A stretch of DNA of 64,000 nucleotides from assembly GCA_017509715.1 (NCBI GenBank), contig JAFWOU010000019.1:62001-126000 (forward strand), written 5' to 3'. Under the pieces are notes generated by a model. That model did not search any database and was not told where the DNA came from. It was given only the letters and a program-made list of their open reading frames with translations. A program made the translations under genes and the position numbers. Below, piece after piece: positions 1 to 64,000 of the stretch (its first letter is position 1; every line of letters begins with the position of its first letter). Source of the stretch: Paludibacteraceae bacterium (GTDB taxonomy: Bacteria > Bacteroidota > Bacteroidia > Bacteroidales > Paludibacteraceae).

Positions 1-1
1 G

Positions 2-124
2 CGCTCCACGCAGCAGATGATTCAGAAAGGAATGGAGAACGCCAAGCGGTTCTCCTGGGATAAGACATACCGACAGACTAAACAAGTATATGAAAATATC
101 TATCATAACCATCACCTACAATAG
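2..124 (+). CDS. C-terminal end of a glycosyltransferase (partial)
   Basis: The frame is open from the window edge and ends at TAG 122-124. The last 40 residues (…NAKRFSWDKTYRQTKQVYENI…) look like the C-terminal helix of a GT-B glycosyltransferase (GT1/GT4), in which a 'FSW' motif precedes the last helix. It overlaps the next gene by 35 bases, which points to translational coupling within a surface-polysaccharide cluster. The catalytic part lies outside the window, so the donor and acceptor sugars cannot be inferred. Confidence 0.6.
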   Translation, partial: RSTQQMIQKGMENAKRFSWDKTYRQTKQVYENIYHNHHLQ

Positions 125-860
125 CGCCCGTACCATACAGCGTGCGTTGGAGAGTGTGCAGAGCCAGACTTACAAGGATATTGAGCATATCATTGTAGAC
201 GGTGCTTCGACCGATGGTACGAAGGAACTGATTGAGGACTATGCAGAGAAGGTACAAAGCCACAAGGGACTAGGTACGAAGGAAGTGCGATGGGTGTCGG
301 AGAAGGACAAAGGTATCTACGATGCGCTCAACAAGGGTATCCGCATGGCTACGGGCGATGCGATCGGTTTTCTGCATTCCGATGACGTGTTCTATAGCAC
401 GGACTCGGTAGCACATATCGCCCGGGCGCTGGAGGAAGAGGGCGTGCAGGTGGTGTATGGCGATCTGCAGTACTGCAACGGCGAGAAAGTGGTGCGCCGC
501 TGGAAGAGCAACGACTTCAACCCGTGTGCACTCAAATATGGCTGGATGCCGCCCCACCCGACGGTCTATGTGCGCCGCGAGGTGTATCAGGAGGTAGGCG
601 AATACGACGAGTGGTTTCGTATCTCTGCCGACTATGACATGATGCTTCGTATCTTCACGGCCGGTTATCGGAGTCGTTACCTGCCGGAAGTGCTGGTGTC
701 AATGGAGGTAGGTGGTGCGAGCAACAAGAACACCAAGGCACGGCTCTCTAAGACCCAGGAAGACTATATCGTGCTGAAGAAAAACCACGTCGGAGCCGGC
801 TATCTGACCGTGGCTTGCAAACAGTTGCGCAAAGTAAAGCAGTTTATCCGCAAAGAGTAA
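90..860 (+). CDS. Family 2 glycosyltransferase (WcaA-like)
   Basis: This is a 256-residue GT-A enzyme, probably adding a sugar to a lipid-linked glycan at the inner membrane. The N-terminal strand ISIITITYNS and the nucleotide-binding motif VDGASTDGT (about residues 36-44) are typical of GT2. The metal-binding DxD is HSDD at about 96-99, and the acceptor-side segment ISADYDMMLR sits near residue 190. There is no membrane segment, so it should act on the cytoplasmic face. The start overlaps the upstream glycosyltransferase, and the next transferase begins 5 bases after the stop, so the three genes form one operon. Residues 54-64 are encoded by a degenerate four-word repeat. The sugar specificity cannot be read from the sequence. 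Confidence 0.85.
   Translation: MKISIITITYNSARTIQRALESVQSQTYKDIEHIIVDGASTDGTKELIEDYAEKVQSHKGLGTKEVRWVSEKDKGIYDALNKGIRMATGDAIGFLHSDDVFYSTDSVAHIARALEEEGVQVVYGDLQYCNGEKVVRRWKSNDFNPCALKYGWMPPHPTVYVRREVYQEVGEYDEWFRISADYDMMLRIFTAGYRSRYLPEVLVSMEVGGASNKNTKARLSKTQEDYIVLKKNHVGAGYLTVACKQLRKVKQFIRKE
249..281. repeat. Four-word element, word AAGGTAC (degenerate), inside GT2 gene
   Basis: Four related words (7, 8, 7 and 7 bases) of the AAGGTAC type lie in the coding frame and encode roughly VQSHKGLGTKE. This is the weakest member of the dispersed element family in this window. The same word type recurs in rsmA. Confidence 0.5.
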
Positions 861-865
861 AAGCG

Positions 866-1684
866 ATGCTCAACATATCGATCGTACTATATCATCCGCG
901 GTGGGAACAGGAGGTGCTGCCTCTTGTGGAGGAACTGTTGCGCGTTAAGAACCTCAGGAAACTGTACCTGATTGATAATTCGGAAGAGGAGGCGAATGGC
1001 GAATGGTGCCTCCGGGCACTCCGAGATAGAGCGAAGGGGCAGAAGTTGCGCTATATTTTCAACGGGCAGAATTTGGGCTATGGTCGGGCGCATAACATCG
1101 CGCTCAGGGAGAGCGTGTTCTATAAGACGCCCTTCCACCTCGTGATGAACAGCGACATACAGGTGCGGGCGGAGGATATCGACCAGATGCACGACTTCAT
1201 GATGCAGACGCCGGAGGTGGGGCAACTCATGCCGCGCGTCATCTCGCCCGACGGAATGCAGCAGTACTTAGCGAAGCGTCTTCCGACGCCGCTGGATGTC
1301 TTTGGACGTCGCTTCCTGCCGGCATGGCTCATGGCGCGCCGAAACCGCCGTTACGAGTTGCGCGACCTGGACCTGACGCGTCCGCAGAATGCGCCGTACC
1401 TAAGCGGATGCTTTATGTTTCTAAGGATGGAGGCGGTGCTCCAGGCTCGGCTGTTCGACGAGCGCTACTTTATGTACCCCGAGGATATCGACCTGACGCG
1501 CACCATTCATCGCAACTGGCTCACGCTCTACTATCCGGCTTGGACTATTACGCACGCACATACGCGGGCATCTTATAAGGAAAAGCACATGCTCCGAATT
1601 CATATCCGGAACATGTGCCGCTATTTCAATAAGTGGGGATGGTTGTTCGATAAAGAGCGCACGCTCTTCAACAATAGCCTATAA
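866..1684 (+). CDS. Family 2 glycosyltransferase (rhamnosyltransferase-like)
   Basis: A 272-residue GT2 enzyme of the WbbL/rhamnosyltransferase type. It begins LNISIVLYHP and has LIDNSE (about 35-40), a NSD metal motif (about 95-97), the acceptor-loop signature SGCFMFLR (about 180) and the FMYPEDIDLTRTIH block (about 201-214) typical of the family. ATG 866 is chosen because it follows the previous stop by 5 bases and starts the first strand of the fold; an upstream in-frame start would overlap the previous gene. It probably extends the same surface glycan. Its stop codon is the first TAA of the repeat array that follows. Confidence 0.85.
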   Translation: MLNISIVLYHPRWEQEVLPLVEELLRVKNLRKLYLIDNSEEEANGEWCLRALRDRAKGQKLRYIFNGQNLGYGRAHNIALRESVFYKTPFHLVMNSDIQVRAEDIDQMHDFMMQTPEVGQLMPRVISPDGMQQYLAKRLPTPLDVFGRRFLPAWLMARRNRRYELRDLDLTRPQNAPYLSGCFMFLRMEAVLQARLFDERYFMYPEDIDLTRTIHRNWLTLYYPAWTITHAHTRASYKEKHMLRIHIRNMCRYFNKWGWLFDKERTLFNNSL

Positions 1685-1736
1685 CCCGTAACCTGTAACC
1701 CGTAACCTGTAACCCGTAACCTGTAACCCGTAACCC
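1682..1736. repeat. Array of eight 7-base words (TAACCCG/TAACCTG)
   Basis: Alternating TAACCCG and TAACCTG units run without a break from the stop codon of the upstream glycosyltransferase (TAA 1682-1684) to the base before the stop codon of the convergent antiporter gene (1737). Eight words equals twice the usual four. No other intergenic sequence is present and no classical terminator is seen. Confidence 0.95.
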
Positions 1737-2735
1737 TTACACCGACATCAGTCGGTAGCTCAAATAGCCTGCATATACTAATAACAGTACGGCGCCTCCC
1801 CAGCGCTTGAGTTCACGTTCGCGGTTGGTCTTCACCAGCAACCATACCAATATGCTGCCCAGCGCAGCCATCCAGGCATCTACTTCTATCCCATCGTAAG
1901 CCGGCAACGGACGCACCATAGCACTCGTGGCCAGTACGAAGAAGACGTTGAAGATATTCGAACCGATCACGTTACCCAACGCGATGTCGCAGTTGTGCTT
2001 AAAGGCCGCCATGACCGACGTCGCCAATTCCGGCAACGAGGTGCCCAGTGCCACTACCGTCAGACCTATCACAGCCTCCGACACGCCGCAGCGCGTAGCG
2101 AGATCCACCGCACTCTTGACGATCAGTTCACCACCTATCACCAGTCCGGCGATACCCACCAACATCAGCAGGATAGCCTTGCCGGTACTCATCGGTTGGG
2201 TACTTGGTACTTCGTCACTTGGTACTTCATCCGGATGGTCCTTGGCATGGCGGAAGGTATTGTAGAGGAATATGCAAAAGAGCAGCAAGAGCAGTATACC
2301 GCCCAAACGACTGATACCGCGTCCCTCTTCGCCAAAGGGACTCTGTACGGCTACCGCGCCAAACACCAGTATACCGGCGATGATCGACATCGGGATGTCG
2401 AAGTCGCGACTATGCTTCTGTGATACCACGGGATATACCAGCGCCGTCAGACCCAGGATGACGAAGGTATTGATGATATTCGAACCCAGGATATTGGTGA
2501 TGGCCAGGTCGGTACTGCCCTCGGCCACCGACACCATATTCACCACAAACTCCGGCATCGACGTACCAAAAGCTACGACGGTCAGACCGATTACCAAATC
2601 GCTGATACCGAATCGTTTAGCAATAGATGACGCACCGTCCACGAGCCAGTCAGCGCCCTTCACCAGAGCCACAAAACCGACCACGATAAACACGATCGCC
2701 ACCCATATACCATATGAAAGCCAGCTTTCAATCAT
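1737..2735 (-). CDS. CaCA-family sodium/calcium (cation) antiporter, YrbG-like
   Basis: A 332-residue inner-membrane antiporter exchanging Ca2+ (or another cation) for Na+ or H+. Two homologous halves are seen. The first carries GLTVVAFGTSMPEF plus a GSNIINT segment; the second carries GLTVVALGTSLPEL plus GSNIFNV. These are the alpha-1 and alpha-2 repeats that form the ion site, including the acidic residue after TS.P. About ten hydrophobic segments are present. The polar linker between the halves contains DEVPSDEVPS, encoded by a four-word repeat. ATG 2735 (MIESWL) is preferred; a TTG two codons upstream is possible but lies in a repeat. Confidence 0.9.
   Translation of the reverse strand: MIESWLSYGIWVAIVFIVVGFVALVKGADWLVDGASSIAKRFGISDLVIGLTVVAFGTSMPEFVVNMVSVAEGSTDLAITNILGSNIINTFVILGLTALVYPVVSQKHSRDFDIPMSIIAGILVFGAVAVQSPFGEEGRGISRLGGILLLLLFCIFLYNTFRHAKDHPDEVPSDEVPSTQPMSTGKAILLMLVGIAGLVIGGELIVKSAVDLATRCGVSEAVIGLTVVALGTSLPELATSVMAAFKHNCDIALGNVIGSNIFNVFFVLATSAMVRPLPAYDGIEVDAWMAALGSILVWLLVKTNRERELKRWGGAVLLLVYAGYLSYRLMSV
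2198..2227. repeat. Four-word element, word GGTACTT (AAGTACC), inside antiporter gene
   Basis: Four words of 7-8 bases lie in frame within the antiporter gene and encode the loop between the two membrane halves, where an insertion should be tolerated. Confidence 0.8.
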
Positions 2736-2763
2736 TTTCAAATTTCAAATTTTAAATGTTAGA
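2736..2763. repeat. Four-word element, word TTTCAAA (TTTGAAA)
   Basis: Four 7-base words fill almost all of the gap between the ychF stop (2770) and the antiporter start (2735), reading leftward. The word nearest the antiporter ends against its ATG. Confidence 0.85.
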
Positions 2764-2769
2764 CTCCAT

Positions 2770-3876
2770 TTATACATTAAAAAGGAAGTGCATAATATCA
2801 CCATCTTGCACCAGGTAGTCCTTGCCCTCGATGCCCAGTTTACCGGCCGCGCGGCATTGCGACTCACCGCCCAGCGCGATATAGTCTTCGTACTTAATCA
2901 CCTCGGCACGGATGAAGCCGCGTTCAAAGTCGGTATGGATCACGCCGGCACATTGCGGGGCTTTCGAACCGGCCTTGAAAGTCCAGGCACGCACCTCGTC
3001 CGAACCCGCCGTGAAGAACGTACGCAGGTTCAGCAAGGCGTAGGCCGACTTGATCAGACGGTTGACGCCCGACTCCTGCAGACCAATCTCCTCCAGGAAC
3101 ATCTGGCGCTCCTCGTAGGTCTCCAGTTCGGCAATCTCGCTCTCTATCTTGGCGGCGAGTACGAGCACTTGGGCATCTTCGTCCTTGACGGCTTCGCGCA
3201 CGCGCTCTACGTAGGCATTGCCGCTGACGGCACTCGCCTCATCCACGTTGCAGACGTACATGACGGGCTTGTTGGTCAGCAGAAACATCTCGCGGGCACA
3301 CAGTTCCTGGTCCTTGTTGTCCAGTTCTACGGTGCGCGCATTGCGTCCCTGCGAAAGGGCCTCGCGGTATTTTTCCAGCACCTCGAGCGACAGCTTGGCC
3401 TGCTTGTCACCACCGGCACGGGCGGCTTTCTCGCATTTCTGGATGCGACTCTCAACGGTCTCCAGATCCTTGAGTTGCAACTCGGCATCGATGATCTCCT
3501 TGTCGCGCACCGGATCTACCGTGCCGTCCACATGCACCACATTATCATCGTCAAAGCAGCGCAGCACATGGATGATAGCATCCGTCTCGCGGATGTTGGC
3601 CAGGAACTTATTGCCGAGTCCCTCGCCCTTGCTGGCACCCTTCACCAGTCCGGCGATATCGACGATCTCCACCGTGGTAGGTATCACGCCGCGCTCGGGC
3701 TTGCATAGGTCACCCAACTTGATGAGTCGCTCATCCGGCACGGTGATCACGCCCACGTTAGGCTCTATCGTGCAGAACGGAAAATTGGCCGACTGCGCCT
3801 TGGCGTTACTCAAACAGTTAAAAAGGGTCGATTTGCCCACATTCGGCAAACCCACTATTCCACATTGTAAAGACAT
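2770..3876 (-). CDS. ychF: Redox-regulated ATPase YchF (Obg-family P-loop protein)
   Basis: A 368-residue universally conserved ribosome-associated nucleotidase. The P-loop GLPNVGKST (residues 8-16), the G3 motif DIAGLV (about 73-78) and NVDE in place of the usual NKxD explain the ATP preference known for YchF. A coiled-coil helical domain follows. The C-terminal TGS domain runs from about residue 280 (TFFTAGSDEVRAWTF) to the end. Length matches the family (about 363-370). It has its own leftward promoter at 3945-3975, one of the best copies of the extended promoter in this window. The antiporter gene lies 34 bases downstream and is probably co-transcribed. Confidence 0.96.
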   Translation of the reverse strand: MSLQCGIVGLPNVGKSTLFNCLSNAKAQSANFPFCTIEPNVGVITVPDERLIKLGDLCKPERGVIPTTVEIVDIAGLVKGASKGEGLGNKFLANIRETDAIIHVLRCFDDDNVVHVDGTVDPVRDKEIIDAELQLKDLETVESRIQKCEKAARAGGDKQAKLSLEVLEKYREALSQGRNARTVELDNKDQELCAREMFLLTNKPVMYVCNVDEASAVSGNAYVERVREAVKDEDAQVLVLAAKIESEIAELETYEERQMFLEEIGLQESGVNRLIKSAYALLNLRTFFTAGSDEVRAWTFKAGSKAPQCAGVIHTDFERGFIRAEVIKYEDYIALGGESQCRAAGKLGIEGKDYLVQDGDIMHFLFNV

Positions 3877-3944
3877 CTTTATTTTCTTATTTAATCATTT
3901 ACACTTTTTTTTTCATTTTTTTCATTTCGCTTGAAAAGCGACTG

Positions 3945-3975
3945 CAAAATTACTGCTTTTTTTTGAGATATGCAA
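3945..3975 (-). promoter_or_regulatory. Bacteroidota promoter for ychF
   Basis: On the minus strand: a TTG box, 20 bases, then TAATTTTG (plus-strand CAAAATTA 3945-3952). The spacer CATATCTC…AAAAGCAG matches other promoters in the window. The start should fall a few bases left of 3945. Confidence 0.8.
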
Positions 3976-4012
3976 TTTTTTCATGCATTTCTCAAATAAT
4001 TTTGCATAAAGA

Positions 4013-4044
4013 TTTGCATATATGCAGTTTTTTTTGTACCTTTG
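4013..4044 (+). promoter_or_regulatory. Bacteroidota promoter for mdh
   Basis: TTTG 4013-4016, a 20-base spacer beginning CATATATG, then TACCTTTG 4037-4044. The resulting leader of about 90 bases contains an alternating purine-pyrimidine GC-rich tract (4059-4093). Confidence 0.8.
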
Positions 4045-4142
4045 CGGGCTGAAGTACGAGTGCGCACGCGCACGGCGCGCACAAGCACGCGAAACATAGC
4101 ATAAAAACGGAATAATTTAATAAACTAAAAAATATACACATT

Positions 4143-5084
4143 ATGTCAAAAGTAACTGTTGTTGGCGCAGGCAATGTAGGAGCAACCTGCGCAAATGTAT
4201 TGGCCGTAAATGAGGTGGCTAACGAAGTATGTCTGATTGATATCAAGGAGGGTTTTGCCGAGGGTAAGGCTATGGATATCATGCAAACGGCTCAGTTGAT
4301 GGGTTTTGACACCGTTGTTGAGGGTGTGACCAACGACTACAGCAAGACGGCCGGTTCGGACGTTGTGATCATCACTTCGGGTCTGCCCCGTAAGCCGGGT
4401 ATGACGCGCGAGGAGTTGATCGGCGTGAATGCAGGTATCGTGAAGTCGGTTTGCGACCAGGTGCTGACCTACAGCCCGAACGCTATCCTCGTAGTAGTCA
4501 GCAACCCGATGGATACGATGGCTTACCTGACGCTCCACGCTCTGGGTCTGCCGCGTAACCGCGTGATCGGTATGGGTGGTGCGCTGGATAGTGCACGTCT
4601 GAAATACTTCCTGAGCCAGGCGCTCAAGTGCAACGCCAACGACGTAGACGGTTTCGTGATCGGTGGCCACGGCGACACGACCATGATCCCGCTGACCTCG
4701 TACACGACCTACAAGGGTATCCCCGTTACCGAGTTCCTCTCGAAAGAAGAGCTGGAGAACGTGGTTAAGAGCACGATGGTAGGCGGTGCTACGCTGACCG
4801 GTCTGCTCGGCACGAGCGCATGGATGGCTCCGGGTGCTGCAGCTGCTTCGGTAGCAGAGGCTATCATCAAGGACCAGAAGAAGATGATCCCGTGCTCGGC
4901 TGCCCTGGAGGGTGAGTATGGCATGAAGGACATCACCATCGGTGTGCCCTGTATCATCGGCCGCAAGGGTATCGAGAAGGTGCTGGAGCTCAAGATCTCG
5001 GACGAGGAGATGAAGAAACTCCGCGAGAGCGAGGCAGCCGTTCGCAAGACTACCGCCGTGCTCAAAGATCTGAATGTTCTTTAA
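4143..5084 (+). CDS. mdh: Malate dehydrogenase
   Basis: A 313-residue NAD-dependent enzyme interconverting malate and oxaloacetate, used in Bacteroidales mainly in the reductive succinate branch. It is of the LDH-like (type III) class: the Rossmann motif GAGNVGA is at residues 8-14, the substrate loop GLPRKPGMTR with its arginines at about 80-89, VSNPMD at about 119-124 and the catalytic histidine in GGHGD at about 174-178. Full length for the family. It has its own strong promoter. The stop is followed directly by a four-word repeat and then the serine palmitoyltransferase gene. Confidence 0.96.
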   Translation: MSKVTVVGAGNVGATCANVLAVNEVANEVCLIDIKEGFAEGKAMDIMQTAQLMGFDTVVEGVTNDYSKTAGSDVVIITSGLPRKPGMTREELIGVNAGIVKSVCDQVLTYSPNAILVVVSNPMDTMAYLTLHALGLPRNRVIGMGGALDSARLKYFLSQALKCNANDVDGFVIGGHGDTTMIPLTSYTTYKGIPVTEFLSKEELENVVKSTMVGGATLTGLLGTSAWMAPGAAAASVAEAIIKDQKKMIPCSAALEGEYGMKDITIGVPCIIGRKGIEKVLELKISDEEMKKLRESEAAVRKTTAVLKDLNVL

Positions 5085-5086
5085 TT

Positions 5087-5114
5087 AGTCGAAAGTCGAA
5101 AGTCAAAAGTCAAA
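5087..5114. repeat. Four-word element, word AGTCGAA/AGTCAAA (mdh-spt junction)
   Basis: Four 7-base words followed by AGC sit between the mdh stop (5084) and the spt start (5124). Including one base before and the AGC, the element is 32 bases (5086-5117), the same length as the copies at 6306, 12331, 12823 and 27118. Confidence 0.95.
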
Positions 5115-5123
5115 AGCTTTTAT

Positions 5124-6305
5124 ATGGATTTATTTGAAAAATGTGACCATTTCGAGACCCTGAAGCAAGTGCGTCAAATGGGAATCTATCCCTATTTCCA
5201 CGAACTGGAGTCTCGCCAGGCCCCCATCGTGAAGATGGAGAACCATCGCGTCATCATGTTGGGTAGCAACAACTACCTCGGCTTCACCGAAAACGAGGCA
5301 GTTATCAAGGCCGGTCACGAAGCGCTGGATAAGTACGGCACAGGTGTGTCGGGTAGCCGTTTTCTGAACGGCACGCTCGACCTGCACCTGCAGCTGGAGC
5401 GCGAGATAGCCGCCTTCACGGGCTATGAGGAGTGTATGACCGTTTCGACGGGTTTCCAGACCAACCTCGCTATCATCTCGGCTATCTGCGGTAAGGATGA
5501 CTATATCCTGAACGACCGCGAGAACCACGCCTCCATTTACGATGCATGCCGACTCAGTTATGCCAAGGTGCTTCGTTATCGCCACTCCGACATGGAGGAC
5601 CTGGAGCGCCAACTGAAAGCCATACCCGAGACCGCAGGCAAACTGATCATCACCGATGGTGTATTCTCCATGCGCGGCGACATATGCCGTCTGCCGGAGA
5701 TATGCGCCCTGGCCGAGAAATACAACGCTCGTGTCATGGTGGACGATGCCCACGGCTTCGGTGTGCTGGGTCCCGGTGGACGCGGTACGGCTGCCCATTT
5801 CGGCCTGACCGACAAGGTGGACATCACGATGTTGACGTTCTCCAAGTCGCTGGCTAGTATCGGCGGTTGTATGCTGGCATCGCACCGCGTAGCCGACTGG
5901 CTGCGCCACGTGAGCCGTCCGTTCATCTTCTCGGCAAGTATCACCCCCTGCTCCGCAGCCACCGCTCTGGAGGCGCTCCATCAGCTCATTCTGGACCCCG
6001 AACGTCCTACTCGACTGATGAATATTGCCAAGTACTTCCAGAAGCAACTGCTGGCAGCCGACGTGAAGATCATCGAGGCTCCGACGCCTATCGTTCCGAT
6101 CTTTACTTACAAGACGCTCGATACACTCTTCTACGGCAAGAAGATGTTCGACGAGGGCGTGTATGTCAACCCCGTGATGGCGCCGGCATGCGTAGAGGGC
6201 GAGTGCCTGCTGCGCACCACGCTCATGGCTACGCATACCGAACCCATCATCGACGAGGCCGTAGAGATCATCTCGCGCGTACTGAAAGAGGGAGTGCCGT
6301 TCTAA
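5124..6305 (+). CDS. spt: Serine palmitoyltransferase-like alpha-oxoamine synthase
   Basis: A 393-residue PLP enzyme of the alpha-oxoamine synthase family, probably condensing L-serine with a long-chain acyl-CoA to 3-ketodihydrosphingosine, the first step of sphingolipid synthesis. Features: GSNNYLGF (about 48-55), GSRFLNGT (about 75-82), VDDAHGFGVLG (about 203-213) and the PLP lysine in FSKSLAS (about 240). From memory of the family, the N-terminal MGIYPYFHELE segment resembles the Bacteroides enzyme. The adjacent short-chain reductase fits the second step. Alternatives are 2-amino-3-ketobutyrate CoA ligase or BioF; no threonine dehydrogenase or biotin genes are nearby. Confidence 0.8.
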   Translation: MDLFEKCDHFETLKQVRQMGIYPYFHELESRQAPIVKMENHRVIMLGSNNYLGFTENEAVIKAGHEALDKYGTGVSGSRFLNGTLDLHLQLEREIAAFTGYEECMTVSTGFQTNLAIISAICGKDDYILNDRENHASIYDACRLSYAKVLRYRHSDMEDLERQLKAIPETAGKLIITDGVFSMRGDICRLPEICALAEKYNARVMVDDAHGFGVLGPGGRGTAAHFGLTDKVDITMLTFSKSLASIGGCMLASHRVADWLRHVSRPFIFSASITPCSAATALEALHQLILDPERPTRLMNIAKYFQKQLLAADVKIIEAPTPIVPIFTYKTLDTLFYGKKMFDEGVYVNPVMAPACVEGECLLRTTLMATHTEPIIDEAVEIISRVLKEGVPF

Positions 6306-6337
6306 TAGTCGAAAGTCGATAGTCAAAAGTCGAAAGC
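6306..6337. repeat. Four-word element, word AGTCGAA, filling the spt-SDR junction
   Basis: The 32-base element (base + four AGTCGAA-type words + AGC) begins on the base after the spt TAA and ends on the base before the ATG of the next gene. The whole intergenic gap is therefore the repeat. Confidence 0.97.
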
Positions 6338-7141
6338 ATGCGGACGCTGGTAATATCAGGTGGCAGTAGTGGCATCGGCCGGGCAACAACCGAGCTATTT
6401 GCCTCTCGCGGATGGCAAGTGTATGAACTCTCGCGCAGGAATTTGGGCGAAAGGCGAATGGCTAATGGCGAAAGCCTGATTACGCATATTACCTGCGACG
6501 TGACGGACGAGGACAGTTGCCGTAAGGCGATCCAGGAGGTGCTCCGTCAGACTGACCATATCGACGTCTTTATCTCCAATGCCGGTTACGGTATATCGGG
6601 TGCTATCGAGTTCACCAAGATAGCCGACGCCGAGCACCAGATGGACGTCAACTTCATGGGTGCGGTGCGCCTGACGCAGGCCGTACTGCCCCAGCTGCGC
6701 AAGCAACACGGCGGACGCATCATCTACACCTCCAGCGTGGCAGCTACGCTGGCCGTGCCCTACCAGGCTTTCTATTCGGCCAGCAAGGCCGCTATCAACG
6801 CCATGGCGCTGGCGCTGCAGAACGAGGTACGGGAGTTTGGCATACGCGTGTCGGTCATGATGCCCGGCGACGTAAGTACCGGTTTCACCGATGCCCGCGA
6901 CAAATCCACGGCCGGTGAGGACATCTACCAGAGCGCCAACAAGGCTATCACCACGATGGAACGTGACGAGCGCGGCGGAATGAGTCCCATGCAGATGGCC
7001 CGACTCTTCTACCACATCGCTACATGCCGCAACCCGCGGCCGCAGTACGTGGGTGGATTCTCGTACCGGGTGCTATGCTTCCTGGACCTCATATTGCCGA
7101 AACGGCTTGTGAACTGGATAGAGTGGAAAGTTTATAGTTGA
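6338..7141 (+). CDS. Short-chain dehydrogenase/reductase, candidate 3-ketodihydrosphingosine reductase
   Basis: A 267-residue classical SDR. The NAD(P) motif GGSSGIG is at residues 8-14, NAG(YG) at about 86-88, and the catalytic Ser-Tyr-Lys as SSVAA…YSASK (Ser about 132, Tyr about 146, Lys about 150). The arginine-rich region after the glycine motif (LSRR) favours NADPH. From position directly after the serine palmitoyltransferase gene, I infer the second sphingolipid step, reduction of 3-ketodihydrosphingosine; SDR sequence alone does not fix the substrate. The N-terminal segment GERRMANGES is encoded by a four-word repeat. The TGA stop lies inside the following repeat. Confidence 0.85.
   Translation: MRTLVISGGSSGIGRATTELFASRGWQVYELSRRNLGERRMANGESLITHITCDVTDEDSCRKAIQEVLRQTDHIDVFISNAGYGISGAIEFTKIADAEHQMDVNFMGAVRLTQAVLPQLRKQHGGRIIYTSSVAATLAVPYQAFYSASKAAINAMALALQNEVREFGIRVSVMMPGDVSTGFTDARDKSTAGEDIYQSANKAITTMERDERGGMSPMQMARLFYHIATCRNPRPQYVGGFSYRVLCFLDLILPKRLVNWIEWKVYS
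6445..6472. repeat. Four-word element, word GGCGAA(A/T), inside SDR gene
   Basis: Four in-frame 7-base words followed by AGC (32 bases as 6444-6475) encode about GERRMANGES, between beta-strand 2 (ending LSRR) and the next strand (LITHITCDV). The same word appears at the uvrC start and, in two copies, near 990-1007. Confidence 0.85.
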
Positions 7142-7164
7142 TTAGTTGATGGGTTGATTAGTTG
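7133..7164. repeat. Four 8-base words (ATTAGTTG) at the SDR-ldcA junction
   Basis: Four octamers TATAGTTG, ATTAGTTG, ATGGGTTG, ATTAGTTG are followed by ATGG. The TGA that ends the SDR gene and the ATG (7165) that starts ldcA are both made from repeat words. Confidence 0.95.
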
Positions 7165-8043
7165 ATGGTTAAAAATATTCGTATCATATCTCCTTCCGGG
7201 GCAATAGATCCGGAGTATATAAAAGGCGCCACTGAGCGCCTTTTGTCACTTGGTTTTGCGGTAACCGAAGGTCGCCATACTCGTGGCCACTGCGGACGCT
7301 TTGCCGCTACGGATGACGAACGTCTGCAGGATCTGAACGAAGCCCTGGCCGACCCCACGGTAGATGCTATCCTCTGCGCCCGCGGAGGCTATGGTCTGCA
7401 ACGCATCATCGACCGCGTCGGCGAGATACGAAAACCCATCATCGGTTTTTCGGATATCACGGCGCTGCATCAAAAAGCCGCCATGCATGGCGGCTGTCCT
7501 ACGCTGCATAGCATCATGTGCAAGCACCTGGCTACCCTACCCCAGGATAGCGATCCGTTCCTACGAACGATAGAAGCTCTGCAGGGCAAGCCGCTCGACT
7601 ACAAGCTACCGATGCACAGACTGAACCGCTGCGGCGAGGTAACGGCGCCGCTTATCGGCGGTAACCTGAGCGTATTGTACGGTTTGCAGGGCACACCTTT
7701 TGGCCTTCAGCCCTCAGTTCTCAGCCTTCAGAAGCCTATCCTCTTAATCGAAGATATTGGCGAACGCCATTATCATATCGACCGCATGATGAACAACCTC
7801 AGGATGAGTGGTGTACTGGCACAGTTGTCCGGCCTTATCGTGGGTCAGTTCACCGACTGCGAGGACGATCCGCTGATGGGAGAAACGGTCTATGAAACCA
7901 TCGCCCGTTATGCGGCGGAATACGATTATCCGGTAGTGTTCGGTTTTCCGGCCGGACACGAGGAGTATAACCTGCCCGTATGGCTCAACAAACCAGCCAC
8001 ACTAATTGTAGCACCCGATCATGTACAATTCCGTCAGATATAA
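7165..8043 (+). CDS. ldcA: Muramoyltetrapeptide carboxypeptidase (LD-carboxypeptidase, S66)
   Basis: A 292-residue serine peptidase that trims the terminal D-alanine from murein tetrapeptides during cytoplasmic recycling. The family block CARGGYG (about 71-77) precedes the nucleophile serine in GFSDIT (about 94-99). The acidic residue in LIEDIGE (about 194) and the histidine in PAGHEEYN (about 268) complete the Ser-Glu-His set. ATG 7165 is chosen over the adjacent TTG. The loop FGLQPSVLSLQKP is encoded by a four-word repeat. A terminator-like hairpin lies in codons 19-27. It overlaps or abuts the next gene depending on that gene's start. Confidence 0.92.
   Translation: MVKNIRIISPSGAIDPEYIKGATERLLSLGFAVTEGRHTRGHCGRFAATDDERLQDLNEALADPTVDAILCARGGYGLQRIIDRVGEIRKPIIGFSDITALHQKAAMHGGCPTLHSIMCKHLATLPQDSDPFLRTIEALQGKPLDYKLPMHRLNRCGEVTAPLIGGNLSVLYGLQGTPFGLQPSVLSLQKPILLIEDIGERHYHIDRMMNNLRMSGVLAQLSGLIVGQFTDCEDDPLMGETVYETIARYAAEYDYPVVFGFPAGHEEYNLPVWLNKPATLIVAPDHVQFRQI
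7221..7244 (+). terminator. Terminator-like hairpin inside the ldcA coding region
   Basis: AAAAGGCGC pairs with GCGCCTTTT around a 6-base loop, giving a 9-bp GC-rich stem with a T-run on its 3' side, about 60 bases into ldcA. By shape it could cause early termination, but it may be a coincidence of coding. Confidence 0.35.
7703..7734. repeat. Four-word element, word CTTCAGC (GGCTGAA), inside ldcA
   Basis: Read on the minus strand it is one base, TTCTGAA, GGCTGAG, AACTGAG, GGCTGAA and GGC: the 32-base format. In frame it encodes the loop QPSVLSLQ between two conserved blocks. Confidence 0.9.
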
Positions 8044-9814
8044 CCGTCAGCGAGGCATGAGCCGCCAGGAACGCGTGGTGTTTGCCTGCCTGTTCTGCTT
8101 TCTGCTCCTGCCTAACCTGGTAGGCACGTTCGTAGCACAAGACCTGCTCACCATCGGTCAGCGTATCATCTATCTGATCACGTCCATCGCCATCTATAGC
8201 TTTGGCCTATGCCTGTTCCGTCGCCGCACGTTTCTGTACGTGGCGTCATTGGGTTTTCTGCTGTCGGGCATCGAACTGGTGCACCTGATCATCAATCATG
8301 CTACCACCTCCTTGCTCTTCGTCTTCACCATTATCAAGTCGGAGAAAGGCGAGTTTCTGGAACTGCTATCCACCTATTGGTTCGTGCTGGCTATCTTCTT
8401 TGTGCTATGGGGCTTGTACTACTTCCTGGCGCATCGTTACGTACAGCAGGAGTATATCGCGCCGCTGCGAAAGCGTATGTGGATATTAGGTGCCGTTGTG
8501 CTGTTTCTCACCACATCGGTGGTGTGTCTGACGCTGCGACCTAAGTTCTGGAATATGTTCAACCTGCGCGGCCAGGACATGCGTACCGCAGCATGGGTAG
8601 GTACAGAGAAGGCTTGTCCGGTGAATATGTTTCTGTCGGTCTATCAGATCGTAGATCTGGCGCAACGTATCTCGGACCAGAAGGACGAACTGGCCGACTT
8701 CCGGTTCGATGCGCAGTACGAACCTGCGAACCCGAAGAAAGTCGAACAGAATCAACCTATCGTACTCTTCTTGATTGGTGAAACGTCGCGCTACGACCAT
8801 TGGGGGCTCAACGGTTACGAACGCGAGACATCGCCCTGCTTGGCAGCACGCGACTCCATGGAGATCGTGTCGTTCGACTCGGTCTTCTCGGTAGCCAACC
8901 TGACCACGGTATCCGTACCGTTTATCCTCTCGCGTGCGACACCTCGCGATCGTGAACTCTACCTGCACGAAGCATCCGTCGTAGATGCCTTCCACGAGGC
9001 AGGTTACCGCACGGCATGGATAGCCGACCAGAGTTTTAACAATCATTTCTTGATGCGTATCGCCGAGAACTGCGACTACAGCAAGTACGTCACCGATCCC
9101 GGTACGGAGACCTTTGTGGATACCGTGCTGCTGGCGCCGCTGCGCACGCAACTCACAACGTCCGACACGCCGCAGTTTATCGCCTTGCACTCGCTGGGTT
9201 GCCACTTCAAGTACTCGGCCCGTTATCCCGAAGAATTTCAAATCTTCACCCCTGATATGTCGGGCATGGATATGCAGGCCCTGTTTGACAAAGCCGGACG
9301 CAGCAATGAGGAAGGACTGGCACGCCTGAAGCCGGAGAATATCACGGCCTATCGCAACCTGAAAGCCATCCTCACCAATTCCTACGACAACGCGATACGC
9401 TTCACCGACTACTTCATCGACCGCGTCATACGCGAACTGGAGCAGACCGGTCGTCCGGCCGTGCTGGTATATGTAGGTGATCACGGCGAGAACCTGCTGG
9501 ACGATGAGAACCATATGTTCCTGCATGGCACCTATGCCGGTTCGTACTACGAGTACCACGTGCCCTTGTTCGTCTGGACCAGCGAGCAATATCGAAAACT
9601 CTACCCGCAAAAAATAGCGGCTCTCCAAGAGAACCGCCATAAACTGACATCCACGATGTGTATCTTCTATTCCTTGCTCGACCTGGGCGAGGTGGCATTG
9701 CCGGAGATGAACCGCTCGCTCATCCTGAGTGACACCTGCATGCAAGCCATGGATACCGTCTGGGGACTGGATGCCAACCTGCAACCCTTTGCGCTGCCTA
9801 CCCGACCTCAGTAG
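8021..9814 (+). CDS. Lipid A/phospholipid phosphoethanolamine transferase (EptA/CptA type)
   Basis: A 597-residue inner-membrane sulfatase-fold enzyme. Five or so N-terminal membrane segments (to about residue 170) are followed by a periplasmic alkaline-phosphatase-like domain. Metal and nucleophile motifs are visible: IGETSR (about 252-257), the Thr nucleophile region SVANLTTVS (about 290-298) and YVGDHGENL (about 484-492) with HG downstream. It should move phosphoethanolamine onto lipid A, core sugar or another envelope acceptor. The start is uncertain: ATG 8021 overlaps ldcA by 23 bases, while ATG 8057 (MSRQERVVF) falls after the ldcA stop and is equally plausible. It is probably co-transcribed with ldcA. 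Confidence 0.88.
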   Translation: MYNSVRYNRQRGMSRQERVVFACLFCFLLLPNLVGTFVAQDLLTIGQRIIYLITSIAIYSFGLCLFRRRTFLYVASLGFLLSGIELVHLIINHATTSLLFVFTIIKSEKGEFLELLSTYWFVLAIFFVLWGLYYFLAHRYVQQEYIAPLRKRMWILGAVVLFLTTSVVCLTLRPKFWNMFNLRGQDMRTAAWVGTEKACPVNMFLSVYQIVDLAQRISDQKDELADFRFDAQYEPANPKKVEQNQPIVLFLIGETSRYDHWGLNGYERETSPCLAARDSMEIVSFDSVFSVANLTTVSVPFILSRATPRDRELYLHEASVVDAFHEAGYRTAWIADQSFNNHFLMRIAENCDYSKYVTDPGTETFVDTVLLAPLRTQLTTSDTPQFIALHSLGCHFKYSARYPEEFQIFTPDMSGMDMQALFDKAGRSNEEGLARLKPENITAYRNLKAILTNSYDNAIRFTDYFIDRVIRELEQTGRPAVLVYVGDHGENLLDDENHMFLHGTYAGSYYEYHVPLFVWTSEQYRKLYPQKIAALQENRHKLTSTMCIFYSLLDLGEVALPEMNRSLILSDTCMQAMDTVWGLDANLQPFALPTRPQ

Positions 9815-10302
9815 TCGAGAAGTTCGTCGGTATGACGTATCTCATGCAAGAGGCTCTTGCGGGTCAGCACCATCGCTTCCAGCACCACGGCCGGCAAGAT
9901 AGCGGCCAAGGTGGGATAGATCGTCGGGAACCACTCATCGGATATATGCATCGCGTAGTACGCCATCAGCGCATAATACGCACCGCACAGCAGCACGGTA
10001 ATCAGCGTGAGCCATATACGCCATCGGTCGCTAAAGAAGCAGAGCAGGCACAGGATCGATGTACCGATCATGGCCAGGTCGCAATAGTACAGTCCCTTCA
10101 CCGATACTACACCCACGATCACCCGTTCGTTGGTATCAAAATTGGTTTGCCATGCGTAGAAGTTCTTCTGGTCCATCTCATAGGTGCGATTCGAGATCAC
10201 GCCCTTGTCGCCCTGAAACTCAAACACGGGCACATACCGCAACACCATAGCCGCTGCGATAGCGACCAACATAAACAGCCAACGCTTATAAATTTCACTC
10301 AT
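9808..10302 (-). CDS. Four-TM membrane protein, DUF4293-like
   Basis: A 164-residue protein with four hydrophobic segments (about 8-22, 68-90, 95-117 and 125-147) and a charged tail HEIRHTDELLDY. Topology and length resemble the Bacteroidota DUF4293 family, but I recognise this only loosely. The function is unknown. It ends tail-to-tail with the phosphoethanolamine transferase gene (7-base overlap) and has a leftward -7 box CAAAGATA at 10331-10338. Confidence 0.7.
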   Translation of the reverse strand: MSEIYKRWLFMLVAIAAAMVLRYVPVFEFQGDKGVISNRTYEMDQKNFYAWQTNFDTNERVIVGVVSVKGLYYCDLAMIGTSILCLLCFFSDRWRIWLTLITVLLCGAYYALMAYYAMHISDEWFPTIYPTLAAILPAVVLEAMVLTRKSLLHEIRHTDELLDY

Positions 10303-10345
10303 AACGGCTCTTTTTTCCTAAAATCGGCTGCAAAGATATAAAAAA

Positions 10346-10377
10346 TAATTGAAAATTGAAAATTGACAATTGAAAAT
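10346..10377. repeat. Four-word element, word AATTGAA, between divergent promoters
   Basis: Base + four AATTGAA-type words + AAT, 32 bases. It occupies the space between the leftward -7 box at 10331 and the rightward -33 box at 10377, and overlaps the expected leftward -33 position. Confidence 0.9.
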
Positions 10378-10408
10378 TTGCAAGAATGACGGATTTTTCG
10401 TAATTTTG
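10377..10408 (+). promoter_or_regulatory. Bacteroidota promoter for the MATE gene
   Basis: TTTG 10377-10380, 20 bases, TAATTTTG 10401-10408. The TTTG lies at the right edge of the four-word element. The expected start is about 12-15 bases before the MATE ATG, so the leader is very short. Confidence 0.75.
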
Positions 10409-10426
10409 TAGGCGCTTTTTGAGAAA

Positions 10427-11791
10427 ATGAACTATACATTCCGTGAAATACTGCCCTACTACCGTCGCAACCTGCGCGTAGCGTTCCCCGTCATGCTCAC
10501 CCAACTGGGTGCGGCCCTGGTGGGACTGTTCGACTCGATCATGGTGGGGCACTACGCGACGACCGACCTGGCCGCCGTCAGTTTCTCGAATGCCATTTTC
10601 TTTACGGTCATGGTCTTCTCGATGGGCACGACGATGGGTATCACCCCGCTCGTGGGCCATGCCTACGGCGCAGAGCGATGGGATAAGATTCCCGGGTATC
10701 TGGCCAACGGATTGGTCTATACGCTTATCACGTGCCTCTTCTCGCTCGTGCTGCTGGCGCCCTGTATCGGTCTGCTGGATATGTTCGGCCAGGAACCGGT
10801 CGTGGTCGCGTGCGCGCGCCCGTACTATATATTAATAGTGCTCTCTATCCTGCCCCATCTCTTCTTCTGCTTCTTCAAGCAGTTCTTGGAGGGACTCGGA
10901 AATACCTTCGTGGCGATGGTCATCACGATCCTTTGCAACCTGCTGAATATTTTCCTCAACTGGGTCCTGATCTTCGGTCATATGGGTTTTGAGCCGATGG
11001 GTGCCGAGGGAGCAGGATGGGGCACGCTCATCTCGCGTACGCTGATGCCGATATGCTTTCTCGCGGTGATGCTGTGCCGCAAAGACTGGCGACAATACTG
11101 GCAAGCCATACGCCGACATATGATCCGCTGGAGCGACATACGCCACCTGCTGCGTATCGGTACGCCTATCGGCCTGCAGTCGTTCTCTGAGGCGTTTCTC
11201 TTCACCGCCTCGTTTATCATCATCGGCTGGATTAACAAGGAGACGCTGGCCGCACATCATATCGCCAACCAGATGGCCGACCTGACGTTCATGCTGGCGC
11301 TTGGTATCGGTTCGGCTACCACGATACGCGTCTCGCATCAGTTGGGCAAGGGCGATCTGCATGCCGTCCGTATGGCCAGTCGGGCATCGGTACATCTATG
11401 CCTCATGATGAACACCATCGGCGCATGCATCATGATCTTCGGACGTAACTACATACCCTATATCTTCACGGATGACCCGGAGGTAATCCCTATCGCGTCG
11501 TCATTGCTCATCATTGCCGGCACGCTGCAGTATGCCGACGGCTTGCAATGTATCGGCGCCGCCATGCTGCGTGGCATCCAAGATGTACGCGTACCGATGC
11601 GCATCGCCATAGCGGCTTATATCGTGATTGCCTTGCCGCTCGGCCTGCTGCTGACTTTCCCCGTCGGATGGGGCGCACAGGGTATGTGGATCGCCTTTGT
11701 GATTGCGCTGGCCATACCGGCCGTGCTCTTCCACTTACGCTTTCATAAACAACTAAAACGTATAGAACATGGAACCAAAAGCAGTTTTTGA
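10427..11791 (+). CDS. MATE-family multidrug/cation efflux transporter (NorM-like)
   Basis: A 454-residue protein with 12 predicted membrane segments in two MATE halves. The first half opens with RVAFPVMLTQLGAALVGLFDSIMVG (about 17-41) and the second with a matching block from about residue 243 (LRIGTPIGLQSFSEAF). It should export cationic compounds in exchange for Na+ or H+. The substrate is unknown. Its 3' end overlaps pepD by 23 bases. Confidence 0.92.
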   Translation: MNYTFREILPYYRRNLRVAFPVMLTQLGAALVGLFDSIMVGHYATTDLAAVSFSNAIFFTVMVFSMGTTMGITPLVGHAYGAERWDKIPGYLANGLVYTLITCLFSLVLLAPCIGLLDMFGQEPVVVACARPYYILIVLSILPHLFFCFFKQFLEGLGNTFVAMVITILCNLLNIFLNWVLIFGHMGFEPMGAEGAGWGTLISRTLMPICFLAVMLCRKDWRQYWQAIRRHMIRWSDIRHLLRIGTPIGLQSFSEAFLFTASFIIIGWINKETLAAHHIANQMADLTFMLALGIGSATTIRVSHQLGKGDLHAVRMASRASVHLCLMMNTIGACIMIFGRNYIPYIFTDDPEVIPIASSLLIIAGTLQYADGLQCIGAAMLRGIQDVRVPMRIAIAAYIVIALPLGLLLTFPVGWGAQGMWIAFVIALAIPAVLFHLRFHKQLKRIEHGTKSSF

Positions 11792-13235
11792 CATTTTTGC
11801 CGAAATCAATCAGATTCCTCGCCCCTCCAAGCACGAGGAGCGTATCTCACAGTGGTTGCAAGAATGGGCCAAAGCACATCAAATCGAGTGCGTGGCCGAC
11901 GAGTCGATGAACGTCATCATGCGCGTACCGGCTACGCCGGGTTATGAGGACCACGAGGGCGTGATCCTGCAGGCCCATATGGATATGGTGTGCGAGAAGA
12001 ACGGCGACGTAGAGCACGACTTTATGAACGACCCGATCCAGACATGGGTGGATGGCGAGTGGCTAAAGGCCAAGGGGACGACCCTGGGGGCAGACAACGG
12101 TATCGGTATCGCGATGGCACTGGCCGCTATCAGCAATCCGGACCTGAAGCACCCCGCTATCGAGTGCTTGTTTACGGTGGACGAAGAGACGGGGCTCACC
12201 GGTGCATTCCGCCTGAAGGACGGTATGCTGCGTGGCAAACGCCTCATCAACCTGGACTCGGAAGATGACGGCCAAATCTTCATCGGTTGCGCCGGAGGTA
12301 TTGATACCTTGGCTAAGATGCACTATGAGCCAGTCGAAAGCGGAAAGTCGAAAGTCGAAAGCATCGGTATCCGTCTCTCCGTGACGGGACTGATGGGTGG
12401 TCACTCGGGCGATGATATCAACAAGGGACGTGCGAATGCCAACCAGTTGCTCGTCTTCTTCCTGGCCCGTATCTGGCCCAAGACGGAGGTGCAACTGGCA
12501 CAGATTAACGGTGGTAACCTGCGCAACGCTATTGCCCGTGAGGCCGAAGCGGTCATCAGCATCCCGATGGCGTACAAGGAGCAGATACGTATCGAGTGGA
12601 ACCAGTATGTGGCCCAGATGGAAGGTGTGTTTGGTGAAGTAGAGAAAGATATGCGCATGGAGCTGGAGACCTGCGACCTGCCGGAGCTGTATGTGCCGGC
12701 CGAGAAGGCCTATCGTCTGATCCTGGCGCTCTGCGAGTGTCCGCACGGCATGATCGCTATGAGCAAGGAGATGCCGGGACTGGTAGAAACCAGTACGAAC
12801 CTGGCGTCTGTGAAGATGAAAACAGTCGAAAGTCAAAAGTCGAAAGTCGAAAGCTATATAGAGGTGAATACCTCGCAGCGTTCGTCGATCGAGCAGAGCA
12901 AGCACCACCTGAAATGGGCGGTAGAGCAAGCCCTCTCGTTGGCTTGTGACGAAGTGACCCACGGCGACGGTTATCCGGGTTGGGCACCTAATCCCAAGTC
13001 GGCATTGCTGGATGTGACCAAAGCGGCGTATGAGGAGTTGTTCCATGCCGAACCGCAGGTACTGGCTATCCATGCCGGACTGGAGTGCGGTCTGTTCCTG
13101 GAGAAATACCCGTACCTGGATATGGTATCTATCGGTCCGCAGATGTACGGCGTGCATTCGCCGCAGGAGCGTCTGTCGATCCCCAGCACGGAGCGTTGCT
13201 ACAAGTGGCTCTGCCGCGTATTGGAGAAGCTGTAA
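11769..13235 (+). CDS. pepD: Aminoacyl-histidine dipeptidase (peptidase D, M20)
   Basis: A 488-residue dizinc dipeptidase that hydrolyses Xaa-His and other dipeptides in the cytoplasm. Metal motifs in order: LQAHMDMVCEK (about 72-82), GADNGIG (about 110-116), the catalytic pair in DEETGLTGA (about 138-146), NLDSED (about 159-164) and a C-terminal histidine in AIHAGLECG (about 437-445). VTGLMGGHSGDD lies in the dimerisation lid. Two four-word repeats interrupt the coding sequence in frame and encode VESGKSKVES and VESQKSKVES, both in segments that vary in the family. It is followed by a repeat and a bidirectional terminator. Confidence 0.95.
   Translation: MEPKAVFDIFAEINQIPRPSKHEERISQWLQEWAKAHQIECVADESMNVIMRVPATPGYEDHEGVILQAHMDMVCEKNGDVEHDFMNDPIQTWVDGEWLKAKGTTLGADNGIGIAMALAAISNPDLKHPAIECLFTVDEETGLTGAFRLKDGMLRGKRLINLDSEDDGQIFIGCAGGIDTLAKMHYEPVESGKSKVESIGIRLSVTGLMGGHSGDDINKGRANANQLLVFFLARIWPKTEVQLAQINGGNLRNAIAREAEAVISIPMAYKEQIRIEWNQYVAQMEGVFGEVEKDMRMELETCDLPELYVPAEKAYRLILALCECPHGMIAMSKEMPGLVETSTNLASVKMKTVESQKSKVESYIEVNTSQRSSIEQSKHHLKWAVEQALSLACDEVTHGDGYPGWAPNPKSALLDVTKAAYEELFHAEPQVLAIHAGLECGLFLEKYPYLDMVSIGPQMYGVHSPQERLSIPSTERCYKWLCRVLEKL
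12331..12362. repeat. Four-word element, word AGTCGAA, inside pepD (copy 1)
   Basis: A 32-base element in frame, encoding VESGKSKVES at the point where the catalytic domain passes into the lid domain. Nearly identical to the copies at 12823 and 27118. Confidence 0.95.
12823..12854. repeat. Four-word element, word AGTCGAA, inside pepD (copy 2)
   Basis: A 32-base element in frame, encoding VESQKSKVES within the lid domain. It differs from the rsmA copy (27118-27149) at only one base. Confidence 0.95.
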
Positions 13236-13263
13236 AGGTTATGGGTTACAGGTTACGGGTTAT
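13236..13263. repeat. Four-word element, word GGGTTAC, after pepD
   Basis: Four 7-base words begin on the base after the pepD stop (13235) and end just before the terminator hairpin. Confidence 0.93.
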
Positions 13264-13267
13264 TGTT

Positions 13268-13308
13268 AAAAATAAGGAGCTGCCGGAAAGGCAACTCCTT
13301 ATTTTTTG
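13268..13308. terminator. Bidirectional terminator between pepD and secDF
   Basis: AAATAAGGAG-TGCC pairs with GGCA-CTCCTTATTT around a short loop, with A- and T-runs on the two sides. It can serve rightward pepD and leftward secDF. Confidence 0.85.
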
Positions 13309-13311
13309 TTA

Positions 13312-16300
13312 TCACTTCTTCAGTGCGGCTTTCTTCTCGGCGCGCAACTGACGTGCACGCTGGATGTCGAAGGCAATCGGCGAAGCGATGAATACAGACG
13401 AATAGGTACCTACGATCACACCCATCAGCAGGGCGAATACGAAGCCACGGATCGTCTCACCGCCGAAGCAGAAGATAGCGAGCAATACCACGAAGGTAGA
13501 CATAGAGGTCGAGAACGTACGGCTGAGCGTGTTGTTCAACGCAGCGTTGATATTCTCGTCCTTAGCACGCTTCGGATAGAGCTTGTTGTACTCACGTACA
13601 CGGTCGAAGATGACCACGGTATCGTTGATCGAATAACCGATAACGGTCAGGATGGCCGCGATAAACGATTGGTCGATCTCCATGGAGAACGGCATGATCT
13701 TCCAGAGGATGGCATACAGACCCAAGATGATCACGGTATCGTGAGCCAGGGCTGCCAAAGCACCTACCGAGTAAGCGAAGTTGCGGAAACGCAGCAGGAT
13801 GTAGAGGAAGATGACTACCAGCGCAGCCAGCACTGCCCAGAAGGCAGCCGTCGTGATGTCGTCGGCGATAGCCGGACCCACTTTCTGGCTCTGCATGATA
13901 CCTACCTCCGGATTTACGAGCGTAGAGCGGAAGTCCTCGAACGGAATCTCTTCCTTGAGGTACTGCTTCGTACCGTCGTAAATCATCTTCTCGATCTGCT
14001 CGTCAACGGCTGCCGACTCGTTCTGGATCATATAGTTGGTCGAGATACGAACTTGGTTCTCGTTACCGATCGTGATGACGTTGAGCGAGTAGGTCTCGTC
14101 GCCTTGCAGCTGGGCCTTGAAGATATTGTCAAGCGACTCACGAACAGCGTCGGTCTTCACCGGCTGGTCGAAGCGAACGACATAGTTGCGTCCACCCGAG
14201 AAGTCGATACCCAGATTCAGTTTACCGAAGATATGCGGATCCAGACCCAGGATAGCGATGATGATCAATACGCCGGAGATGATGTAGGATACCTTGCGCA
14301 GGCCTACGAAGTTGACCTTCGCATTCTGCAGGAAGTTCTTCATCAGGCTTGTGGTGAACGGCAGTTCCTTAGCATCCTCACGGTTAGCATAGGTCTCGAG
14401 CAACCAGCGTGTGATGAACACAGCGGTAACGAACGAGGTCACGATACCAATCATGTAGGTTACGGCGAAGCCCTTGATCGGACCCGTACCGAAGATAGCC
14501 AGGATGGCACCGGTCAGGAACGACGTTACGTTGGAGTCCACGATAGCCGAGATGGCGCCCTGGAAACCGTCGGCGATAGCCTGACGCATCTTCTTGCCGC
14601 CCTTGAGCTCCTCACGGATACGCTCGTAGATCAGCACGTTGGCATCCACGGCGCAACCCATGGTCAGCACGATACCGGCGATACCCGGCAGGGTCAGTAC
14701 GGCCGAGAACGATGCCAGCACACCTACCAGCAGGAATACGTTGCAGAGCAGCGCGAAGTCGGCAATCAGACCCGGGATCAGACCATAGTAGAAGATCATG
14801 TAGAGCAGGATGAGGCAGAAGCCCAGCACGAAGCTCCACAGACCGGCCTGGATGGCCTCACGACCCAGCGACGGACCAACTACGTCCTCCTGGATAATAC
14901 GTGCCGGAGCAGGCATCTTACCCGACTTGAGGGTGTTAGCCAAGTCCTTGGCCTCTTCTACGGTGAAGTTACCGGTGATCTGGCTGTTACCGCCAGCAAT
15001 CTCGTTCTGTACGGTCGGGAAGGAATATACCAGTCCGTCGAGCACGATGGCTACCGACTTACCGATATTCTCCTTGGTGATACGCTGCCATGCCTTGGCA
15101 CCGTCAGCGTTCATCGACATCGATACGTTAGCATAAGCGCTGGTCTGCGAGAAGTCGGCACGGGCGTCGGTTATTACGTTACCCTCCAGGCTGGCATGAC
15201 CGTTATGACCCTTGAGTGCCACGAGCTGATAGTATGCGTTGGCGTTGTCGATCGCCTTCACCGTCCAGCGGAAGGTCAGGTCGCTCGGCAGGATCTGACG
15301 AGCCTGCGGGCCGGTCAGCATAGCCATGATCTTGGCGGTATCGGTGAAGTGAGCCATACCCACTACCGGACCCGGATATACCTGGCCCTCGGGGCTCACG
15401 TTGAGCTGCAGCATAGCAAACAGCGGGTGGTTCTTGCGCCACTCTTCTGCGTTCTGCTTAGCCGCCTCGTCGGTGCTGTCCTTCTTCATGTCGGCTTTGA
15501 GTCCCTCCAGTTCCGTCTTAGCGGTGTCGGTCTCAGCCACCTCTTCCTCAGCAGCCTCAGCGGCTACCTCTTCGGTCTTGGTGCTGTCCTGATCGGTGAC
15601 AGTCTTCACCAGTTCGCCGTCCAGGCGCTCCAGTTGAGTGGTCAGTTCGCTCAGGTTGTAGGTCTCCCAGAACTCGAGGTTAGCCGAACCCTGGAGCAAC
15701 TTACGTACACGCTCCGGCTCCTTGATACCCGGGAGCTCGATCAGGATACGACCCGTCTGCGACAGACGCTGGATATTGGGCTGTACCACACCAAAGCGGT
15801 CGATACGTGTACGTAGCACGTTGAACGAGTTGGTGATTGCAGCATCCACTTCCTCGCGCAGCACAGCGGCTACCTCTTCGTTGGTGGAGGTGCTGCTGAT
15901 GCGGTTGTTCATGTCGGGCGTGGAGAAGATACCGGCCAGCTGGATCTGCGGGTCGATCTCCTGATACGACTCCACAAACAGGGTCACGAAATCTTTTCCG
16001 CTGTTCTCTTGCTTCTCGGCAGCACGCTTGAGCGCCAGGTTGAAGTTCTCGCTCTGATTGTCAGCAGCCAGTGCGCGGATAATACCCGACACCTCTACCT
16101 CCATCGTCACGTTCATACCGCCCTTCAAGTCCAGACCGAGGTTAATCTCTTTTTCGCGGCACTCCTTCAGGGTGTAACCAAACCATACTTTTTCCTGAGC
16201 CAGCGAGTCCTGGTAGTGCGAGAGGCGAACCGAATCGCCGTCTGCATACTCGACCGCAGCCTTGTCGTAGTGGCTGGTCACAAAGGAGAAGGAGAGATAG

Positions 16301-16371
16301 AAAGCACATGTCAGCACCAGCAGAGCGGCGAGGACAAATGCCAATTTCCGTACAATTCCTTTGTTGTTCAT
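13312..16371 (-). CDS. secDF: Fused protein translocase subunit SecDF
   Basis: A 1019-residue single polypeptide, the usual Bacteroidota form, which uses the proton gradient to help Sec substrates leave the periplasmic side. The SecD part has an N-terminal membrane helix, GLDLKGGMNVTMEVEV (about 82-97) and a late TM bundle with the DANVLIYERIREE motif. The SecF part restarts near residue 690 with VGLRKVSYIISG, then GIDFSGGRNYVVRF and the matching NDTVVIFDRVREYN. An acidic low-complexity insert (about 250-310, rich in Ala, Glu and Lys) separates SecD subdomains. ATG 16371 is chosen because it directly precedes a membrane helix; upstream in-frame codons run into the promoter. Confidence 0.96.
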   Translation of the reverse strand: MNNKGIVRKLAFVLAALLVLTCAFYLSFSFVTSHYDKAAVEYADGDSVRLSHYQDSLAQEKVWFGYTLKECREKEINLGLDLKGGMNVTMEVEVSGIIRALAADNQSENFNLALKRAAEKQENSGKDFVTLFVESYQEIDPQIQLAGIFSTPDMNNRISSTSTNEEVAAVLREEVDAAITNSFNVLRTRIDRFGVVQPNIQRLSQTGRILIELPGIKEPERVRKLLQGSANLEFWETYNLSELTTQLERLDGELVKTVTDQDSTKTEEVAAEAAEEEVAETDTAKTELEGLKADMKKDSTDEAAKQNAEEWRKNHPLFAMLQLNVSPEGQVYPGPVVGMAHFTDTAKIMAMLTGPQARQILPSDLTFRWTVKAIDNANAYYQLVALKGHNGHASLEGNVITDARADFSQTSAYANVSMSMNADGAKAWQRITKENIGKSVAIVLDGLVYSFPTVQNEIAGGNSQITGNFTVEEAKDLANTLKSGKMPAPARIIQEDVVGPSLGREAIQAGLWSFVLGFCLILLYMIFYYGLIPGLIADFALLCNVFLLVGVLASFSAVLTLPGIAGIVLTMGCAVDANVLIYERIREELKGGKKMRQAIADGFQGAISAIVDSNVTSFLTGAILAIFGTGPIKGFAVTYMIGIVTSFVTAVFITRWLLETYANREDAKELPFTTSLMKNFLQNAKVNFVGLRKVSYIISGVLIIIAILGLDPHIFGKLNLGIDFSGGRNYVVRFDQPVKTDAVRESLDNIFKAQLQGDETYSLNVITIGNENQVRISTNYMIQNESAAVDEQIEKMIYDGTKQYLKEEIPFEDFRSTLVNPEVGIMQSQKVGPAIADDITTAAFWAVLAALVVIFLYILLRFRNFAYSVGALAALAHDTVIILGLYAILWKIMPFSMEIDQSFIAAILTVIGYSINDTVVIFDRVREYNKLYPKRAKDENINAALNNTLSRTFSTSMSTFVVLLAIFCFGGETIRGFVFALLMGVIVGTYSSVFIASPIAFDIQRARQLRAEKKAALKK

Positions 16372-16476
16372 AATAGTTGTTTTGTTATTTATTTTTGATT
16401 TTATTTTCCTTATACTGCTCGCGCTTACAGGTACGTATAGCGTACGCACAAGTGCGCACGAGCGCAAAATCGGCTG

Positions 16477-16508
16477 CAAAGGTACAAAAATAATCTGATA
16501 TACGCAAA
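16477..16508 (-). promoter_or_regulatory. Bacteroidota promoter for secDF
   Basis: On the minus strand TTTG, 20 bases starting CGTATATC, then TACCTTTG (plus CAAAGGTA 16477-16484). The leader of about 100 bases carries an alternating GC-rich tract resembling that of mdh. Confidence 0.8.
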
Positions 16509-16543
16509 AAAAATCCGTATTTTTACGTAAAAACACCCTTTTT

Positions 16544-16642
16544 TTAGCTTAATATAGCCGTTACTGCCAGGCAAAACAGCGCCGGAAGCATTGCTACGAG
16601 TGTGATAACGACCTTCAATATGCCTATAACTACATTCTCCAT
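16544..16642 (-). CDS. Micro-protein with one membrane segment (32 residues)
   Basis: A 32-residue frame, MENVVIGILKVVIT…, almost wholly hydrophobic and able to form one membrane helix. It starts 2 bases after the stop of the small gene upstream (TAA-TT-ATG), so translation is probably coupled. No family is recognised. Small hydrophobic peptides of this kind may be regulators of membrane complexes or toxin-like; nothing here decides between these. Confidence 0.5.
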   Translation of the reverse strand: MENVVIGILKVVITLVAMLPALFCLAVTAILS

Positions 16643-16644
16643 AA

Positions 16645-16740
16645 TTATCCCATTAAGATATTTGTCCATACTACGAGCGATACAAAATTCCGGAAGCAAT
16701 CTTCCAGCGTTACCTGATCAAAATTCAATTCCATTTGCAT
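16645..16740 (-). CDS. Micro-protein, first gene of a two-gene unit (31 residues)
   Basis: A 31-residue frame, MQMELNFDQVTLEDCF…, acidic and amphipathic at first and hydrophobic at the end. It is preceded by AAGGAGG about 6 bases before the ATG, a real Shine-Dalgarno site that is rare in this phylum and supports translation. A leftward -7 box lies at 16771-16778. It is coupled to the membrane micro-protein that follows. Not recognised. Confidence 0.5.
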   Translation of the reverse strand: MQMELNFDQVTLEDCFRNFVSLVVWTNILMG

Positions 16741-16770
16741 AGTTTTCCTCCTTTTTTTTGTTTGACGCTG

Positions 16771-16778
16771 CAAAATTA
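16771..16778 (-). promoter_or_regulatory. -7 box of a promoter for the micro-protein pair
   Basis: TAATTTTG on the minus strand, about 30 bases before the first micro-gene. A good TTTG box at the expected distance is not seen, so this is a partial match. Confidence 0.45.
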
Positions 16779-16821
16779 GTGCTCCAAACTGCCAAAAGAT
16801 GGCAGTGAATAGAAAAAAAAT

Positions 16822-16869
16822 GCAAAAAAAGATGCGATTTTGCACGTTTTTTTTGCAAAATCGCATCTT
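16822..16869 (-). terminator. Intrinsic terminator of gtrA
   Basis: A perfect 15-bp stem, AAGATGCGATTTTGC with its complement (16829-16843 and 16855-16869), followed on the minus strand by a run of T. It lies about 20 bases after the gtrA stop. Confidence 0.9.
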
Positions 16870-16889
16870 ATGGGATGATTTTTCGGGTC

Positions 16890-17390
16890 TTATTTGCGGA
16901 ACGAGTAGTATTTCTGGCCGAAGAAACTGATGCAGACCGTGAGCAGGGTGATCACGATCTTGCTCGGCGTCGGGTACCAGCCCCAAACCTCTACGCAGAG
17001 CTTCAGACCCAGGTAGTTGATGAGCAGGTTGACGGCCACGATCAGTATATAGCGCACCAGTTGGCGGCTGCCGCGCAAGCTCGACTCCCGAAACGTGACG
17101 TATTTATTCAGCCAGAAGCCCGTGAGCAACGTGATGGGGAATACGATACACAGGGTCGCGATGTGGGGCGTGATGGCTTGCACAAACTGATGGCTGAATA
17201 CTGAAAACTGAATACTGACTATCTCGTGCCCTATACCGAAGTTATAGATCAGGAAGTAGAGCACCCAATCCAGCACCAGGTTACCGCCTCCGCAGGCGGC
17301 ATATCGGAACAGCTGCTCCGACATCACCTTCCGGAAAGGCGGGTAGAAAAAATCGATAATCCGGGTTATTATCTGTGCCAGTTTCTTCAT
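16890..17390 (-). CDS. GtrA-family membrane protein
   Basis: A 166-residue protein with four membrane segments and the GtrA signatures FRYAACGGGNLVLDWVLYF (about 28-46), GFWLNKYVTF (about 91-100) and a C-terminal FFGQKYYSFRK. GtrA-like proteins are thought to move lipid-linked sugars across the membrane or to assist surface-glycan synthesis. The loop IVSIQFSVFSHQF between helices 1 and 2 is encoded by a four-word repeat. It has its own promoter and a strong terminator, so it is a monocistronic unit. Confidence 0.9.
   Translation of the reverse strand: MKKLAQIITRIIDFFYPPFRKVMSEQLFRYAACGGGNLVLDWVLYFLIYNFGIGHEIVSIQFSVFSHQFVQAITPHIATLCIVFPITLLTGFWLNKYVTFRESSLRGSRQLVRYILIVAVNLLINYLGLKLCVEVWGWYPTPSKIVITLLTVCISFFGQKYYSFRK
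17191..17222. repeat. Four-word element, word CTGAATA (TACTGAA), inside gtrA
   Basis: Base + GGCTGAA, TACTGAA, AACTGAA, TACTGAC + TAT, 32 bases, in frame in a loop of the membrane protein. Confidence 0.9.
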
Positions 17391-17431
17391 TTCTTAACCA
17401 CAAGGGTACGATTAATTTCATTTTTCGGGTG

Positions 17432-17462
17432 CAAAGGTACTGCTTTTTTTTGAGATATGCAA
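17432..17462 (-). promoter_or_regulatory. Bacteroidota promoter for gtrA
   Basis: Minus-strand TTG, 20-base spacer, TACCTTTG (plus CAAAGGTA 17432-17439). The spacer is identical to that of the ychF promoter. Confidence 0.85.
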
Positions 17463-17472
17463 GAAAACCGTC

Positions 17473-17622
17473 ATTCACACAAATCACAAATTCACATAAA
17501 AATGTGTGTTGATAAAATGCTCATAATAATAATATATAATATATAATATTATTATATTATATTATGGCCAAATACTGAACACAAAAAGATGTGTGAATCT
17601 GTGAATAGTGTGAATTTTGCTT
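17473..17622. repeat. Inverted TTCACA-word blocks flanking an AT-rich palindrome
   Basis: The left block (17473-17505) has three words of the AATTCACA type and the right block (17588-17618) three words of the complementary TGTGAATA type. Between them, 17526-17566 is pure A/T and can fold on itself. The left block and the following AAAAATGTGTG recur at 17890-17925. It looks like a small miniature inverted-repeat element. Confidence 0.55.
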
Positions 17623-18180
17623 CTAAATAAAGTTTAATTGATTATCAGTGTGTTATGAAGAAAATGCATTTTTTGGGGAGTTTTTTCAAAAAAAATTGGC
17701 AAAAGTAAAATACTATCGCGAAAGGGAACACGCACCCTACAGTAACGTCAAGGATGGTCGCGAGAAAGTCCCGATGAAGAGCAAGCATCCTACAGTGACG
17801 TCAAGGATGCGAACGAGATGCGAACGAGAATGACAGCACTATGATATTTGATATACTGGACATACACTTATTAAGCTGAAGCACGTAAATTCACACAATT
17901 CACGAATTCACATAAAAATGTGTGTTCTTATCTCGCTCTACTCGAACGATTATTTCTTAGCCGCAAGGGCACGATATTCTCATAATAAACCAATTAAAGT
18001 GTCCAAAAAATTGGGGTCAGTACATTTATTGAAAGTAGTGAGAGGGTGCTCAGGATGGTTTCAGCAACCATTGAGCATCCATTGGAAGGTAATGGCAAGG
18101 TAAAGGCTGAGTGAAGGCAAGGTGGAGCGGCATCAAATGCCGGGTTAATTAACAAAGTGCGTCGGATTAATCCGACGGAA
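17623..18180. other. Gene-poor spacer with short dispersed repeats
   Basis: No convincing gene is seen. It contains two copies of a CCTACAGTRACGTCAAGGATG repeat (17733-17768 and 17786-17817), a second copy of the TTCACA/ATGTGTG block (17890-17925), an imperfect hairpin at 18045-18080 (TGCTCA…TGAGCA) and a GGCATCAAATGCC hairpin with GGTTAATTAACAAAG at 18131-18158. Short reading frames here have no ribosome site or homology that I can recognise. Confidence 0.6.
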
Positions 18181-18222
18181 AAAAGAAAGAGAAGCGCGAG
18201 ACCCTTCCAAAGTCTCGCGCTT
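18181..18222 (-). terminator. Terminator of the PKD lipoprotein gene
   Basis: A perfect 11-bp stem AAGCGCGAGAC (18192-18202) with its complement (18212-18222). On the minus strand it is followed by a T/C-rich stretch. Confidence 0.75.
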
Positions 18223-18271
18223 GGTTTGCTCGGTGGAATAAGACCGAGGAGTGAACGGATAGGGGATTATT

Positions 18272-19411
18272 TTATTTCCACTTGAAATTAAGTTTTATAC
18301 CTGCTGTACTATTTGAATATGTTAATGTTTCAGGATATGCCTTTAAATTACTGGGGGATATAGTTGCAGTCCAATCCCCCTTACCACTTGCTTGAGTGTC
18401 ACTCGGATTACCTGTCCCAGTGTACTTATATAATCTCACAACATACGTATTTTCTATGTTCAGAGTCTTCGCTGTATTTAATGTGTAGTCATATGGCAAG
18501 TTAGCGGATGAAAGCAAGAACCATTTTGTATAAAAATATGTAGTCTTGGACATTATGTAATCATCCGTCAGTTGAACTTGATAATACTTATTATTTGTTG
18601 GTATTTTAGTTATAGAAAATCCTGTTATAGAGCAAGTTGTTGGTGCTATAATTTCTACATTATTTTCACAAACATTAGGTTTACTATTACTATTTTTTGC
18701 TGTCAATTTTACTTTATAGACACCTATTGTTTGGTATTTATGAGTGGGATTCTTTTCTGTAGAAAATGATCCGTCGCCAAAATCCCACACATATGAAGTC
18801 GCGTTTGTAGATGTGTTAGTAAAAACTGCTTTTAGAGGATGTTCTGTTTTGTAAGTATAACTGGCCGTGGGAGTAACTTCTGTCAATGTTAAACTTTGTG
18901 TATATGAATTTGTTTTAGAGCCATTGATTGCAGTTAACTTTACGCTGTATGTTCCGTAATTAGTATAAGTGTGAGACGGATTAGTTTCTGTAGAAGTTTG
19001 TCCATCGCCAAATTCCCATTTGTAAGATTGAGCATTTGTTGAAGAATTGATAAATGTCACAGTTAACCCATTTTTACTATAGGTGAATTTTGCAGTAGGC
19101 GTTAAGTCTGTTAGCGAGATTGTAACGTTTTGGCTATATGTATCGGACTTTGTAATATTTTTAGCCGTTAACTGAACATTATATGTACCAGCCTTAGCAT
19201 ATGTATGAACAGGATTTTTCTCTTTTGAAGTTGCACCATCACCGAATGTCCATACATAAGATCGTGCATTTTTAGAAGAATTGGTAAAAGTCACTTTCAA
19301 TTCATTTTGCGCAAATGAAAATAATGCAAAAGGTTGCTCCTCTGGTTCTTCTGTTTTACAGCCCATAAGAGCTATTGCGAACAATGTCGCGAATAAAATT
19401 TTGTATTTCAT
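18272..19411 (-). CDS. Surface lipoprotein with three PKD domains
   Basis: A 379-residue predicted lipoprotein with signal sequence and lipobox LMGC (Cys18). Three PKD/beta-sandwich domains follow at about 27-100, 108-183 and 187-258, each with the core Y.W.FGDG…S.E.NP.H.Y…G.Y.V.LTA. A unique C-terminal domain runs from about 265 to 379. PKD modules usually mediate protein or glycan contact at the cell surface. Base composition is clearly AT-richer than the housekeeping genes on both sides, as in the next lipoprotein, which suggests horizontal acquisition. The two are 12 bases apart and probably one operon. Confidence 0.8.
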   Translation of the reverse strand: MKYKILFATLFAIALMGCKTEEPEEQPFALFSFAQNELKVTFTNSSKNARSYVWTFGDGATSKEKNPVHTYAKAGTYNVQLTAKNITKSDTYSQNVTISLTDLTPTAKFTYSKNGLTVTFINSSTNAQSYKWEFGDGQTSTETNPSHTYTNYGTYSVKLTAINGSKTNSYTQSLTLTEVTPTASYTYKTEHPLKAVFTNTSTNATSYVWDFGDGSFSTEKNPTHKYQTIGVYKVKLTAKNSNSKPNVCENNVEIIAPTTCSITGFSITKIPTNNKYYQVQLTDDYIMSKTTYFYTKWFLLSSANLPYDYTLNTAKTLNIENTYVVRLYKYTGTGNPSDTQASGKGDWTATISPSNLKAYPETLTYSNSTAGIKLNFKWK

Positions 19412-19423
19412 ATATAGTGGCGT

Positions 19424-19789
19424 TTATATTTCTGTTAACGAACTTGTTGAAGATGAGTTAGTCAACGTCATCTTGTAAGTCCGATCCCATCGGAAGTAAT
19501 AACTATTCCATGTATATCCATTTACTTTATTCCCCTTGTTGTTATAAAATATGACCTCCACATACACAGGCATATTAATAGAGACGTTTGATAGTTCTAC
19601 TTTACCGCTATTATTATGTGCACCGGCAGTTGCAACTAAATGATTGTCACAATACACATTGGCAGAATAATCTGAACCGTTAACCACATAAAGAATAGGA
19701 TCGTTACCTACATTTCCATTTCTGTTGCACGAACTAAATGTCCCTACAAGCATGGCAATTATTGCCATTAATAAGAATTGCTTTTTCAT
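19424..19789 (-). CDS. Small hypothetical lipoprotein
   Basis: A 121-residue protein with a lipoprotein signal (GTFSSC, Cys21) and a mature part of about 100 residues rich in Asn, Tyr and Val, predicted beta-sheet (YVVNGSDYSANVYCDNHLV). No family is recognised. It is the first gene of a low-GC pair with the PKD lipoprotein. No clear promoter is seen directly upstream; a long inverted repeat lies there instead. Confidence 0.7.
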   Translation of the reverse strand: MKKQFLLMAIIAMLVGTFSSCNRNGNVGNDPILYVVNGSDYSANVYCDNHLVATAGAHNNSGKVELSNVSINMPVYVEVIFYNNKGNKVNGYTWNSYYFRWDRTYKMTLTNSSSTSSLTEI

Positions 19790-19875
19790 AGTACTATTGT
19801 TTTTTGTTTTTAGTTAACATATTGTTTAAAATTCAATTATTTACATACGAAAAGCGTGCGCTTTCGTCGCTTCAT

Positions 19876-20010
19876 TTGATTCGCTGAGGTCTTCGACTAC
19901 CTTTACACTTCAAATTTAAGCACAGAAAACTCACGCTAATACGTGAGCGTGCATAAACCGTTCTTGAAGTGTAAATGATTACTGAAGTTGTCGAAGTTTC
20001 AGCGGATCAA
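19876..20010. repeat. Long imperfect inverted repeat upstream of the lipoprotein pair
   Basis: The left arm 19876-19913 and right arm 19964-20010 are complementary over TTGATNCGCTGA, CTTCGAC and TTTACACTTCAA. Inside, CTCACG pairs with CGTGAG (19930-19946). Weaker complementarity continues outward on both sides. It could be a miniature mobile element or a structured leader of the leftward transcript. Confidence 0.7.
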
Positions 20011-20383
20011 GTTGGGCTCATTACGCTTTATGTAGTGCACATTTGCACTTATGTCCTTGCTGTTTTTACGTCGGCAAGCGACGGTTTTTCATTTCACGGT
20101 GCAATGATACTGCTTTTGGGGATATATGCAAATTTATTTGCAGAATATAAAAGAAAAAAGGATAATTGCCGCAAGAATGCGACAAAAGGGCACGATGAGG
20201 AGCTGCCGCAAATATGCGACAGAAGTGATCGACGTTTACTATGCGCTTACTCGCAGAGAAGGGGACGTACTAAATCCGCAATTCATAGGCGGATACAAAA
20301 TAAACTATAATATCGGTCATAAATGGCCGATACATAACTCCGGTTTTACGTCATGGAGGGGACGGTTTTTTCAATTCACGCTG

Positions 20384-20415
20384 CAAAGATACAACATTTT
20401 TTCGAAATATGCAAA
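20384..20415 (-). promoter_or_regulatory. Bacteroidota promoter, leftward, target unclear
   Basis: Minus-strand TTTG, 20 bases beginning CATATTTC, then TATCTTTG (plus CAAAGATA 20384-20391). The nearest leftward gene is the small lipoprotein, 600 bases away. Confidence 0.6.
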
Positions 20416-20430
20416 TATCTCGGAAGAAAA

Positions 20431-20459
20431 ATGTTAAATGTTAAAATGTTAAATGTTAA
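20431..20459. repeat. Four-word element, word ATGTTAA
   Basis: Four words (7, 7, 8 and 7 bases) followed by AAGC, intergenic. The same terminal AAGC is seen in the AGTCGAA copies. Confidence 0.9.
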
Positions 20460-20554
20460 AAGCGATGGAGTTTGAAAAGTACACATCCCGAATGTTAACT
20501 GCCTCTTTCCATATGTACATATCGCGCATGCGCGATGTAAATTACAAATTCGAT

Positions 20555-20582
20555 ACGAATTAACAATTAACAATTAACAAAT
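20555..20582. repeat. Four-word element, word AACAATT
   Basis: ACGAATT, AACAATT, AACAATT, AACAAAT in an intergenic position. Confidence 0.8.
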
Positions 20583-20659
20583 TTAGACTATATTATAGAC
20601 TATCCTTTCTACCCTATTACAACTTAGGGGACAAATACCACGAACCGGGGGACAAAGTA

Positions 20660-20690
20660 TTGCCTATGTCAGAAAAAAGCAGTAATTTTG
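20660..20690 (+). promoter_or_regulatory. Bacteroidota promoter for the 67-residue gene
   Basis: TTG, 20 bases beginning CCTATGTC and ending AAAAAAGCAG, then TAATTTTG (20683-20690). It has the conserved extended spacer and drives a leader of about 115 bases before the ATG at 20812. Confidence 0.75.
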
Positions 20691-20811
20691 CATAGTTTTT
20701 AGAAAGGACGTAAAATAACGGTACAGGGACCTCAAGGATGGTCGCGAGATGGTCGCGAGAAAACCTCGGGCCTGACGTCCCGAGCACCTAACAAAGAAAG
20801 GAGGAAACAAA

Positions 20812-21015
20812 ATGATAGCAGAACTAATAATACCTATAGAAACACTAAGAGGATCGTTGAGGAAGGATGGCTACTACTTCAGAATGCACAACGGTAAGCA
20901 GATCGTACAGAGGTGTCCGAATCGAAAGGGGCATGTAAAAACAGCGGCCGAGGCTATGAACCAAGAGCGATTCATAAAGAAGTATAGGAAGAACCGGCAT
21001 CGAATGCCGGGCTAA
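20812..21015 (+). CDS. Small basic hypothetical protein (67 residues)
   Basis: A 67-residue basic protein beginning MIAELIIPIETLRGSLRKDG, with YYFRMHNGKQIVQRCPNRKGH in the middle and many Lys/Arg residues at the end. The gene is supported by its own extended promoter and by AAAGGAGG 7 bases before the ATG, a rare true Shine-Dalgarno site here. The last residues (NRHRMPG) come from a hairpin repeat, so the end may have been altered by repeat insertion. The family is not recognised; nucleic-acid binding is only a guess from charge. Confidence 0.6.
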   Translation: MIAELIIPIETLRGSLRKDGYYFRMHNGKQIVQRCPNRKGHVKTAAEAMNQERFIKKYRKNRHRMPG

Positions 21016-21710
21016 TTAACAAAGGACGACCAACTCCGGTCTGACAGCCGGAGCACGGGACAAAGAACCGCGTCAGTCACACACCTTTACGGGTCCTAAA
21101 AACACCGGCTCGGCCGGTCGGCACCGAAGGTAGGTACCCGCCGGAGGCAGCGAGATACGAGACATCGAACGTAAGTAGATCGCCCCTAAGGGAGCTAAAG
21201 TTCCTTGTCGGGGACGTAATTTATGACGGCATGGCATGCCGGACAATGAACGACGTGACTGCCGATTGTCAATCGGCGAAATATGAAGAAAAAAATAAAC
21301 GCGAGCCTGACGACTCGCGCACGGAACAAAAACACACATCCGGATGATATCCGGAAACAACAAACAAAACATACGCAGGCATCAAATGCCGCGGCTAATA
21401 GACGGAGAGCGCCGGATCCGATCCCGCGGAATACGAAGAAAGCACATCTCCGCGCTCTCACGCGGAGCAGGAAACGAACTAAGAACCGGCATCGAATGTC
21501 GGGCTAACAAACAAAGGACAACAAACCTCCACGCTATCACGCGGAGCAGGAAACGGCGTCGGAACAAGCTTGCAAGACCGAAACGCACTAGGCGCGTTTA
21601 ACTTGCCGCTGTTCCTCCTTTCCCCACGAAGTATCACTACGTTAGCACTTCGCGGGGGCCCCAAGTAAAGAAAATCTCGGGCTTGACATCCCGAGCACGG
21701 GACAAAGGAT
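21016..21710. repeat. Island of small variable hairpins with conserved linkers
   Basis: At least ten short hairpins lie in about 700 bases. One group has a stem that changes from copy to copy, a loop with TGAC, and a conserved tail AGCACGGGACAAAG (21034-21065, 21675-21707, related at 20765-20795 and 21299-21329). A second group reads GGCATCRAATGCC then GGCTAAT…ACAAAGG (20995-21024, 21378-21402, 21487-21517, 18131-18158). A third has CTCC.CGC…CGCGGAGCAGGAAACG (21449-21476, 21527-21555). A large hairpin (21622-21658) lies before the surface operon's end. No gene is seen. Confidence 0.65.
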
Positions 21711-22607
21711 TTAGAGGCATTTGCAGGAGCGGGAATGGCGGCTGTAGGGATTGTAGGGGGAGAGGGCATAGGAGATTTTGAGGCCGACGTAGAAGGGGGT
21801 ACAGTCGTTGATGAGTTTGCGGCCTTGGCGATTAGCCTCCATGATGGGAGTAAGGATACGATGGAGGGGAAAGCCTTCGCGGGTGTCGGAGAGCATGATG
21901 AGGCTTTCGGCGCTGCTTTGCGAGGGGGTGTAGCGGGTAAAGCAGTAGTCGAAATATGCACCGACGACGATATAGGAGCGGTGGCGGCGTGACCAGGTGT
22001 TGAGCGGGATGATATAACTAAGTTCGGTCGTGAGCCACCATTGAATATTCGGGAGCGCGAGGCGGCCGGAATTGTCCATCGTAAAATGGCGGGAGGCGGC
22101 TAAAGGATAGGACTCGTAGACGCGGTTGTCGTAGTCAGGATAATTGACGGAGAGCGAGGCGTCACGGACGGATTGTTCCCAGGAATTAGAGAAGGGGAAG
22201 ACGGCTTTGGCACCGGCAAGGAACAAGACATTCTTCCGGGAGAGAGCCAGTTGCAGAGGAACGCCGACCGACCAAGTGGCATAGCGTTCACGAAGGGAGC
22301 CGATGGTATAATCGATCTCCATCTGTTGGTTCTCGACATCGATGGTAGCGTAATGGTCTTCGTAGTCTGTCTTGCCGAAACTGACGTTGTGGCCATCAAG
22401 CGTAAGGCCGGTTCGGAAACCGAGGACATGAGGCGAGAGGTAGGCGTAGTAGAGGTGTGCGCCTCCGGTGAGACCTACTTGCTTGTTGACATAGACGGGT
22501 TGAGACGACCAGGAAGCTATACCACCATGCAAGCCAAACTCAAAAAGATGATTGGCATGCGCCATGAGCGGGAGAAGCAATACTATGTATAGGAGGACGC
22601 GTCTCAT
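21711..22607 (-). CDS. Predicted outer-membrane beta-barrel protein
   Basis: A 298-residue protein with a signal peptide (MRRVLLYIVLLLPLMAHA) and alternating hydrophobic beta-strands with aromatic girdles (FEFGLHGGIASW, YYAYLSPHVLGFRTGLTLDG, WLTTELSYIIPL, SYIVVGAYFDYCF, YVGLKISYAL), as in small outer-membrane barrels of Bacteroidota. No specific family is recognised. Its start codon overlaps the stop of the large T9SS cargo gene (ATGA, 22604-22607), so the two are translationally coupled and may act together at the surface. Confidence 0.75.
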   Translation of the reverse strand: MRRVLLYIVLLLPLMAHANHLFEFGLHGGIASWSSQPVYVNKQVGLTGGAHLYYAYLSPHVLGFRTGLTLDGHNVSFGKTDYEDHYATIDVENQQMEIDYTIGSLRERYATWSVGVPLQLALSRKNVLFLAGAKAVFPFSNSWEQSVRDASLSVNYPDYDNRVYESYPLAASRHFTMDNSGRLALPNIQWWLTTELSYIIPLNTWSRRHRSYIVVGAYFDYCFTRYTPSQSSAESLIMLSDTREGFPLHRILTPIMEANRQGRKLINDCTPFYVGLKISYALSPYNPYSRHSRSCKCL

Positions 22608-25600
22608 GGTATTAGTCGTTTTTCGGTCCAGACGGTATCGCCCTGTTGGTAACGATAGAGGTAGATACCGCGGGTGAGTTGGTCTTCACGAACGGGCAGG
22701 CCGTGACAATTGAAGATGTGAACTTGTAGTTGGTCGTTAGTCGTTGGTCGTTGGACGTTTATTTCCAGGATGTTGGACCAGATAGTCTGGTTGCCGTCCA
22801 ATTCGATACGCAGTTGGAATCGTCCGTGCAGCTCGTTCTGCTCGGAGTAGTCGTCATCGGTGGCACCGGGTATAGGTTGTTCGTTTTTAAACCATTGGAA
22901 AGCTCGTGCGGTACGATCCGGGAAGAGTCGTCGGAGCGTCACGTTGTCCAGGAGCAACTGCCAATTGTATTTATTGACGATTATGGGATACAACCGCTCA
23001 CAATGGATAGTATCAAGGTGGAGGGTATAAATAGAATCTATACAATCCCATTGGGGGTGCTGAAATTCCAGAAGGAGATCTCCTGCCATTTTAAAAGTCA
23101 GTACTGTATCTCTAAAATACAAAGTATATGGGAGCAAGGTATCACATAGAGTTCCTATGGTTATTGTTTTCTCTTTAATTTCCGGGCAACAATGTTCCAT
23201 AATTACATTCAATATGTAATAAATACTATCTGCCCCACTACTATCATATACCGTGTCGCGTAATTCATTTTTCAATGGATAGATCTTATTCCGCCATGTG
23301 ATAGCATCAATAGTGTCGCAAATGATTGTGTCCACACGAGTTGCCTGCGGTATTTGGCACAGCCGTAACTCAATATCATCAATACCGAAATCATTCCCTT
23401 CATGACCATGCATATAAGCATACATATTCACCTCTATAGCACTAAGGTCAGTCGGCAAGGTGAAATTCGTGCCGACGATATGCCAATTGGACATTTCAGA
23501 GTGCGTTGCTATGGGCATTTCTGAGGGAATGCAGTTGGCAAGAACCTCTTGTGTGTCCGAATTAATCAATTGAATCAATATCTTCGGCAACTGATATTCA
23601 CCATCGTGGATATTGTCGTGCAGATTAATAACATAGGCCGAAAAAGATAACACATCACCTTCTGCACCTCCAGACAGAAAAGTACTATAGAATAGATGGT
23701 TATTGGCACCTTCAATCATTAAAAAGTATCCGCGAGAAGCATCGTTCGGATATGAGTGGTCTTCACGATCTACCCACTGATGATTGTAATAGCCTTGATC
23801 TTTCTTCGTTAAACGATAATAGCCTTCAGGTAACCTGCCGGTGGTATTACATCCATTTCGGTACAGAATACTCGGATTGTTTATGCACGACACATCCGGG
23901 TCGTTAGGGGCGTTGCCACCGAAGTCTTCTCTAAAAAGCAATTTTCCTTCCAGACAAAAGTCTTCGCAATGGAATGTGCTTAACGTGTAATCAATCTCTA
24001 TACTATCGCAACCCTGTTCATCCTTCAGTAATATGGTTTGTGAACCGGGTTTATTGAACAGCAGTCCGTGCCACGTGAAAGGCATAAGGGTGTCGCAGAC
24101 GGTAGTATCACGAGTAGCGTAGTGTATTTCGGGGCAAGGCGATTCACAATGTTCCGTTTCCACGCGCATCAGGTAGTATATGCTGTCAAAACCACAAGAG
24201 CTACGAAGAGTGTCGCGCAGGGTGTCTACGATTGCGTACTCTTTGCCGCGCCACGCAATCTGATCGATAGTGTCGCAGACCGTCGTGTCCGTCCGTATCG
24301 TATCGGGCGTCATGCAGAGGTGGACCTCGATGTCATCGATGGCGAAGTCGTTGCCGTTGGAATTGCTGACATTGTTGTAGATAGACAGTTGCACAGACTC
24401 AACACCTACCGGGACGGTAAAATTCATACCGACAAGATGCCATTCTACGGATTGTTGCCAACACATATTATCGCCGATAAAGGTGGAGTCGAACGGTATG
24501 TCGCCTGTGTCGTAAGTAGCTAACTCTGTGTTAGATGTAGGATCCGTTAAGACAAACTTCAGTCGTGGGTACGCATACATACCCGGGCGACCTACGTACA
24601 TGCCCCAGGTCATGACGTTGGCCACGTAGGCAGAGAAAGTCAACTCGATACCTTCGCAAAGATGGTCGATGGTGGTACGATAAAAAGCGTCACTACCTGC
24701 TCGGCCGTCTATCTCCATAAAATAGCCACGGGTCAAGTCTCCGAAATGGGTATGGTCGTCTTGGAGATGCCATTGTGACGTACCATTTCCGTTGCAATAT
24801 CCCTGTTTAGTCACCAGATATTTTCCTGCACCCATGCTACCGAGTACATCTGTTGTCGCTTGGGTATAGCTCATGCCGGAAACAGGAGTCGTACTGATTT
24901 TCGGGTCGGAGGGGTTGTTGCCGCCGAAATCCTCGCGGAAGAGGAGAATGCCATCGGTACAGAGCGCATGTTCGCAATTTTCCTTTTCCACGTGCATGAC
25001 ATAATAGATGCTATCAAAGCCGCAGGTACTAAAGAGGGTGTCGCGGAGGGTGTCGGCTATAGCGAATGTCTTTTCGCGCCAACGGATTTGTCGGGTGGTA
25101 TCGCAGACGGTGGTATCGGTAAGGATGGTGTCAGGCGTCATGCAGAGGTGGACCTCGATATCATCGATGGCGAAATCGTTGCCATTACCGTTGGTGACGT
25201 TGTTGTAGATAGACAGACGGATGGCATTGACACCGACGGGGACGGTAAAGTTCATACCGACAAGGTGCCATTGAGAAGAATACTGCCAATCGGTTTTGGC
25301 TGGTAGGTTCTCGTCAAAAGGAATCTCTTTGGTGTTCTTTTCCGCTAAGGTCGCACCTGTTTGCGGATTCGTTAGAACAAACTTCAAACAAGGAGAAATA
25401 ACCGGTCCACGATTGCGCGTGTACCAATCGTATTGGAACCACGTGAACACATTGGCTACGTAGGCGCTGAAGGTCAGCTCGATTCCTTCGCATAGACCGC
25501 TAATCTCAGTTTCGTAGAATTGTTGGTTGCCGCCGTTGCCGTCTATTTCCATGAAATAGCCGCGCGAGTAGTCGTTGGAATAAGTGTGGTCGTCCTGAAT

Positions 25601-26773
25601 ATACCATTGCGAACGTTTGCCGGACAGGTCTGCCCCAGGAAGAGTCCATCCGGTCGTGTCTCCGTTACAGTAACCGGACTTGGTGACCATATACCTGCCG
25701 GACCCCATCCCGCTTGTGGAGAGCGTATAACTCATGCCTTGTACGGGCGTTGTACTTACTCGCGGGTCACTTGGGTTGTTGCCCCCGAAATCTTCTCGGA
25801 AGAGGAGGATGCCGGAGGTGCAGAGTGTGGGTTCGGGCGGATCGCAATGCTCTGTTTGAACGTTGAGGAGATAATAGACGCTATCCAAACCGCAGGAGTT
25901 ACGGATGGTATCGCGCAGGGTATCAGCAATTTGGTAGAGGCGTTCGCGCCAACGTATATGTTGCGTCGTGTCGCAGACAGTGGTGTCTGTGAGTATGGTG
26001 TCCGGCGTCAGACAAAGACGGATCTCAATGTCATCCAAGGCGAAGTCGTTGCCGGTGGAGGAACCGCTGGCATTGTTACGAATGCTGAGGCGCACAGAAT
26101 CAATACCTTCCGGAACGGTAAAGTTCATACCAACCAATTGCCAATCGGCTGTTTCTCGCCACGACTTGGGATAGTTGCTCCAATCGTGAGAGATGGTATC
26201 CGTGTTATAAAGGGCTAATTCTGCGCCGGTGACAGGATGCGTAATGACAAAGGACAGTTTTGGGTGGACATAGTTTCTGTTGCGCCAACCGTTGTATTGT
26301 CCGGCTGTGGTCAGATTGGCTACATAAGCAGAGAAAGTCAGCCTTGAACCGGCACAGAGACCGTTTATTACGGTGCTATAGAACACATCATTACCGCTTC
26401 CGAGACCGTCAATTTCCAAGAGATAGCCGCGTGTAGTGTCGCCGAAATGGGTATGGTCGTCCATGATGTGCCAGACGGAGTAGTTGGAATTCGAGGAATT
26501 GCGGTAGCCCCGTTTGGCGACCAGATAGCGGCCGGCCCCCATACCCGTCCCCGGATCGCTGGTCTGCAGGGTGTAAACCTGCTGGTATCCGCTAGTCATG
26601 CCCGATACAGGCGTATGTCCTACAGCCGGATCAGAGGTGTCATTGCCGCCGAAGTCTTCTCGGAAGAGGAGGATGCCATCCGTACACAGTTCATCCTGAG
26701 CATACAGCACGGTACTGGCGCTCAAAAGGAAGAGTGCAGAAAGAAGGATTCTATGTAGGAAACGAGTTAACAT
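22604..26773 (-). CDS. Large modular T9SS-secreted surface protein
   Basis: A 1389-residue protein with a signal peptide ending at LYAQ and a C-terminal type A T9SS sorting domain (about the last 80 residues, ending VWTEKRLIP, with ITRGIYLYRYQ-like strand). Between them are four modules starting at a C…LLFREDFGGN motif. The first three (about 288 residues each) are highly similar, with QDDHT, RGYF.EIDG, LTFSAYVAN, WHLVGMNFTVP and GNDFAIDDIE blocks, a jelly-roll-like pattern; the fourth is more divergent. Each module ends in a short DTTVCDT…W…DS.YY motif. Probably an adhesin or glycan-binding protein anchored outside the cell. A four-word repeat encodes the linker just before the sorting domain. 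Confidence 0.85.
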   Translation of the reverse strand: MLTRFLHRILLSALFLLSASTVLYAQDELCTDGILLFREDFGGNDTSDPAVGHTPVSGMTSGYQQVYTLQTSDPGTGMGAGRYLVAKRGYRNSSNSNYSVWHIMDDHTHFGDTTRGYLLEIDGLGSGNDVFYSTVINGLCAGSRLTFSAYVANLTTAGQYNGWRNRNYVHPKLSFVITHPVTGAELALYNTDTISHDWSNYPKSWRETADWQLVGMNFTVPEGIDSVRLSIRNNASGSSTGNDFALDDIEIRLCLTPDTILTDTTVCDTTQHIRWRERLYQIADTLRDTIRNSCGLDSVYYLLNVQTEHCDPPEPTLCTSGILLFREDFGGNNPSDPRVSTTPVQGMSYTLSTSGMGSGRYMVTKSGYCNGDTTGWTLPGADLSGKRSQWYIQDDHTYSNDYSRGYFMEIDGNGGNQQFYETEISGLCEGIELTFSAYVANVFTWFQYDWYTRNRGPVISPCLKFVLTNPQTGATLAEKNTKEIPFDENLPAKTDWQYSSQWHLVGMNFTVPVGVNAIRLSIYNNVTNGNGNDFAIDDIEVHLCMTPDTILTDTTVCDTTRQIRWREKTFAIADTLRDTLFSTCGFDSIYYVMHVEKENCEHALCTDGILLFREDFGGNNPSDPKISTTPVSGMSYTQATTDVLGSMGAGKYLVTKQGYCNGNGTSQWHLQDDHTHFGDLTRGYFMEIDGRAGSDAFYRTTIDHLCEGIELTFSAYVANVMTWGMYVGRPGMYAYPRLKFVLTDPTSNTELATYDTGDIPFDSTFIGDNMCWQQSVEWHLVGMNFTVPVGVESVQLSIYNNVSNSNGNDFAIDDIEVHLCMTPDTIRTDTTVCDTIDQIAWRGKEYAIVDTLRDTLRSSCGFDSIYYLMRVETEHCESPCPEIHYATRDTTVCDTLMPFTWHGLLFNKPGSQTILLKDEQGCDSIEIDYTLSTFHCEDFCLEGKLLFREDFGGNAPNDPDVSCINNPSILYRNGCNTTGRLPEGYYRLTKKDQGYYNHQWVDREDHSYPNDASRGYFLMIEGANNHLFYSTFLSGGAEGDVLSFSAYVINLHDNIHDGEYQLPKILIQLINSDTQEVLANCIPSEMPIATHSEMSNWHIVGTNFTLPTDLSAIEVNMYAYMHGHEGNDFGIDDIELRLCQIPQATRVDTIICDTIDAITWRNKIYPLKNELRDTVYDSSGADSIYYILNVIMEHCCPEIKEKTITIGTLCDTLLPYTLYFRDTVLTFKMAGDLLLEFQHPQWDCIDSIYTLHLDTIHCERLYPIIVNKYNWQLLLDNVTLRRLFPDRTARAFQWFKNEQPIPGATDDDYSEQNELHGRFQLRIELDGNQTIWSNILEINVQRPTTNDQLQVHIFNCHGLPVREDQLTRGIYLYRYQQGDTVWTEKRLIP
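22732..22759. repeat. Four-word element, word GGTCGTT (AACGACC), inside the T9SS cargo gene
   Basis: Four 7-base words in frame encode NVQRPTTNDQ, the junction between the last domain and the T9SS sorting domain. The same word occurs at 45460. Confidence 0.93.
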
Positions 26774-26787
26774 ATATAAAAATCGCA

Positions 26788-26819
26788 CAAAATTACTGCT
26801 TTTTAAGCAAATATGCAAA
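26788..26819 (-). promoter_or_regulatory. Bacteroidota promoter for the T9SS cargo operon
   Basis: Minus-strand TTTG, 20 bases (CATATTTG…AAAAAGCAG), TAATTTTG. The start is about 10 bases before the ATG 26773, so the leader is nearly absent. Confidence 0.8.
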
Positions 26820-26845
26820 TAAAAGCGCATAATTTTGCTAAAATA

Positions 26846-26877
26846 TTTGTGTATATCAAATATTTGTAGTACTTTTG
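26846..26877 (+). promoter_or_regulatory. Bacteroidota promoter of RNA candidate 1
   Basis: TTTG 26846-26849, 20 bases (TGTATATC…GTAG), TACTTTTG 26870-26877. Divergent from the cargo promoter. Confidence 0.8.
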
Positions 26878-26879
26878 TC

Positions 26880-26980
26880 GTCGGAATTGGAGATCAATGA
26901 CTTCGTTACTCTGTAACTCGTATAATTGTCTCAATTCCTCCTCTCCGATAAAAATCCATTGCTACATGGCTTTTATCGGG
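26880..26980 (+). ncRNA. Structured RNA candidate 1 (leader of rsmA or independent small RNA)
   Basis: It begins at a strong promoter. A long hairpin with a bubble forms from GGAATTGGAGA (26883-26893) with TCTCAATTCC (26929-26938), CAAT with ATTG inside, an open region, and TTAC with GTAA at the tip. A free CCTCCTCTCC follows, then a second hairpin CCGATAAAA…TTTTATCGG. Candidate 2 at 30024 has the same plan and the same 15-mer before the second hairpin. The shape is reminiscent of 6S-type RNAs or the Bacteroidales-1 RNA motif, but I cannot confirm either. It lies about 50 bases before rsmA. Confidence 0.55.
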
Positions 26981-27029
26981 TAAATAGTAACAAAAGATAA
27001 ATCAATTATGGACGATTATCACGCGGAGA

Positions 27030-27863
27030 ATGCAACAAGTACGTGCCAAAAAATTTTTGGGGCAGCACTTTTTGACGGACCTCACGGTCGCCCAAAGAAT
27101 AGCTGAAACCCTTAATCCGGTCGAAAGTCAAAAGTCGAAAGTCGAAAGCCAAGTTGGCGAGAGAATTCGAGTTATTGAAGTTGGTCCGGGTATGGGTGTG
27201 TTGACGCAATATCTTCTGAAAAATCCACAAATAGACCTTACCGCCATTGAGATCGACCGGGAGTCGGTCGCTTACCTGCGTGAGTGGTACCCGGAGCTGA
27301 AGCTGGTGGAGGGGGATTTTTTGAAACTGGATCTGAATGAACTCATACCGGAAGGGGAGTTCAACGTGATAGGTAATTATCCGTACAATATCTCGAGCCA
27401 AATATTCTTCAAGGTGCTGGAGTACAAAGACCGTATTCCGGTTTGCTCGGGTATGATCCAGAAAGAGGTGGCCGAACGGCTGGCCTCGAAGCCCGGCAAG
27501 AAAGCCTACGGTATACTGAGTGTGCTGCTACAAGCATACTACGATATAGAATATTTATTTACAGTAGATGAACATGTGTTCAACCCGCCGCCAAAAGTGA
27601 AGTCGGCCGTGATACGCATGACACGCAACAAACGACGACGGTTGGACTGCGACGAGGTGCTGTTTAAGACCGTGGTGAAGACTGCCTTCAACCAACGACG
27701 AAAACAGATGAGGAACTCACTTCGATCGTTGATCGATGTACAAAGTGACAATGTACAAGGTACAAAGGAGCGACTCGAATGGTTCCTCACCCGAAGACCG
27801 GAACAGCTAAGCGTAGAAGAATTTGTTGAACTTACAAAACTGATTGAAACATGTCGGAACTGA
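27030..27863 (+). CDS. rsmA: 16S rRNA dimethyladenosine transferase
   Basis: A 277-residue SAM-dependent enzyme that dimethylates two adjacent adenines at the 3' end of 16S rRNA during 30S assembly. Motifs: FLGQHFL (about 9-15), VIEVGPGMGVLT (about 47-58), the acidic AIEID, and the catalytic NYPYNIS (about 116-122). Between the N-terminal helix and the SAM motif, VESQKSKVES is encoded by a four-word repeat. A second such repeat encodes QSDNVQG near the C-terminus. The upstream leader holds RNA candidate 1. The stop overlaps corA by 13 bases. Confidence 0.95.
   Translation: MQQVRAKKFLGQHFLTDLTVAQRIAETLNPVESQKSKVESQVGERIRVIEVGPGMGVLTQYLLKNPQIDLTAIEIDRESVAYLREWYPELKLVEGDFLKLDLNELIPEGEFNVIGNYPYNISSQIFFKVLEYKDRIPVCSGMIQKEVAERLASKPGKKAYGILSVLLQAYYDIEYLFTVDEHVFNPPPKVKSAVIRMTRNKRRRLDCDEVLFKTVVKTAFNQRRKQMRNSLRSLIDVQSDNVQGTKERLEWFLTRRPEQLSVEEFVELTKLIETCRN
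27118..27149. repeat. Four-word element, word AGTCGAA, inside rsmA
   Basis: A 32-base element in frame encoding VESQKSKVES; one base different from the second pepD copy 14 kb away. Confidence 0.96.
27737..27764. repeat. Four-word element, word ATGTACA, inside rsmA
   Basis: TGTACAA, AGTGACA, ATGTACA, AGGTACA and AAG in frame, encoding the loop VQSDNVQGTK in the C-terminal helical domain. Confidence 0.85.
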
Positions 27864-28801
27864 AAATATTCTATAAGGAGAATGAGAAAATAAAGGTGGC
27901 TAAGACCATCAACAAGCTCAAGGAACTGGATAAGAAAGATATTATCTGGATCGACCTGCTGGACGTGTCGGACAAGACGGAGGACACGCTGGAGGGCTTC
28001 CTGAAAATCGATATCCAGGAGGATGAGGAGATGGAGGAAATCGAGATGTCGTCGCGTTATATCCAGACCGACGATTCGATAGTGGCTAACTCCAACTTCC
28101 TGAAGTCGAACTTCGAGATCGAGCCGGTGAACTTCATATTGAAGAACGGTATACTGGTGTCGATCCGCGATGTGGAGCTGGAGAGTTTTAATGATACGGT
28201 CAAGAAGATGTTCGTTAATACACGCAACTTCCCGACCGGATACCACGTGCTGGTGGCGCTGTTTGAAACCCGTGTGGAACGAGACGCTGACATGATCGAG
28301 GATACGACCGACATGATTACCAACCTGTCGCAACAGATCACGGCCGAGAACGATCACGTGGACGAGGAATTGCTGGTACAGATCAAGGACCTGCAAGAAA
28401 AAGTAACCATCATCCGACAGAACATCATGGATAAGCAGCGCGTGATATCAAATATCCTGAAATGCGATTTCTTCCCCGAAGAACTCTATCCGCGCCTGAC
28501 GATGATCATCAAGGATATTAACTCGCTGTTCGACTATACGCGATTCGGTTTCGACCGTCTGGACTACCTGCAAGATACCTTCCTGGGTTTGGTAAACATC
28601 GAACAGAACAAGATCATCAAGATATTCACTGTGATCAACATCATCTTCCTGCCGCCTACGCTGATCGGTAGTCTGTACGGTATGAACTTCGACTTCATGC
28701 CCGAGCTGCATTGGCAGTACGGCTATGCGTTTGCACTCGGACTGATGGTAATGTCGGTAGTGTTGATATTATTTATTTTCCGCCTGAAAAAGTGGATGTA
28801 A
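27851..28801 (+). CDS. corA: CorA-family magnesium transporter
   Basis: A 316-residue cation channel. The cytoplasmic N-terminal alpha/beta domain and long helices (about 150-245) lead to two C-terminal membrane segments. The selectivity motif YGMNFDFMPEL (about 281-291) lies between them, and the protein ends in the positive RLKKWM. Length is normal. It is translationally coupled to rsmA through a 13-base overlap. Confidence 0.93.
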   Translation: MSELKIFYKENEKIKVAKTINKLKELDKKDIIWIDLLDVSDKTEDTLEGFLKIDIQEDEEMEEIEMSSRYIQTDDSIVANSNFLKSNFEIEPVNFILKNGILVSIRDVELESFNDTVKKMFVNTRNFPTGYHVLVALFETRVERDADMIEDTTDMITNLSQQITAENDHVDEELLVQIKDLQEKVTIIRQNIMDKQRVISNILKCDFFPEELYPRLTMIIKDINSLFDYTRFGFDRLDYLQDTFLGLVNIEQNKIIKIFTVINIIFLPPTLIGSLYGMNFDFMPELHWQYGYAFALGLMVMSVVLILFIFRLKKWM

Positions 28802-29005
28802 CGAAGGTTATTAACAATTTATTAACAATTGTGAAAAAAGAATGTTGAAGAAGGATAACAAGGGTAAGTTTTCATAACTGTTATAGCTGTTATTAACATT
28901 TTTTTTCAAACGTAACAGGCATAGAATAAATCAGTTTTGGAAGTTATTAACAGTTTCAACATACTAATACTATTAAGGAAATTTTTTAAAAAATAAATAT
29001 ATATA
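28802..29005. other. AT-rich intergenic region with four TTATTAACA 9-mers
   Basis: Four exact TTATTAACA copies in the same orientation (28808, 28819, 28890, 28944) lie within 145 bases, followed by a very AT-rich stretch (28976-29005). The 9-mer resembles but does not match the DnaA box TTATCCACA. It could be an origin-type region, a regulator's operator array, or more word repeats. No promoter with both boxes is seen for nadA. Confidence 0.35.
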
Positions 29006-29950
29006 ATGAATAAAGAGGATCTATCGGCGGCGGTGCGGCAGTTGTGCCAAGAGAAAAATGCGATTATCATGGCACATTACTATACGCGACCTGAAATACA
29101 GGACGTGGCCGACTTTATAGGGGACAGCCTCGCGCTCGCGCAGCAGGCTACGCGCGTGGACGCGGACATTATAGTAATGTGCGGTGTGCACTTTATGGGC
29201 GAGACGATGAAGATATTGTGTCCCGAGAAGAAAGTGCTGGTACCCGACCTGACAGCCGGATGTTCGCTCGCCGATAGTTGCCGGGCAGAGGATCTTGAGA
29301 AGTTTATCGCCGAGCACGCCGATGAAAAGCCGCTCGTAGTTAGTTATGTCAATACAAGCGCTGCAGTGAAGGCGCTGACGGACGTGGTAGTAACCAGTTC
29401 GAACGCCAAGCATATCGTGGATCAGTTGCCGCAGGATGCGAAGATTATCTTTGGTCCGGATAAGAACTTAGGTAACTATATTAATTCGGTTACAGGACGC
29501 GAGATGATCCTATGGGATGGTGCATGCCATGTGCATAGTAGGTTCTCGCTGGAGGCGCTACTTGCGCTCAAGAAGCAATATCCCGACGCACCGGTACTGG
29601 CACATCCGGAATGCAAGGCGCTTATTCTGACACAGGCTGATAAGATAGGTTCTACCAAGGCACTGCTGGAGTATACGAAGACTTCGTCGGCAGAGCGTTT
29701 TATTATCGTGACAGAGAGCGGTATATTGCATGAGATGCAGAAGGCTTGCCCGGACAAGGAATTTATCCCCGTGCCGCCCGAAACGACCGAGAGTATTGGC
29801 TGTCATTGCAACGAATGCGAGTATATGCGACTGAATACGCTGGAGAAGCTGTATGCGTGTCTGAAGGACGAGGCGCCGGAGATAGAAGTGGATGCCCAAA
29901 TAGCCAAAAAAGCAGTACTACCTATACAAAGAATGCTTGAAATGAGCTAA
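29006..29950 (+). CDS. nadA: Quinolinate synthase A
   Basis: A 314-residue [4Fe-4S] enzyme that condenses iminoaspartate with dihydroxyacetone phosphate to quinolinate in NAD synthesis. The three cluster cysteines are visible in VMCGVHFMGET (about 58), VLAHPEC (about 200) and the C-terminal CHCNECEYM (about 270-278). AHYYTRPEIQ (about 23-32) and VTSSNA (about 128) are family blocks. nadB and nadC are not in the window. RNA candidate 2 and its promoter follow the stop. Confidence 0.95.
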   Translation: MNKEDLSAAVRQLCQEKNAIIMAHYYTRPEIQDVADFIGDSLALAQQATRVDADIIVMCGVHFMGETMKILCPEKKVLVPDLTAGCSLADSCRAEDLEKFIAEHADEKPLVVSYVNTSAAVKALTDVVVTSSNAKHIVDQLPQDAKIIFGPDKNLGNYINSVTGREMILWDGACHVHSRFSLEALLALKKQYPDAPVLAHPECKALILTQADKIGSTKALLEYTKTSSAERFIIVTESGILHEMQKACPDKEFIPVPPETTESIGCHCNECEYMRLNTLEKLYACLKDEAPEIEVDAQIAKKAVLPIQRMLEMS

Positions 29951-29985
29951 AAAATAGGCAAAAAAGCACTTTTTTTGCATTTTTA

Positions 29986-30017
29986 TTTGCGTATATCAAA
30001 AAAAAGCAGTACTTTTG
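29986..30017 (+). promoter_or_regulatory. Bacteroidota promoter of RNA candidate 2 / tRNA-Met
   Basis: TTTG 29986-29989, 20 bases (CGTATATC…AAAAGC AG), TACTTTTG 30010-30017. One of the best copies of the extended promoter. Confidence 0.85.
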
Positions 30018-30023
30018 CACCCG

Positions 30024-30133
30024 CTTTTTCGTCGGAAGGGGCTCGGCTAACGAAATTCGCACGCGAATTATAAGGCGCCTCGCACTTCCTCCTCTCCGAT
30101 TAAAACAACGCTCTGCTAGCGTTTTAATCGGGG
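30024..30133 (+). ncRNA. Structured RNA candidate 2 (related to candidate 1)
   Basis: Same plan as candidate 1: GTCGGAAG start, arms GGAAG (30034) and CTTCC (30085), a perfect tip hairpin AATTCGC/GCGAATT, then the same free CCTCCTCTCCGAT and a second hairpin CCGATTAAAAC…GTTTTAATCGG. Apart from the ends the sequences differ while the pairing is kept, which supports a real RNA. No T-run follows, so the transcript may continue into tRNA-Met. Confidence 0.55.
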
Positions 30134-30250
30134 TAATGAATAAGCAATCAATCGAAATGCTAGCGAAGCGATATTTCGATTGAAGAGGAGCAACAGCGGC
30201 GAGTTAAACTCGCGAACGTGAGTTTCAGTCTCGCAAGCTTGTTGCGACGA
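30134..30250 (+). other. Hairpin-rich segment between RNA candidate 2 and tRNA-Met
   Basis: It contains CAATCGAAAT paired with ATTTCGATTG (30147-30181), GCGAGTTAAACTCGC, and TCGCAA…TTGCGA. A 15-codon frame (30136-30183, MNKQSIEML…) overlaps the first hairpin and could be a leader peptide or chance. Confidence 0.35.
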
Positions 30251-30327
30251 GGCGGGATAGCTCAGCTGGTTAGAGCGCATGATTCATAATCATGAGGTCC
30301 CCAGTTCAATCCTGGGTCCCGCTACCA
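30251..30327 (+). tRNA. tRNA-Met (CAT), elongator-type
   Basis: A full cloverleaf with acceptor GGCGGGA/TCCCGCT, D-stem GCTC/GAGC, anticodon stem CATGA/TCATG with loop TTCATAA (anticodon CAT), T-stem CCCAG/CTGGG and an encoded CCA. It lacks the three G-C pairs of an initiator stem. A CAT anticodon could also be tRNA-Ile2 after lysidine modification, but the body looks like elongator Met. Confidence 0.93.
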
Positions 30328-30331
30328 AGAG

Positions 30332-30360
30332 AACCACTCCTTACTAAGAGTGGTTTTTTT
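30332..30360 (+). terminator. Terminator after tRNA-Met
   Basis: AACCACTC/GAGTGGTT stem followed by T-run, directly after the tRNA and before crcB. Confidence 0.88.
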
Positions 30361-30365
30361 GTATT

Positions 30366-30734
30366 ATGATGTGGAAAGAAATTCTATATGTTGGTGCCGG
30401 CAGCTTCCTGGGCGGAGCGCTTAGGTACGCTGTCTCGCTGCTACTGAAATGTAGCGGCGGATTTCCCTGGGCGACCTTCTCGGTAAATATGATAGGATGT
30501 TTGCTGATTGGTTTGCTTATGGGACTTAGTATGCGTCTGCCCAATATTTCCCAGCAGGTGCTACTGTTTCTTTCTATCGGCTTTTGTGGTGGATTTACTA
30601 CGTTCTCTACGTTTTCTAAAGAGGGCCTTATGATGCTCCAGTCTGCCAATTATTTGCTATTTGCAATATATGTTTTAGCCAGTATTCTTTTCGGGCTTGC
30701 TTTGGTGGCAGCCGGATATTTTATGGTAAAGTGA
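30366..30734 (+). CDS. crcB: Fluoride exporter CrcB/Fluc
   Basis: A 122-residue four-helix membrane protein that forms a dual-topology dimeric fluoride channel. GAGSFLGGALRY (about 10-21), the central SVNMIGCLLIGLLMG (about 44-58) and the ion-path GGFTTFSTFS (about 76-85) are diagnostic. No fluoride riboswitch is visible: the tRNA terminator lies directly before the start. An adjacent second ATG (30369) is equally possible. Confidence 0.94.
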   Translation: MMWKEILYVGAGSFLGGALRYAVSLLLKCSGGFPWATFSVNMIGCLLIGLLMGLSMRLPNISQQVLLFLSIGFCGGFTTFSTFSKEGLMMLQSANYLLFAIYVLASILFGLALVAAGYFMVK

Positions 30735-30880
30735 TAATATGAAAACCAAAACGCAGCAAATTCTATATAAAGTAGATTGAATGGTCTATTATACCCGACT
30801 GAGAAAGATTATGAATTTTATGTAAAAGAAAGTAAGAATACAGTAGTTTCGTATTAATACCTATGATATGAATTATACAA

Positions 30881-30915
30881 AAAAAGTCTCACTCTTTCGG
30901 GTGAGACTTTTTTTG
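30881..30915. terminator. Bidirectional terminator between crcB and a lipoprotein gene
   Basis: AAAAAGTCTCAC pairs with GTGAGACTTTTT, with A-run and T-run flanks; genes on both sides converge here. The rest of 30735-30929 holds nothing recognisable. Confidence 0.88.
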
Positions 30916-30929
30916 TGAGTAGAAGTGAT

Positions 30930-31343
30930 TTAGAGTTCGTCCGCATTTACTACGATCTCTGCTTCATCACCGGAAGGTTTGCCTGCAAAGCGGAATACAA
31001 GGTTGTAGTCAGCCTCTTTGCAAAGCTTAGTGAGCGGCGCAGTATCTTTGTTGTCTTCGTTTAAGTACTGCTCTACCAAGGTCTTCTTCATGGCGTCTTT
31101 TACCTCCGGCATGTTGAAGATCTGAACGCTCATACCCTGTGTCTCGTCTATCTCAAAGAGATAAACGATGTTATTGTCTTCGATTGTGAGACTGGCTATA
31201 GTCATACCATTTCCCACATCCATAGGGCACTCTTTGTTCACTTTTTTAATAGCTTTCTCAATTTGCTGCTCAGGAGTCAAGCAAGAGGTCATCATTGCCA
31301 CTGCGCCAACGATGCTCAATAATAAAACGGTTAGTTTTTTCAT
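30930..31343 (-). CDS. Small hypothetical lipoprotein
   Basis: A 137-residue protein. The start MKKLTVLLLSIVGAVAMMTSC gives a normal lipoprotein signal with Cys21; upstream in-frame codons lack one. The mature part is acidic with a predicted alpha/beta fold (MDVGNGMTIASLTIEDNNIVYLFEIDE), ending AEIVVNADEL. No family is recognised. It lies 42 bases downstream of metG and is probably in the same transcript. Confidence 0.75.
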   Translation of the reverse strand: MKKLTVLLLSIVGAVAMMTSCLTPEQQIEKAIKKVNKECPMDVGNGMTIASLTIEDNNIVYLFEIDETQGMSVQIFNMPEVKDAMKKTLVEQYLNEDNKDTAPLTKLCKEADYNLVFRFAGKPSGDEAEIVVNADEL

Positions 31344-31385
31344 TGTTGTTAAAAAATTAAATGGGTTAAACAAAATATGTAGTTT

Positions 31386-33461
31386 TTATCCTACTTGCGT
31401 ACCATTTTTCACAGGTGCGCTGACGGTGGTGACTACCAGTCGTCCATCCGCATCTACGGCCGAGAGGATCATACCCTGGCTCTCGATACCCATCATCTTG
31501 CGCGGCGGGAAGTTAGCGATAAAGAGTACCTGCTTACCTATCAGCACCGACGGATCGGGATAGCTCTGCGCAATGCCCGAGAGGATCGTACGGCCACCCA
31601 TACCGTCATCAAGACGGAACTGAAGCAGACGCTCTGATTTCTTGACCGGCTGACAATCCAGTACGGTAGCTACGCGGATATCAGTCTTGTCGAACTCGTC
31701 GATATTGGTGTCGGCCTTGATAGGCGACGGACGCCACTGCTTGAGGGCTTCCTCGCGTGCGGCGCGTTCGTTATCGGCCTTGATACGCGCGAGACGATCC
31801 AGTTGGGCCTGAATAGCGCTGTCCTCGATCTTCTCAAAGAGCAGGCTTACCTCACCCAGCTTGGCGCCGGTATGGAGCAAGTCGATGCGTCCCAAATCTT
31901 CCCAACCGATCTGCTCGTCCATCTGCAGCATGCTGCGCAGCTTCTCGCTGGAGAACGGCAGGAAAGGCTCGAAGGCGATAGCCAGGTTGGCAGCTATTTG
32001 GAGCGAGACGTGCAGGATAGTAGCCGTACGCGCCATGTCGGTCTTAGCCAGTTTCCAAGGCTCGGTATCTGCCAGGTATTTGTTGCCGATACGTGCCAAG
32101 TTCATCGCCTCCTTTTGTGCATCGCGGAAACGGAAGTTCTCCAGAAGGTTCTCCAAGGTGTCCTTTACATGGCAGAACTCCTCGATGGTCTGACGATCGT
32201 AGTCAGTCAGTTCGCCGCACTCGGGTACATGTCCCTCAAAGTACTTACCGGTGAGCACCAGTGCGCGGTTGACGAAGTTGCCATAGATGGCTACCAACTC
32301 GTTGTTGTTGCGTGCCTGGAAATCGGCCCAAGTGAAGTCATTGTCCTTGGTCTCGGGTGCATTGGCGGTCAGCACATAGCGCAGCACGTCCTGCTTGCCG
32401 GGGAAATCGTCCAGGTACTCGTTGAGCCATACGGCCCAGTTGCGCGAGGTGGATATCTTATCGCCCTCCAGGTTGAGGAACTCGTTGCTGGGCACGTTGT
32501 CCGGCAGGTTGTAGCCCTGGGCCTTAAGCATGGACGGGAAGACGATGCAGTGGAAGACGATATTATCCTTGCCGATGAAATGGATCATACGGGTGTCCTG
32601 TTGCTTCCACCATTGCTCCCAGTTGCCGTACTTCTCAGGCTGCGCCTGGCATAGCTCGATGGTATTGCTGATATAGCCGATAGGCGCGTCAAACCACACG
32701 TAGAGCACCTTACCCTCGGCACCCTCTACGGGCACGGGTATACCCCACTCCAAGTCGCGCGTCACGGCACGCGGTTTCAGGCCGCCGTCCAGCCAGCTCT
32801 TGCACTGGCCGTATACGTTCGGACGCCACTCTTTATGATCCTCCAGGATCCATTTTTCCAACCAGGGTTGGTACTGATCCAGCGGCAGGTACCAGTGCTT
32901 GGTCTCCTTCTTAGCCAGGGCGTTGCCGGTCTCGGCATTGTAGGGATTGATCAGTTCATCGGGCGAGAGCGTTGCACCGCATTTCTCGCACTGGTCACCA
33001 TACGCACCCTGTGCATGGCAACGCGGACACTCGCCGCGGATGTTGCGGTCGGTCAGGAAATGACCCGTCTCGGGATCGTAGAACTGCTCGCTGGTCTGCT
33101 CTACAAACTGACCTGCATCATACATCTTGCGAAAATAGTCGGCCGCAAACTTGTGATGCGTGTCGGACGTAGTACGCGAGTATATATCAAACGATATACC
33201 GAAGTCGGCAAACGAACGCTTGATGAGCGCGTGATAGCGATCCACTACCTGCTGGGTGGTGATACCCTCTTTGCGGGCACGAATCGTCACCGGCACACCA
33301 TGTTCGTCGCTTCCGCAAACGAAGAGCACTTTTTTGCCCTTCAGGCGAAGATAACGGGCATAAATATCTGCCGGAACATACACTCCTGCCAGGTGGCCGA
33401 TATGTACCGGTCCGTTGGCGTATGGGAGCGCTGCTGTGATTAAAGAACGTTGAAAAGTCAT
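31386..33461 (-). CDS. metG: Methionyl-tRNA synthetase
   Basis: A 691-residue class I synthetase. The HIGH motif (VHIGH, residues 20-23) and the KMSKS equivalent KISTS (about 335) frame the catalytic domain. A zinc knuckle [17 protein letters not shown] is at about 145-161. The C-terminal OB-fold tRNA-binding domain starts near residue 590 ([17 protein letters not shown]). Full length for the MetG1 type. Confidence 0.96.
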
Positions 33462-33508
33462 ATAAATTGTTGTTTTTTGTGTACTATTTTATAAAAATTT
33501 ATAAAAAA

Positions 33509-33540
33509 TTTGCATATGTCGCAATTTTTTTGTAATTTCG
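33509..33540 (+). promoter_or_regulatory. Bacteroidota promoter for the beta-barrel gene at 33622
   Basis: TTTG 33509-33512, 20 bases beginning CATATGTC, then TAATTTCG (one mismatch). It faces the metG promoter, so the two RNAs would overlap at their 5' ends. Confidence 0.6.
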
Positions 33541-33582
33541 CCGCCGAATTCGTGTCGACACCCAAAATTTCGTTTTCGGGTG

Positions 33583-33614
33583 CAAAGATACGACAAAATT
33601 TTGAGATATACAAA
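33583..33614 (-). promoter_or_regulatory. Bacteroidota promoter for metG
   Basis: Minus-strand TTTG, 20 bases beginning TATATCTC, TATCTTTG (plus CAAAGATA 33583-33590). The leader before metG is about 115 bases. Confidence 0.78.
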
Positions 33615-33621
33615 TATAATC

Positions 33622-34596
33622 GTGAAAAACGTAAAAACATATGCTATTTTGGCCCTACTGACAGCGTTCAGCATGGCTGCTAGTGCTCAGGTGAAGAGTT
33701 ATGTAGGTCTCTGGGGCGAAGTAGGCGAATGGTCGCTTTTGCCAAAGGAGAGTAAGTACGGCGGTAGTCTGGGTGTGGCCGGAGGTGTGGGTGTGATGTA
33801 TGATTTGCAGTACAAGCACCTGATCTTCGACGTCGGCGTGGGTGCCAACTACGGCATGACGGCCTATAGCGTCACGGCTAATCAGGACCAGCGTTTGCCT
33901 AACCAGTACGACCTGCAGGGCGATGTGTTTGATTACGTTTACGAGGTGCGCGACCGTAAGGACCAATACACGAACCTCATGCTCCAGGTGCCGATCATGA
34001 TCGGTGGCCAATGGGGACGATTCTACTGCATGGGTGGTGTGAAAGCCGGTCTGTCGCTGCTCACTACCTCTCATACCAAGGCGCTGCTCACTACCTACGG
34101 CGACTACCGTATGTTCGACGATTTTCGCAATATGCCCGAGTACCAGTTCTTCAACGGGTTGCCTATCGAGAAGCAGACGCCTACCAATTTCAACTTCAAT
34201 TTGGATGTGAGCGGCGAGATAGGTATGCGCCTGGGTTATATCCAGACCATGCGTGGCTACGACGTACGTACTACGAATACGCAGTACCGCCTGGCCCTCT
34301 TCTTCGACTACGGCTTGCTAGACCTGCATAAGGCCAACACGCTGGAGTCGCTTACCGTGCCGCAGTATTACGACGCAGAGGCTGCGTATAAGACCACCAC
34401 GATGGTCGACAACCTGACCACCAACGACGTGATGTCCACCACGGGCTTTGCCAAGGCGGTGAACAACCTGCTGGTGGGTGTGAAGTTTACGGTACTGTTT
34501 GAATTGCCGACGCCTAAGAACTGCGTCATCTGTCGCGACGCTTACCTGAATTTAGGACGCCCCCGCAAAGGCGGCACTAAGTTCGACCAGGACTAA
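33622..34596 (+). CDS. Outer-membrane beta-barrel protein (PorT-like size)
   Basis: A 324-residue protein. GTG 33622 is chosen because it gives a clean signal peptide (…VKTYAILALLTAFSMAASAQ); the only upstream in-frame ATG adds 14 polar residues inside the metG promoter. The mature part has repeated amphipathic strands (GGSLGVAGGVGVMYDLQY, LIFDVGVGANYGM, LMLQVPIMIGGQW, YRLALFFDYGLL, LLVGVKFTVLFEL). The function is unknown. Its last 45 bases overlap the convergent dacA gene. Confidence 0.78.
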   Translation: MKNVKTYAILALLTAFSMAASAQVKSYVGLWGEVGEWSLLPKESKYGGSLGVAGGVGVMYDLQYKHLIFDVGVGANYGMTAYSVTANQDQRLPNQYDLQGDVFDYVYEVRDRKDQYTNLMLQVPIMIGGQWGRFYCMGGVKAGLSLLTTSHTKALLTTYGDYRMFDDFRNMPEYQFFNGLPIEKQTPTNFNFNLDVSGEIGMRLGYIQTMRGYDVRTTNTQYRLALFFDYGLLDLHKANTLESLTVPQYYDAEAAYKTTTMVDNLTTNDVMSTTGFAKAVNNLLVGVKFTVLFELPTPKNCVICRDAYLNLGRPRKGGTKFDQD

Positions 34597-35322
34597 GTCG
34601 CCCGACACCTCGCGGATCTGACCGCCGCGAGCGATACTAATCTGACCCGTCTCTTCCGACACTACGATGGCCAGCGCATCCGAGCGCTCGGTCAGTCCCA
34701 GTGCAGCACGATGGCGCAAGCCGTAATGCTGCGGGATGTCCTGATTCTTGCTGACGGGCAAGATACATGCGGCGCTATACAGGCGATCGCCCACGATGAT
34801 GAGCGCGCCGTCATGGAGCGGCGTATTCTTAAAGAAGATATTCTCTATCAGTCGGGCCGAGATCTCGGCATCCAGATGTTCACCCGTGTCGGCATACTCT
34901 CTGAGGTCCTGCTTACCACTTATAACAATGAGCGCGCCCGTACGCGTACGCGACATGTTATGGCATGCCGTGACGATACTCTGTGCGCTGCGGTCGTCGG
35001 TGGTCTGCGATTCGGCACGCAGGCGACGAAACTTAAAGCCGCTGAAGCGCGATCCGATGCGGTAGAAGAAAGTACGTATCTCCTCCTGGAAAATGACTAT
35101 CAGCGCGATAGCACCTACGGATATGATGCGGTCGAAGAGGGAGGATGTGAGTTCGAGCTGGAACACAAAGCGCACCAAGAACCATACCAGTACAAAGGCC
35201 ATGATACCCCAGAACAGGTTCACCGCACCCGAACGGCGCAGCAGACGGAAGGTCTCGTACAGGATAGCTGCTACCAGCAGGATATCAATCACATACTTTA
35301 TCTGAAAGTCAATACCAAACAT
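34552..35322 (-). CDS. dacA: Diadenylate cyclase (c-di-AMP synthase), CdaA/DacA type
   Basis: A 256-residue membrane enzyme making c-di-AMP from two ATP. Three N-terminal membrane helices (to about residue 80) lead to the DAC domain with PLHDGALII (about 168-176) and RHRAALGLTE (about 203-212), the catalytic DGA and RHR motifs. Membrane-anchored CdaA controls osmolyte and wall homeostasis in other bacteria. It follows folP by 32 bases, a pairing common in Bacteroidota. Confidence 0.95.
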   Translation of the reverse strand: MFGIDFQIKYVIDILLVAAILYETFRLLRRSGAVNLFWGIMAFVLVWFLVRFVFQLELTSSLFDRIISVGAIALIVIFQEEIRTFFYRIGSRFSGFKFRRLRAESQTTDDRSAQSIVTACHNMSRTRTGALIVISGKQDLREYADTGEHLDAEISARLIENIFFKNTPLHDGALIIVGDRLYSAACILPVSKNQDIPQHYGLRHRAALGLTERSDALAIVVSEETGQISIARGGQIREVSGDLVLVELSAAFAGAS

Positions 35323-35354
35323 TTTATTTTATTATTTATTCATTTACCATTTTG

Positions 35355-36086
35355 TCATTTCAAATTCCGAAACAACGCAATTGTTTCTGCCGCCTCTCGC
35401 ACATCGTGTACGCGCAGGATATTCGCGCCATGCATCAGGGCGTACATATGCAGTGCCTGTGTGGCCGGAAGAGCCTCTGCCGGACTGGAATGTAAGGTCT
35501 TCCAGATGAGCGACTTACGCGATACACCTATGAGCAATGGCTGCTCTGTTTCCTGCATCGTCCGTAGCGCCTCGAAGTCAGCATCCGGACTACCTAAGAA
35601 ACCAATTCCGGGATCCAGGATCAGTTGCATACTGGCCATGTCACCTGTTGGCTTTTTTGCCGTCAGTACGTACGGCACGTCGGCTTCGCGTACGATGTGG
35701 TACATCCTGTCGTCTCCGCCCGTGATGTCGTTGATGATCATCGGTCCGTAGGCCTCAAGGGCTCGGCGGGCGATCTCCGGACGGTAGGTATCCAGTGACA
35801 GCAGCGCCTGCGGCAGGCTGCTACGGATAGCCTCCAGCGTGGGCGCTACCCTACTCCACTCCTCTTCCTCCGTGGGCTGTGCACCTCCGGGACGCGTGGA
35901 GCAACCGCCTATATCCAGCAGGTCAGCACCCTGCTGAAGCATCTCTTTGGCACGCACGATAAGCTGGTCTTGCCCCACCCTGGAGGGGGCAAAAAAGCTG
36001 TCGGGCGTCACGTTGAGAATACCCATCACGCGGGGCGCGGAACAATCCAGCTGCGCCAGGCCGATATGAAGCTGCTTTTTCGTCAT
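35355..36086 (-). CDS. folP: Dihydropteroate synthase
   Basis: A 243-residue TIM-barrel enzyme that joins p-aminobenzoate to dihydropterin pyrophosphate, the target of sulfonamides. VMGILNVTPDSF (about 20-31), GADLLDIGGCSTRPGG (about 52-67), a NDIT strand and DPGIGF (about 160-165) are present. The start at 36086 (MTKKQLHIGL) is chosen; upstream codons run through a promoter. First gene of an operon with dacA. Confidence 0.95.
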   Translation of the reverse strand: MTKKQLHIGLAQLDCSAPRVMGILNVTPDSFFAPSRVGQDQLIVRAKEMLQQGADLLDIGGCSTRPGGAQPTEEEEWSRVAPTLEAIRSSLPQALLSLDTYRPEIARRALEAYGPMIINDITGGDDRMYHIVREADVPYVLTAKKPTGDMASMQLILDPGIGFLGSPDADFEALRTMQETEQPLLIGVSRKSLIWKTLHSSPAEALPATQALHMYALMHGANILRVHDVREAAETIALFRNLK

Positions 36087-36096
36087 AAATTCTCGA

Positions 36097-36104
36097 CAAA
36101 GGTA
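36097..36104 (-). promoter_or_regulatory. -7 box of the folP-dacA promoter
   Basis: TACCTTTG on the minus strand, 10 bases before the ATG. The expected -33 position falls within the adjacent repeat words (AAAA instead of CAAA on the plus strand). Confidence 0.6.
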
Positions 36105-36106
36105 CG

Positions 36107-36134
36107 AAAAGGAATTGAAAATGGAAAATAGAAA
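36107..36134. repeat. Four-word element, word ATTGAAA, upstream of folP
   Basis: AAAAGGA, ATTGAAA, ATGGAAA, ATAGAAA directly behind the folP -7 box, covering its -33 position. Confidence 0.75.
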
Positions 36135-36196
36135 ATCGTTTTTTTGCCCAAAATGCATAAAAAATTAAAAATTATGGTAAAAAAATAGCGCGCACG

Positions 36197-36228
36197 CTTG
36201 CGTATATGAAAAATTAGTCGTATCTTTG
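36197..36228 (+). promoter_or_regulatory. Bacteroidota promoter for the GldJ-like gene
   Basis: CTTG 36197-36200, 20 bases beginning CGTATATG, TATCTTTG 36221-36228. The leader is about 55 bases. Confidence 0.78.
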
Positions 36229-36288
36229 CAGGCTGAAAAATATGCGCCTGCATAAAATGAGGTAGAATATACTATTAAAAATGATATT

Positions 36289-38016
36289 ATGAACAAGGTA
36301 ATTAAGCTATTTTTGCTGCTCTCTGTGATAAGCCTGAGCGCTTGTAAGCAGAGCGACCTGAACACCAAGGTGTCGAACACCACGGGTTGGAACTACTTTG
36401 ACCAGAAGACCACCAACTTTGAGGCATACGACAACCTGGGTAATGTTAATCCCACAGGCATGGTGCCTATCCAGGGCGGTGTGTTCACCATTGGTGAGCA
36501 AGATGAGTTCATCACCGCTCCGCGTAACAACCTGGATCGTCAGCTGACCGTTAGCTCGTTCTACATGGACAAGTACGAAGTGACCTGTCTGAACTGGAAT
36601 GAGTACCTCCACTGGTTGGAGATCGTGTTCGGCAAGACCGCTCCTGAGTTGGTAGACGCTGCTCGTCCCGACTCCACCGTTTGGCGTGATGAGTTGGCTT
36701 ACAACGAGCCCTACCTGGAGAACTACTTCAAGCACCCTGCTTTCTCCCACTACCCCATTGTTGGTGTCAGCTGGGATCAGGCCATGGCTTACTGCCAGTG
36801 GCGTACCGACCGTGTGAACGAGTTGGCACTCATCCAGTGCGGCGCTATCGAGGTGCCCGACTTTGCTGAGCTCAACAACCGTTGGCCGATCGATACCACC
36901 CTGACCGAGGAGGACCGTGCTGCGCTGGCAGAAGAGATGCAGGATCCTGACTGGATAGCTGATCCGGGTTCGATCGAGGAGTGGAACCAGCAGCATCCGG
37001 GTTATCACCTGGATACCTTGCGCGAATTGAAAGACTTCGCTAAGAACGAGATCCGTAAGTTCCGTGACGCCGGTTTCGAGCCGCGTATGGGAACGTGGGA
37101 TACCACCACGATCCTGGTTTGCCGCGTGCCCTACGAGTATATCCGCGACCACTTTGTATTCAATACCGAGAAGTACCTGTACAGCAAGGATTACAACCCC
37201 AACTACGGACGTAATCCGATGAAGGATAGCTATGGCAACGATCGTAAGATCAACAAGGCCGATGGTATCCTGGTTACCGGTTATCGTCTGCCCACCGAGG
37301 CTGAGTGGGAGTTTGCCGCTTATGCTCCGGTTGCCGGCGAAGACGGTATCACCGTAGAGGATAAGATCTATCCTTGGTCGGGTTATCATCCCCGCGACCT
37401 GAGTAAGCAGAACGTAGGTCGTCTGCAGGCTAACTTCGTTCGTGGACGAGGCGACATGATGGGTGTATCGGGTGCGCTGAACGACTGCTACGTGATCACC
37501 GCTCCGGTTAACTCGTTCCTGCCCAACGACTTCGGTCTGTACAACATGGCCGGAAATGTCAACGAGTGGGTGCTGGACGTATATCGTGAGACCACCTACC
37601 AACAGGTGACCGAGTACAACTCGTTCCGTGGTAACATCTATCGTGAGCCGAAGCGCGAGAACGGCAAGTACGTGCTGGATTCGCTCGGATGCTTTGCTGT
37701 TACCTTCAGTTCGGAAAACGATAAGCGTGACTATAAAGACGGTGACTTCGGTAGCCTCATCGACGTAGACTACCCGCTAGATACCACCGGATTGGCTAAC
37801 CTGGAGGGCAAGAAGATGGACCCGACGGATATCCTCGCTCCGCGTATCACCAAGAAGACCCGCGTATACAAGGGCGGTAGCTGGGCAGACCGTATCTACT
37901 GGCTCAGCCCGAGTACCCGTCGCTACCTGGATCAGGACAAGTGCTCCAACCAGATTGGTTTCCGCTGCGCTATGTCTACCGTGGGCGACCAGATTCCGGG
38001 AACGCCGAAGAAATAA
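36289..38016 (+). CDS. GldJ/GldK-like lipoprotein with formylglycine-enzyme (SUMF) fold
   Basis: A 575-residue outer-membrane lipoprotein (lipobox SLSAC, Cys19) of the sulfatase-modifying-factor fold found in the T9SS ring and gliding lipoproteins. SUMF blocks: GMVPIQGGVFTIGEQ (about 57-71), MDKYEVT (about 94-100), YPIVGVSWDQAMAYCQWRT (about 160-178), YRLPTEAEWEFAAY (about 330-343), NMAGNVNEWV (about 420-429) and GFRCAM at the end. A long polar insert (about 195-285) separates the halves. Length and absence of gldLMN beside it favour GldJ over GldK/PorK, but the choice is not certain. Confidence 0.85.
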   Translation: MNKVIKLFLLLSVISLSACKQSDLNTKVSNTTGWNYFDQKTTNFEAYDNLGNVNPTGMVPIQGGVFTIGEQDEFITAPRNNLDRQLTVSSFYMDKYEVTCLNWNEYLHWLEIVFGKTAPELVDAARPDSTVWRDELAYNEPYLENYFKHPAFSHYPIVGVSWDQAMAYCQWRTDRVNELALIQCGAIEVPDFAELNNRWPIDTTLTEEDRAALAEEMQDPDWIADPGSIEEWNQQHPGYHLDTLRELKDFAKNEIRKFRDAGFEPRMGTWDTTTILVCRVPYEYIRDHFVFNTEKYLYSKDYNPNYGRNPMKDSYGNDRKINKADGILVTGYRLPTEAEWEFAAYAPVAGEDGITVEDKIYPWSGYHPRDLSKQNVGRLQANFVRGRGDMMGVSGALNDCYVITAPVNSFLPNDFGLYNMAGNVNEWVLDVYRETTYQQVTEYNSFRGNIYREPKRENGKYVLDSLGCFAVTFSSENDKRDYKDGDFGSLIDVDYPLDTTGLANLEGKKMDPTDILAPRITKKTRVYKGGSWADRIYWLSPSTRRYLDQDKCSNQIGFRCAMSTVGDQIPGTPKK

Positions 38017-38047
38017 GTTGAGTAAAGGTTTATAAATTTATACGATT

Positions 38048-38422
38048 ATGAATTTTCCTGGAAATCTTCGTTACACGAACGAACATGAATGGATTCGCGT
38101 AGAGGGCAATGAGGCATACGTAGGTATTACCGATTATGCACAGTCTGAGCTGGGCGAGATTGTATTTGTAGATGTAGACACCATCGGCGAGGAAATCGCG
38201 CAGGGTGAGGTATTCGGTTCGATCGAGGCCGTTAAGACCGTCAGCGACCTGAATATGCCTGTTACCGGCGAGGTGCTGGAGTTCAACGAGGCACTCAACG
38301 ACGCGCCGGAGGCTGTCAACAACGATCCTTACGGCGAGGGCTGGATCATCAAGATCAGTGTCAAGGATGCTACTGAACTCGACAACCTGCTCGATGCAGC
38401 TGCTTATCAGGCTATCCTCTAG
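38048..38422 (+). CDS. gcvH: Glycine cleavage system H protein
   Basis: A 124-residue lipoyl carrier that shuttles the aminomethyl group between the P, T and L proteins. The lipoylation lysine is in [11 protein letters not shown] (about residue 65). [24 protein letters not shown] at the start and the GEGWIIKI strand are typical. gcvP and gcvT are not in the window. Ends at a terminator. Confidence 0.96.
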
Positions 38423-38446
38423 CGATGCCTCAAGCATAGCAAACCG

Positions 38447-38474
38447 CAAGCGCGACTCTTCGGAGCCGCGCTTG
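38447..38474 (+). terminator. Terminator after gcvH
   Basis: CAAGCGCG and an inner CTC pair with GAG and CGCGCTTG around a TTCG loop; it is followed by TTCT. Confidence 0.75.
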
Positions 38475-38476
38475 TT

Positions 38477-38504
38477 CTATAACCCGTAACCTATAACCCG
38501 TAAC
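38477..38504. repeat. Four-word element, word CCGTAAC (GGGTTAT)
   Basis: Four 7-base words encode the last residues (RVIGYGL) and the stop codon of the nuclease gene on the minus strand, so the repeat sets the C-terminus. Confidence 0.95.
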
Positions 38505-39421
38505 AATATCGGATAATGATCCGACACCCCGCCGTTATACCGTGGACCGATATAGGTGCGGCGCGGCTTATAGCCCAGATACCGGCGGTCGTACTCCCGT
38601 AGATAATCGATATCCATCACCCGCATCTCGGCCCGATCGGCTATGATAGGTGAGGCATAAAATTGGTCCAACGTCGTCCATTTGCCCTGAAAGCGATGCG
38701 TACCGTCCCAACGTTCCGGTAGTGCCATGTTTTTTAGCCCTGTGAGGTCGTTTCGGGGTGCGGAGTTCATATCCCCCATCACGATGATCCGAGGCGATTC
38801 TACGGCCTCGTAGAGGCTATCTACTACCTGTTGTATTTGTTCCTTAGCCCGCCTACGTTTCCATTCCGACTCGGTAGCACCTCCCCATTGCGAGGGTAGG
38901 TGGCAGACCAGCAGGTGCAGCGTATCGCCCACGTAGGTACGTGCGCATACGTACAATAAATCGCGCGTGGTATGCGCGCTATCGAGCCTGACGGGTATAG
39001 CGCGGCTACTCAGCACCAGTATTCTGTCCTGATGATATAGCATTGCACAGTCGATACCACGTCGGTCCGGACTGTCATAGTGCACGTACCCATACCGAGG
39101 CATACGGCGCGTGAGATGGATCAGGCAACTGTCGTTCTCCACCTCGCATAGTCCGATCAGGTCCAGTCCCTGCCACCCGCCTATCGTGACGAGTGCGTGG
39201 CTCAGGTGCTCCAGTTTGCGAAAATAGCGGTTGTAGGTCCAGCGGTGATTCCCGTCGGGCGTATAGTCACTATCCCGGTTCAGGCTGTCGCGACCGGGAT
39301 AAAACAGGTTCTCTACGTTCCAGAAAGCGATTTGACATACCGAGTCCTGTCGCTGCTCATAGCTTTGCGCCGCCATCTGTAGCGACAGGCATAGGAGCAG
39401 TATGACGCGGAGGTAACGCAT
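38477..39421 (-). CDS. Secreted endonuclease/exonuclease/phosphatase-family protein
   Basis: A 314-residue protein with a signal peptide (MRYLRVILLLCLSLQMAAQ) and the EEP fold: FWNVENLFYPG (about 33-43) with the metal Asn/Glu, LCEVEND (about 91-97), VCHLPSQWGG (about 167-176), IVMGDMNSAP (about 212-221) and VSDHYPILL at the end. It may act as a DNase or phosphatase outside the cytoplasm. The C-terminal seven residues and stop are made of a repeat element. Confidence 0.88.
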   Translation of the reverse strand: MRYLRVILLLCLSLQMAAQSYEQRQDSVCQIAFWNVENLFYPGRDSLNRDSDYTPDGNHRWTYNRYFRKLEHLSHALVTIGGWQGLDLIGLCEVENDSCLIHLTRRMPRYGYVHYDSPDRRGIDCAMLYHQDRILVLSSRAIPVRLDSAHTTRDLLYVCARTYVGDTLHLLVCHLPSQWGGATESEWKRRRAKEQIQQVVDSLYEAVESPRIIVMGDMNSAPRNDLTGLKNMALPERWDGTHRFQGKWTTLDQFYASPIIADRAEMRVMDIDYLREYDRRYLGYKPRRTYIGPRYNGGVSDHYPILLRVIGYGL

Positions 39422-39422
39422 A

Positions 39423-40628
39423 TCAACTGAGCATCATAACGGCCTTTTTCAGCGCTTGTATGAAGCGATCGATATCTTCGTGGGTGTTGTATAGGCCGAA
39501 CGAGATACGCACCGTTCCGGGCACCTTCAGGCTGTCGATGAGCGGTTCGGCACAATGATGTCCCGTCCGCACGGCTATGCCCTGCTGATCTAGCAGCGTA
39601 CCGATATCGAAAGGATGAATCGAGGGTATAGTAAAGCTGATCGCTCCGTACTTAGCCTGTCCCTCGGCATAGATGATGACGCCGGGTATTTCCTGCCGCA
39701 GTTGTTGCTCGGCATAGCGGGCCAGTTCGGCCTCTTCCGTTTCGATACGCTCCATGCCGATGTTGGAGATATAGTCGATGGCTACCGACGTGGCATAACT
39801 GCCGATATAGTTCGGCGTACCGGCTTCGAACTTATACGGCAAAGCATTGTAGGTTGTCCCCTCCCAACGCACGTGCTGGATCATCTCTCCTCCACCCTGT
39901 GACGGCGGCATGCGGTCGAGCCAGGTCTGCTTGCCATACAGCACGCCTACGCCCGTTGGTCCGTACATTTTATGCGCCGAGAACGCCAGGAAGTCGCAGT
40001 CCAGCGCCTGTACGTCCACCGGTATATGCGGCACCGACTGCGCTGCATCGATGCATACCGGAATATACTGCTCGTGGGCCATATGGATGATCTCCTCGAT
40101 AGCTTGCCGTGTACCCAGCACGTTGCTCACGTGGGCAATAGATACCAGCCGTGTACGCGGCGTGAGCAGTTGCTCATAAGCCTCCATATCCAGCGTCAGA
40201 TCCTCACGCAGCGGTATGACGCGCAGCGTAGCCCGCTTGCGTTCGCATAGCATCTGCCAGGGCACGATATTCGAGTGGTGCTCCAGGGCCGACACTACGA
40301 TCTCGTCGCCCGGACCCACAAAGGCTTCGCCAAACGAGAAAGCCAACATATTGATAGCATCCGTCGTCCCCTTTGTGAAGATGATCTCCTTGGCCGAAGC
40401 GGCATGGATGAAGTCGGCCACGCGCTGACGCGCCTGTTCATGCCGACGGGTAGCCTCCTGACTCAAGTAGTGCGTACCGCGATGGATATTGCTGTTCCAG
40501 CGGGTATACGCCTCTTGTATAGCGTCCAGTACGACTTGCGGCTTTTGGCTGGTAGCCGCATTATCCAGGTACACTAAGGGCTGCTTGTGTACCGTCTGGC
40601 TTAATATTGGAAAATCTTCTCTGTTCAT
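39423..40628 (-). CDS. sufS: Cysteine desulfurase, SufS type
   Basis: A 401-residue PLP enzyme that takes sulfur from cysteine for Fe-S cluster assembly. YLDNAATSQKP (about 20-30), the PLP histidine in EHHSN, the lysine in SAHKMYGPTG (about 224) and the active cysteine in RTGHHCAEP (about 357) match group II. sufBCD are not next to it. It overlaps gldB by 4 bases (ATGA), so it is coupled to that gene. Confidence 0.94.
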   Translation of the reverse strand: MNREDFPILSQTVHKQPLVYLDNAATSQKPQVVLDAIQEAYTRWNSNIHRGTHYLSQEATRRHEQARQRVADFIHAASAKEIIFTKGTTDAINMLAFSFGEAFVGPGDEIVVSALEHHSNIVPWQMLCERKRATLRVIPLREDLTLDMEAYEQLLTPRTRLVSIAHVSNVLGTRQAIEEIIHMAHEQYIPVCIDAAQSVPHIPVDVQALDCDFLAFSAHKMYGPTGVGVLYGKQTWLDRMPPSQGGGEMIQHVRWEGTTYNALPYKFEAGTPNYIGSYATSVAIDYISNIGMERIETEEAELARYAEQQLRQEIPGVIIYAEGQAKYGAISFTIPSIHPFDIGTLLDQQGIAVRTGHHCAEPLIDSLKVPGTVRISFGLYNTHEDIDRFIQALKKAVMMLS

Positions 40629-41635
40629 GGCCTGTATTTGCTGTTTTCCAGTATGTTTTGGGCATCTTCGTTGTCCAGCAACTGCTGGATCGTCACCTGC
40701 TCATTATTATTCATATAGCTCTCTACGATACGCCATCCTACCCACGTACCCAGACGTCCCGGCGAGTCTTGCGACACCTCCGAGGTGAACGGACCGTCGT
40801 TCATGTACGAGGTCAGCACCATCTGGTCGGTCTGGAAGAGGTCGCGCTTGTCCATGATCCTGCGCCATATAGCGCCCTCATGGTCCTCGCACCACTCCCA
40901 TTGGTCGCGGCTGTAACCGATGATCTGCTCCTCTTCTTCCTCTGTCAGCAGTTGGTCCAGCAGGTACATGATCTTGCCGTGGTAGATCATCTGATCCAGC
41001 AGACGGTTTTGCTTACCGTTGAAAGGCATCTTGCGAAACAGGTACGCACTCACCGCATCGCCTACCATGCACTCCTTGCGCATCGTCTGCTTCTGGTAGT
41101 CATACACCAGTTGCGCATAGGCGGGGTAGTCCGACCCCAGGTACATATCCGCGCCGATACCGATGATTTCCTCGTTGGGGAAATAGATCGGCGATACAAA
41201 GCCCGACACGTAAAGATACACCTCCGGCACGGTCATGTCCGGATATAGGTATTTCAGGCGGGTGAAGGCCTCGTTCAGTTCGCGTTGAATGCTGCTGATG
41301 TCGGCAAATTGGGTTTGCTCGTCCTGTATCATACGTTGTATACCCAGCGTCGTATCGCTCAGAAAAGCCGGTAGTACGCTGACCAGGCTGTCCGCGTTCT
41401 CCAGTCCCAGCAGTTCGCTCACGAAGTAGGGCATGAAGTTAGGATAGTTGCGGTAGAGTAGGGCAACCGACTCCTGCAGCCGTCCGGTATCTACGCCCAC
41501 AAAGGCGCTGTCGAATCGCACGATCTGCACCTCTTGCGGCGTCATCTCCGCCCCCGCAAACACATCCCGCTTCGTCTGGCATGCCATCATGCCCAGCGCA
41601 ACCAGCACTATTATATATATCTTAAAATATCTCAT
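40625..41635 (-). CDS. gldB: Gliding/T9SS lipoprotein GldB
   Basis: A 336-residue lipoprotein (lipobox GMMAC, Cys19). The mature part carries the GldB-type blocks YRNYPNFMPYFVSELLGL, YLYPDMTVPEVYLYVSGF and GIGADMYLGSDYP, and a conserved tail GRLGTWVGWRIVESYM. GldB is needed for gliding and for T9SS stability in Flavobacterium; in non-gliding relatives it is thought to help secretion, possibly by protecting GldJ/GldK. The whole upstream gap is a repeat array. Confidence 0.9.
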   Translation of the reverse strand: MRYFKIYIIVLVALGMMACQTKRDVFAGAEMTPQEVQIVRFDSAFVGVDTGRLQESVALLYRNYPNFMPYFVSELLGLENADSLVSVLPAFLSDTTLGIQRMIQDEQTQFADISSIQRELNEAFTRLKYLYPDMTVPEVYLYVSGFVSPIYFPNEEIIGIGADMYLGSDYPAYAQLVYDYQKQTMRKECMVGDAVSAYLFRKMPFNGKQNRLLDQMIYHGKIMYLLDQLLTEEEEEQIIGYSRDQWEWCEDHEGAIWRRIMDKRDLFQTDQMVLTSYMNDGPFTSEVSQDSPGRLGTWVGWRIVESYMNNNEQVTIQQLLDNEDAQNILENSKYRP

Positions 41636-41711
41636 ATCCCGTAACCTGTAACCCGTAACCCGTAACCTATAACCCGTAACCCGTAACCCGTAACCCGTAA
41701 CCCATTAACCT
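41636..41711. repeat. Array of about ten 7-base words (CCGTAAC) filling the lolD-gldB gap
   Basis: The array starts on the base after the gldB start codon (minus strand) and reaches the lolD stop. All 76 bases between the genes are GGGTTAC-type words. Confidence 0.96.
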
Positions 41712-42362
41712 TTACGCCATCCGCCCGTCTCGTATCTCCAGCACGCGGTCGGCAATAGCAGCCAGTTCCTTGTCGTGGGTCACGATAATGATGGTCTGGC
41801 GGTACTGGTCGCGCAGGTGTTGCAGCAGGCGGTGCAGCTCTTGTTTATTCTGTTCGTCCAGGCTTCCCGAGGGCTCGTCGGCCAGTATGACCTTGGGCGA
41901 CATCATGAGTGCTCGTGCAGCTGCTACGCGCTGTTTCTCGCCGCCCGACAGCTGGTTGGGCTTATGCTCCAGGCGCTCGGCCAGTCCCAGTTCGCAGAGC
42001 AGTTTCTTTGCACGCTCGCGCAATTCAGCCTGCTTCTCTCCGGCTATAATGCCCGGTATCATCACGTTCTCCAGGGCCGTAAATTCCGGTAACAACTGGT
42101 GGAACTGAAAGATAAAACCGATATGCCGGTTGCGCCACTGCGCCAGCGCTTTCTCGTCGAGCGAGAAGACGTCCGTACCATCAATGACTACCTGTCCGCT
42201 GTTCGGGCGATCCAGCGTACCAATGATCTGGAGTAGGGTAGTCTTGCCTGCACCCGACTTACCCACAATAGCGACTATCTCGCCCTCCTCTACGCGCAGA
42301 TTCACCCCCTTCAGCACCTCTAGTTCGCCGAACGATTTATGTATGTCTTGAACCTCTATCAT
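41712..42362 (-). CDS. lolD: ABC transporter ATP-binding protein, LolD type
   Basis: A 216-residue ATPase. Walker [10 protein letters not shown] (about 34-42), Q-loop [10 protein letters not shown], signature [15 protein letters not shown] (about 138-152), Walker [14 protein letters not shown] (about 159-171) and the H-loop THD match the LolD/MacB-type subfamily that drives lipoprotein release. The membrane partner LolCE is not adjacent. It has a promoter of its own. Confidence 0.85.
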
Positions 42363-42385
42363 GCCTATCTAACTAATTTTGCGTG

Positions 42386-42417
42386 CAAAATTACAAAAAA
42401 TTCTGCATTCCTGCAAA
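42386..42417 (-). promoter_or_regulatory. Bacteroidota promoter for lolD
   Basis: Minus-strand TTTG, 20 bases, TAATTTTG (plus CAAAATTA 42386-42393), in the lolD-tsaE gap. Confidence 0.75.
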
Positions 42418-42451
42418 TTTATCTGCCACAAATTAGTCCGCGAGTGATTTT

Positions 42452-42931
42452 TTATTCTATTGTCAGTTTCCGATCTCCGTTCGGTAGTGGTGTGATATGA
42501 ATCCATATAGTGTCGTCGGGTAGGATGGGGGAGAGGATGTCCGGCCACTCCACAAAGCAGTAGTTGCCCGAATACAGATAATCCTCCGCTCCGAAATCCA
42601 TCGCCTCGCCGATGTCCTTCAGTCGATAACAATCAAAGTGATATACCTCACCCCGGTACGGACGCTCCACGTCATACACATTCACGATAGCAAACGTCGG
42701 ACTGTTCACCACGTCCTCCGTGCCCATCTCCTCACAAAGCTGACGAATGAACGTCGTCTTGCCGGCCCCCATCTGTCCGTCGAAAGCAAACACCCGATGC
42801 GGTTCGCATGCTTTCAGAATTTCCAACGCACTGACTTCCTCTCCATGCTCATTGAGCAACAACAGACGCTCTTCGTTCGCCTTTAGCCCTTCAACTTTCG
42901 CTTTTTTTATTGTATAAGTACTCATGTTCAT
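42452..42931 (-). CDS. tsaE: tRNA threonylcarbamoyladenosine synthesis ATPase TsaE
   Basis: A 159-residue ATPase of the t6A complex with TsaB and TsaD. The P-loop is DGQMGAGKTTFI (about 50-61), followed by NSPTFAIVNVY (about 76-86) and HFDCYRLKD (about 97-105); VEWPD is the Walker B region. The N-terminus is slightly long; an internal ATG (42925) is possible. It follows uvrC by 16 bases. Confidence 0.92.
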   Translation of the reverse strand: MNMSTYTIKKAKVEGLKANEERLLLLNEHGEEVSALEILKACEPHRVFAFDGQMGAGKTTFIRQLCEEMGTEDVVNSPTFAIVNVYDVERPYRGEVYHFDCYRLKDIGEAMDFGAEDYLYSGNYCFVEWPDILSPILPDDTIWIHITPLPNGDRKLTIE

Positions 42932-42947
42932 CGATTTTATGCGATTC

Positions 42948-44768
42948 TCAGCGCGTTATTTGATGCAATAATTGCTCGTAAACGGCTGAACCTCTTTTAG
43001 TTCCAAGCAAATTCTGCCATTCCTCTATCCCTGCGCTTCTAGCGCGCTGGATAGAACCGAAATGAAGCAGTATTTTTTGTTTCGTAACAGCACCAACTCC
43101 CTGTAAATCATCCAGTTGACTACTTGTCTGTGACTTGCTGCGGCGCGATTTGTGATACGTGATGGCAAATCGATGCACCTCATCCTGGATCTGAACCATC
43201 AGTCGGAACACATCGCTCGTGATCGGCATCCCGATCTCGCTCGGCGGAAAACCATACAGCAGCGTTTGGGTGCGGTGCTTGTCGTTTTTCTTCAGTCCCG
43301 CTATCGGTATCTGCAGTCCCAATTGGTTCTCCACCACCTCTCGGATAGCCTCCATTTGTCCGATACCACCGTCTGCAATGATCAAATCCGGTAGCCCCTG
43401 TCCGTCCTCTATCAGGTGCGCATAGCGTCTCCTTACTACCTCACGCATGCTCGCATAGTCGTCAGAGCCGGTGAAATCGTGAATTATAAAGCGTTTGTAC
43501 TCACTTTTCTTCGCCTTACCTCTCCGGAACACCACGCAACCCGCTACAGCCTCTTTTCCCTGGATGTGCGAGTTGTCAAAACTGTCGATCCAATCGGGCA
43601 TTTTCGGCAAATGTAGCATGTCTTTTAGTTCACTCAAAATGCGCGTAGCACGTTGATCAGGGTTCAGTTTATCGGCTTGCTGCAATCGATCCCGCTTATA
43701 TTGCGCTACGTTGCGCTGCGCCAACTCCAGAAGTTGCTTCCTATCGCCCGTTACGCCGATATGAATCCGCAAGGTTTCGTCGAATCCATCGGGCATAAAC
43801 GGCACCAGTACATCCCGCGTCGTGCTCTGCAGTTGCTGTCTTAGTTCGTACATTCCGGTAGCTAGCATTTGCTCACGTGTCTCATCCAGCTGCCTACGGT
43901 ACTCCACGGTCTGCCCCTGCACGATACTTCCGTTATGCACATGCAGCATGGCTATATAGATATTCTGATCCTGCTCGTCGTAGCCAAATACATCCAGGTC
44001 GGTTACCGATGAATTCGAGATAATCGTCTTGCTGCAGAACTGATGAAGCAGTTCCAGTTTCCGTTTCATCTCCCCGGCTTCCTCATACCGCATCTGCTGC
44101 GCTAATATCATCATCTCCCTTTCCATTTGCTGCACGATCTCATGCGCATCACCCTTGATGATCTTTCTTGCAGCCTCAATCCATCCTCTATATTCCTCTC
44201 GTCCGTAGCCCTCGCATACGCCGCAGCAGCGCTTAATATGGTATTTCAGGCATACTTTATGCTTCTTTTTCTCGATTTCATCGGACGTAATATGCATTGT
44301 GCACGTCCGTATGGGAAACAGCTGATGTATCAGCTCCAGCGCTATATCTACCGTATTCCCGAAGCTATAGGGTCCATAGTACTCCCCCAAGCCCTTCTGA
44401 ATAGTGCGCGTCTTGAATATTCTTGGGAATTCTTCTCGCGTAATACATATACTGGGATACGATTTTCCGTCCTTCAGCAGGATATTATAGCGCGGTTGGT
44501 ATTGCTTGATCAAGTTGTTCTCCAGCAGAAAAGCATCTTGTTCCGACTCTACTACCACATACCGTATATCCGCTATATTGGCTACCAATTGGCGTGTTTT
44601 AGAGGAGGGTTGGTCTTTCTGAAAGTAACTATTCACGCGTCTTCTCAGGTTTTTCGCCTTACCAACGTATATGATAGTACCCTCAGCGTCCAGATGCTGG
44701 TACACACCCGGTTTCTCAGGTATGCGCCGTAGTAATTGAGCGATATGTTCACTTACTCCTTTCGCCAT
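42948..44768 (-). CDS. uvrC: Excinuclease ABC subunit C
   Basis: A 606-residue nuclease that makes both incisions in nucleotide excision repair. The GIY-YIG domain (PGVYQHLDAEGTIIYVGKA, about 18-36) is N-terminal, the UVR motif (IVQQMEREMMILAQQMRYEEA) is near 208-228, the RNase-H-like endonuclease carries SFDNSHIQGKEAVAG (about 397), and the helix-hairpin-helix is at the end (LQGVGAVTKQKILLHFGS). The start codon lies inside a repeat: its first codons ATGGCGAAAGGAG continue the GGCGAAT words. Confidence 0.96.
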   Translation of the reverse strand: MAKGVSEHIAQLLRRIPEKPGVYQHLDAEGTIIYVGKAKNLRRRVNSYFQKDQPSSKTRQLVANIADIRYVVVESEQDAFLLENNLIKQYQPRYNILLKDGKSYPSICITREEFPRIFKTRTIQKGLGEYYGPYSFGNTVDIALELIHQLFPIRTCTMHITSDEIEKKKHKVCLKYHIKRCCGVCEGYGREEYRGWIEAARKIIKGDAHEIVQQMEREMMILAQQMRYEEAGEMKRKLELLHQFCSKTIISNSSVTDLDVFGYDEQDQNIYIAMLHVHNGSIVQGQTVEYRRQLDETREQMLATGMYELRQQLQSTTRDVLVPFMPDGFDETLRIHIGVTGDRKQLLELAQRNVAQYKRDRLQQADKLNPDQRATRILSELKDMLHLPKMPDWIDSFDNSHIQGKEAVAGCVVFRRGKAKKSEYKRFIIHDFTGSDDYASMREVVRRRYAHLIEDGQGLPDLIIADGGIGQMEAIREVVENQLGLQIPIAGLKKNDKHRTQTLLYGFPPSEIGMPITSDVFRLMVQIQDEVHRFAITYHKSRRSKSQTSSQLDDLQGVGAVTKQKILLHFGSIQRARSAGIEEWQNLLGTKRGSAVYEQLLHQITR

Positions 44769-44783
44769 TCGCCCTTAGCCCTC
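44756..44783. repeat. Four-word element (CGCCATT/AGGGCGA) spanning the uvrC start codon
   Basis: Four 7-base words that include the uvrC ATG and its first codons on the minus strand. The word is shared with the SDR gene element at 6445. Confidence 0.8.
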
Positions 44784-44812
44784 CTTTACTCCTTAACTCC
44801 TTTTCTCCTTTA
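44781..44812. repeat. Four 8-base words (CTCCTTTA, minus strand TAAAGGAG)
   Basis: Four octamers fill the rest of the apt-uvrC gap. On the minus strand each word carries AAGGAG, a Shine-Dalgarno-like core, repeated four times before uvrC. Confidence 0.9.
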
Positions 44813-44813
44813 T

Positions 44814-45353
44814 TTATTCATCTACTTCGATGCTGAATAGGCAATCCAGGTCGTCGGCTTTTCCCTCCAGGTATTTGCGACCGTTCAGGCCGTCCAACTC
44901 GATGATGCAGTTGACATAAATCTTCTTAACACCCAGTTTCTTTACCAGGTTAATAGCTGCTTCCATTGATCCGCCTGTAGCCAGTATGTCATCGTGAATC
45001 AGCACCACGTCCTCCGGACTGAGCGCGTCCTTATGTATCTGGATCGTATCGTCGCCGTACTCCTTGGCATACGTTACGGAAACCGTCTCGGCCGGTAACT
45101 TATTGTGCTTGCGGATTGGTACAAAGCCTGCCCCGATCTCCATAGCTATAGCCGGCGCCAGTATGAATCCACGCGACTCAATACCTACTACCTGCGTAAT
45201 ACCCAAGTCTTTGTACCGACTTACAATCTCGTCACGCATCCAGACGAGGCAGTCATGACGGGCCAGCGCCGTTGTGATATCCTTGAACTGTATGCCCGGT
45301 ATCGGAAAATCAGGCACGTTGCGAATCGCATTTTTTACTTCTTCTGCTGTCAT
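44814..45353 (-). CDS. apt: Adenine phosphoribosyltransferase
   Basis: A 179-residue salvage enzyme forming AMP from adenine and PRPP. The PRPP loop VLIHDDILATGGSMEAAI (about 117-134), the GIESRGFILAPAIA strand (about 56-69) and the FVPIRKHNKLP segment are typical. Length matches the family. Leftward operon with uvrC. Confidence 0.95.
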   Translation of the reverse strand: MTAEEVKNAIRNVPDFPIPGIQFKDITTALARHDCLVWMRDEIVSRYKDLGITQVVGIESRGFILAPAIAMEIGAGFVPIRKHNKLPAETVSVTYAKEYGDDTIQIHKDALSPEDVVLIHDDILATGGSMEAAINLVKKLGVKKIYVNCIIELDGLNGRKYLEGKADDLDCLFSIEVDE

Positions 45354-45371
45354 ATCTATGTAGTTTTTAGT

Positions 45372-45403
45372 TCTTTCGACTTTCGACTTTTGTCTTTCGA
45401 CTA
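45372..45403. repeat. Four-word element, word AGTCGAA (minus strand)
   Basis: Base + AGTCGAA, AGACAAA, AGTCGAA, AGTCGAA + AGA on the minus strand, in the mnmG-apt gap, next to parS. Confidence 0.94.
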
Positions 45404-45409
45404 TTCCAT

Positions 45410-45425
45410 TGTTTCACGTGGAACA
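45410..45425. other. parS chromosome-partition site (ParB binding)
   Basis: The 16-mer TGTTTCACGTGGAACA, on the minus strand TGTTCCACGTGAAACA, is an exact match to the bacterial parS consensus. ParB-family proteins nucleate here and spread; parS sites cluster near the replication origin. It lies between two repeat elements in the mnmG-apt gap. No other full match was noticed in this window. Confidence 0.85.
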
Positions 45426-45458
45426 ATTCCACTTTGTTTGCTTTGCAAACAAAAAATC

Positions 45459-45490
45459 AAACGACCAACGACCAACGACAAACGACCAGT
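45459..45490. repeat. Four-word element, word AACGACC, after mnmG
   Basis: Base + four AACGACC words + AGT, 32 bases, 4 bases from the mnmG stop. The same word as in the T9SS cargo gene, 23 kb away. Confidence 0.94.
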
Positions 45491-45494
45491 CTCG

Positions 45495-47372
45495 CTATCT
45501 CCCCATCATTACCAGCAATACGCTCACGTCGTTAGGACTTACGCCCGGTATGCGACTGGCCTGACTGATCGTGCGTGGCTGGATGCGGTTTAGTTTCTGT
45601 CGTGCCTCCGTAGAGAGGGATTGCAGTTGGTTGTAGTCGTAGTTCTCCGGCAGCGGAATGCGGTCGAGTCGCTGCAGTTTCTCGGCGGCTTGCCGCTCGC
45701 GCAATATATAGCCCTCGTACTTGATCTGTATCTCGGTTTCCTCGATCGCCTCTTCGTTATTTATTTCGTCGAGTAGGGCGCGCAATCCGGGAACGGCTTC
45801 GGCCAGGGCATGAATAGTAATCTGCGGACGGGTAACGAGTTCGCGTAGCCGTACGCTATGCTGCAGTCCGCCTGTACCTTGCTGTTCAAGCCATGCGGAG
45901 ATATCAGCCGATTTTATAAGTGTTTCGTTCAGATAGGCCTCTATCCGAGCGATAGCCGCTTGCTTCTCGGCAAATACCTCGCGGCGGTGGCTATCGGCCA
46001 TGCCGAGCTCGATGGCACGTGGCGTCAGTCGCTGGTCGGCATTGTCCTGACGCAGCAGGATACGATGCTCGGCGCGTGAGGTGAACATGCGGTAGGGCTC
46101 GTCCACGCCCTTGCATATCAGGTCGTCGATCAGTACGCCTATATAGCTCTCGTCCCGTCCCATCGTGAAGGCGGGCAGATCGTGCACAGCCTGGTGCGCA
46201 TTAATGCCGGCTACCAGTCCCTGTCCGGCCGCTTCCTCATAACCGGTCGTACCGTTGATCTGTCCGGCAAAGAAGAGACGCTTTACGAGACGTGTCTCCA
46301 GCGTGTGATGAAGCTGCGTAGGGTCGAAGAAATCGTACTCTATAGCGTATCCCGGGCGGTACATAACGACGTGCTCCAGGCCGGGCACGGTGCGTAGTCC
46401 GTCCAGTTGCACCTTCCATGGTAGCGAGGACGAGAAGCCGTTGACGTAGTACTCGTTGCTATCTACGCCCTCCGGCTCCAGGAAGAGCTGATGGGCGGGT
46501 TTGTCGGCAAAGGTGACGATCTTGGTCTCGATCGACGGGCAGTAGCGCGGACCGATACTCTGGATTTGTCCGTTGAAAAGGGGCGAATCTTTTAGTCCGC
46601 CGCGTAGCGTCTCGTGCGTACGCTCGTTGGTATACGTGATCCAGCACGACATCTGCTTCAGTCGCCGAGTAGCCTCCGGCAAGTACGAGAAATGATGCCA
46701 GTCCGGATCGCCCGGTTGCTCCTGAAGTGCGTTGAAATCGATACTTCTTCGATCTATACGTGCCGGCGTACCGGTCTTCATCCTGTCGGTGCGGAACCCG
46801 AGCGATCGGAGCTGTTCGGTCAGTCCGTACGAAGCGGGTTCGGCTGTGCGACCTCCCTGCACTTGCGTTGATCCTACGTGCATCAGCCCGTTTAGGAACG
46901 TACCGTTGGTCAGCACCACGGCCCTCGCGCTCATCTCAATACCCAGCATGGTCCTGACGCCGCATACTGCGCCGTCTCTTAGGATGAGTTCGCATGCTGT
47001 GTCTTGCCATATATGCAGATTATCCGTACCGGTGAGCGTCTCTACCCATTGCTCGATGAAGCGCTTCCTATCGCTCTGACTGCGCGGACTCCACATAGCC
47101 GGTCCCTTGCTGCGATTCAGCATGCGAAACTGGATGGCTGTGCGGTCCGTTACCTCAGCCATCTTACCCCCAAGCGCGTCTATCTCCCTGACAATCTGTC
47201 CCTTGGCGATACCTCCAACGGCCGGATTACAACTCATCTGGCCAATCGTATTCATATTCATCGTGATCAGCAGCGTCCGGCTACCCAGACGGGCAGCGGC
47301 GTGGGCAGCTTCGCAACCGGCATGTCCGGCTCCTACTACGATGACGTCGTATTCAAATTCACTTTTCTTCAT
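45495..47372 (-). CDS. mnmG: tRNA uridine 5-carboxymethylaminomethyl modification enzyme MnmG (GidA)
   Basis: A 625-residue FAD protein that with MnmE modifies U34 of several tRNAs. GAGHAGCEAA (about 13-22) binds FAD; CNPAVGGIAKG (about 48-58), GTFLNGLMHVG and the C-terminal helical domain with LTPRAIELG and EIQIKYEGY are diagnostic. In many bacteria this gene sits near the origin, which fits the parS site beside it. Confidence 0.96.
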   Translation of the reverse strand: MKKSEFEYDVIVVGAGHAGCEAAHAAARLGSRTLLITMNMNTIGQMSCNPAVGGIAKGQIVREIDALGGKMAEVTDRTAIQFRMLNRSKGPAMWSPRSQSDRKRFIEQWVETLTGTDNLHIWQDTACELILRDGAVCGVRTMLGIEMSARAVVLTNGTFLNGLMHVGSTQVQGGRTAEPASYGLTEQLRSLGFRTDRMKTGTPARIDRRSIDFNALQEQPGDPDWHHFSYLPEATRRLKQMSCWITYTNERTHETLRGGLKDSPLFNGQIQSIGPRYCPSIETKIVTFADKPAHQLFLEPEGVDSNEYYVNGFSSSLPWKVQLDGLRTVPGLEHVVMYRPGYAIEYDFFDPTQLHHTLETRLVKRLFFAGQINGTTGYEEAAGQGLVAGINAHQAVHDLPAFTMGRDESYIGVLIDDLICKGVDEPYRMFTSRAEHRILLRQDNADQRLTPRAIELGMADSHRREVFAEKQAAIARIEAYLNETLIKSADISAWLEQQGTGGLQHSVRLRELVTRPQITIHALAEAVPGLRALLDEINNEEAIEETEIQIKYEGYILRERQAAEKLQRLDRIPLPENYDYNQLQSLSTEARQKLNRIQPRTISQASRIPGVSPNDVSVLLVMMGR

Positions 47373-47401
47373 GCATTCCTATGAGCTTGGTCCTGAACAT
47401 A

Positions 47402-48859
47402 TCAACGCATCTGTTCCGCTCCCGCTGCATCCAGACGGAGCAGGATGAAGAGCAACATCGTGAAGCCCCACAGCGAACTACCTCCGTAGGAGAAGAACGG
47501 CAGCGGGATACCGATCACGGGTAGCACACCCAGCACCATACCGATGTTGATCGTCAGGTGGAGCAGGAAGATAGAGGCTACCGAGTAGCCGTAGATACGT
47601 GCAAAGTTGTCTTTTTGTCGCTCAGCGATATGTATCAGTCGGAGAATGAATATCAGGTAGAAGACCAGTACACCCGCCGTACCTACAAAGCCCCATTCCT
47701 CGCCTACGGTACTGAAAATAAAGTCGGTAGCCTGTTCCGGCACGAACTTCATCTGGGTCTGCGTACCCTGATGCCAACCCTTGCCCCAGAAGCGTCCTGT
47801 GGTGATGGCTATGCGGGCCTGGTTGACGTTATAACCCACGCCGTGCGGGTCGTCGCGCATGCCGAGAATAAGCTCAATACGGCTGCGCTGGTGGTCGCGT
47901 AGTACGTGATGGAAGATATAGTTACATCCGTTGGTATAGGCCACGCTCAGCAGCATAAATAGGCCTACCATGACCAGCACCGGGTTGCGTTTGTACAGGT
48001 TAGCTGCAATCAGGTAGATAGCCAGTAGCACAACGATAGCGAGGCTCACCCAGTTGAAATTGACCGGCACCCATATATTGATGAGCAGACATATGCCGTA
48101 CAGACCCGCTACAGAGCCCGTGATGATCCATTTCTCCATGCGGTAGCGGTTCTCCTGCAGCACAAAGAATATACCCGTAGCCAGCAGCAGGAGCATGCAC
48201 GACAGCATGCCTACTGTGCCGGTACCTATCGGTATGGGTACGTCGCTGTATTTCACGGCTAGGATAAACAATGCAATCGCCGCTATGCCGCATAGCAGCA
48301 CGTAGCCACTCATGCCCTGACGGTAGAACACCAGCATAAAGGCGGCAAACACCAGCGCCGAACCCGTTTCGTTCTCCCATACCATGATGATCATGGCCGG
48401 TATGCCTAAGATAATGAGCGGCTTGATGAGGTCGCGCCACGATCGCATCTTGAAGTCGTACTGCCCCATATACTTCGCGATAGCGAGGGCGGTGGTCAGC
48501 TTGGCAAACTCGGCCGGTTGCAGTCGGAACGACGAACTGAATGATATCCAGCTGTACGAACCCTTCACGGGCGGGAAGAAACGTGTGATAATAAGCAGTA
48601 CCAGCACGGCGGCATACGCAAAATAGGCCGTGGTATCGTATATCTTATGATCCAGCAGCAGGATAATCCCACCCAGCAGCAACGCACCGCCCATCCATAT
48701 CAGCTGCTTACCGGCTACGGTAGAGAAGTCGATGAGCGACGGGTGGTCGTACGAATAACTCGCGCCGGATATGTTTACCCAGCCGAAGATGCACAGACCC
48801 AAGTAGAGCAAGATGGTCCACCAGTCGATATTGTTTATCAGTTTAGTCCTTCTTTGCAT
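47402..48859 (-). CDS. rodA: Rod-shape SEDS glycan polymerase RodA
   Basis: A 485-residue membrane peptidoglycan polymerase of the SEDS family with about ten to twelve membrane segments, longer than the usual 370 because of extra central helices seen in Bacteroidota. FRLQPAEFAKL (about 111-121), WENETGSALVF with the catalytic acidic region (about 160-170), FSTVGEEWGFVG and LPFFSYGGSS near the end are SEDS motifs. It overlaps mrdA by 17 bases, so the polymerase and transpeptidase are made together. Confidence 0.93.
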   Translation of the reverse strand: MQRRTKLINNIDWWTILLYLGLCIFGWVNISGASYSYDHPSLIDFSTVAGKQLIWMGGALLLGGIILLLDHKIYDTTAYFAYAAVLVLLIITRFFPPVKGSYSWISFSSSFRLQPAEFAKLTTALAIAKYMGQYDFKMRSWRDLIKPLIILGIPAMIIMVWENETGSALVFAAFMLVFYRQGMSGYVLLCGIAAIALFILAVKYSDVPIPIGTGTVGMLSCMLLLLATGIFFVLQENRYRMEKWIITGSVAGLYGICLLINIWVPVNFNWVSLAIVVLLAIYLIAANLYKRNPVLVMVGLFMLLSVAYTNGCNYIFHHVLRDHQRSRIELILGMRDDPHGVGYNVNQARIAITTGRFWGKGWHQGTQTQMKFVPEQATDFIFSTVGEEWGFVGTAGVLVFYLIFILRLIHIAERQKDNFARIYGYSVASIFLLHLTINIGMVLGVLPVIGIPLPFFSYGGSSLWGFTMLLFILLRLDAAGAEQMR

Positions 48860-50684
48860 TGAGTGTTGTGGTGCTTGAGGTGGTCATTCGTTGGAAGAGG
48901 TCGGTATGTTCTATCTCTCCCTTCAGGTAATATTCCATCACGAGCGTCGCGATAGGCACCGCCCATGTAGCGCCGTAGCCGGCATTCTCTACTACCACGG
49001 CGATAGCTATCTTGGGATCGTCCTTGGGCGCAAAGCCGATGAAGATAGAGTGGTCTCTACCGTGGCTGTTCTGCGCCGTACCGGTCTTACCGCATATCTC
49101 TACGTCCGTGATCGAGTAGCGACGTCCCGTACCGTTGGTCATCACGCGCGCCATACCTTCGCGTACGAGGTCGAAATAGCGGCGGTCGATGCCTGTCTGA
49201 TGGATATGCGTCTTCATCGAGTCGTGGCGGTTCAGGTGGGGCGTGATGTAGTAACCTCCGTTGGCGATGGTGGCTGTCTGGTTGGCCATCTGGAGCGGCG
49301 TGACCAATATCTCACCCTGACCGATACTCAGCGACTTGATAGTCAGCGCCTTCCAGCCTCGCTCGCCGTACATCCGGTTGTAAAAATCCTCCGACGGGAT
49401 ATTACCGCCCTTCTGCGGCGTGATATCCGAATCGTCGAAGCGGTGGCCCAAACCGAAGGCCATCACGTGGTCGCGCCATTGATTATAGCGCTCGTGCAGC
49501 TCTTTACTGTTCTTGCTACCGTTGTTGCCCTTCTGCAGATAGTCGCGAAAGGCGTTCCAGAAATAGGGGTTACAACTCTGCTCTATACCGTTCAGTAGCG
49601 TCACCGGACTACCGTGTGAGTGGGTACACTTGATCGGTTGACTGGCCGGGCCGCTGCAGGCATACTGCGTATTGGGCGTGATCACGTGGTCGTCCAGACA
49701 TACCAGCGCCTGGATGGTCTTGAAGGTCGATCCCGGAGGATACGTAGCCTGGGTAGCACGGTTGAAGAGCGGACGGCTCTTGTCGTGCAGCAGTTTCAGA
49801 TAACTCTTCGAGCGCTCCTTGCCGATCATTATCTGCGGATTCCATGTGGGGGCGGAGGCCAGGGCCAGCACCTCACCCGTACTGGGTTCGATAGCTACGA
49901 TACTACCTATCTTGCCGTGCAGCAACTGCTCGGCTATCTGCTGCAGACGGATGTCGATGGTCAGCTGCATGTCGTTGCCGGCTTTAGCCGGTATGTCTTC
50001 TTCGCCGTTCTTATAATGGCCCTTGATGCGACCCCTGGAGTCGCGCAGCAACTTACGTACACCTTTCTCGCCGCGCAGTTCGCGCTCGTAGGTGCGCTCA
50101 ATACCGTCGCGGCCGGAGTAGTCACCCATCTTGTAGTAGTCGTCGGCCTTGATGTCGTCCCAGTTCACCTCTCCGATACTGCCCAGGATATGCGCCGCCT
50201 CGTTGCAGTTGTAGTTGCGTATCGTACGATTGCGTATCTCTACGCCGCGAAACTTATACAGTTCCTCTTGTAGTTGGGCAATATCTTCTTTCTTGAGCTG
50301 ACTCATGAATACCTGTTGAGTCCAGGTCGACCAGCCGGGATTCTTGCGCGTGTCGCGCAGGTCCTCAATGCGCTGGTCAAACATCTGCTTGTCGATGCGC
50401 AACAAGTGACAGAATGCCAAGGTATCAAAATCCTTCGACATCTCATTCATGGTCATCATCACCTCGTAGATAGGCTGATTGTATACCAGCAGCGAGTCGT
50501 TGCGGTCGTAGATCAGTCCGCGAGCGGGGTAGACCGTCTGCTTGATGATGGCGTTGCCGTCCACCGAACCGCTACTGGTCTCGATAACTTGCATGTTGAA
50601 AAGCAGCACAATATAGGCGACGACTATAAAGATAGCCATCCCGCTTATGACGTATTGGCGTTTATAAAAGTTATCGTTTATCAT
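48843..50684 (-). CDS. mrdA: Penicillin-binding protein 2 (transpeptidase)
   Basis: A 613-residue class B PBP for cell elongation. One N-terminal membrane helix (about 12-32) is followed by the pedestal domain and the transpeptidase with YPPGSTFKTIQ (catalytic Ser at about 315), the SCN motif (SCNPYFW, about 368) and CGKTGTAQN (about 532). Partner of RodA in the elongasome. It overlaps mreD by 4 bases. Confidence 0.95.
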   Translation of the reverse strand: MINDNFYKRQYVISGMAIFIVVAYIVLLFNMQVIETSSGSVDGNAIIKQTVYPARGLIYDRNDSLLVYNQPIYEVMMTMNEMSKDFDTLAFCHLLRIDKQMFDQRIEDLRDTRKNPGWSTWTQQVFMSQLKKEDIAQLQEELYKFRGVEIRNRTIRNYNCNEAAHILGSIGEVNWDDIKADDYYKMGDYSGRDGIERTYERELRGEKGVRKLLRDSRGRIKGHYKNGEEDIPAKAGNDMQLTIDIRLQQIAEQLLHGKIGSIVAIEPSTGEVLALASAPTWNPQIMIGKERSKSYLKLLHDKSRPLFNRATQATYPPGSTFKTIQALVCLDDHVITPNTQYACSGPASQPIKCTHSHGSPVTLLNGIEQSCNPYFWNAFRDYLQKGNNGSKNSKELHERYNQWRDHVMAFGLGHRFDDSDITPQKGGNIPSEDFYNRMYGERGWKALTIKSLSIGQGEILVTPLQMANQTATIANGGYYITPHLNRHDSMKTHIHQTGIDRRYFDLVREGMARVMTNGTGRRYSITDVEICGKTGTAQNSHGRDHSIFIGFAPKDDPKIAIAVVVENAGYGATWAVPIATLVMEYYLKGEIEHTDLFQRMTTSSTTTLNAKKD

Positions 50685-51172
50685 TTCTTGCGAATAAATT
50701 CGTAGCCGAGCACCAGTCCGTAGGTGATCACCGCACTCACTACTGTCTGTAGCAGGGTGAACAAAATGGAACTGAACCAGTTGGTCAGCAGGAATACCAG
50801 CGCATGATGACTGGCAATGAGTATGGCGGCGTAAATGCTGAAGGTCGACATACCGATCGAGCTCACGTTGATCTCGTCGGTCAGTCGCTCGCTATCTACC
50901 ACCAGCCGTTCTATCAGGTAGGGGCGAATCAGCATGAGCATCGTACAGGCCGCCATGTGCACACCGGCGCTGTTGCAGAACGCATCCAGTGTCAGTCCTA
51001 CCAGCGCGCCGATCAGCAGATCCACCCAGCGGGGTAGGGTGAGCGGCATCACCAGCAGACATACTACGTACAGGTACGGATGGCAGTAGCCTCCCAACTG
51101 CAGGTTGTTGATTAGCATCACCTGTAGTAGCAGGATCAGGATAAACCGTATGACTTGCTTAATCCATTTCAC
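50681..51172 (-). CDS. mreD: Rod shape-determining protein MreD
   Basis: A 163-residue inner-membrane protein with five or six membrane segments (opening FILILLLQVMLINNLQLG). It is identified by size, topology and position between mreC and mrdA. It overlaps both neighbours. Confidence 0.88.
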   Translation of the reverse strand: MKWIKQVIRFILILLLQVMLINNLQLGGYCHPYLYVVCLLVMPLTLPRWVDLLIGALVGLTLDAFCNSAGVHMAACTMLMLIRPYLIERLVVDSERLTDEINVSSIGMSTFSIYAAILIASHHALVFLLTNWFSSILFTLLQTVVSAVITYGLVLGYEFIRKK

Positions 51173-51989
51173 TTCTCAGTTGCTCCAGTTCTTTGCTGGC
51201 TATGTCATTATCAATCACTTGCACATAGCTCAGTTTGTTGAATTCCGTGTATAGTTTCACGCGTATGGTCCATGCCGCGTCACCGTCTTTTATCTCGGCC
51301 GACTCCACCACGCCCACCGGTATATCGCCCGGGAAGGTCTCGCTCAGTCCGCTCGTCAGGATGATGTCGCCCGGCTGCACGTCTACGTGCGACTCGATGT
51401 CCGACAGTATGGCATGACTCTCATCCCGGCCGTCCCACTTGAGCGTACCTATCTTGCTGTTTTTCTGCATACGGCAGCTCACGCAGAAACCCGACGTGGT
51501 GGTGATCGGGATCACGATCGAGAACTGATGTCCTACCGTGCTCACCACGCCCACTACGCCTCTCGGACCCAGCACGCCCATGCCCTCGGCAATGCCGTCA
51601 CGCTCGCCCTTGTTGATGGTCATGTAGTTCTTCATGCCGCCTATGTTCATCTGGATGATCTTGGCGGGAATGAAGTGGTGCTGCTGGTTGGCATAGCGGT
51701 AGGTCACCTGCTCCTTCAGCCGCTCGCGCTCGTTGGCATAGAGCACCAGCTGGTTGCGGAGCATGGTGTTCTCCTGCTGCAGCTGCTCGTTGTCTTCCTT
51801 CAGCCGGAAGTAGCTCACTATCGTATTCTCCAACTCATAGTGCCACGCTATGTAGCTGTTGCAGGTGGAGAGTACGGTGCTCTTCGGATAAGCTGTGTTC
51901 TGCACAATCAACAACACGGCAACAACCTCCAGGAGAAAAAACACCAGGAAGTTGCTGTACCGCTGTATGAATTTGAGCAGATTTTGCAT
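51159..51989 (-). CDS. mreC: Rod shape-determining protein MreC
   Basis: A 276-residue protein with one membrane helix (about 12-30), a coiled coil (about 60-90, RLKEDNEQLQQENTML) and a beta-rich periplasmic domain (GVLGPRGVVGVV, GDIILTSGLSETFPGDIPVG). It links MreB to PBP2 and RodA in the periplasm. Encoded 20 bases downstream of mreB. Confidence 0.94.
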   Translation of the reverse strand: MQNLLKFIQRYSNFLVFFLLEVVAVLLIVQNTAYPKSTVLSTCNSYIAWHYELENTIVSYFRLKEDNEQLQQENTMLRNQLVLYANERERLKEQVTYRYANQQHHFIPAKIIQMNIGGMKNYMTINKGERDGIAEGMGVLGPRGVVGVVSTVGHQFSIVIPITTTSGFCVSCRMQKNSKIGTLKWDGRDESHAILSDIESHVDVQPGDIILTSGLSETFPGDIPVGVVESAEIKDGDAAWTIRVKLYTEFNKLSYVQVIDNDIASKELEQLRSEMD

Positions 51990-52009
51990 AGCCGATCCGT
52001 TCTATCGGT

Positions 52010-53026
52010 TTATCGGAGCAGGAATCCGAAGTTGTTGACGTTCTTCAGCGCTACGCCCGTACCGCGTGCTACGGCGTGGAGCGGATCTTCTGCTACGTGG
52101 AACGGAATAGTGATCTTGTCGGTCAGACGCTTTGCCAAGCCGTGCAGCAGTGCACCACCACCGGCCAGGTAGATTCCTCTCCGTACGATATCGGCATAGA
52201 GCTCCGACGGAGTAGCCTCCAGCGCCTGCAGGATCGCCTGCTCGATCTTCACGATGCTCTTCTCCAGACAGTGAGCTATCTCCTGATAACTTACCGGCAC
52301 CTGCATCGGCAGCGCCGTCACCTTGTTCGGACCTACTACGATGAAGTCCTCCGGAGCGTCCTCCAGTTCGGGCAGCGCCGATCCTACCTGGATCTTGATG
52401 CGCTCTGCCGTAGGCTCGTCGATACGCAGGTTGTGCATACGACCCATATACTCGATGATATCCTGGTTCAGGTCATCGCCGGCCGTCTTGATCGACTTGT
52501 TGCTCACGATACCACCCAGCGAGATCACGGCAATCTCCGTCGTACCGCCACCTATATCCACGATCATGCAACCCTCCGGACTCTCTACGTCAATACCGAT
52601 ACCGATAGCGGCTGCCATAGGCTCGTAGATCATGTAGATATCACGTCCGCCGGCGTGCTCCGAACTGTCGCGTACGGCACGTATCTCCACTTCGGTACTT
52701 CCCGACGGGATACATACCACCATGCGAATGCTCGGCGTAAACCAGCGATTCTGCTTCGGTATCATGCGGATCAGACCGCGAATCATCATCTCGCAAGCAT
52801 AGAAGTCGGCAATCACACCGTCCTTCAGCGGACGGATCGTGCGAATCATCGAGCCTCCCTTACCAATCATCTGTTGTGCCTTGCGACCCACGGCTACCAT
52901 TTTGTTCTCCGTGTTGATGGCCACTACCGAAGGCTCGTCTATTACCACCTGATCGTTACACATGATGATGGTGTTCGCCGTACCCAGGTCAATGGCAATC
53001 TCTTGTGTAAAAGAAAAAAATCCCAT
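52010..53026 (-). CDS. mreB: Rod shape-determining protein MreB
   Basis: A 338-residue actin-like filament protein that guides lateral wall synthesis. IDLGTANTII (about 12-21), VDIGGGTTEIAVISLGGIV (about 160-178) and the C-terminal YLAGGGALLHGLAKRL (about 288-303) are the phosphate and adenosine motifs. First gene of the leftward elongasome operon, which then continues through mnmG. Confidence 0.97.
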   Translation of the reverse strand: MGFFSFTQEIAIDLGTANTIIMCNDQVVIDEPSVVAINTENKMVAVGRKAQQMIGKGGSMIRTIRPLKDGVIADFYACEMMIRGLIRMIPKQNRWFTPSIRMVVCIPSGSTEVEIRAVRDSSEHAGGRDIYMIYEPMAAAIGIGIDVESPEGCMIVDIGGGTTEIAVISLGGIVSNKSIKTAGDDLNQDIIEYMGRMHNLRIDEPTAERIKIQVGSALPELEDAPEDFIVVGPNKVTALPMQVPVSYQEIAHCLEKSIVKIEQAILQALEATPSELYADIVRRGIYLAGGGALLHGLAKRLTDKITIPFHVAEDPLHAVARGTGVALKNVNNFGFLLR

Positions 53027-53117
53027 ATTGTTTATTATTTTTTGTTTGTTACTACTGTTTTTTGCCCATTTTAGACCTCAAAACAGGCCAAAATGATGCA
53101 ATATTCATAAAATTGCG

Positions 53118-53149
53118 CAAAATTACAACTTTTTTTTCATATATGCAAG
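53118..53149 (-). promoter_or_regulatory. Bacteroidota promoter for the mreB operon
   Basis: Minus-strand CTTG, 20 bases beginning CATATATG, TAATTTTG (plus CAAAATTA 53118-53125). The leader is about 85 bases. Confidence 0.8.
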
Positions 53150-53168
53150 CGCGCGCGAAATTTTTTTT

Positions 53169-53210
53169 AAAAAGAGAAAAAAAAGAGAGTGGCAACTTTT
53201 CAGCTGCCAC
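53169..53210 (-). terminator. Terminator after tRNA-Asn
   Basis: GTGGCA pairs with TGCCAC (53189-53210); on the minus strand a T-rich tract follows (53169-53188). Confidence 0.8.
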
Positions 53211-53216
53211 CCCTCG

Positions 53217-53290
53217 CGCTCCCTCTAGGACTTGAACCTAGGACCCCCTGATTAACAGTCAGATGCTCTAACCGACTGAGCTAAGGAAGC
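53217..53290 (-). tRNA. tRNA-Asn (GTT)
   Basis: Minus-strand cloverleaf with acceptor GCTTCCT/AGGGAGC, anticodon stem TCTGA/TCAGG around CTGTTAA (anticodon GTT) and T-stem CTAGG/CCTAG. CCA is not encoded, unlike the tRNA-Met in this window. Own promoter and terminator. Confidence 0.93.
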
Positions 53291-53337
53291 AAGTAAGTTT
53301 TATCAGTTCTCACTACTTTCATTTCCGAAAGCGGGTG

Positions 53338-53369
53338 CAAAAGTACTGCTTTTTTTTTATATATGCAAG
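53338..53369 (-). promoter_or_regulatory. Bacteroidota promoter for tRNA-Asn
   Basis: Minus-strand CTTG, 20 bases (CATATATA…AAAAGCAG), TACTTTTG (plus CAAAAGTA 53338-53345). Confidence 0.85.
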
Positions 53370-53389
53370 TTTTTTTGAAAAAAAATGCG

Positions 53390-53397
53390 TATCTTTG
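53390..53397 (+). promoter_or_regulatory. -7 box for the PfkB kinase gene
   Basis: TATCTTTG about 50 bases before the ATG. No TTTG box is found at the normal distance. Confidence 0.5.
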
Positions 53398-53445
53398 CAA
53401 AAAATTTTACAAAAATCACTGTTTTTTGGCAAAAAAACCTAAAAA

Positions 53446-54453
53446 ATGATGAAAAAGATCTTAGGAATTGGAAATGCACTGACCGACATTTTGATCCAAG
53501 TCAGCGAAGACGACTTGCGCGAATTGGGATTTCCGAAAGGTAGTATGAATCTCATCTCCATGGAGCAGATGGAGCAGATCCAGATGCGTTTTGCATCTAT
53601 CCGAAAACGACTCGTAGCCGGCGGCTCTGCCTCCAACGCCATCAACTGCATCGCAGCGCTGGGTGGAAAAGCAGCTTTTTTGGGCAAGATCGGTAACGAC
53701 GAAGTGGGCGATTTCTATCGCGAGGATATGATCAAGAACGGCGTGAAGCCTATCCTACTCACCTCCACCCTCGAAATGTCAGGCTGCTCTATCGTGCTCA
53801 TCACCCCCGATGGCGAACGTACCTTTGCTACCTATCTGGGCGCCGCTTCCGAACTCTCGGCCGACGATATCGAGAAGGAAGCCTTCAAGGGCTACGATAT
53901 CTTCCATATCGAGGGTTACCTGGTGCAGAACAACGAGCTCATCGAGAAAGCTATCCGCCTCGCTAAGGAGTCCGGATGCATGGTGTCGCTCGATCTGGCG
54001 TCCTACAACGTCGTCAACGAGAACCACCTCTTCCTCAAGGAGTTGATCAAGAAATACGTCGATATCGTCTTTGCTAACGAAGACGAGTCGTTCGCCTATA
54101 CCCACCTCAATCCCGAGGAGGCGGTCCAGAAGATCGCCGAGCAGTGCGACATCGCCGTGGTCAAGGTCGGTAAGCGCGGTTCGTATGTCCAGCAGGGCAA
54201 TACGCGTTACCATATCGGCGCCATCACCACCTCCTGCACGGACTCTACCGGTGCCGGCGACCTCTATGCCGGAGGTTTCCTTTTGGCACTCAGCGATGGC
54301 TTCGACCTGCGCCGCTGCGGCGAGATAGGAACCATAGCTGCCGGACGCGTCGTCGAGATAGTGGGTACCAAGCTCTCCGAAGAGACATGGGACGAGATAC
54401 GCCGTATATGCGCCCTCTACCGCGGCTTCATGCAGAAGTATAACATCATATAA
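53446..54453 (+). CDS. PfkB-family kinase, adenosine kinase-like
   Basis: A 335-residue ribokinase-fold kinase. GNALTDILIQV at the start, AGGSASNAINCIAALGG (about 60-76) and the catalytic DSTGAGDLYAGGFL (about 265-278, anion hole and Asp base) are visible. This subfamily in Bacteroidota is annotated as adenosine kinase or sugar kinase; the substrate cannot be fixed by motifs alone. plsC follows by 15 bases. Confidence 0.9.
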   Translation: MMKKILGIGNALTDILIQVSEDDLRELGFPKGSMNLISMEQMEQIQMRFASIRKRLVAGGSASNAINCIAALGGKAAFLGKIGNDEVGDFYREDMIKNGVKPILLTSTLEMSGCSIVLITPDGERTFATYLGAASELSADDIEKEAFKGYDIFHIEGYLVQNNELIEKAIRLAKESGCMVSLDLASYNVVNENHLFLKELIKKYVDIVFANEDESFAYTHLNPEEAVQKIAEQCDIAVVKVGKRGSYVQQGNTRYHIGAITTSCTDSTGAGDLYAGGFLLALSDGFDLRRCGEIGTIAAGRVVEIVGTKLSEETWDEIRRICALYRGFMQKYNII

Positions 54454-54468
54454 TCCCCACGCACACGT

Positions 54469-55182
54469 ATGTTACAAGTCCTTTTTGCTCTCTATCAATA
54501 TCTTATCGCATGGCCGATAGCCGTCCTGCTCACCATCTTCACGGCCCTATTCACTATCATATGCTATCCCTGGCGCAATGCCGAGTTTGTCCACCGTGAG
54601 CAACAGTTTTGGTCGCGCAGCATGTGCCGACTCATGTTCCTGCCCGTGTCGGTCTCCGGACTCGAAAATATCAAGCCCGGTCAGTCCTACGTCTTCGTGA
54701 GCAACCATCAGTCGATGTACGACGTATGGGTCATCTACGGCTGGCTGCCCGTCATCTTCAAGTGGCTCATGAAGGCCGAACTGCGTCGCGTGCCCTTCGT
54801 CGGCACTGCCTGCAAGGCGGCCGGACATATCTTCGTAGAGCGCAAGAACGCCCGCGCATCCATAGAGAGTATCCAGCTGATAGAGAAGCAGTTAGTCAAC
54901 GGTGTCTGCACCGTCATCTTCCCCGAGGGAACGCGCACCAAGGACGGCTCGCTCGGTCGCTTCAAGCGCGGCGCCTTCCAGATAGCGCTCGACCTCTCGC
55001 TGCCCGTCATACCCATCTCGCTTAGCGGTTGCTACGACGTGATGCCCAAGGGCGCATGGGTCGTACGCCGCCATCCTGTTCATATGCATGTGGGCAAGCC
55101 TATCGACCTCAGCCAATTTGCCGACCCCAACGAGGCCATCGAAGCCGTCCGCCAGGCCGTAGAAGCCGGCATCCAAAAATAA
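54469..55182 (+). CDS. plsC: 1-acyl-sn-glycerol-3-phosphate acyltransferase
   Basis: A 237-residue membrane acyltransferase making phosphatidic acid. One or two N-terminal hydrophobic segments are followed by the NHxxxxD motif (SNHQSMYD, about 76-83), the glycerol-phosphate FPEGTRTKDGS (about 151-161) and VPISLSGCYDVMPKG. An array of eight 8-base words fills most of the gap to the next gene. Confidence 0.93.
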   Translation: MLQVLFALYQYLIAWPIAVLLTIFTALFTIICYPWRNAEFVHREQQFWSRSMCRLMFLPVSVSGLENIKPGQSYVFVSNHQSMYDVWVIYGWLPVIFKWLMKAELRRVPFVGTACKAAGHIFVERKNARASIESIQLIEKQLVNGVCTVIFPEGTRTKDGSLGRFKRGAFQIALDLSLPVIPISLSGCYDVMPKGAWVVRRHPVHMHVGKPIDLSQFADPNEAIEAVRQAVEAGIQK

Positions 55183-55246
55183 ACTCATCAACTTATCAAC
55201 TTATCAACCAATAAACTAATCAACCAATAAACTAATCAACTAATAA
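55183..55246. repeat. Array of eight 8-base words (ACTAATCA/ACCAATAA)
   Basis: Eight octamers start on the base after the plsC TAA (55182), twice the usual four, and end 14 bases before the HIT gene start. Confidence 0.96.
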
Positions 55247-55260
55247 ACCCCCAAAATATT

Positions 55261-55698
55261 ATGCATTCCGATCCTAAAAACTGTCTGTATTGTCAGAATA
55301 ACGAGACGCTCCATTCGCTCATGATCGAGATCGCGCACATGCGCGTGTCGCGCGCGTTCCTATTTAAGGAGCAAACATACCACGGCCGCTGCCTCGTGGC
55401 CTACGACCACCACGTCAACGACCTCAACGAACTCTCTGACGAACAGCGCAACCTCTTCATGGCCGACGTGGCCGACGTCACCCGCGCTATGCAACGCCTC
55501 TTCCATCCGGAGAAAATCAACTACGGGGCTTACTCCGATAAGCTCTCCCACCTCCATTTCCACTTGGCACCCAAGTACGTCGACGGTCCCGACTACGGCG
55601 GCACGTTCCAGATGAATCCGGGTAAGGTCTACCTCTCCGACGCCGAGTATCAAGAGATGGTCGAAGCACTGCGCAAAGAGTTGAAATCTGAATGCTGA
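55261..55698 (+). CDS. HIT-family nucleotide hydrolase/transferase
   Basis: A 145-residue HIT protein with the catalytic triad HLHFHLAPK (about 100-108) and an N-terminal CLYCQNN zinc-type pair (about 8-14). HIT proteins cleave nucleoside phosphoramidates or dinucleotides. The final codons and TGA stop come from a repeat. Confidence 0.88.
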   Translation: MHSDPKNCLYCQNNETLHSLMIEIAHMRVSRAFLFKEQTYHGRCLVAYDHHVNDLNELSDEQRNLFMADVADVTRAMQRLFHPEKINYGAYSDKLSHLHFHLAPKYVDGPDYGGTFQMNPGKVYLSDAEYQEMVEALRKELKSEC

Positions 55699-55713
55699 TA
55701 GCTGAAAGCCGAA
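55686..55713. repeat. Four-word element, word AGCTGAA, at the HIT-holB junction
   Basis: ATCTGAA, TGCTGAT, AGCTGAA, AGCCGAA then AGC (32 bases as 55685-55716). It supplies the HIT stop TGA (55696-55698). Confidence 0.94.
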
Positions 55714-55726
55714 AGCTAAAACCCGC

Positions 55727-56893
55727 ATGCTCTTCCGTGACATCATAGGCCAGGAGTCTGTCAAGCGACAGCTTTGTCTCTCCGTCCAGGAGGGACGTAT
55801 CCCCCATGCCCAGTTGATCACCGGTCCGAAAGGCGTCGGCAAGCTCCAGCTGGCGGTGGCCTATGCCCAGTACCTCAACTGCGAACATCGTACCCCCCTG
55901 GATGCCTGCGGCACATGCCCTACCTGCATCCAATACCGGAAACTCCAGCATCCCGACCTCCATTTTGCCTTCCCCATCGTCAAGGGCGACCGTGGCGAGG
56001 TGTGCGACGACTTTGTGGGCGATTTCCGCACCCTGCTGCTCGAGTCGGGCTACTTCGATATCGAGGACTGGTACCGCACCATCGGCGTGGAGACCAAGCA
56101 GGGCATGATCTATGAGAAAGAGAGCTCCGAGATTCTGCGCAAACTGAGCCTCAAGTCCTTCGGTAATGGCTACAAGGTGATGATCATCTGGCAGCCGGAG
56201 AAGATGAACGCCGTCTGCGCCAACAAATTGCTCAAGCTGCTCGAGGAGCCACCCGAGCGCACCGTTTTCCTGCTCGTATCCGAGCATCCCGAACAGTTGC
56301 TCACCACCATCCTCTCGCGCGTACAGCAAGTCATGGTGCCGCGGCTGGATGATCAGGATATCGCCGATGCGTTGGTCCGCGACGGCGTAGATCCGTCTGC
56401 GGCCGCCGACCTGGCACGTATCGCCAACGGCAGCTATTTGGCCGCCCGTCAGATGGCGCGCGAGCAGGACGAGACACAGCGCTATTTGGCCGATTTCATC
56501 GCCCTCATGCGCGATGCCTATACCGTGGGTGTCATCACGGATCGGCAGAAGAAGTTCGACTCGCTCCAGCGTTTACGCAAGTGGAGTCTCGACATGTCCG
56601 ACAGCAAGGTGGGACGTGAGCGCCAGAAGAATTTCCTCCAGTATGCCCAGCGTCAGGTGCGCGAGAACTTCATCCGCAATTTCCAGACGCCCGAGCTCAA
56701 CTACCAGACGGCCGACGAACGGGCCTTCTCCGATCGCTTCTTCCCATACATCCACATGGGCAACGTAGAGGCTATCGTGGAGCAACTCTCGCTGGCCGAA
56801 CAGCAGATCCAGCAGAACGGCAACGCCAAGATGATCTTCTTCGACCTGTGCCTGCAAATGATAGTATTAATCAAGAAAAAAACAATAATATGA
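55727..56893 (+). CDS. holB: DNA polymerase III delta' subunit (clamp loader)
   Basis: A 388-residue AAA+ clamp-loader subunit. GPKGVGKLQLAV (about 28-39) is a degenerate Walker A (Leu for Ser/Thr), as expected for delta', which does not hydrolyse ATP. The zinc motif CGTCPTC lies at about 63-69, and VMIIWQPEKMNAVCANKLLKLLEEPPE (split across about 148-175) is the sensor region. ATGA overlap with the next gene. Confidence 0.92.
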   Translation: MLFRDIIGQESVKRQLCLSVQEGRIPHAQLITGPKGVGKLQLAVAYAQYLNCEHRTPLDACGTCPTCIQYRKLQHPDLHFAFPIVKGDRGEVCDDFVGDFRTLLLESGYFDIEDWYRTIGVETKQGMIYEKESSEILRKLSLKSFGNGYKVMIIWQPEKMNAVCANKLLKLLEEPPERTVFLLVSEHPEQLLTTILSRVQQVMVPRLDDQDIADALVRDGVDPSAAADLARIANGSYLAARQMAREQDETQRYLADFIALMRDAYTVGVITDRQKKFDSLQRLRKWSLDMSDSKVGRERQKNFLQYAQRQVRENFIRNFQTPELNYQTADERAFSDRFFPYIHMGNVEAIVEQLSLAEQQIQQNGNAKMIFFDLCLQMIVLIKKKTII

Positions 56894-58014
56894 ATGATAA
56901 GTTTACACTCGGCAACGACGCTTCGTCGCTTTCCTCTCGGGGATCGCGGCGCAACTCGGCGCATATGTTGCCGGTGACGGATTGGTTGTGCGACGTATCG
57001 GACAATACGCGCCTCAGCGATCTGGTAGAAGTGCAGTTTAAGAACACCCGCAAGGGCTATTTCCATAATGCCGACCGTCTGCCGCTCGAGAAGGGCTCCG
57101 TGGTGGTCGTTGAGGCCAACCCAGGTTACGACCTGGGCGAAGTGGTGCTCACGGGCGAATTGGTAAAACTCCAGATGAAGAAGTATCATATCGATACCGA
57201 CCGCTACGAGGTGCGCAATATCCTGCGCTTCGCTACCGACCAGGACCTGGAGCGTGCCCGCGAGGCACATAGCCGCGAGCAGGCCACGATGATCAAGTCG
57301 CGCCAACTGGCTAAGTCGCTCGGTCTGGAGATGAAGATAGGCGACGTAGAGTACCAGGGCGACGGCTCCAAGGCCATCTTCTACTATATCGCCGACGGAC
57401 GCGTCGATTTCCGCCAACTCATCAAGGTCTATGCCGAGACTTTCCGCATCCGCGTCGAGATGAAGCAGATCGGTGCGCGCCAGGAAGCCGGACGTATCGG
57501 CGGTACGGGCCCCTGCGGACGCGAATTGTGCTGCTCCACCTGGATCACCAATTTCTCCTCCGTCGGTACCGGCGCTGCACGCCTGCAGAATATCTCGCCC
57601 AACCTCCAGAAACTGGCCGGACAGTGCGCTAAACTCAAGTGCTGCCTCAACTACGAGGTACCTGTCTACGAGGAGGCCCAGAAGAAGATGCCGCCGCGCC
57701 ACGTGCCGCTCGAGACCCAGGACGGCTCCTTCTATCTCTTCTCCACCGACCCGCTGGCCGAGCAGGTCACCTATTCCACCGACGAACACGTGCCGGCCAA
57801 CCTGGTGACCATTCCGGCTTCCCGCGCGATGGCTATCCTTGAGATGAATCGTCGTGGTGAGAAACCCTTTAGCCTCGAGGAGAAAGCCGGCGCCAAGACC
57901 GAAGAACTGGGCTACCATAACGTCGTCGGACAGGACGATGTCACCCGATTTGATCGGAAAAAACGCGATAAAAACCGTCGTCGACCGAATCGTGACCGAC
58001 GCAGAGAACGATAA
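56890..58014 (+). CDS. PSP1/RicT-like protein
   Basis: A 374-residue protein with a PSP1 C-terminal domain: GTGPCGRELCCSTWI and GQCAKLKCCLNYE hold the conserved cysteine set that binds a [4Fe-4S] cluster in B. subtilis RicT (YaaT). ATG 56890 is chosen for its ATGA overlap with holB. The C-terminus is very basic (RRRPNRDRRRER), suggesting RNA contact. In Firmicutes RicT acts in RNase Y complexes; here only the domain is certain. Confidence 0.9.
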   Translation: MNDKFTLGNDASSLSSRGSRRNSAHMLPVTDWLCDVSDNTRLSDLVEVQFKNTRKGYFHNADRLPLEKGSVVVVEANPGYDLGEVVLTGELVKLQMKKYHIDTDRYEVRNILRFATDQDLERAREAHSREQATMIKSRQLAKSLGLEMKIGDVEYQGDGSKAIFYYIADGRVDFRQLIKVYAETFRIRVEMKQIGARQEAGRIGGTGPCGRELCCSTWITNFSSVGTGAARLQNISPNLQKLAGQCAKLKCCLNYEVPVYEEAQKKMPPRHVPLETQDGSFYLFSTDPLAEQVTYSTDEHVPANLVTIPASRAMAILEMNRRGEKPFSLEEKAGAKTEELGYHNVVGQDDVTRFDRKKRDKNRRRPNRDRRRER

Positions 58015-58019
58015 GCACT

Positions 58020-58487
58020 ATGATGAGAAAATTGCTTTCTATATTGTTCCTCTCCGTGTTGCTGGCCTCCTGCACCGGCAACACCGTCTACTCCGAGTTC
58101 CACGCCGTAGCCGACCAGGCCTGGCAACGCGACAGCGTCTGCCACTTCCGCTTCCATATCGACGATACGGCGGCCGTCTACCAGCTCCGCATACATATCA
58201 ACCATCGTGAGACCTATCCCTACCAGAATATATGGCTCTTCATCGATGATCCCGCTCGCACGGAAATGCCGCAGGATACGCTCCTCTTCTATCTGGCTAA
58301 CGACCGTGGCGAGTGGCTCGGACGCGGCAAGAACGGCATTATCGAGATGAATATGCTCTATCAGGAAGAACGCCTCTTCCCCGACACGGGCTACTATACC
58401 ATCTCTATCGCCCACGGCATGCGCGACACCGCCCTGCGTGGCATAGAGAATGTCGGTTTTGAACTGCTGAAGTATGGGAAAGAATAA
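58020..58487 (+). CDS. gldH: Gliding/T9SS lipoprotein GldH
   Basis: A 155-residue lipoprotein (lipobox LLASC, Cys18). The mature domain VYSEFHAVADQAWQRD…CHFRFHIDDTAAVYQLRIHINHR… and the tail GIENVGFELLKYGKE match GldH. GldH is a T9SS/gliding accessory lipoprotein at the outer membrane. It overlaps trmB by 14 bases. Confidence 0.88.
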   Translation: MMRKLLSILFLSVLLASCTGNTVYSEFHAVADQAWQRDSVCHFRFHIDDTAAVYQLRIHINHRETYPYQNIWLFIDDPARTEMPQDTLLFYLANDRGEWLGRGKNGIIEMNMLYQEERLFPDTGYYTISIAHGMRDTALRGIENVGFELLKYGKE

Positions 58488-59247
58488 GCTCAAGAAATTT
58501 GCCGAGATGGAGACATTCCAGAATGTCTTCCAGTGCGGCGCACGCGAATTAGGAGGCCGTCAGCCTTCAGAAGTCAGCCTTCAGAAGCATCCTATGGCCG
58601 GCCATTGGCGCGAGCAGTTCTTCCATAATGATAAGCCTATCGTGCTCGAACTCGGCTGCGGACGGGGGGAATATACCGTCGGTCTGGCCCGTAAGTACCC
58701 CGACCGCAACTTCATCGGCGTCGATATCAAGGGCGCCCGTATGTGGGCCGGCGCCAAAGAGGCTACCCTGGACGGCCTCCGGAACGTGGCCTTTCTGCGC
58801 ACCAATATCGAGATCATCACCGCCTTCTTCGCCCCTGACGAAGTGGACGAGATATGGATCACCTTCTGCGACCCGCAGATGAAGAAGGCAACCAAGCGAC
58901 TGACCTCCACCTGGTTTATGCAGCGCTACCAACGTATCGTGCGTCCCGGCGGACTGATCCACCTCAAGACCGACAGCCCTTTCCTATATACCTATACGCG
59001 CGAAATGCTGCGGCTCAATCCCTATCCCGTCCTTGCGGATACCGACGACCTCTATGCCTGTGAGCAATATCCCGACGCGCAGTCGCTCAAGACCCACTAC
59101 GAGCGCCAGTGGCTCGATCGCGGCATGCGCATCAAGTACCTGGCGTGGTCGCTCACGCCCCTTGCCTCTTGGGAAGAACCTACCGTGGAGATAGAGCACG
59201 ACACCTATCGGTCGTACGGAAGAAACTATACAACTAAGCCGGAATAG
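58474..59247 (+). CDS. trmB: tRNA (guanine-N7-)-methyltransferase
   Basis: A 257-residue enzyme making m7G46 in tRNA. The SAM motif LELGCGRGEYT (about 57-67), ITFCDPQMKKATKRL (about 128-142, the catalytic FxDPW-like block) and HLKTDSPFLYTY (about 168-179) are visible. The N-terminal REL…PSEVSLQKH is encoded by a four-word repeat. Its stop codon lies inside its own terminator hairpin. Confidence 0.94.
   Translation: MGKNKLKKFAEMETFQNVFQCGARELGGRQPSEVSLQKHPMAGHWREQFFHNDKPIVLELGCGRGEYTVGLARKYPDRNFIGVDIKGARMWAGAKEATLDGLRNVAFLRTNIEIITAFFAPDEVDEIWITFCDPQMKKATKRLTSTWFMQRYQRIVRPGGLIHLKTDSPFLYTYTREMLRLNPYPVLADTDDLYACEQYPDAQSLKTHYERQWLDRGMRIKYLAWSLTPLASWEEPTVEIEHDTYRSYGRNYTTKPE
58556..58587. repeat. 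Four-word element, word CTTCAGA (TTCTGAA/GGCTGAC), inside trmB
   Basis: On the minus strand base + TTCTGAA, GGCTGAC, TTCTGAA, GGCTGAC + GGC, 32 bases, in frame in the poorly conserved N-terminal part. Confidence 0.93.
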
Positions 59248-59259
59248 CCGGCTTTTTTT
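59236..59259 (+). terminator. Terminator overlapping the end of trmB
   Basis: AAGCCGG (59236-59242) pairs with CCGGCTT (59248-59254), then T-run. The trmB TAG is in the loop. Confidence 0.88.
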
Positions 59260-59265
59260 GTAGAT

Positions 59266-60168
59266 TTATTTCATGTGTCCGTAGTTGATGTAGCGGCACT
59301 TCTCGCAGGTGCGCCAGCGATAAGCTACGGTGACGCCCACCTGAAACCATCCGTCGTTCCAGTGGATCTGTTGCTTGCCATAGCGGTCGGTATATGTTCC
59401 GAAGATACCTCCGAGTTCTACACCCGCTGTATTCTGCGACGCGGCCAGCGGCCATGCATCCAGGTTCATGTAGTGGGTATCTACCACTCCCTCCTGCAGC
59501 ATGATTTCGGCCGAGAGAGTCCATGCCGGTGTCAGCGCCCAACTATAGCCGATACCCAGTTGCACCATCGGCAGAAAGCCTACCGTACTGCCGCTTAGCG
59601 CTTCGCGCGTCTTCTGCGACGTGCCCTCGTGCCGCGCCATGTAGTAGAACTCATAGTTGGTGATGATGCTGGTCGTCAGGGCCACACCGCCGTATAGATA
59701 CAGTCCTATCGTGCTGAACGGATAGTACTCTACGCCCACCGAGGGCTGGAACAGTACCGACTTAAACTTACGATAGTCGTCGCGTGGCGGGTCCAGCAGG
59801 TCAAACTTGGCCTTGTTGTTGCCGTTCAACGTACCGCCCATCAGTCCGAATCGCATATTACAGTGGTTGCCTACCGGTAGCAAATATGCAAACAGTAGGC
59901 TTCCACCATAACTCATGTTTTCCTTGTTGAATCCCCCTGAGAATGCGACGCCTTCGTTATCTACGTCGCCGAAATAGTACATTGCGTTGGCACTCAGACT
60001 CACACCGTGTGACACAAAATAGTTCTTGCTCGTGAATAGACCCGTGTGCTTGTTAGGCCGCGCGGTCCACACCATTCTATCCCTCACTTTTCGCTTCGCC
60101 ATAGCCGCAGGGGGAAAGGCTATGAGCATGCCCAGAAGGAGCAAAACCAGTGTTTTTGTGCTTTTCAT
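59266..60168 (-). CDS. Outer-membrane beta-barrel protein
   Basis: A 300-residue protein with signal peptide (…LLLLGMLIAFPPAAMA) and barrel strands (VSLSANAMYYFGDVDN, YGGSLLFAYLLPV, LYLYGGVALTTS, FLPMVQLGIGYSWAL, AGVELGGIFG, FQVGVTVAYRW). The YYFGD…start pattern recalls the DUF6089/PorG-type barrels of the T9SS, but I cannot confirm this. Own promoter. Confidence 0.75.
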   Translation of the reverse strand: MKSTKTLVLLLLGMLIAFPPAAMAKRKVRDRMVWTARPNKHTGLFTSKNYFVSHGVSLSANAMYYFGDVDNEGVAFSGGFNKENMSYGGSLLFAYLLPVGNHCNMRFGLMGGTLNGNNKAKFDLLDPPRDDYRKFKSVLFQPSVGVEYYPFSTIGLYLYGGVALTTSIITNYEFYYMARHEGTSQKTREALSGSTVGFLPMVQLGIGYSWALTPAWTLSAEIMLQEGVVDTHYMNLDAWPLAASQNTAGVELGGIFGTYTDRYGKQQIHWNDGWFQVGVTVAYRWRTCEKCRYINYGHMK

Positions 60169-60193
60169 TCGGTTGTGTTTTGTTTCCAGCGTG

Positions 60194-60225
60194 CAAAGTT
60201 ACGAAAAATATTTCGTATTTGCAAA
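60194..60225 (-). promoter_or_regulatory. Bacteroidota promoter for the barrel gene at 60168
   Basis: Minus-strand TTTG, 20 bases, TAACTTTG (plus CAAAGTTA 60194-60201). It fills the gap after gpmI. Confidence 0.72.
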
Positions 60226-60254
60226 CATTTTGTTGCTTTTTTGCGACGAATTGC

Positions 60255-61796
60255 CTAATCTTGTATCAAATTCCGGCCTGTCATCTCTGCCGGCTGCTCA
60301 ATACCCAGTATATGACATATACTCGGCGCCACGTCGGCCAGGATGCCATCCGATACTTTTGCGTCCGTATGATCCTTTGAGATATACACAAACGGCACGG
60401 GGTTCAGTGAGTGGGCCGTATTGGGCGTTCCGTCCGCATTGATGGCGTTGTCGCAGTTGCCGTGGTCGGCTATCACGATGATCTCGTAGCCGTTCTCCAG
60501 CGCCGCCTCGATCACCTTGTTAGAGCACTCGTCGATCGTCTTCACCGCCTTCTCGATAGCCTCGTATACACCCGTATGACCTACCATGTCGCCGTTCGCG
60601 AAGTTCAGCGTGATATAGTCAAATTTCTGCGATTTGATCGCGTCTACCAGGGCTACCGTCACCTCCGGCGCACTCATCTCCGGCTTCATGTCGTAGGTCG
60701 GCACCTTCGGACTCGGGATCAGGATACGCTCCTCGCCCGGGTACTCAGCTTCGCGGCCGCCGTTGAAGAAGAAGGTCACGTGCGCAAACTTCTCGGTCTC
60801 CGCAATACGCAACTGCTTCATGCCCAGACGGCTTACCACCTCGCCCAGCGTGTTCTTCACGTTCTCTTTCGGGAACAGGATATGCAGGCCCTGGAAGCTG
60901 CTGTCGTACGGCGTCATGCAGCAGTAGTGCAGACCGGGGATAGTCTTCATGCCCTGCTCCGGCATGTCTTGCTGCGTCAGCACGATGGTGATCTCCTTGG
61001 CGCGGTCGTTGCGGTAGTTGAAGAAGATCACTACGTCGCCTTCCCCGATGCGGCCGTCGCAGGTGGCGTTCACCAGCGGCTCCATGAATTCGTCGGTATC
61101 CTTCTTTTCCTCGGTGTGACGGTCGTAGCAGCCCTGTACGGCAGCGACCATGTCGCCATCCGTAACCTGTAACCCCTTACCCGTAACCAATTGATCATAA
61201 GCCACCTTGATACGCTCCCATCGTTTGTCGCGGTCCATGGCGTAGAAGCGGCCGATGATCGAGGCGATATGGGCACCCGTCTGGTCGCATACGCCCTGCA
61301 GTTGCTCGATGAAGCCCTTGCCGCTACGCGGGTCGGTGTCACGGCCGTCCATGAAGCAGTGTACAAAGGTCTTCTCAGCCACACCATACTCTTTAGCGAT
61401 CTCCACCAGTTTAAACAGGTGGTCCAGGCTCGAGTGCACACCGCCGTTCGAGCACAGACCCATGATATGCAACTTCTTGCCCTCGGCCTTGGCAGCCTCG
61501 TAAGCCGCCTTGATCTCGGGGTTCTGCATGATCGAATTGTCGCGAATCGATCGGTTGATCTTCACCAGGTCTTGATATACGACGCGGCCGGCACCTATGT
61601 TCAGGTGACCTACCTCCGAGTTACCCATCTGACCGTCCGGCAGACCTACGCTCTCGCCGCAGGCCTGCAGCTGCGAGTGCGGGTATTTTGCCAACAGTGC
61701 GTCCCAGTGGGGCGTCGGGGTTACGCTGATGACGTCGGCCTTGCTCTTGTTGCCAATGCCCCAGCCATCCAGAATCATTAATAATGCTTTGCTCAT
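60255..61796 (-). CDS. gpmI: 2,3-bisphosphoglycerate-independent phosphoglycerate mutase
   Basis: A 513-residue Mn-dependent glycolytic mutase. LMILDGWG (about 5-12) and [13 protein letters not shown] (about 60-72, the phosphoserine) open the phosphatase domain; VIADHGNCD near residue 447 completes it. ATG 61796 is chosen, since upstream codons enter the promoter. Residues in VTGKGLQVT (about 204-212) are encoded by a four-word repeat in the transferase-domain linker. Confidence 0.96.
61160..61187. repeat. Four-word element, word CCGTAAC, inside gpmI
   Basis: CCGTAAC, CTGTAAC, CCCTTAC, CCGTAAC in frame; the same word family as 1682, 13236, 38477 and 41636. Confidence 0.9.
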
Positions 61797-61850
61797 ATGC
61801 TTGTTTGTTTTTTTAGTTTCTTCTGTCGGTTTGCTATGCAAAAAGGAATA

Positions 61851-61882
61851 CAAAAGTACTGCTTTTTTCTGATATACGCAAA
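61851..61882 (-). promoter_or_regulatory. Bacteroidota promoter for gpmI
   Basis: Minus-strand TTTG, 20 bases beginning CGTATATC, TACTTTTG (plus CAAAAGTA 61851-61858). Divergent from the mrp promoter. Confidence 0.85.
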
Positions 61883-61888
61883 TTTTTC

Positions 61889-61919
61889 TTGCATTTTCCA
61901 ATTATTTTTTGTAATTTTG
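61889..61919 (+). promoter_or_regulatory. Bacteroidota promoter for mrp
   Basis: TTG 61889-61891, 20 bases, TAATTTTG 61912-61919. The expected start lies about 20 bases before the proposed TTG start codon. Confidence 0.75.
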
Positions 61920-61946
61920 CAGCCGTTTTTAAAAAATTATACCGTT

Positions 61947-62993
61947 TTGTATCCACAGCAAGTAATAGATGCCCTGCGCCATGTGCGCTACCCGGGTACC
62001 GGTCAGGACCTGGTGGAGAGTGGCATGCTCGAGGACGATATCCGTATCTCGGGTTTTGAGGTCTCGTTCTCCCTGATTTTTCCCAAGGACAACGACCCGT
62101 TCATGAAGTCCGTCATCCGCGCTTCAGAAGTGGCGCTCCAGACCTACATCGACCCCAACGTCTCCGCCAAGATCCATCCGAAGTTCAAAGCAGAAAGCCG
62201 AAAGCCGAATGCTGAAAGCCCTGCCATCCGTGCTGCGCACGTCATCGCCATCCATAGCGGCAAGGGCGGCGTCGGTAAGTCCACCGTGGCGGCCAACCTG
62301 GCTATCGCCTTGGCCAACCGCGGCTATCGCGTCGGCCTCCTGGATGCCGATATCCACGGTCCGTCCATGCCTAAGATGTTCCATACCGAGGACTGCCGTC
62401 CCGTGTCGGTCGAGGAGGACGGACGCACGCTGATCGAGCCCATCGAGCAGTACGGCATACGCATGCTTTCTATCGGTTTCTTCGTCGATCCCGAGCAGGC
62501 GGTCATCTGGCGTGGCGGCATGGCTTCCAATGCTATCAAGCAGCTTATCCAGGATGCGCATTGGGGCGAACTCGACTATTTCCTGATCGACCTGCCGCCA
62601 GGCACCAGCGATATCCACCTCACGCTCATCTCGGCCCTGCAGCTCACGGGCGTCATCGTTGTCACTACGCCGCAGCCCGTGGCCCTGGTCGATGCACGCA
62701 AGGGCGTGGAGATGTTCCGCAACGAGAAGGTGCGCGTACCTATCCTCGGTCTCATCGAGAATATGGCGTGGTTCACGCCGGCCGAACTGCCTGAGAATCG
62801 CTATTATATCTTCGGGCGCGACGGAGGCCGTCAGTTGGCCGAGGAACTACAAGTTCCCCTGCTGGGTCAGATACCGCTCGTGCAGTCCATCCGCGAGGGT
62901 GGCGACCTGGGTACCCCGATCGCCATGCAGACCGGCCATCCCGCTGCCGCTATGTTCGATGAAATCGCCAATAAGCTGATAGCTGAAGGCTGA
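61947..62993 (+). CDS. mrp: Mrp/NBP35-family Fe-S carrier ATPase (ApbC)
   Basis: A 348-residue protein with an N-terminal MIP18/DUF59 domain (about 1-75) and a P-loop ATPase: HSGKGGVGKST (about 95-105) is the deviant Walker A. TTG 61947 is proposed: the promoter excludes upstream ATGs, no in-frame ATG occurs before conserved residues, and the family normally begins …LYPQ. The linker KAESRKPNAES between the two domains is encoded by a four-word repeat, and a second element supplies the TGA stop. Confidence 0.9.
   Translation: MYPQQVIDALRHVRYPGTGQDLVESGMLEDDIRISGFEVSFSLIFPKDNDPFMKSVIRASEVALQTYIDPNVSAKIHPKFKAESRKPNAESPAIRAAHVIAIHSGKGGVGKSTVAANLAIALANRGYRVGLLDADIHGPSMPKMFHTEDCRPVSVEEDGRTLIEPIEQYGIRMLSIGFFVDPEQAVIWRGGMASNAIKQLIQDAHWGELDYFLIDLPPGTSDIHLTLISALQLTGVIVVTTPQPVALVDARKGVEMFRNEKVRVPILGLIENMAWFTPAELPENRYYIFGRDGGRQLAEELQVPLLGQIPLVQSIREGGDLGTPIAMQTGHPAAAMFDEIANKLIAEG
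62189..62216. repeat. Four-word element, word AGCCGAA, inside mrp
   Basis: AGCAGAA, AGCCGAA, AGCCGAA, TGCTGAA then AGC (32 bases as 62188-62219), exactly at the boundary of the DUF59 and ATPase domains. Confidence 0.95.
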
Positions 62994-63001
62994 TAGCTGA
63001 A
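62974..63001. repeat. Four-word element, word AGCTGAT/AGCTGAA, at the mrp-MATE junction
   Basis: AGCTGAT, AGCTGAA, GGCTGAT, AGCTGAA then AGC (32 bases as 62973-63004). It encodes the last residues and the TGA of mrp and ends 6 bases before the next ATG. Confidence 0.95.
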
Positions 63002-63010
63002 AGCCCAATT

Positions 63011-64000
63011 ATGAGTAGAACCGCCGAACTTGGAACAGCCCCTGTGCGTCGACTTCTCTGGAAGTACGCCATGCCCGCCATCATCGCGATGACGGCCACT
63101 TCGCTGTACAATATCGTCGATTCCATCTATATCGGCCACGGCTGCGGTGCCTTGGCACTGGGTGCTCTCACGGTGTCCAAACCCTTCATGGATATCTGTG
63201 CCGCCTTCGGTAGTCTGGTGGGCGTAGGTGCGTCCTCGCTGCTGGCTATCTACCTGGGTGAGAAGGACTACGACCGCGCCAACCGCGTGCTGGGCAACGT
63301 GATCGTGATGAATGTCATCCTCTCGGCTATCGTCATGGCCGTGGGTCTCATCTGGCTCGATCCTATTCTCATGGCCTTCGGCGCCAGCGAGAATACCCTG
63401 GAGTATGCGCACGAGTACATGGAGATCATCCTTTATGGCAATATCCTGACCCATATCTATTTCGGCCTCAATGCCATGCTGCGGTCGGCCGGTCATCCGC
63501 GCTTCTCCATGACGGCTACTATCGTGGCCGTGAGCATGAATATCGTGCTGGATCCTATCTTTATCTTCGGACTGGATATGGGCGTACGCGGAGCGGCTTT
63601 GGCTACCGTATTGAGCCAGGCCGTGGCGGTTGTTTGGCAGATGACTAAGTTCTGCGACCGCAACGAATTAGTCCGGTTCCATCGGGGAATATGGCGTCTG
63701 AATCGTGAGATCACGGGCCGTGCTATCGCGATCGGCATGTCGCCCTTCTTGTATAATATCGCCCATTGCTTTGTGGTCATCATCATCAACAACCAGCTCA
63801 TCCGTTTCGGCGGCGACCTGGCTATCGCGTCCTATGGCGTCATCAATCGCCTTACCTTCGTCTTCGCCATGATCGTCATGGGCCTCAACCAGGGTATGCA
63901 ACCTATCGCGGGTTATAACTACGGTGCCCGCCGGTACGACCGCGTCTTGCGTTCCTTCCGCCTCACCTGCATATGTGCTACGGCCGTCATGGGCGTGGTC
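63011..64000 (+). CDS. MATE-family efflux transporter (partial, runs off window)
   Basis: At least 330 residues, open to the window end. MSRTAELGTAPVRRLLWKYAMPAIIAMTATSLYNIVDSIYIG is the typical N-terminus of the MATE branch with DinF/MepA-like members (split here across about 1-42). About nine membrane segments are visible, and a second half starts near residue 235 (GMSPFLYNIAH). Unlike the pump at 10427, it follows mrp directly and is probably co-transcribed with it. Confidence 0.92.
   Translation, partial: MSRTAELGTAPVRRLLWKYAMPAIIAMTATSLYNIVDSIYIGHGCGALALGALTVSKPFMDICAAFGSLVGVGASSLLAIYLGEKDYDRANRVLGNVIVMNVILSAIVMAVGLIWLDPILMAFGASENTLEYAHEYMEIILYGNILTHIYFGLNAMLRSAGHPRFSMTATIVAVSMNIVLDPIFIFGLDMGVRGAALATVLSQAVAVVWQMTKFCDRNELVRFHRGIWRLNREITGRAIAIGMSPFLYNIAHCFVVIIINNQLIRFGGDLAIASYGVINRLTFVFAMIVMGLNQGMQPIAGYNYGARRYDRVLRSFRLTCICATAVMGVV

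Follow-up and report, generated by a model that had tools for sequence, protein, structure and literature searches.

What is the 16-bp sequence that lies beside mnmG in this Paludibacteraceae chromosome, and does its position tell us where replication begins? The original prediction held that it is an exact parS centromere site that probably places the DNA in the origin domain.

Sequence, uniqueness and cognate ParB of the site

Reading the window (the whole 64,000-nucleotide stretch analysed, C18:62001-126000) directly, we found TGTTTCACGTGGAACA at 45410-45425, which verified both the claimed match to parS over all 16 bases and its place next to mnmG. The sequence, to which no strand is assigned and which reads TGTTCCACGTGAAACA on the mnmG strand, is an imperfect palindrome with two mismatches against its own reverse complement; it fits TGTTYCACGTGRAACA in full and matches the palindromic motif TGTTNCACGTGNAACA exactly. 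It lies in the 141-bp intergenic gap between mnmG and apt, 69 bp beyond the stop codon of mnmG (gidA; 45495-47372, minus strand; TIGR00136, 816.7 bits), which encodes a tRNA uridine-5-carboxymethylaminomethyl synthesis enzyme. Downstream of the site are the adenine phosphoribosyltransferase gene apt (44814-45353, minus strand; NCBIfam apt equivalog models above cut-off) and uvrC (42948-44768, minus strand; TIGR00194, 497 bits), the next gene in a conserved mnmG-apt-uvrC run. No second match to the site exists in the window at up to three mismatches, and the search for further copies that the original prediction had proposed returned the site as the one match at up to two mismatches in the draft genome (2,379,847 bases, ~2.38 Mb, 42 contigs). 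Base composition predicts ~0.00003 matches per window and 0.001 per genome, so that the site is rare and yet far in excess of chance. The motif is short, as a functionless chance match would require, but this reading is negligible in probability given the expectation of 0.001 per genome, and it is refuted by the recurrence of this motif next to mnmG in the majority of the genomes sampled from the phylum (see below).

The genome encodes one ParB with an HTH_ParB domain (Pfam HTH_ParB, 127 bits; TIGR00180, 189.8 bits). Its gene (L161:10099-10929) adjoins parA (L161:9334-10095) on contig C4, directly downstream of the ParA ATPase, and dnaA is on C39, so the window, parAB and dnaA fall on separate contigs of the draft. 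ParB carries GERRFRA, the CTP-binding motif, and its HTH region has the equivalents of Caulobacter Q162, G170, K171, R173, N178, G201 and R204, the residues that contact parS in co-crystal work (PMC7383237); the position of Caulobacter S172 is occupied by K, as it is in B. fragilis. Noc is a ParB paralogue from a related protein family, and its binding site (NBS), which we also considered, is a palindrome related to the one studied here. Residues R173 and G201 set ParB apart from Noc (PMC7383237), and the ParB of this genome has both, in contrast to the Q173 and R201 of the Noc type; against the Noc model TIGR04285 it scores 238 bits, under the 315-bit cut-off, and the site is of the parS kind at the two bases that separate parS from NBS. 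An NBS was rejected on these grounds.

Compared with the chromosomal parS sites that have been described (consensus TGTTTCACGTGAAACA; PMC10197239, PMC7383237), the site has 14/14 fixed positions of the motif, and it is likewise palindromic, intergenic, low in copy number and accompanied by a cognate ParB in which the known contact residues are present. It differs in that the assembly contains one site only, in that this site neighbours mnmG and neither parAB nor dnaA, and in that its half-sites are mixed (position 5 is T and position 12 is G). From its uniqueness, the ParA-ParB pair and its conservation at the side of mnmG, of which the comparative evidence is the strongest, we conclude that the site is very probably (roughly 93%) the one parS that a ParA-ParB-parS system uses on this chromosome, a prediction made from sequence. 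If the system behaves like established ParABS systems, ParB dimers, made from contig C4 together with ParA, would bind the 16-bp palindrome as their nucleation site, bound ParB would shut into CTP-loaded clamps that would slide to the DNA around mnmG, and ParA would move the resulting ParB-DNA complex and so segregate the freshly copied region.

Position beside mnmG across the Bacteroidota

We located the motif and MnmG in each of 148 Bacteroidales genomes. The motif is present in 95 of them and a reversed control pattern in 1/148; among the 55 genomes with listed site coordinates, this one included, 52 have parS at 300 bp or less from mnmG. Where the strict motif is missing, a form with one or two mismatches is mostly present at mnmG (33 of the 41 genomes examined), usually 0-20 bp from the gene. 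When 80 named Bacteroidales loci were inspected, 78 had the site downstream of mnmG, at most 500 bp from the stop codon (median, 8 bp), and the remaining two had it ~3.5 kb away. Throughout the phylum-wide sample the association persists, 41/44 genomes with listed sites having one no further than 300 bp from the gene. In that sample the site is mostly 5' of mnmG and often present on both sides (47 five-prime placements, which include one G165 site inside mnmG that leaves the totals by genome unaffected, versus 21 on the other side). Information content in the named loci reaches 1.9-2.0 bits at 13 positions, a peak somewhat inflated because the sites were chosen by similarity, and is ~1 bit at three others (position 1 and the two degenerate positions), against 0.1-0.7 bits in the flanks; constraint thus falls on the 16-mer itself. 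The identity of the site as parS and its tie to mnmG, which the original prediction had noted for a single genome, gain strong support from conservation across the phylum, alongside the genome-wide uniqueness and the cognate ParB.

The close spacing to the mnmG stop codon in the named loci would also suit a palindrome that works as RNA, that is, a hairpin or terminator conserved for the end of the mnmG transcript, and perfect-palindrome versions of the site could make a 6-bp stem. Nevertheless, the commonest combination at positions 5 and 12 on the mnmG strand is the stem-breaking C..A (30/78), to which the site studied here belongs, whereas the pairing T..G accounts for 14/78; the sequence itself is fixed beyond what pairing alone would need, the phylum-wide placements lie mostly 5' of the gene, and the gap folds no better than its shuffles (z = -0.88). 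Half-sites unlike those of an RNA stem, together with the lack of any excess in folding, point to recognition as double-stranded DNA, and we rejected an RNA hairpin or intrinsic terminator, which we consider very improbable, on the half-site combinations and the fold score.

A further rival is an operator, centred on CACGTG, through which a different regulator would act on apt or mnmG, and the site does lie in the gap upstream of apt. In this genus and family the gene order is mnmG-parS-apt-uvrC or mnmG-parS-uvrC, and across the 80 named loci the gene downstream of the site is apt in 58, uvrC in 11, and another gene or none in 11. The downstream gene varies and the site stays, indicating that the site tracks mnmG and not the neighbour of mnmG, which led us to reject a regulatory site for apt. 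An operator of either gene is further opposed by the occurrence of the site on either side of mnmG, by its uniqueness in the genome and by the fit of all 16 bp to the known ParB target, so that we give such a regulator scant likelihood.

The absence of the site from three of four genomes without ParB, in a small sample, also argues against an unrelated regulator. We tested 19 hand-picked genomes for ParB. In 11 of the 15 with ParB a site is present at mnmG; G083, G051 and G070, three of the four without ParB, have no site at mnmG, and the fourth, G129 (91% complete), has a site there with no ParB found. No recognisable site beside mnmG was seen in the stretch read of G001, G109 and G079 (L203, L230, L222), which encode ParB and in which parS may have moved or been altered, nor in G142, which also has ParB and whose contig ends close to mnmG. 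The co-occurrence of ParB and site in a hand-picked sample of this size is only suggestive.

In a sister genus the site itself has changed. G136 (L288:1501-1516) and G302 (L289:920-935) carry the perfect palindrome TGTTCCGCGCGGAACA exactly at the place of parS; in G319, which belongs to that genus as well, the sites are canonical. The alteration (CACGTG to CGCGCG) falls at position 6 in the numbering of PMC7383237, the core position by which parS and Noc sites are told apart. The ParB of G136 has Ala at the G201 position, but so does that of G120, whose sites have the canonical core; Ala alone therefore does not explain TGTTCCGCGCGGAACA. These variants, set against the corresponding ParB sequences, form a natural collection in which changes of ParB specificity could be tested.

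In eight loci (L204, L209, L210, L221, L232, L236, L079 and L105) a parS-like site overlaps the stop codon of mnmG (TAGTTCCACGTG...).

GC skew near the site and the meaning of the mnmG address

The prediction of an origin-domain location relied on mnmG often being close to the origin, and for four relatives with closed genomes this held by GC skew. The origin-type switch in GC skew (negative to positive) is at ~4.49 Mb in B. fragilis Q1F2, with the site at 4.597 Mb, and at ~1.60-1.65 Mb in G120, with mnmG at 1.673 Mb; in G213 and G205 it falls inside a bracket that extends ~30-50 kb to either side of mnmG. All four thus have the switch within ~110 kb of mnmG, and in a fifth closed relative, G181, the skew is too weak for a verdict. 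The distance between dnaA and mnmG is ~0.95 Mb in B. fragilis and 1.2 Mb in G120, so that mnmG-parS is the better marker of the origin region in these two genomes, in agreement with the remark that dnaA is unreliable as an origin marker in a published set (PMC10197239).

In the genus to which the window belongs the skew runs the other way. Contig C18, on which we carried out the proposed skew check, changes from positive to negative at ~100 kb, with the site at 107.4 kb, and fourfold-degenerate sites agree with this change. Two congeners behave alike, with positive-to-negative changes at ~181 kb in G353 (site at 227.3 kb) and ~271 kb in G361 (site at 335.1 kb), and in G353 no origin-type minimum was found in the 100 kb to the right of the site, where skew is mostly negative. 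In all three the change lies 7-64 kb from the site, is opposite to the origin type and leaves these contigs, as far as they reach, with no origin signature. An origin further to the right, an inversion of the segment, or a parting of centromere and origin could each account for this pattern. The evidence that this locus may belong to the origin domain of its own chromosome is mixed, the skew near mnmG in the closed relatives speaking for it and the opposite switches on C18, G353 and G361 speaking against it.

The persistence of the parS address at mnmG, together with the skew mismatch in the genus, is the notable part of these results; sites of the parS type are well known as such. Within the same phylum, Hi-C data link the parS clusters of Bacteroides caecimuris and Muribaculum intestinale to the origin domain, and no known condensin was found in two published genomes (PMC10197239). 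Neither mnmG nor gidA is named in that paper, and our literature search, which did not extend to the parS survey of Livny et al. (2007), found no description of the mnmG address, for which we claim no priority. A tentative interpretation, which we hold to be possible but rather less than even in its odds, is that the Bacteroidota centromere is anchored to mnmG and not to parAB, dnaA or strictly the origin, that a single-site centromere has drifted off the origin in this genus, and that in a sister genus (G136, G302) the site has changed at the core position that determines specificity. In this genus, then, the centromere and the origin defined by skew may have separated. For Bacteroidota genomes, drafts included, the address supplies a one-line rule by which to find the centromere, namely to inspect the ends of mnmG, and such a rule is useful in a group in which dnaA is a poor marker of the origin.

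Other repeats in the mnmG-apt gap

The site had been described as lying between two four-word elements, and these are genuine arrays with a 7-bp period, one of CTTTCGA / TCGAAAG at 45373-45402 and one of AACGACC / GGTCGTT at 45460-45488, both outside parS and without an assigned strand. Such arrays are not specific to parS, as similar ones occupy many other gaps in the window, and visual inspection of the corresponding mnmG-apt gap in eight congeners revealed no evident array. Accordingly, we rejected the idea that the flanking arrays are part of the centromere. Besides the two in this gap, arrays occur in the window at 5087-5116, 6307-6336, 12332-12361, 12824-12853, 22729-22759 and 27120-27148, and further ones at 1678-1736, 38477-38504 and 41638-41711; they share a few unit types (GTCGAAA, GTCGTTG, TAACCCG) and their frequency is far above chance.

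An inverted repeat, TTTGTTTGC-TTT-GCAAACAAA (45433-45453, no strand assigned), lies between mnmG and parS. Inspection by eye revealed inverted repeats of different sequence with kept pairing at the same place, between the mnmG stop codon and parS, in three congeners (L265, L271 and L273).
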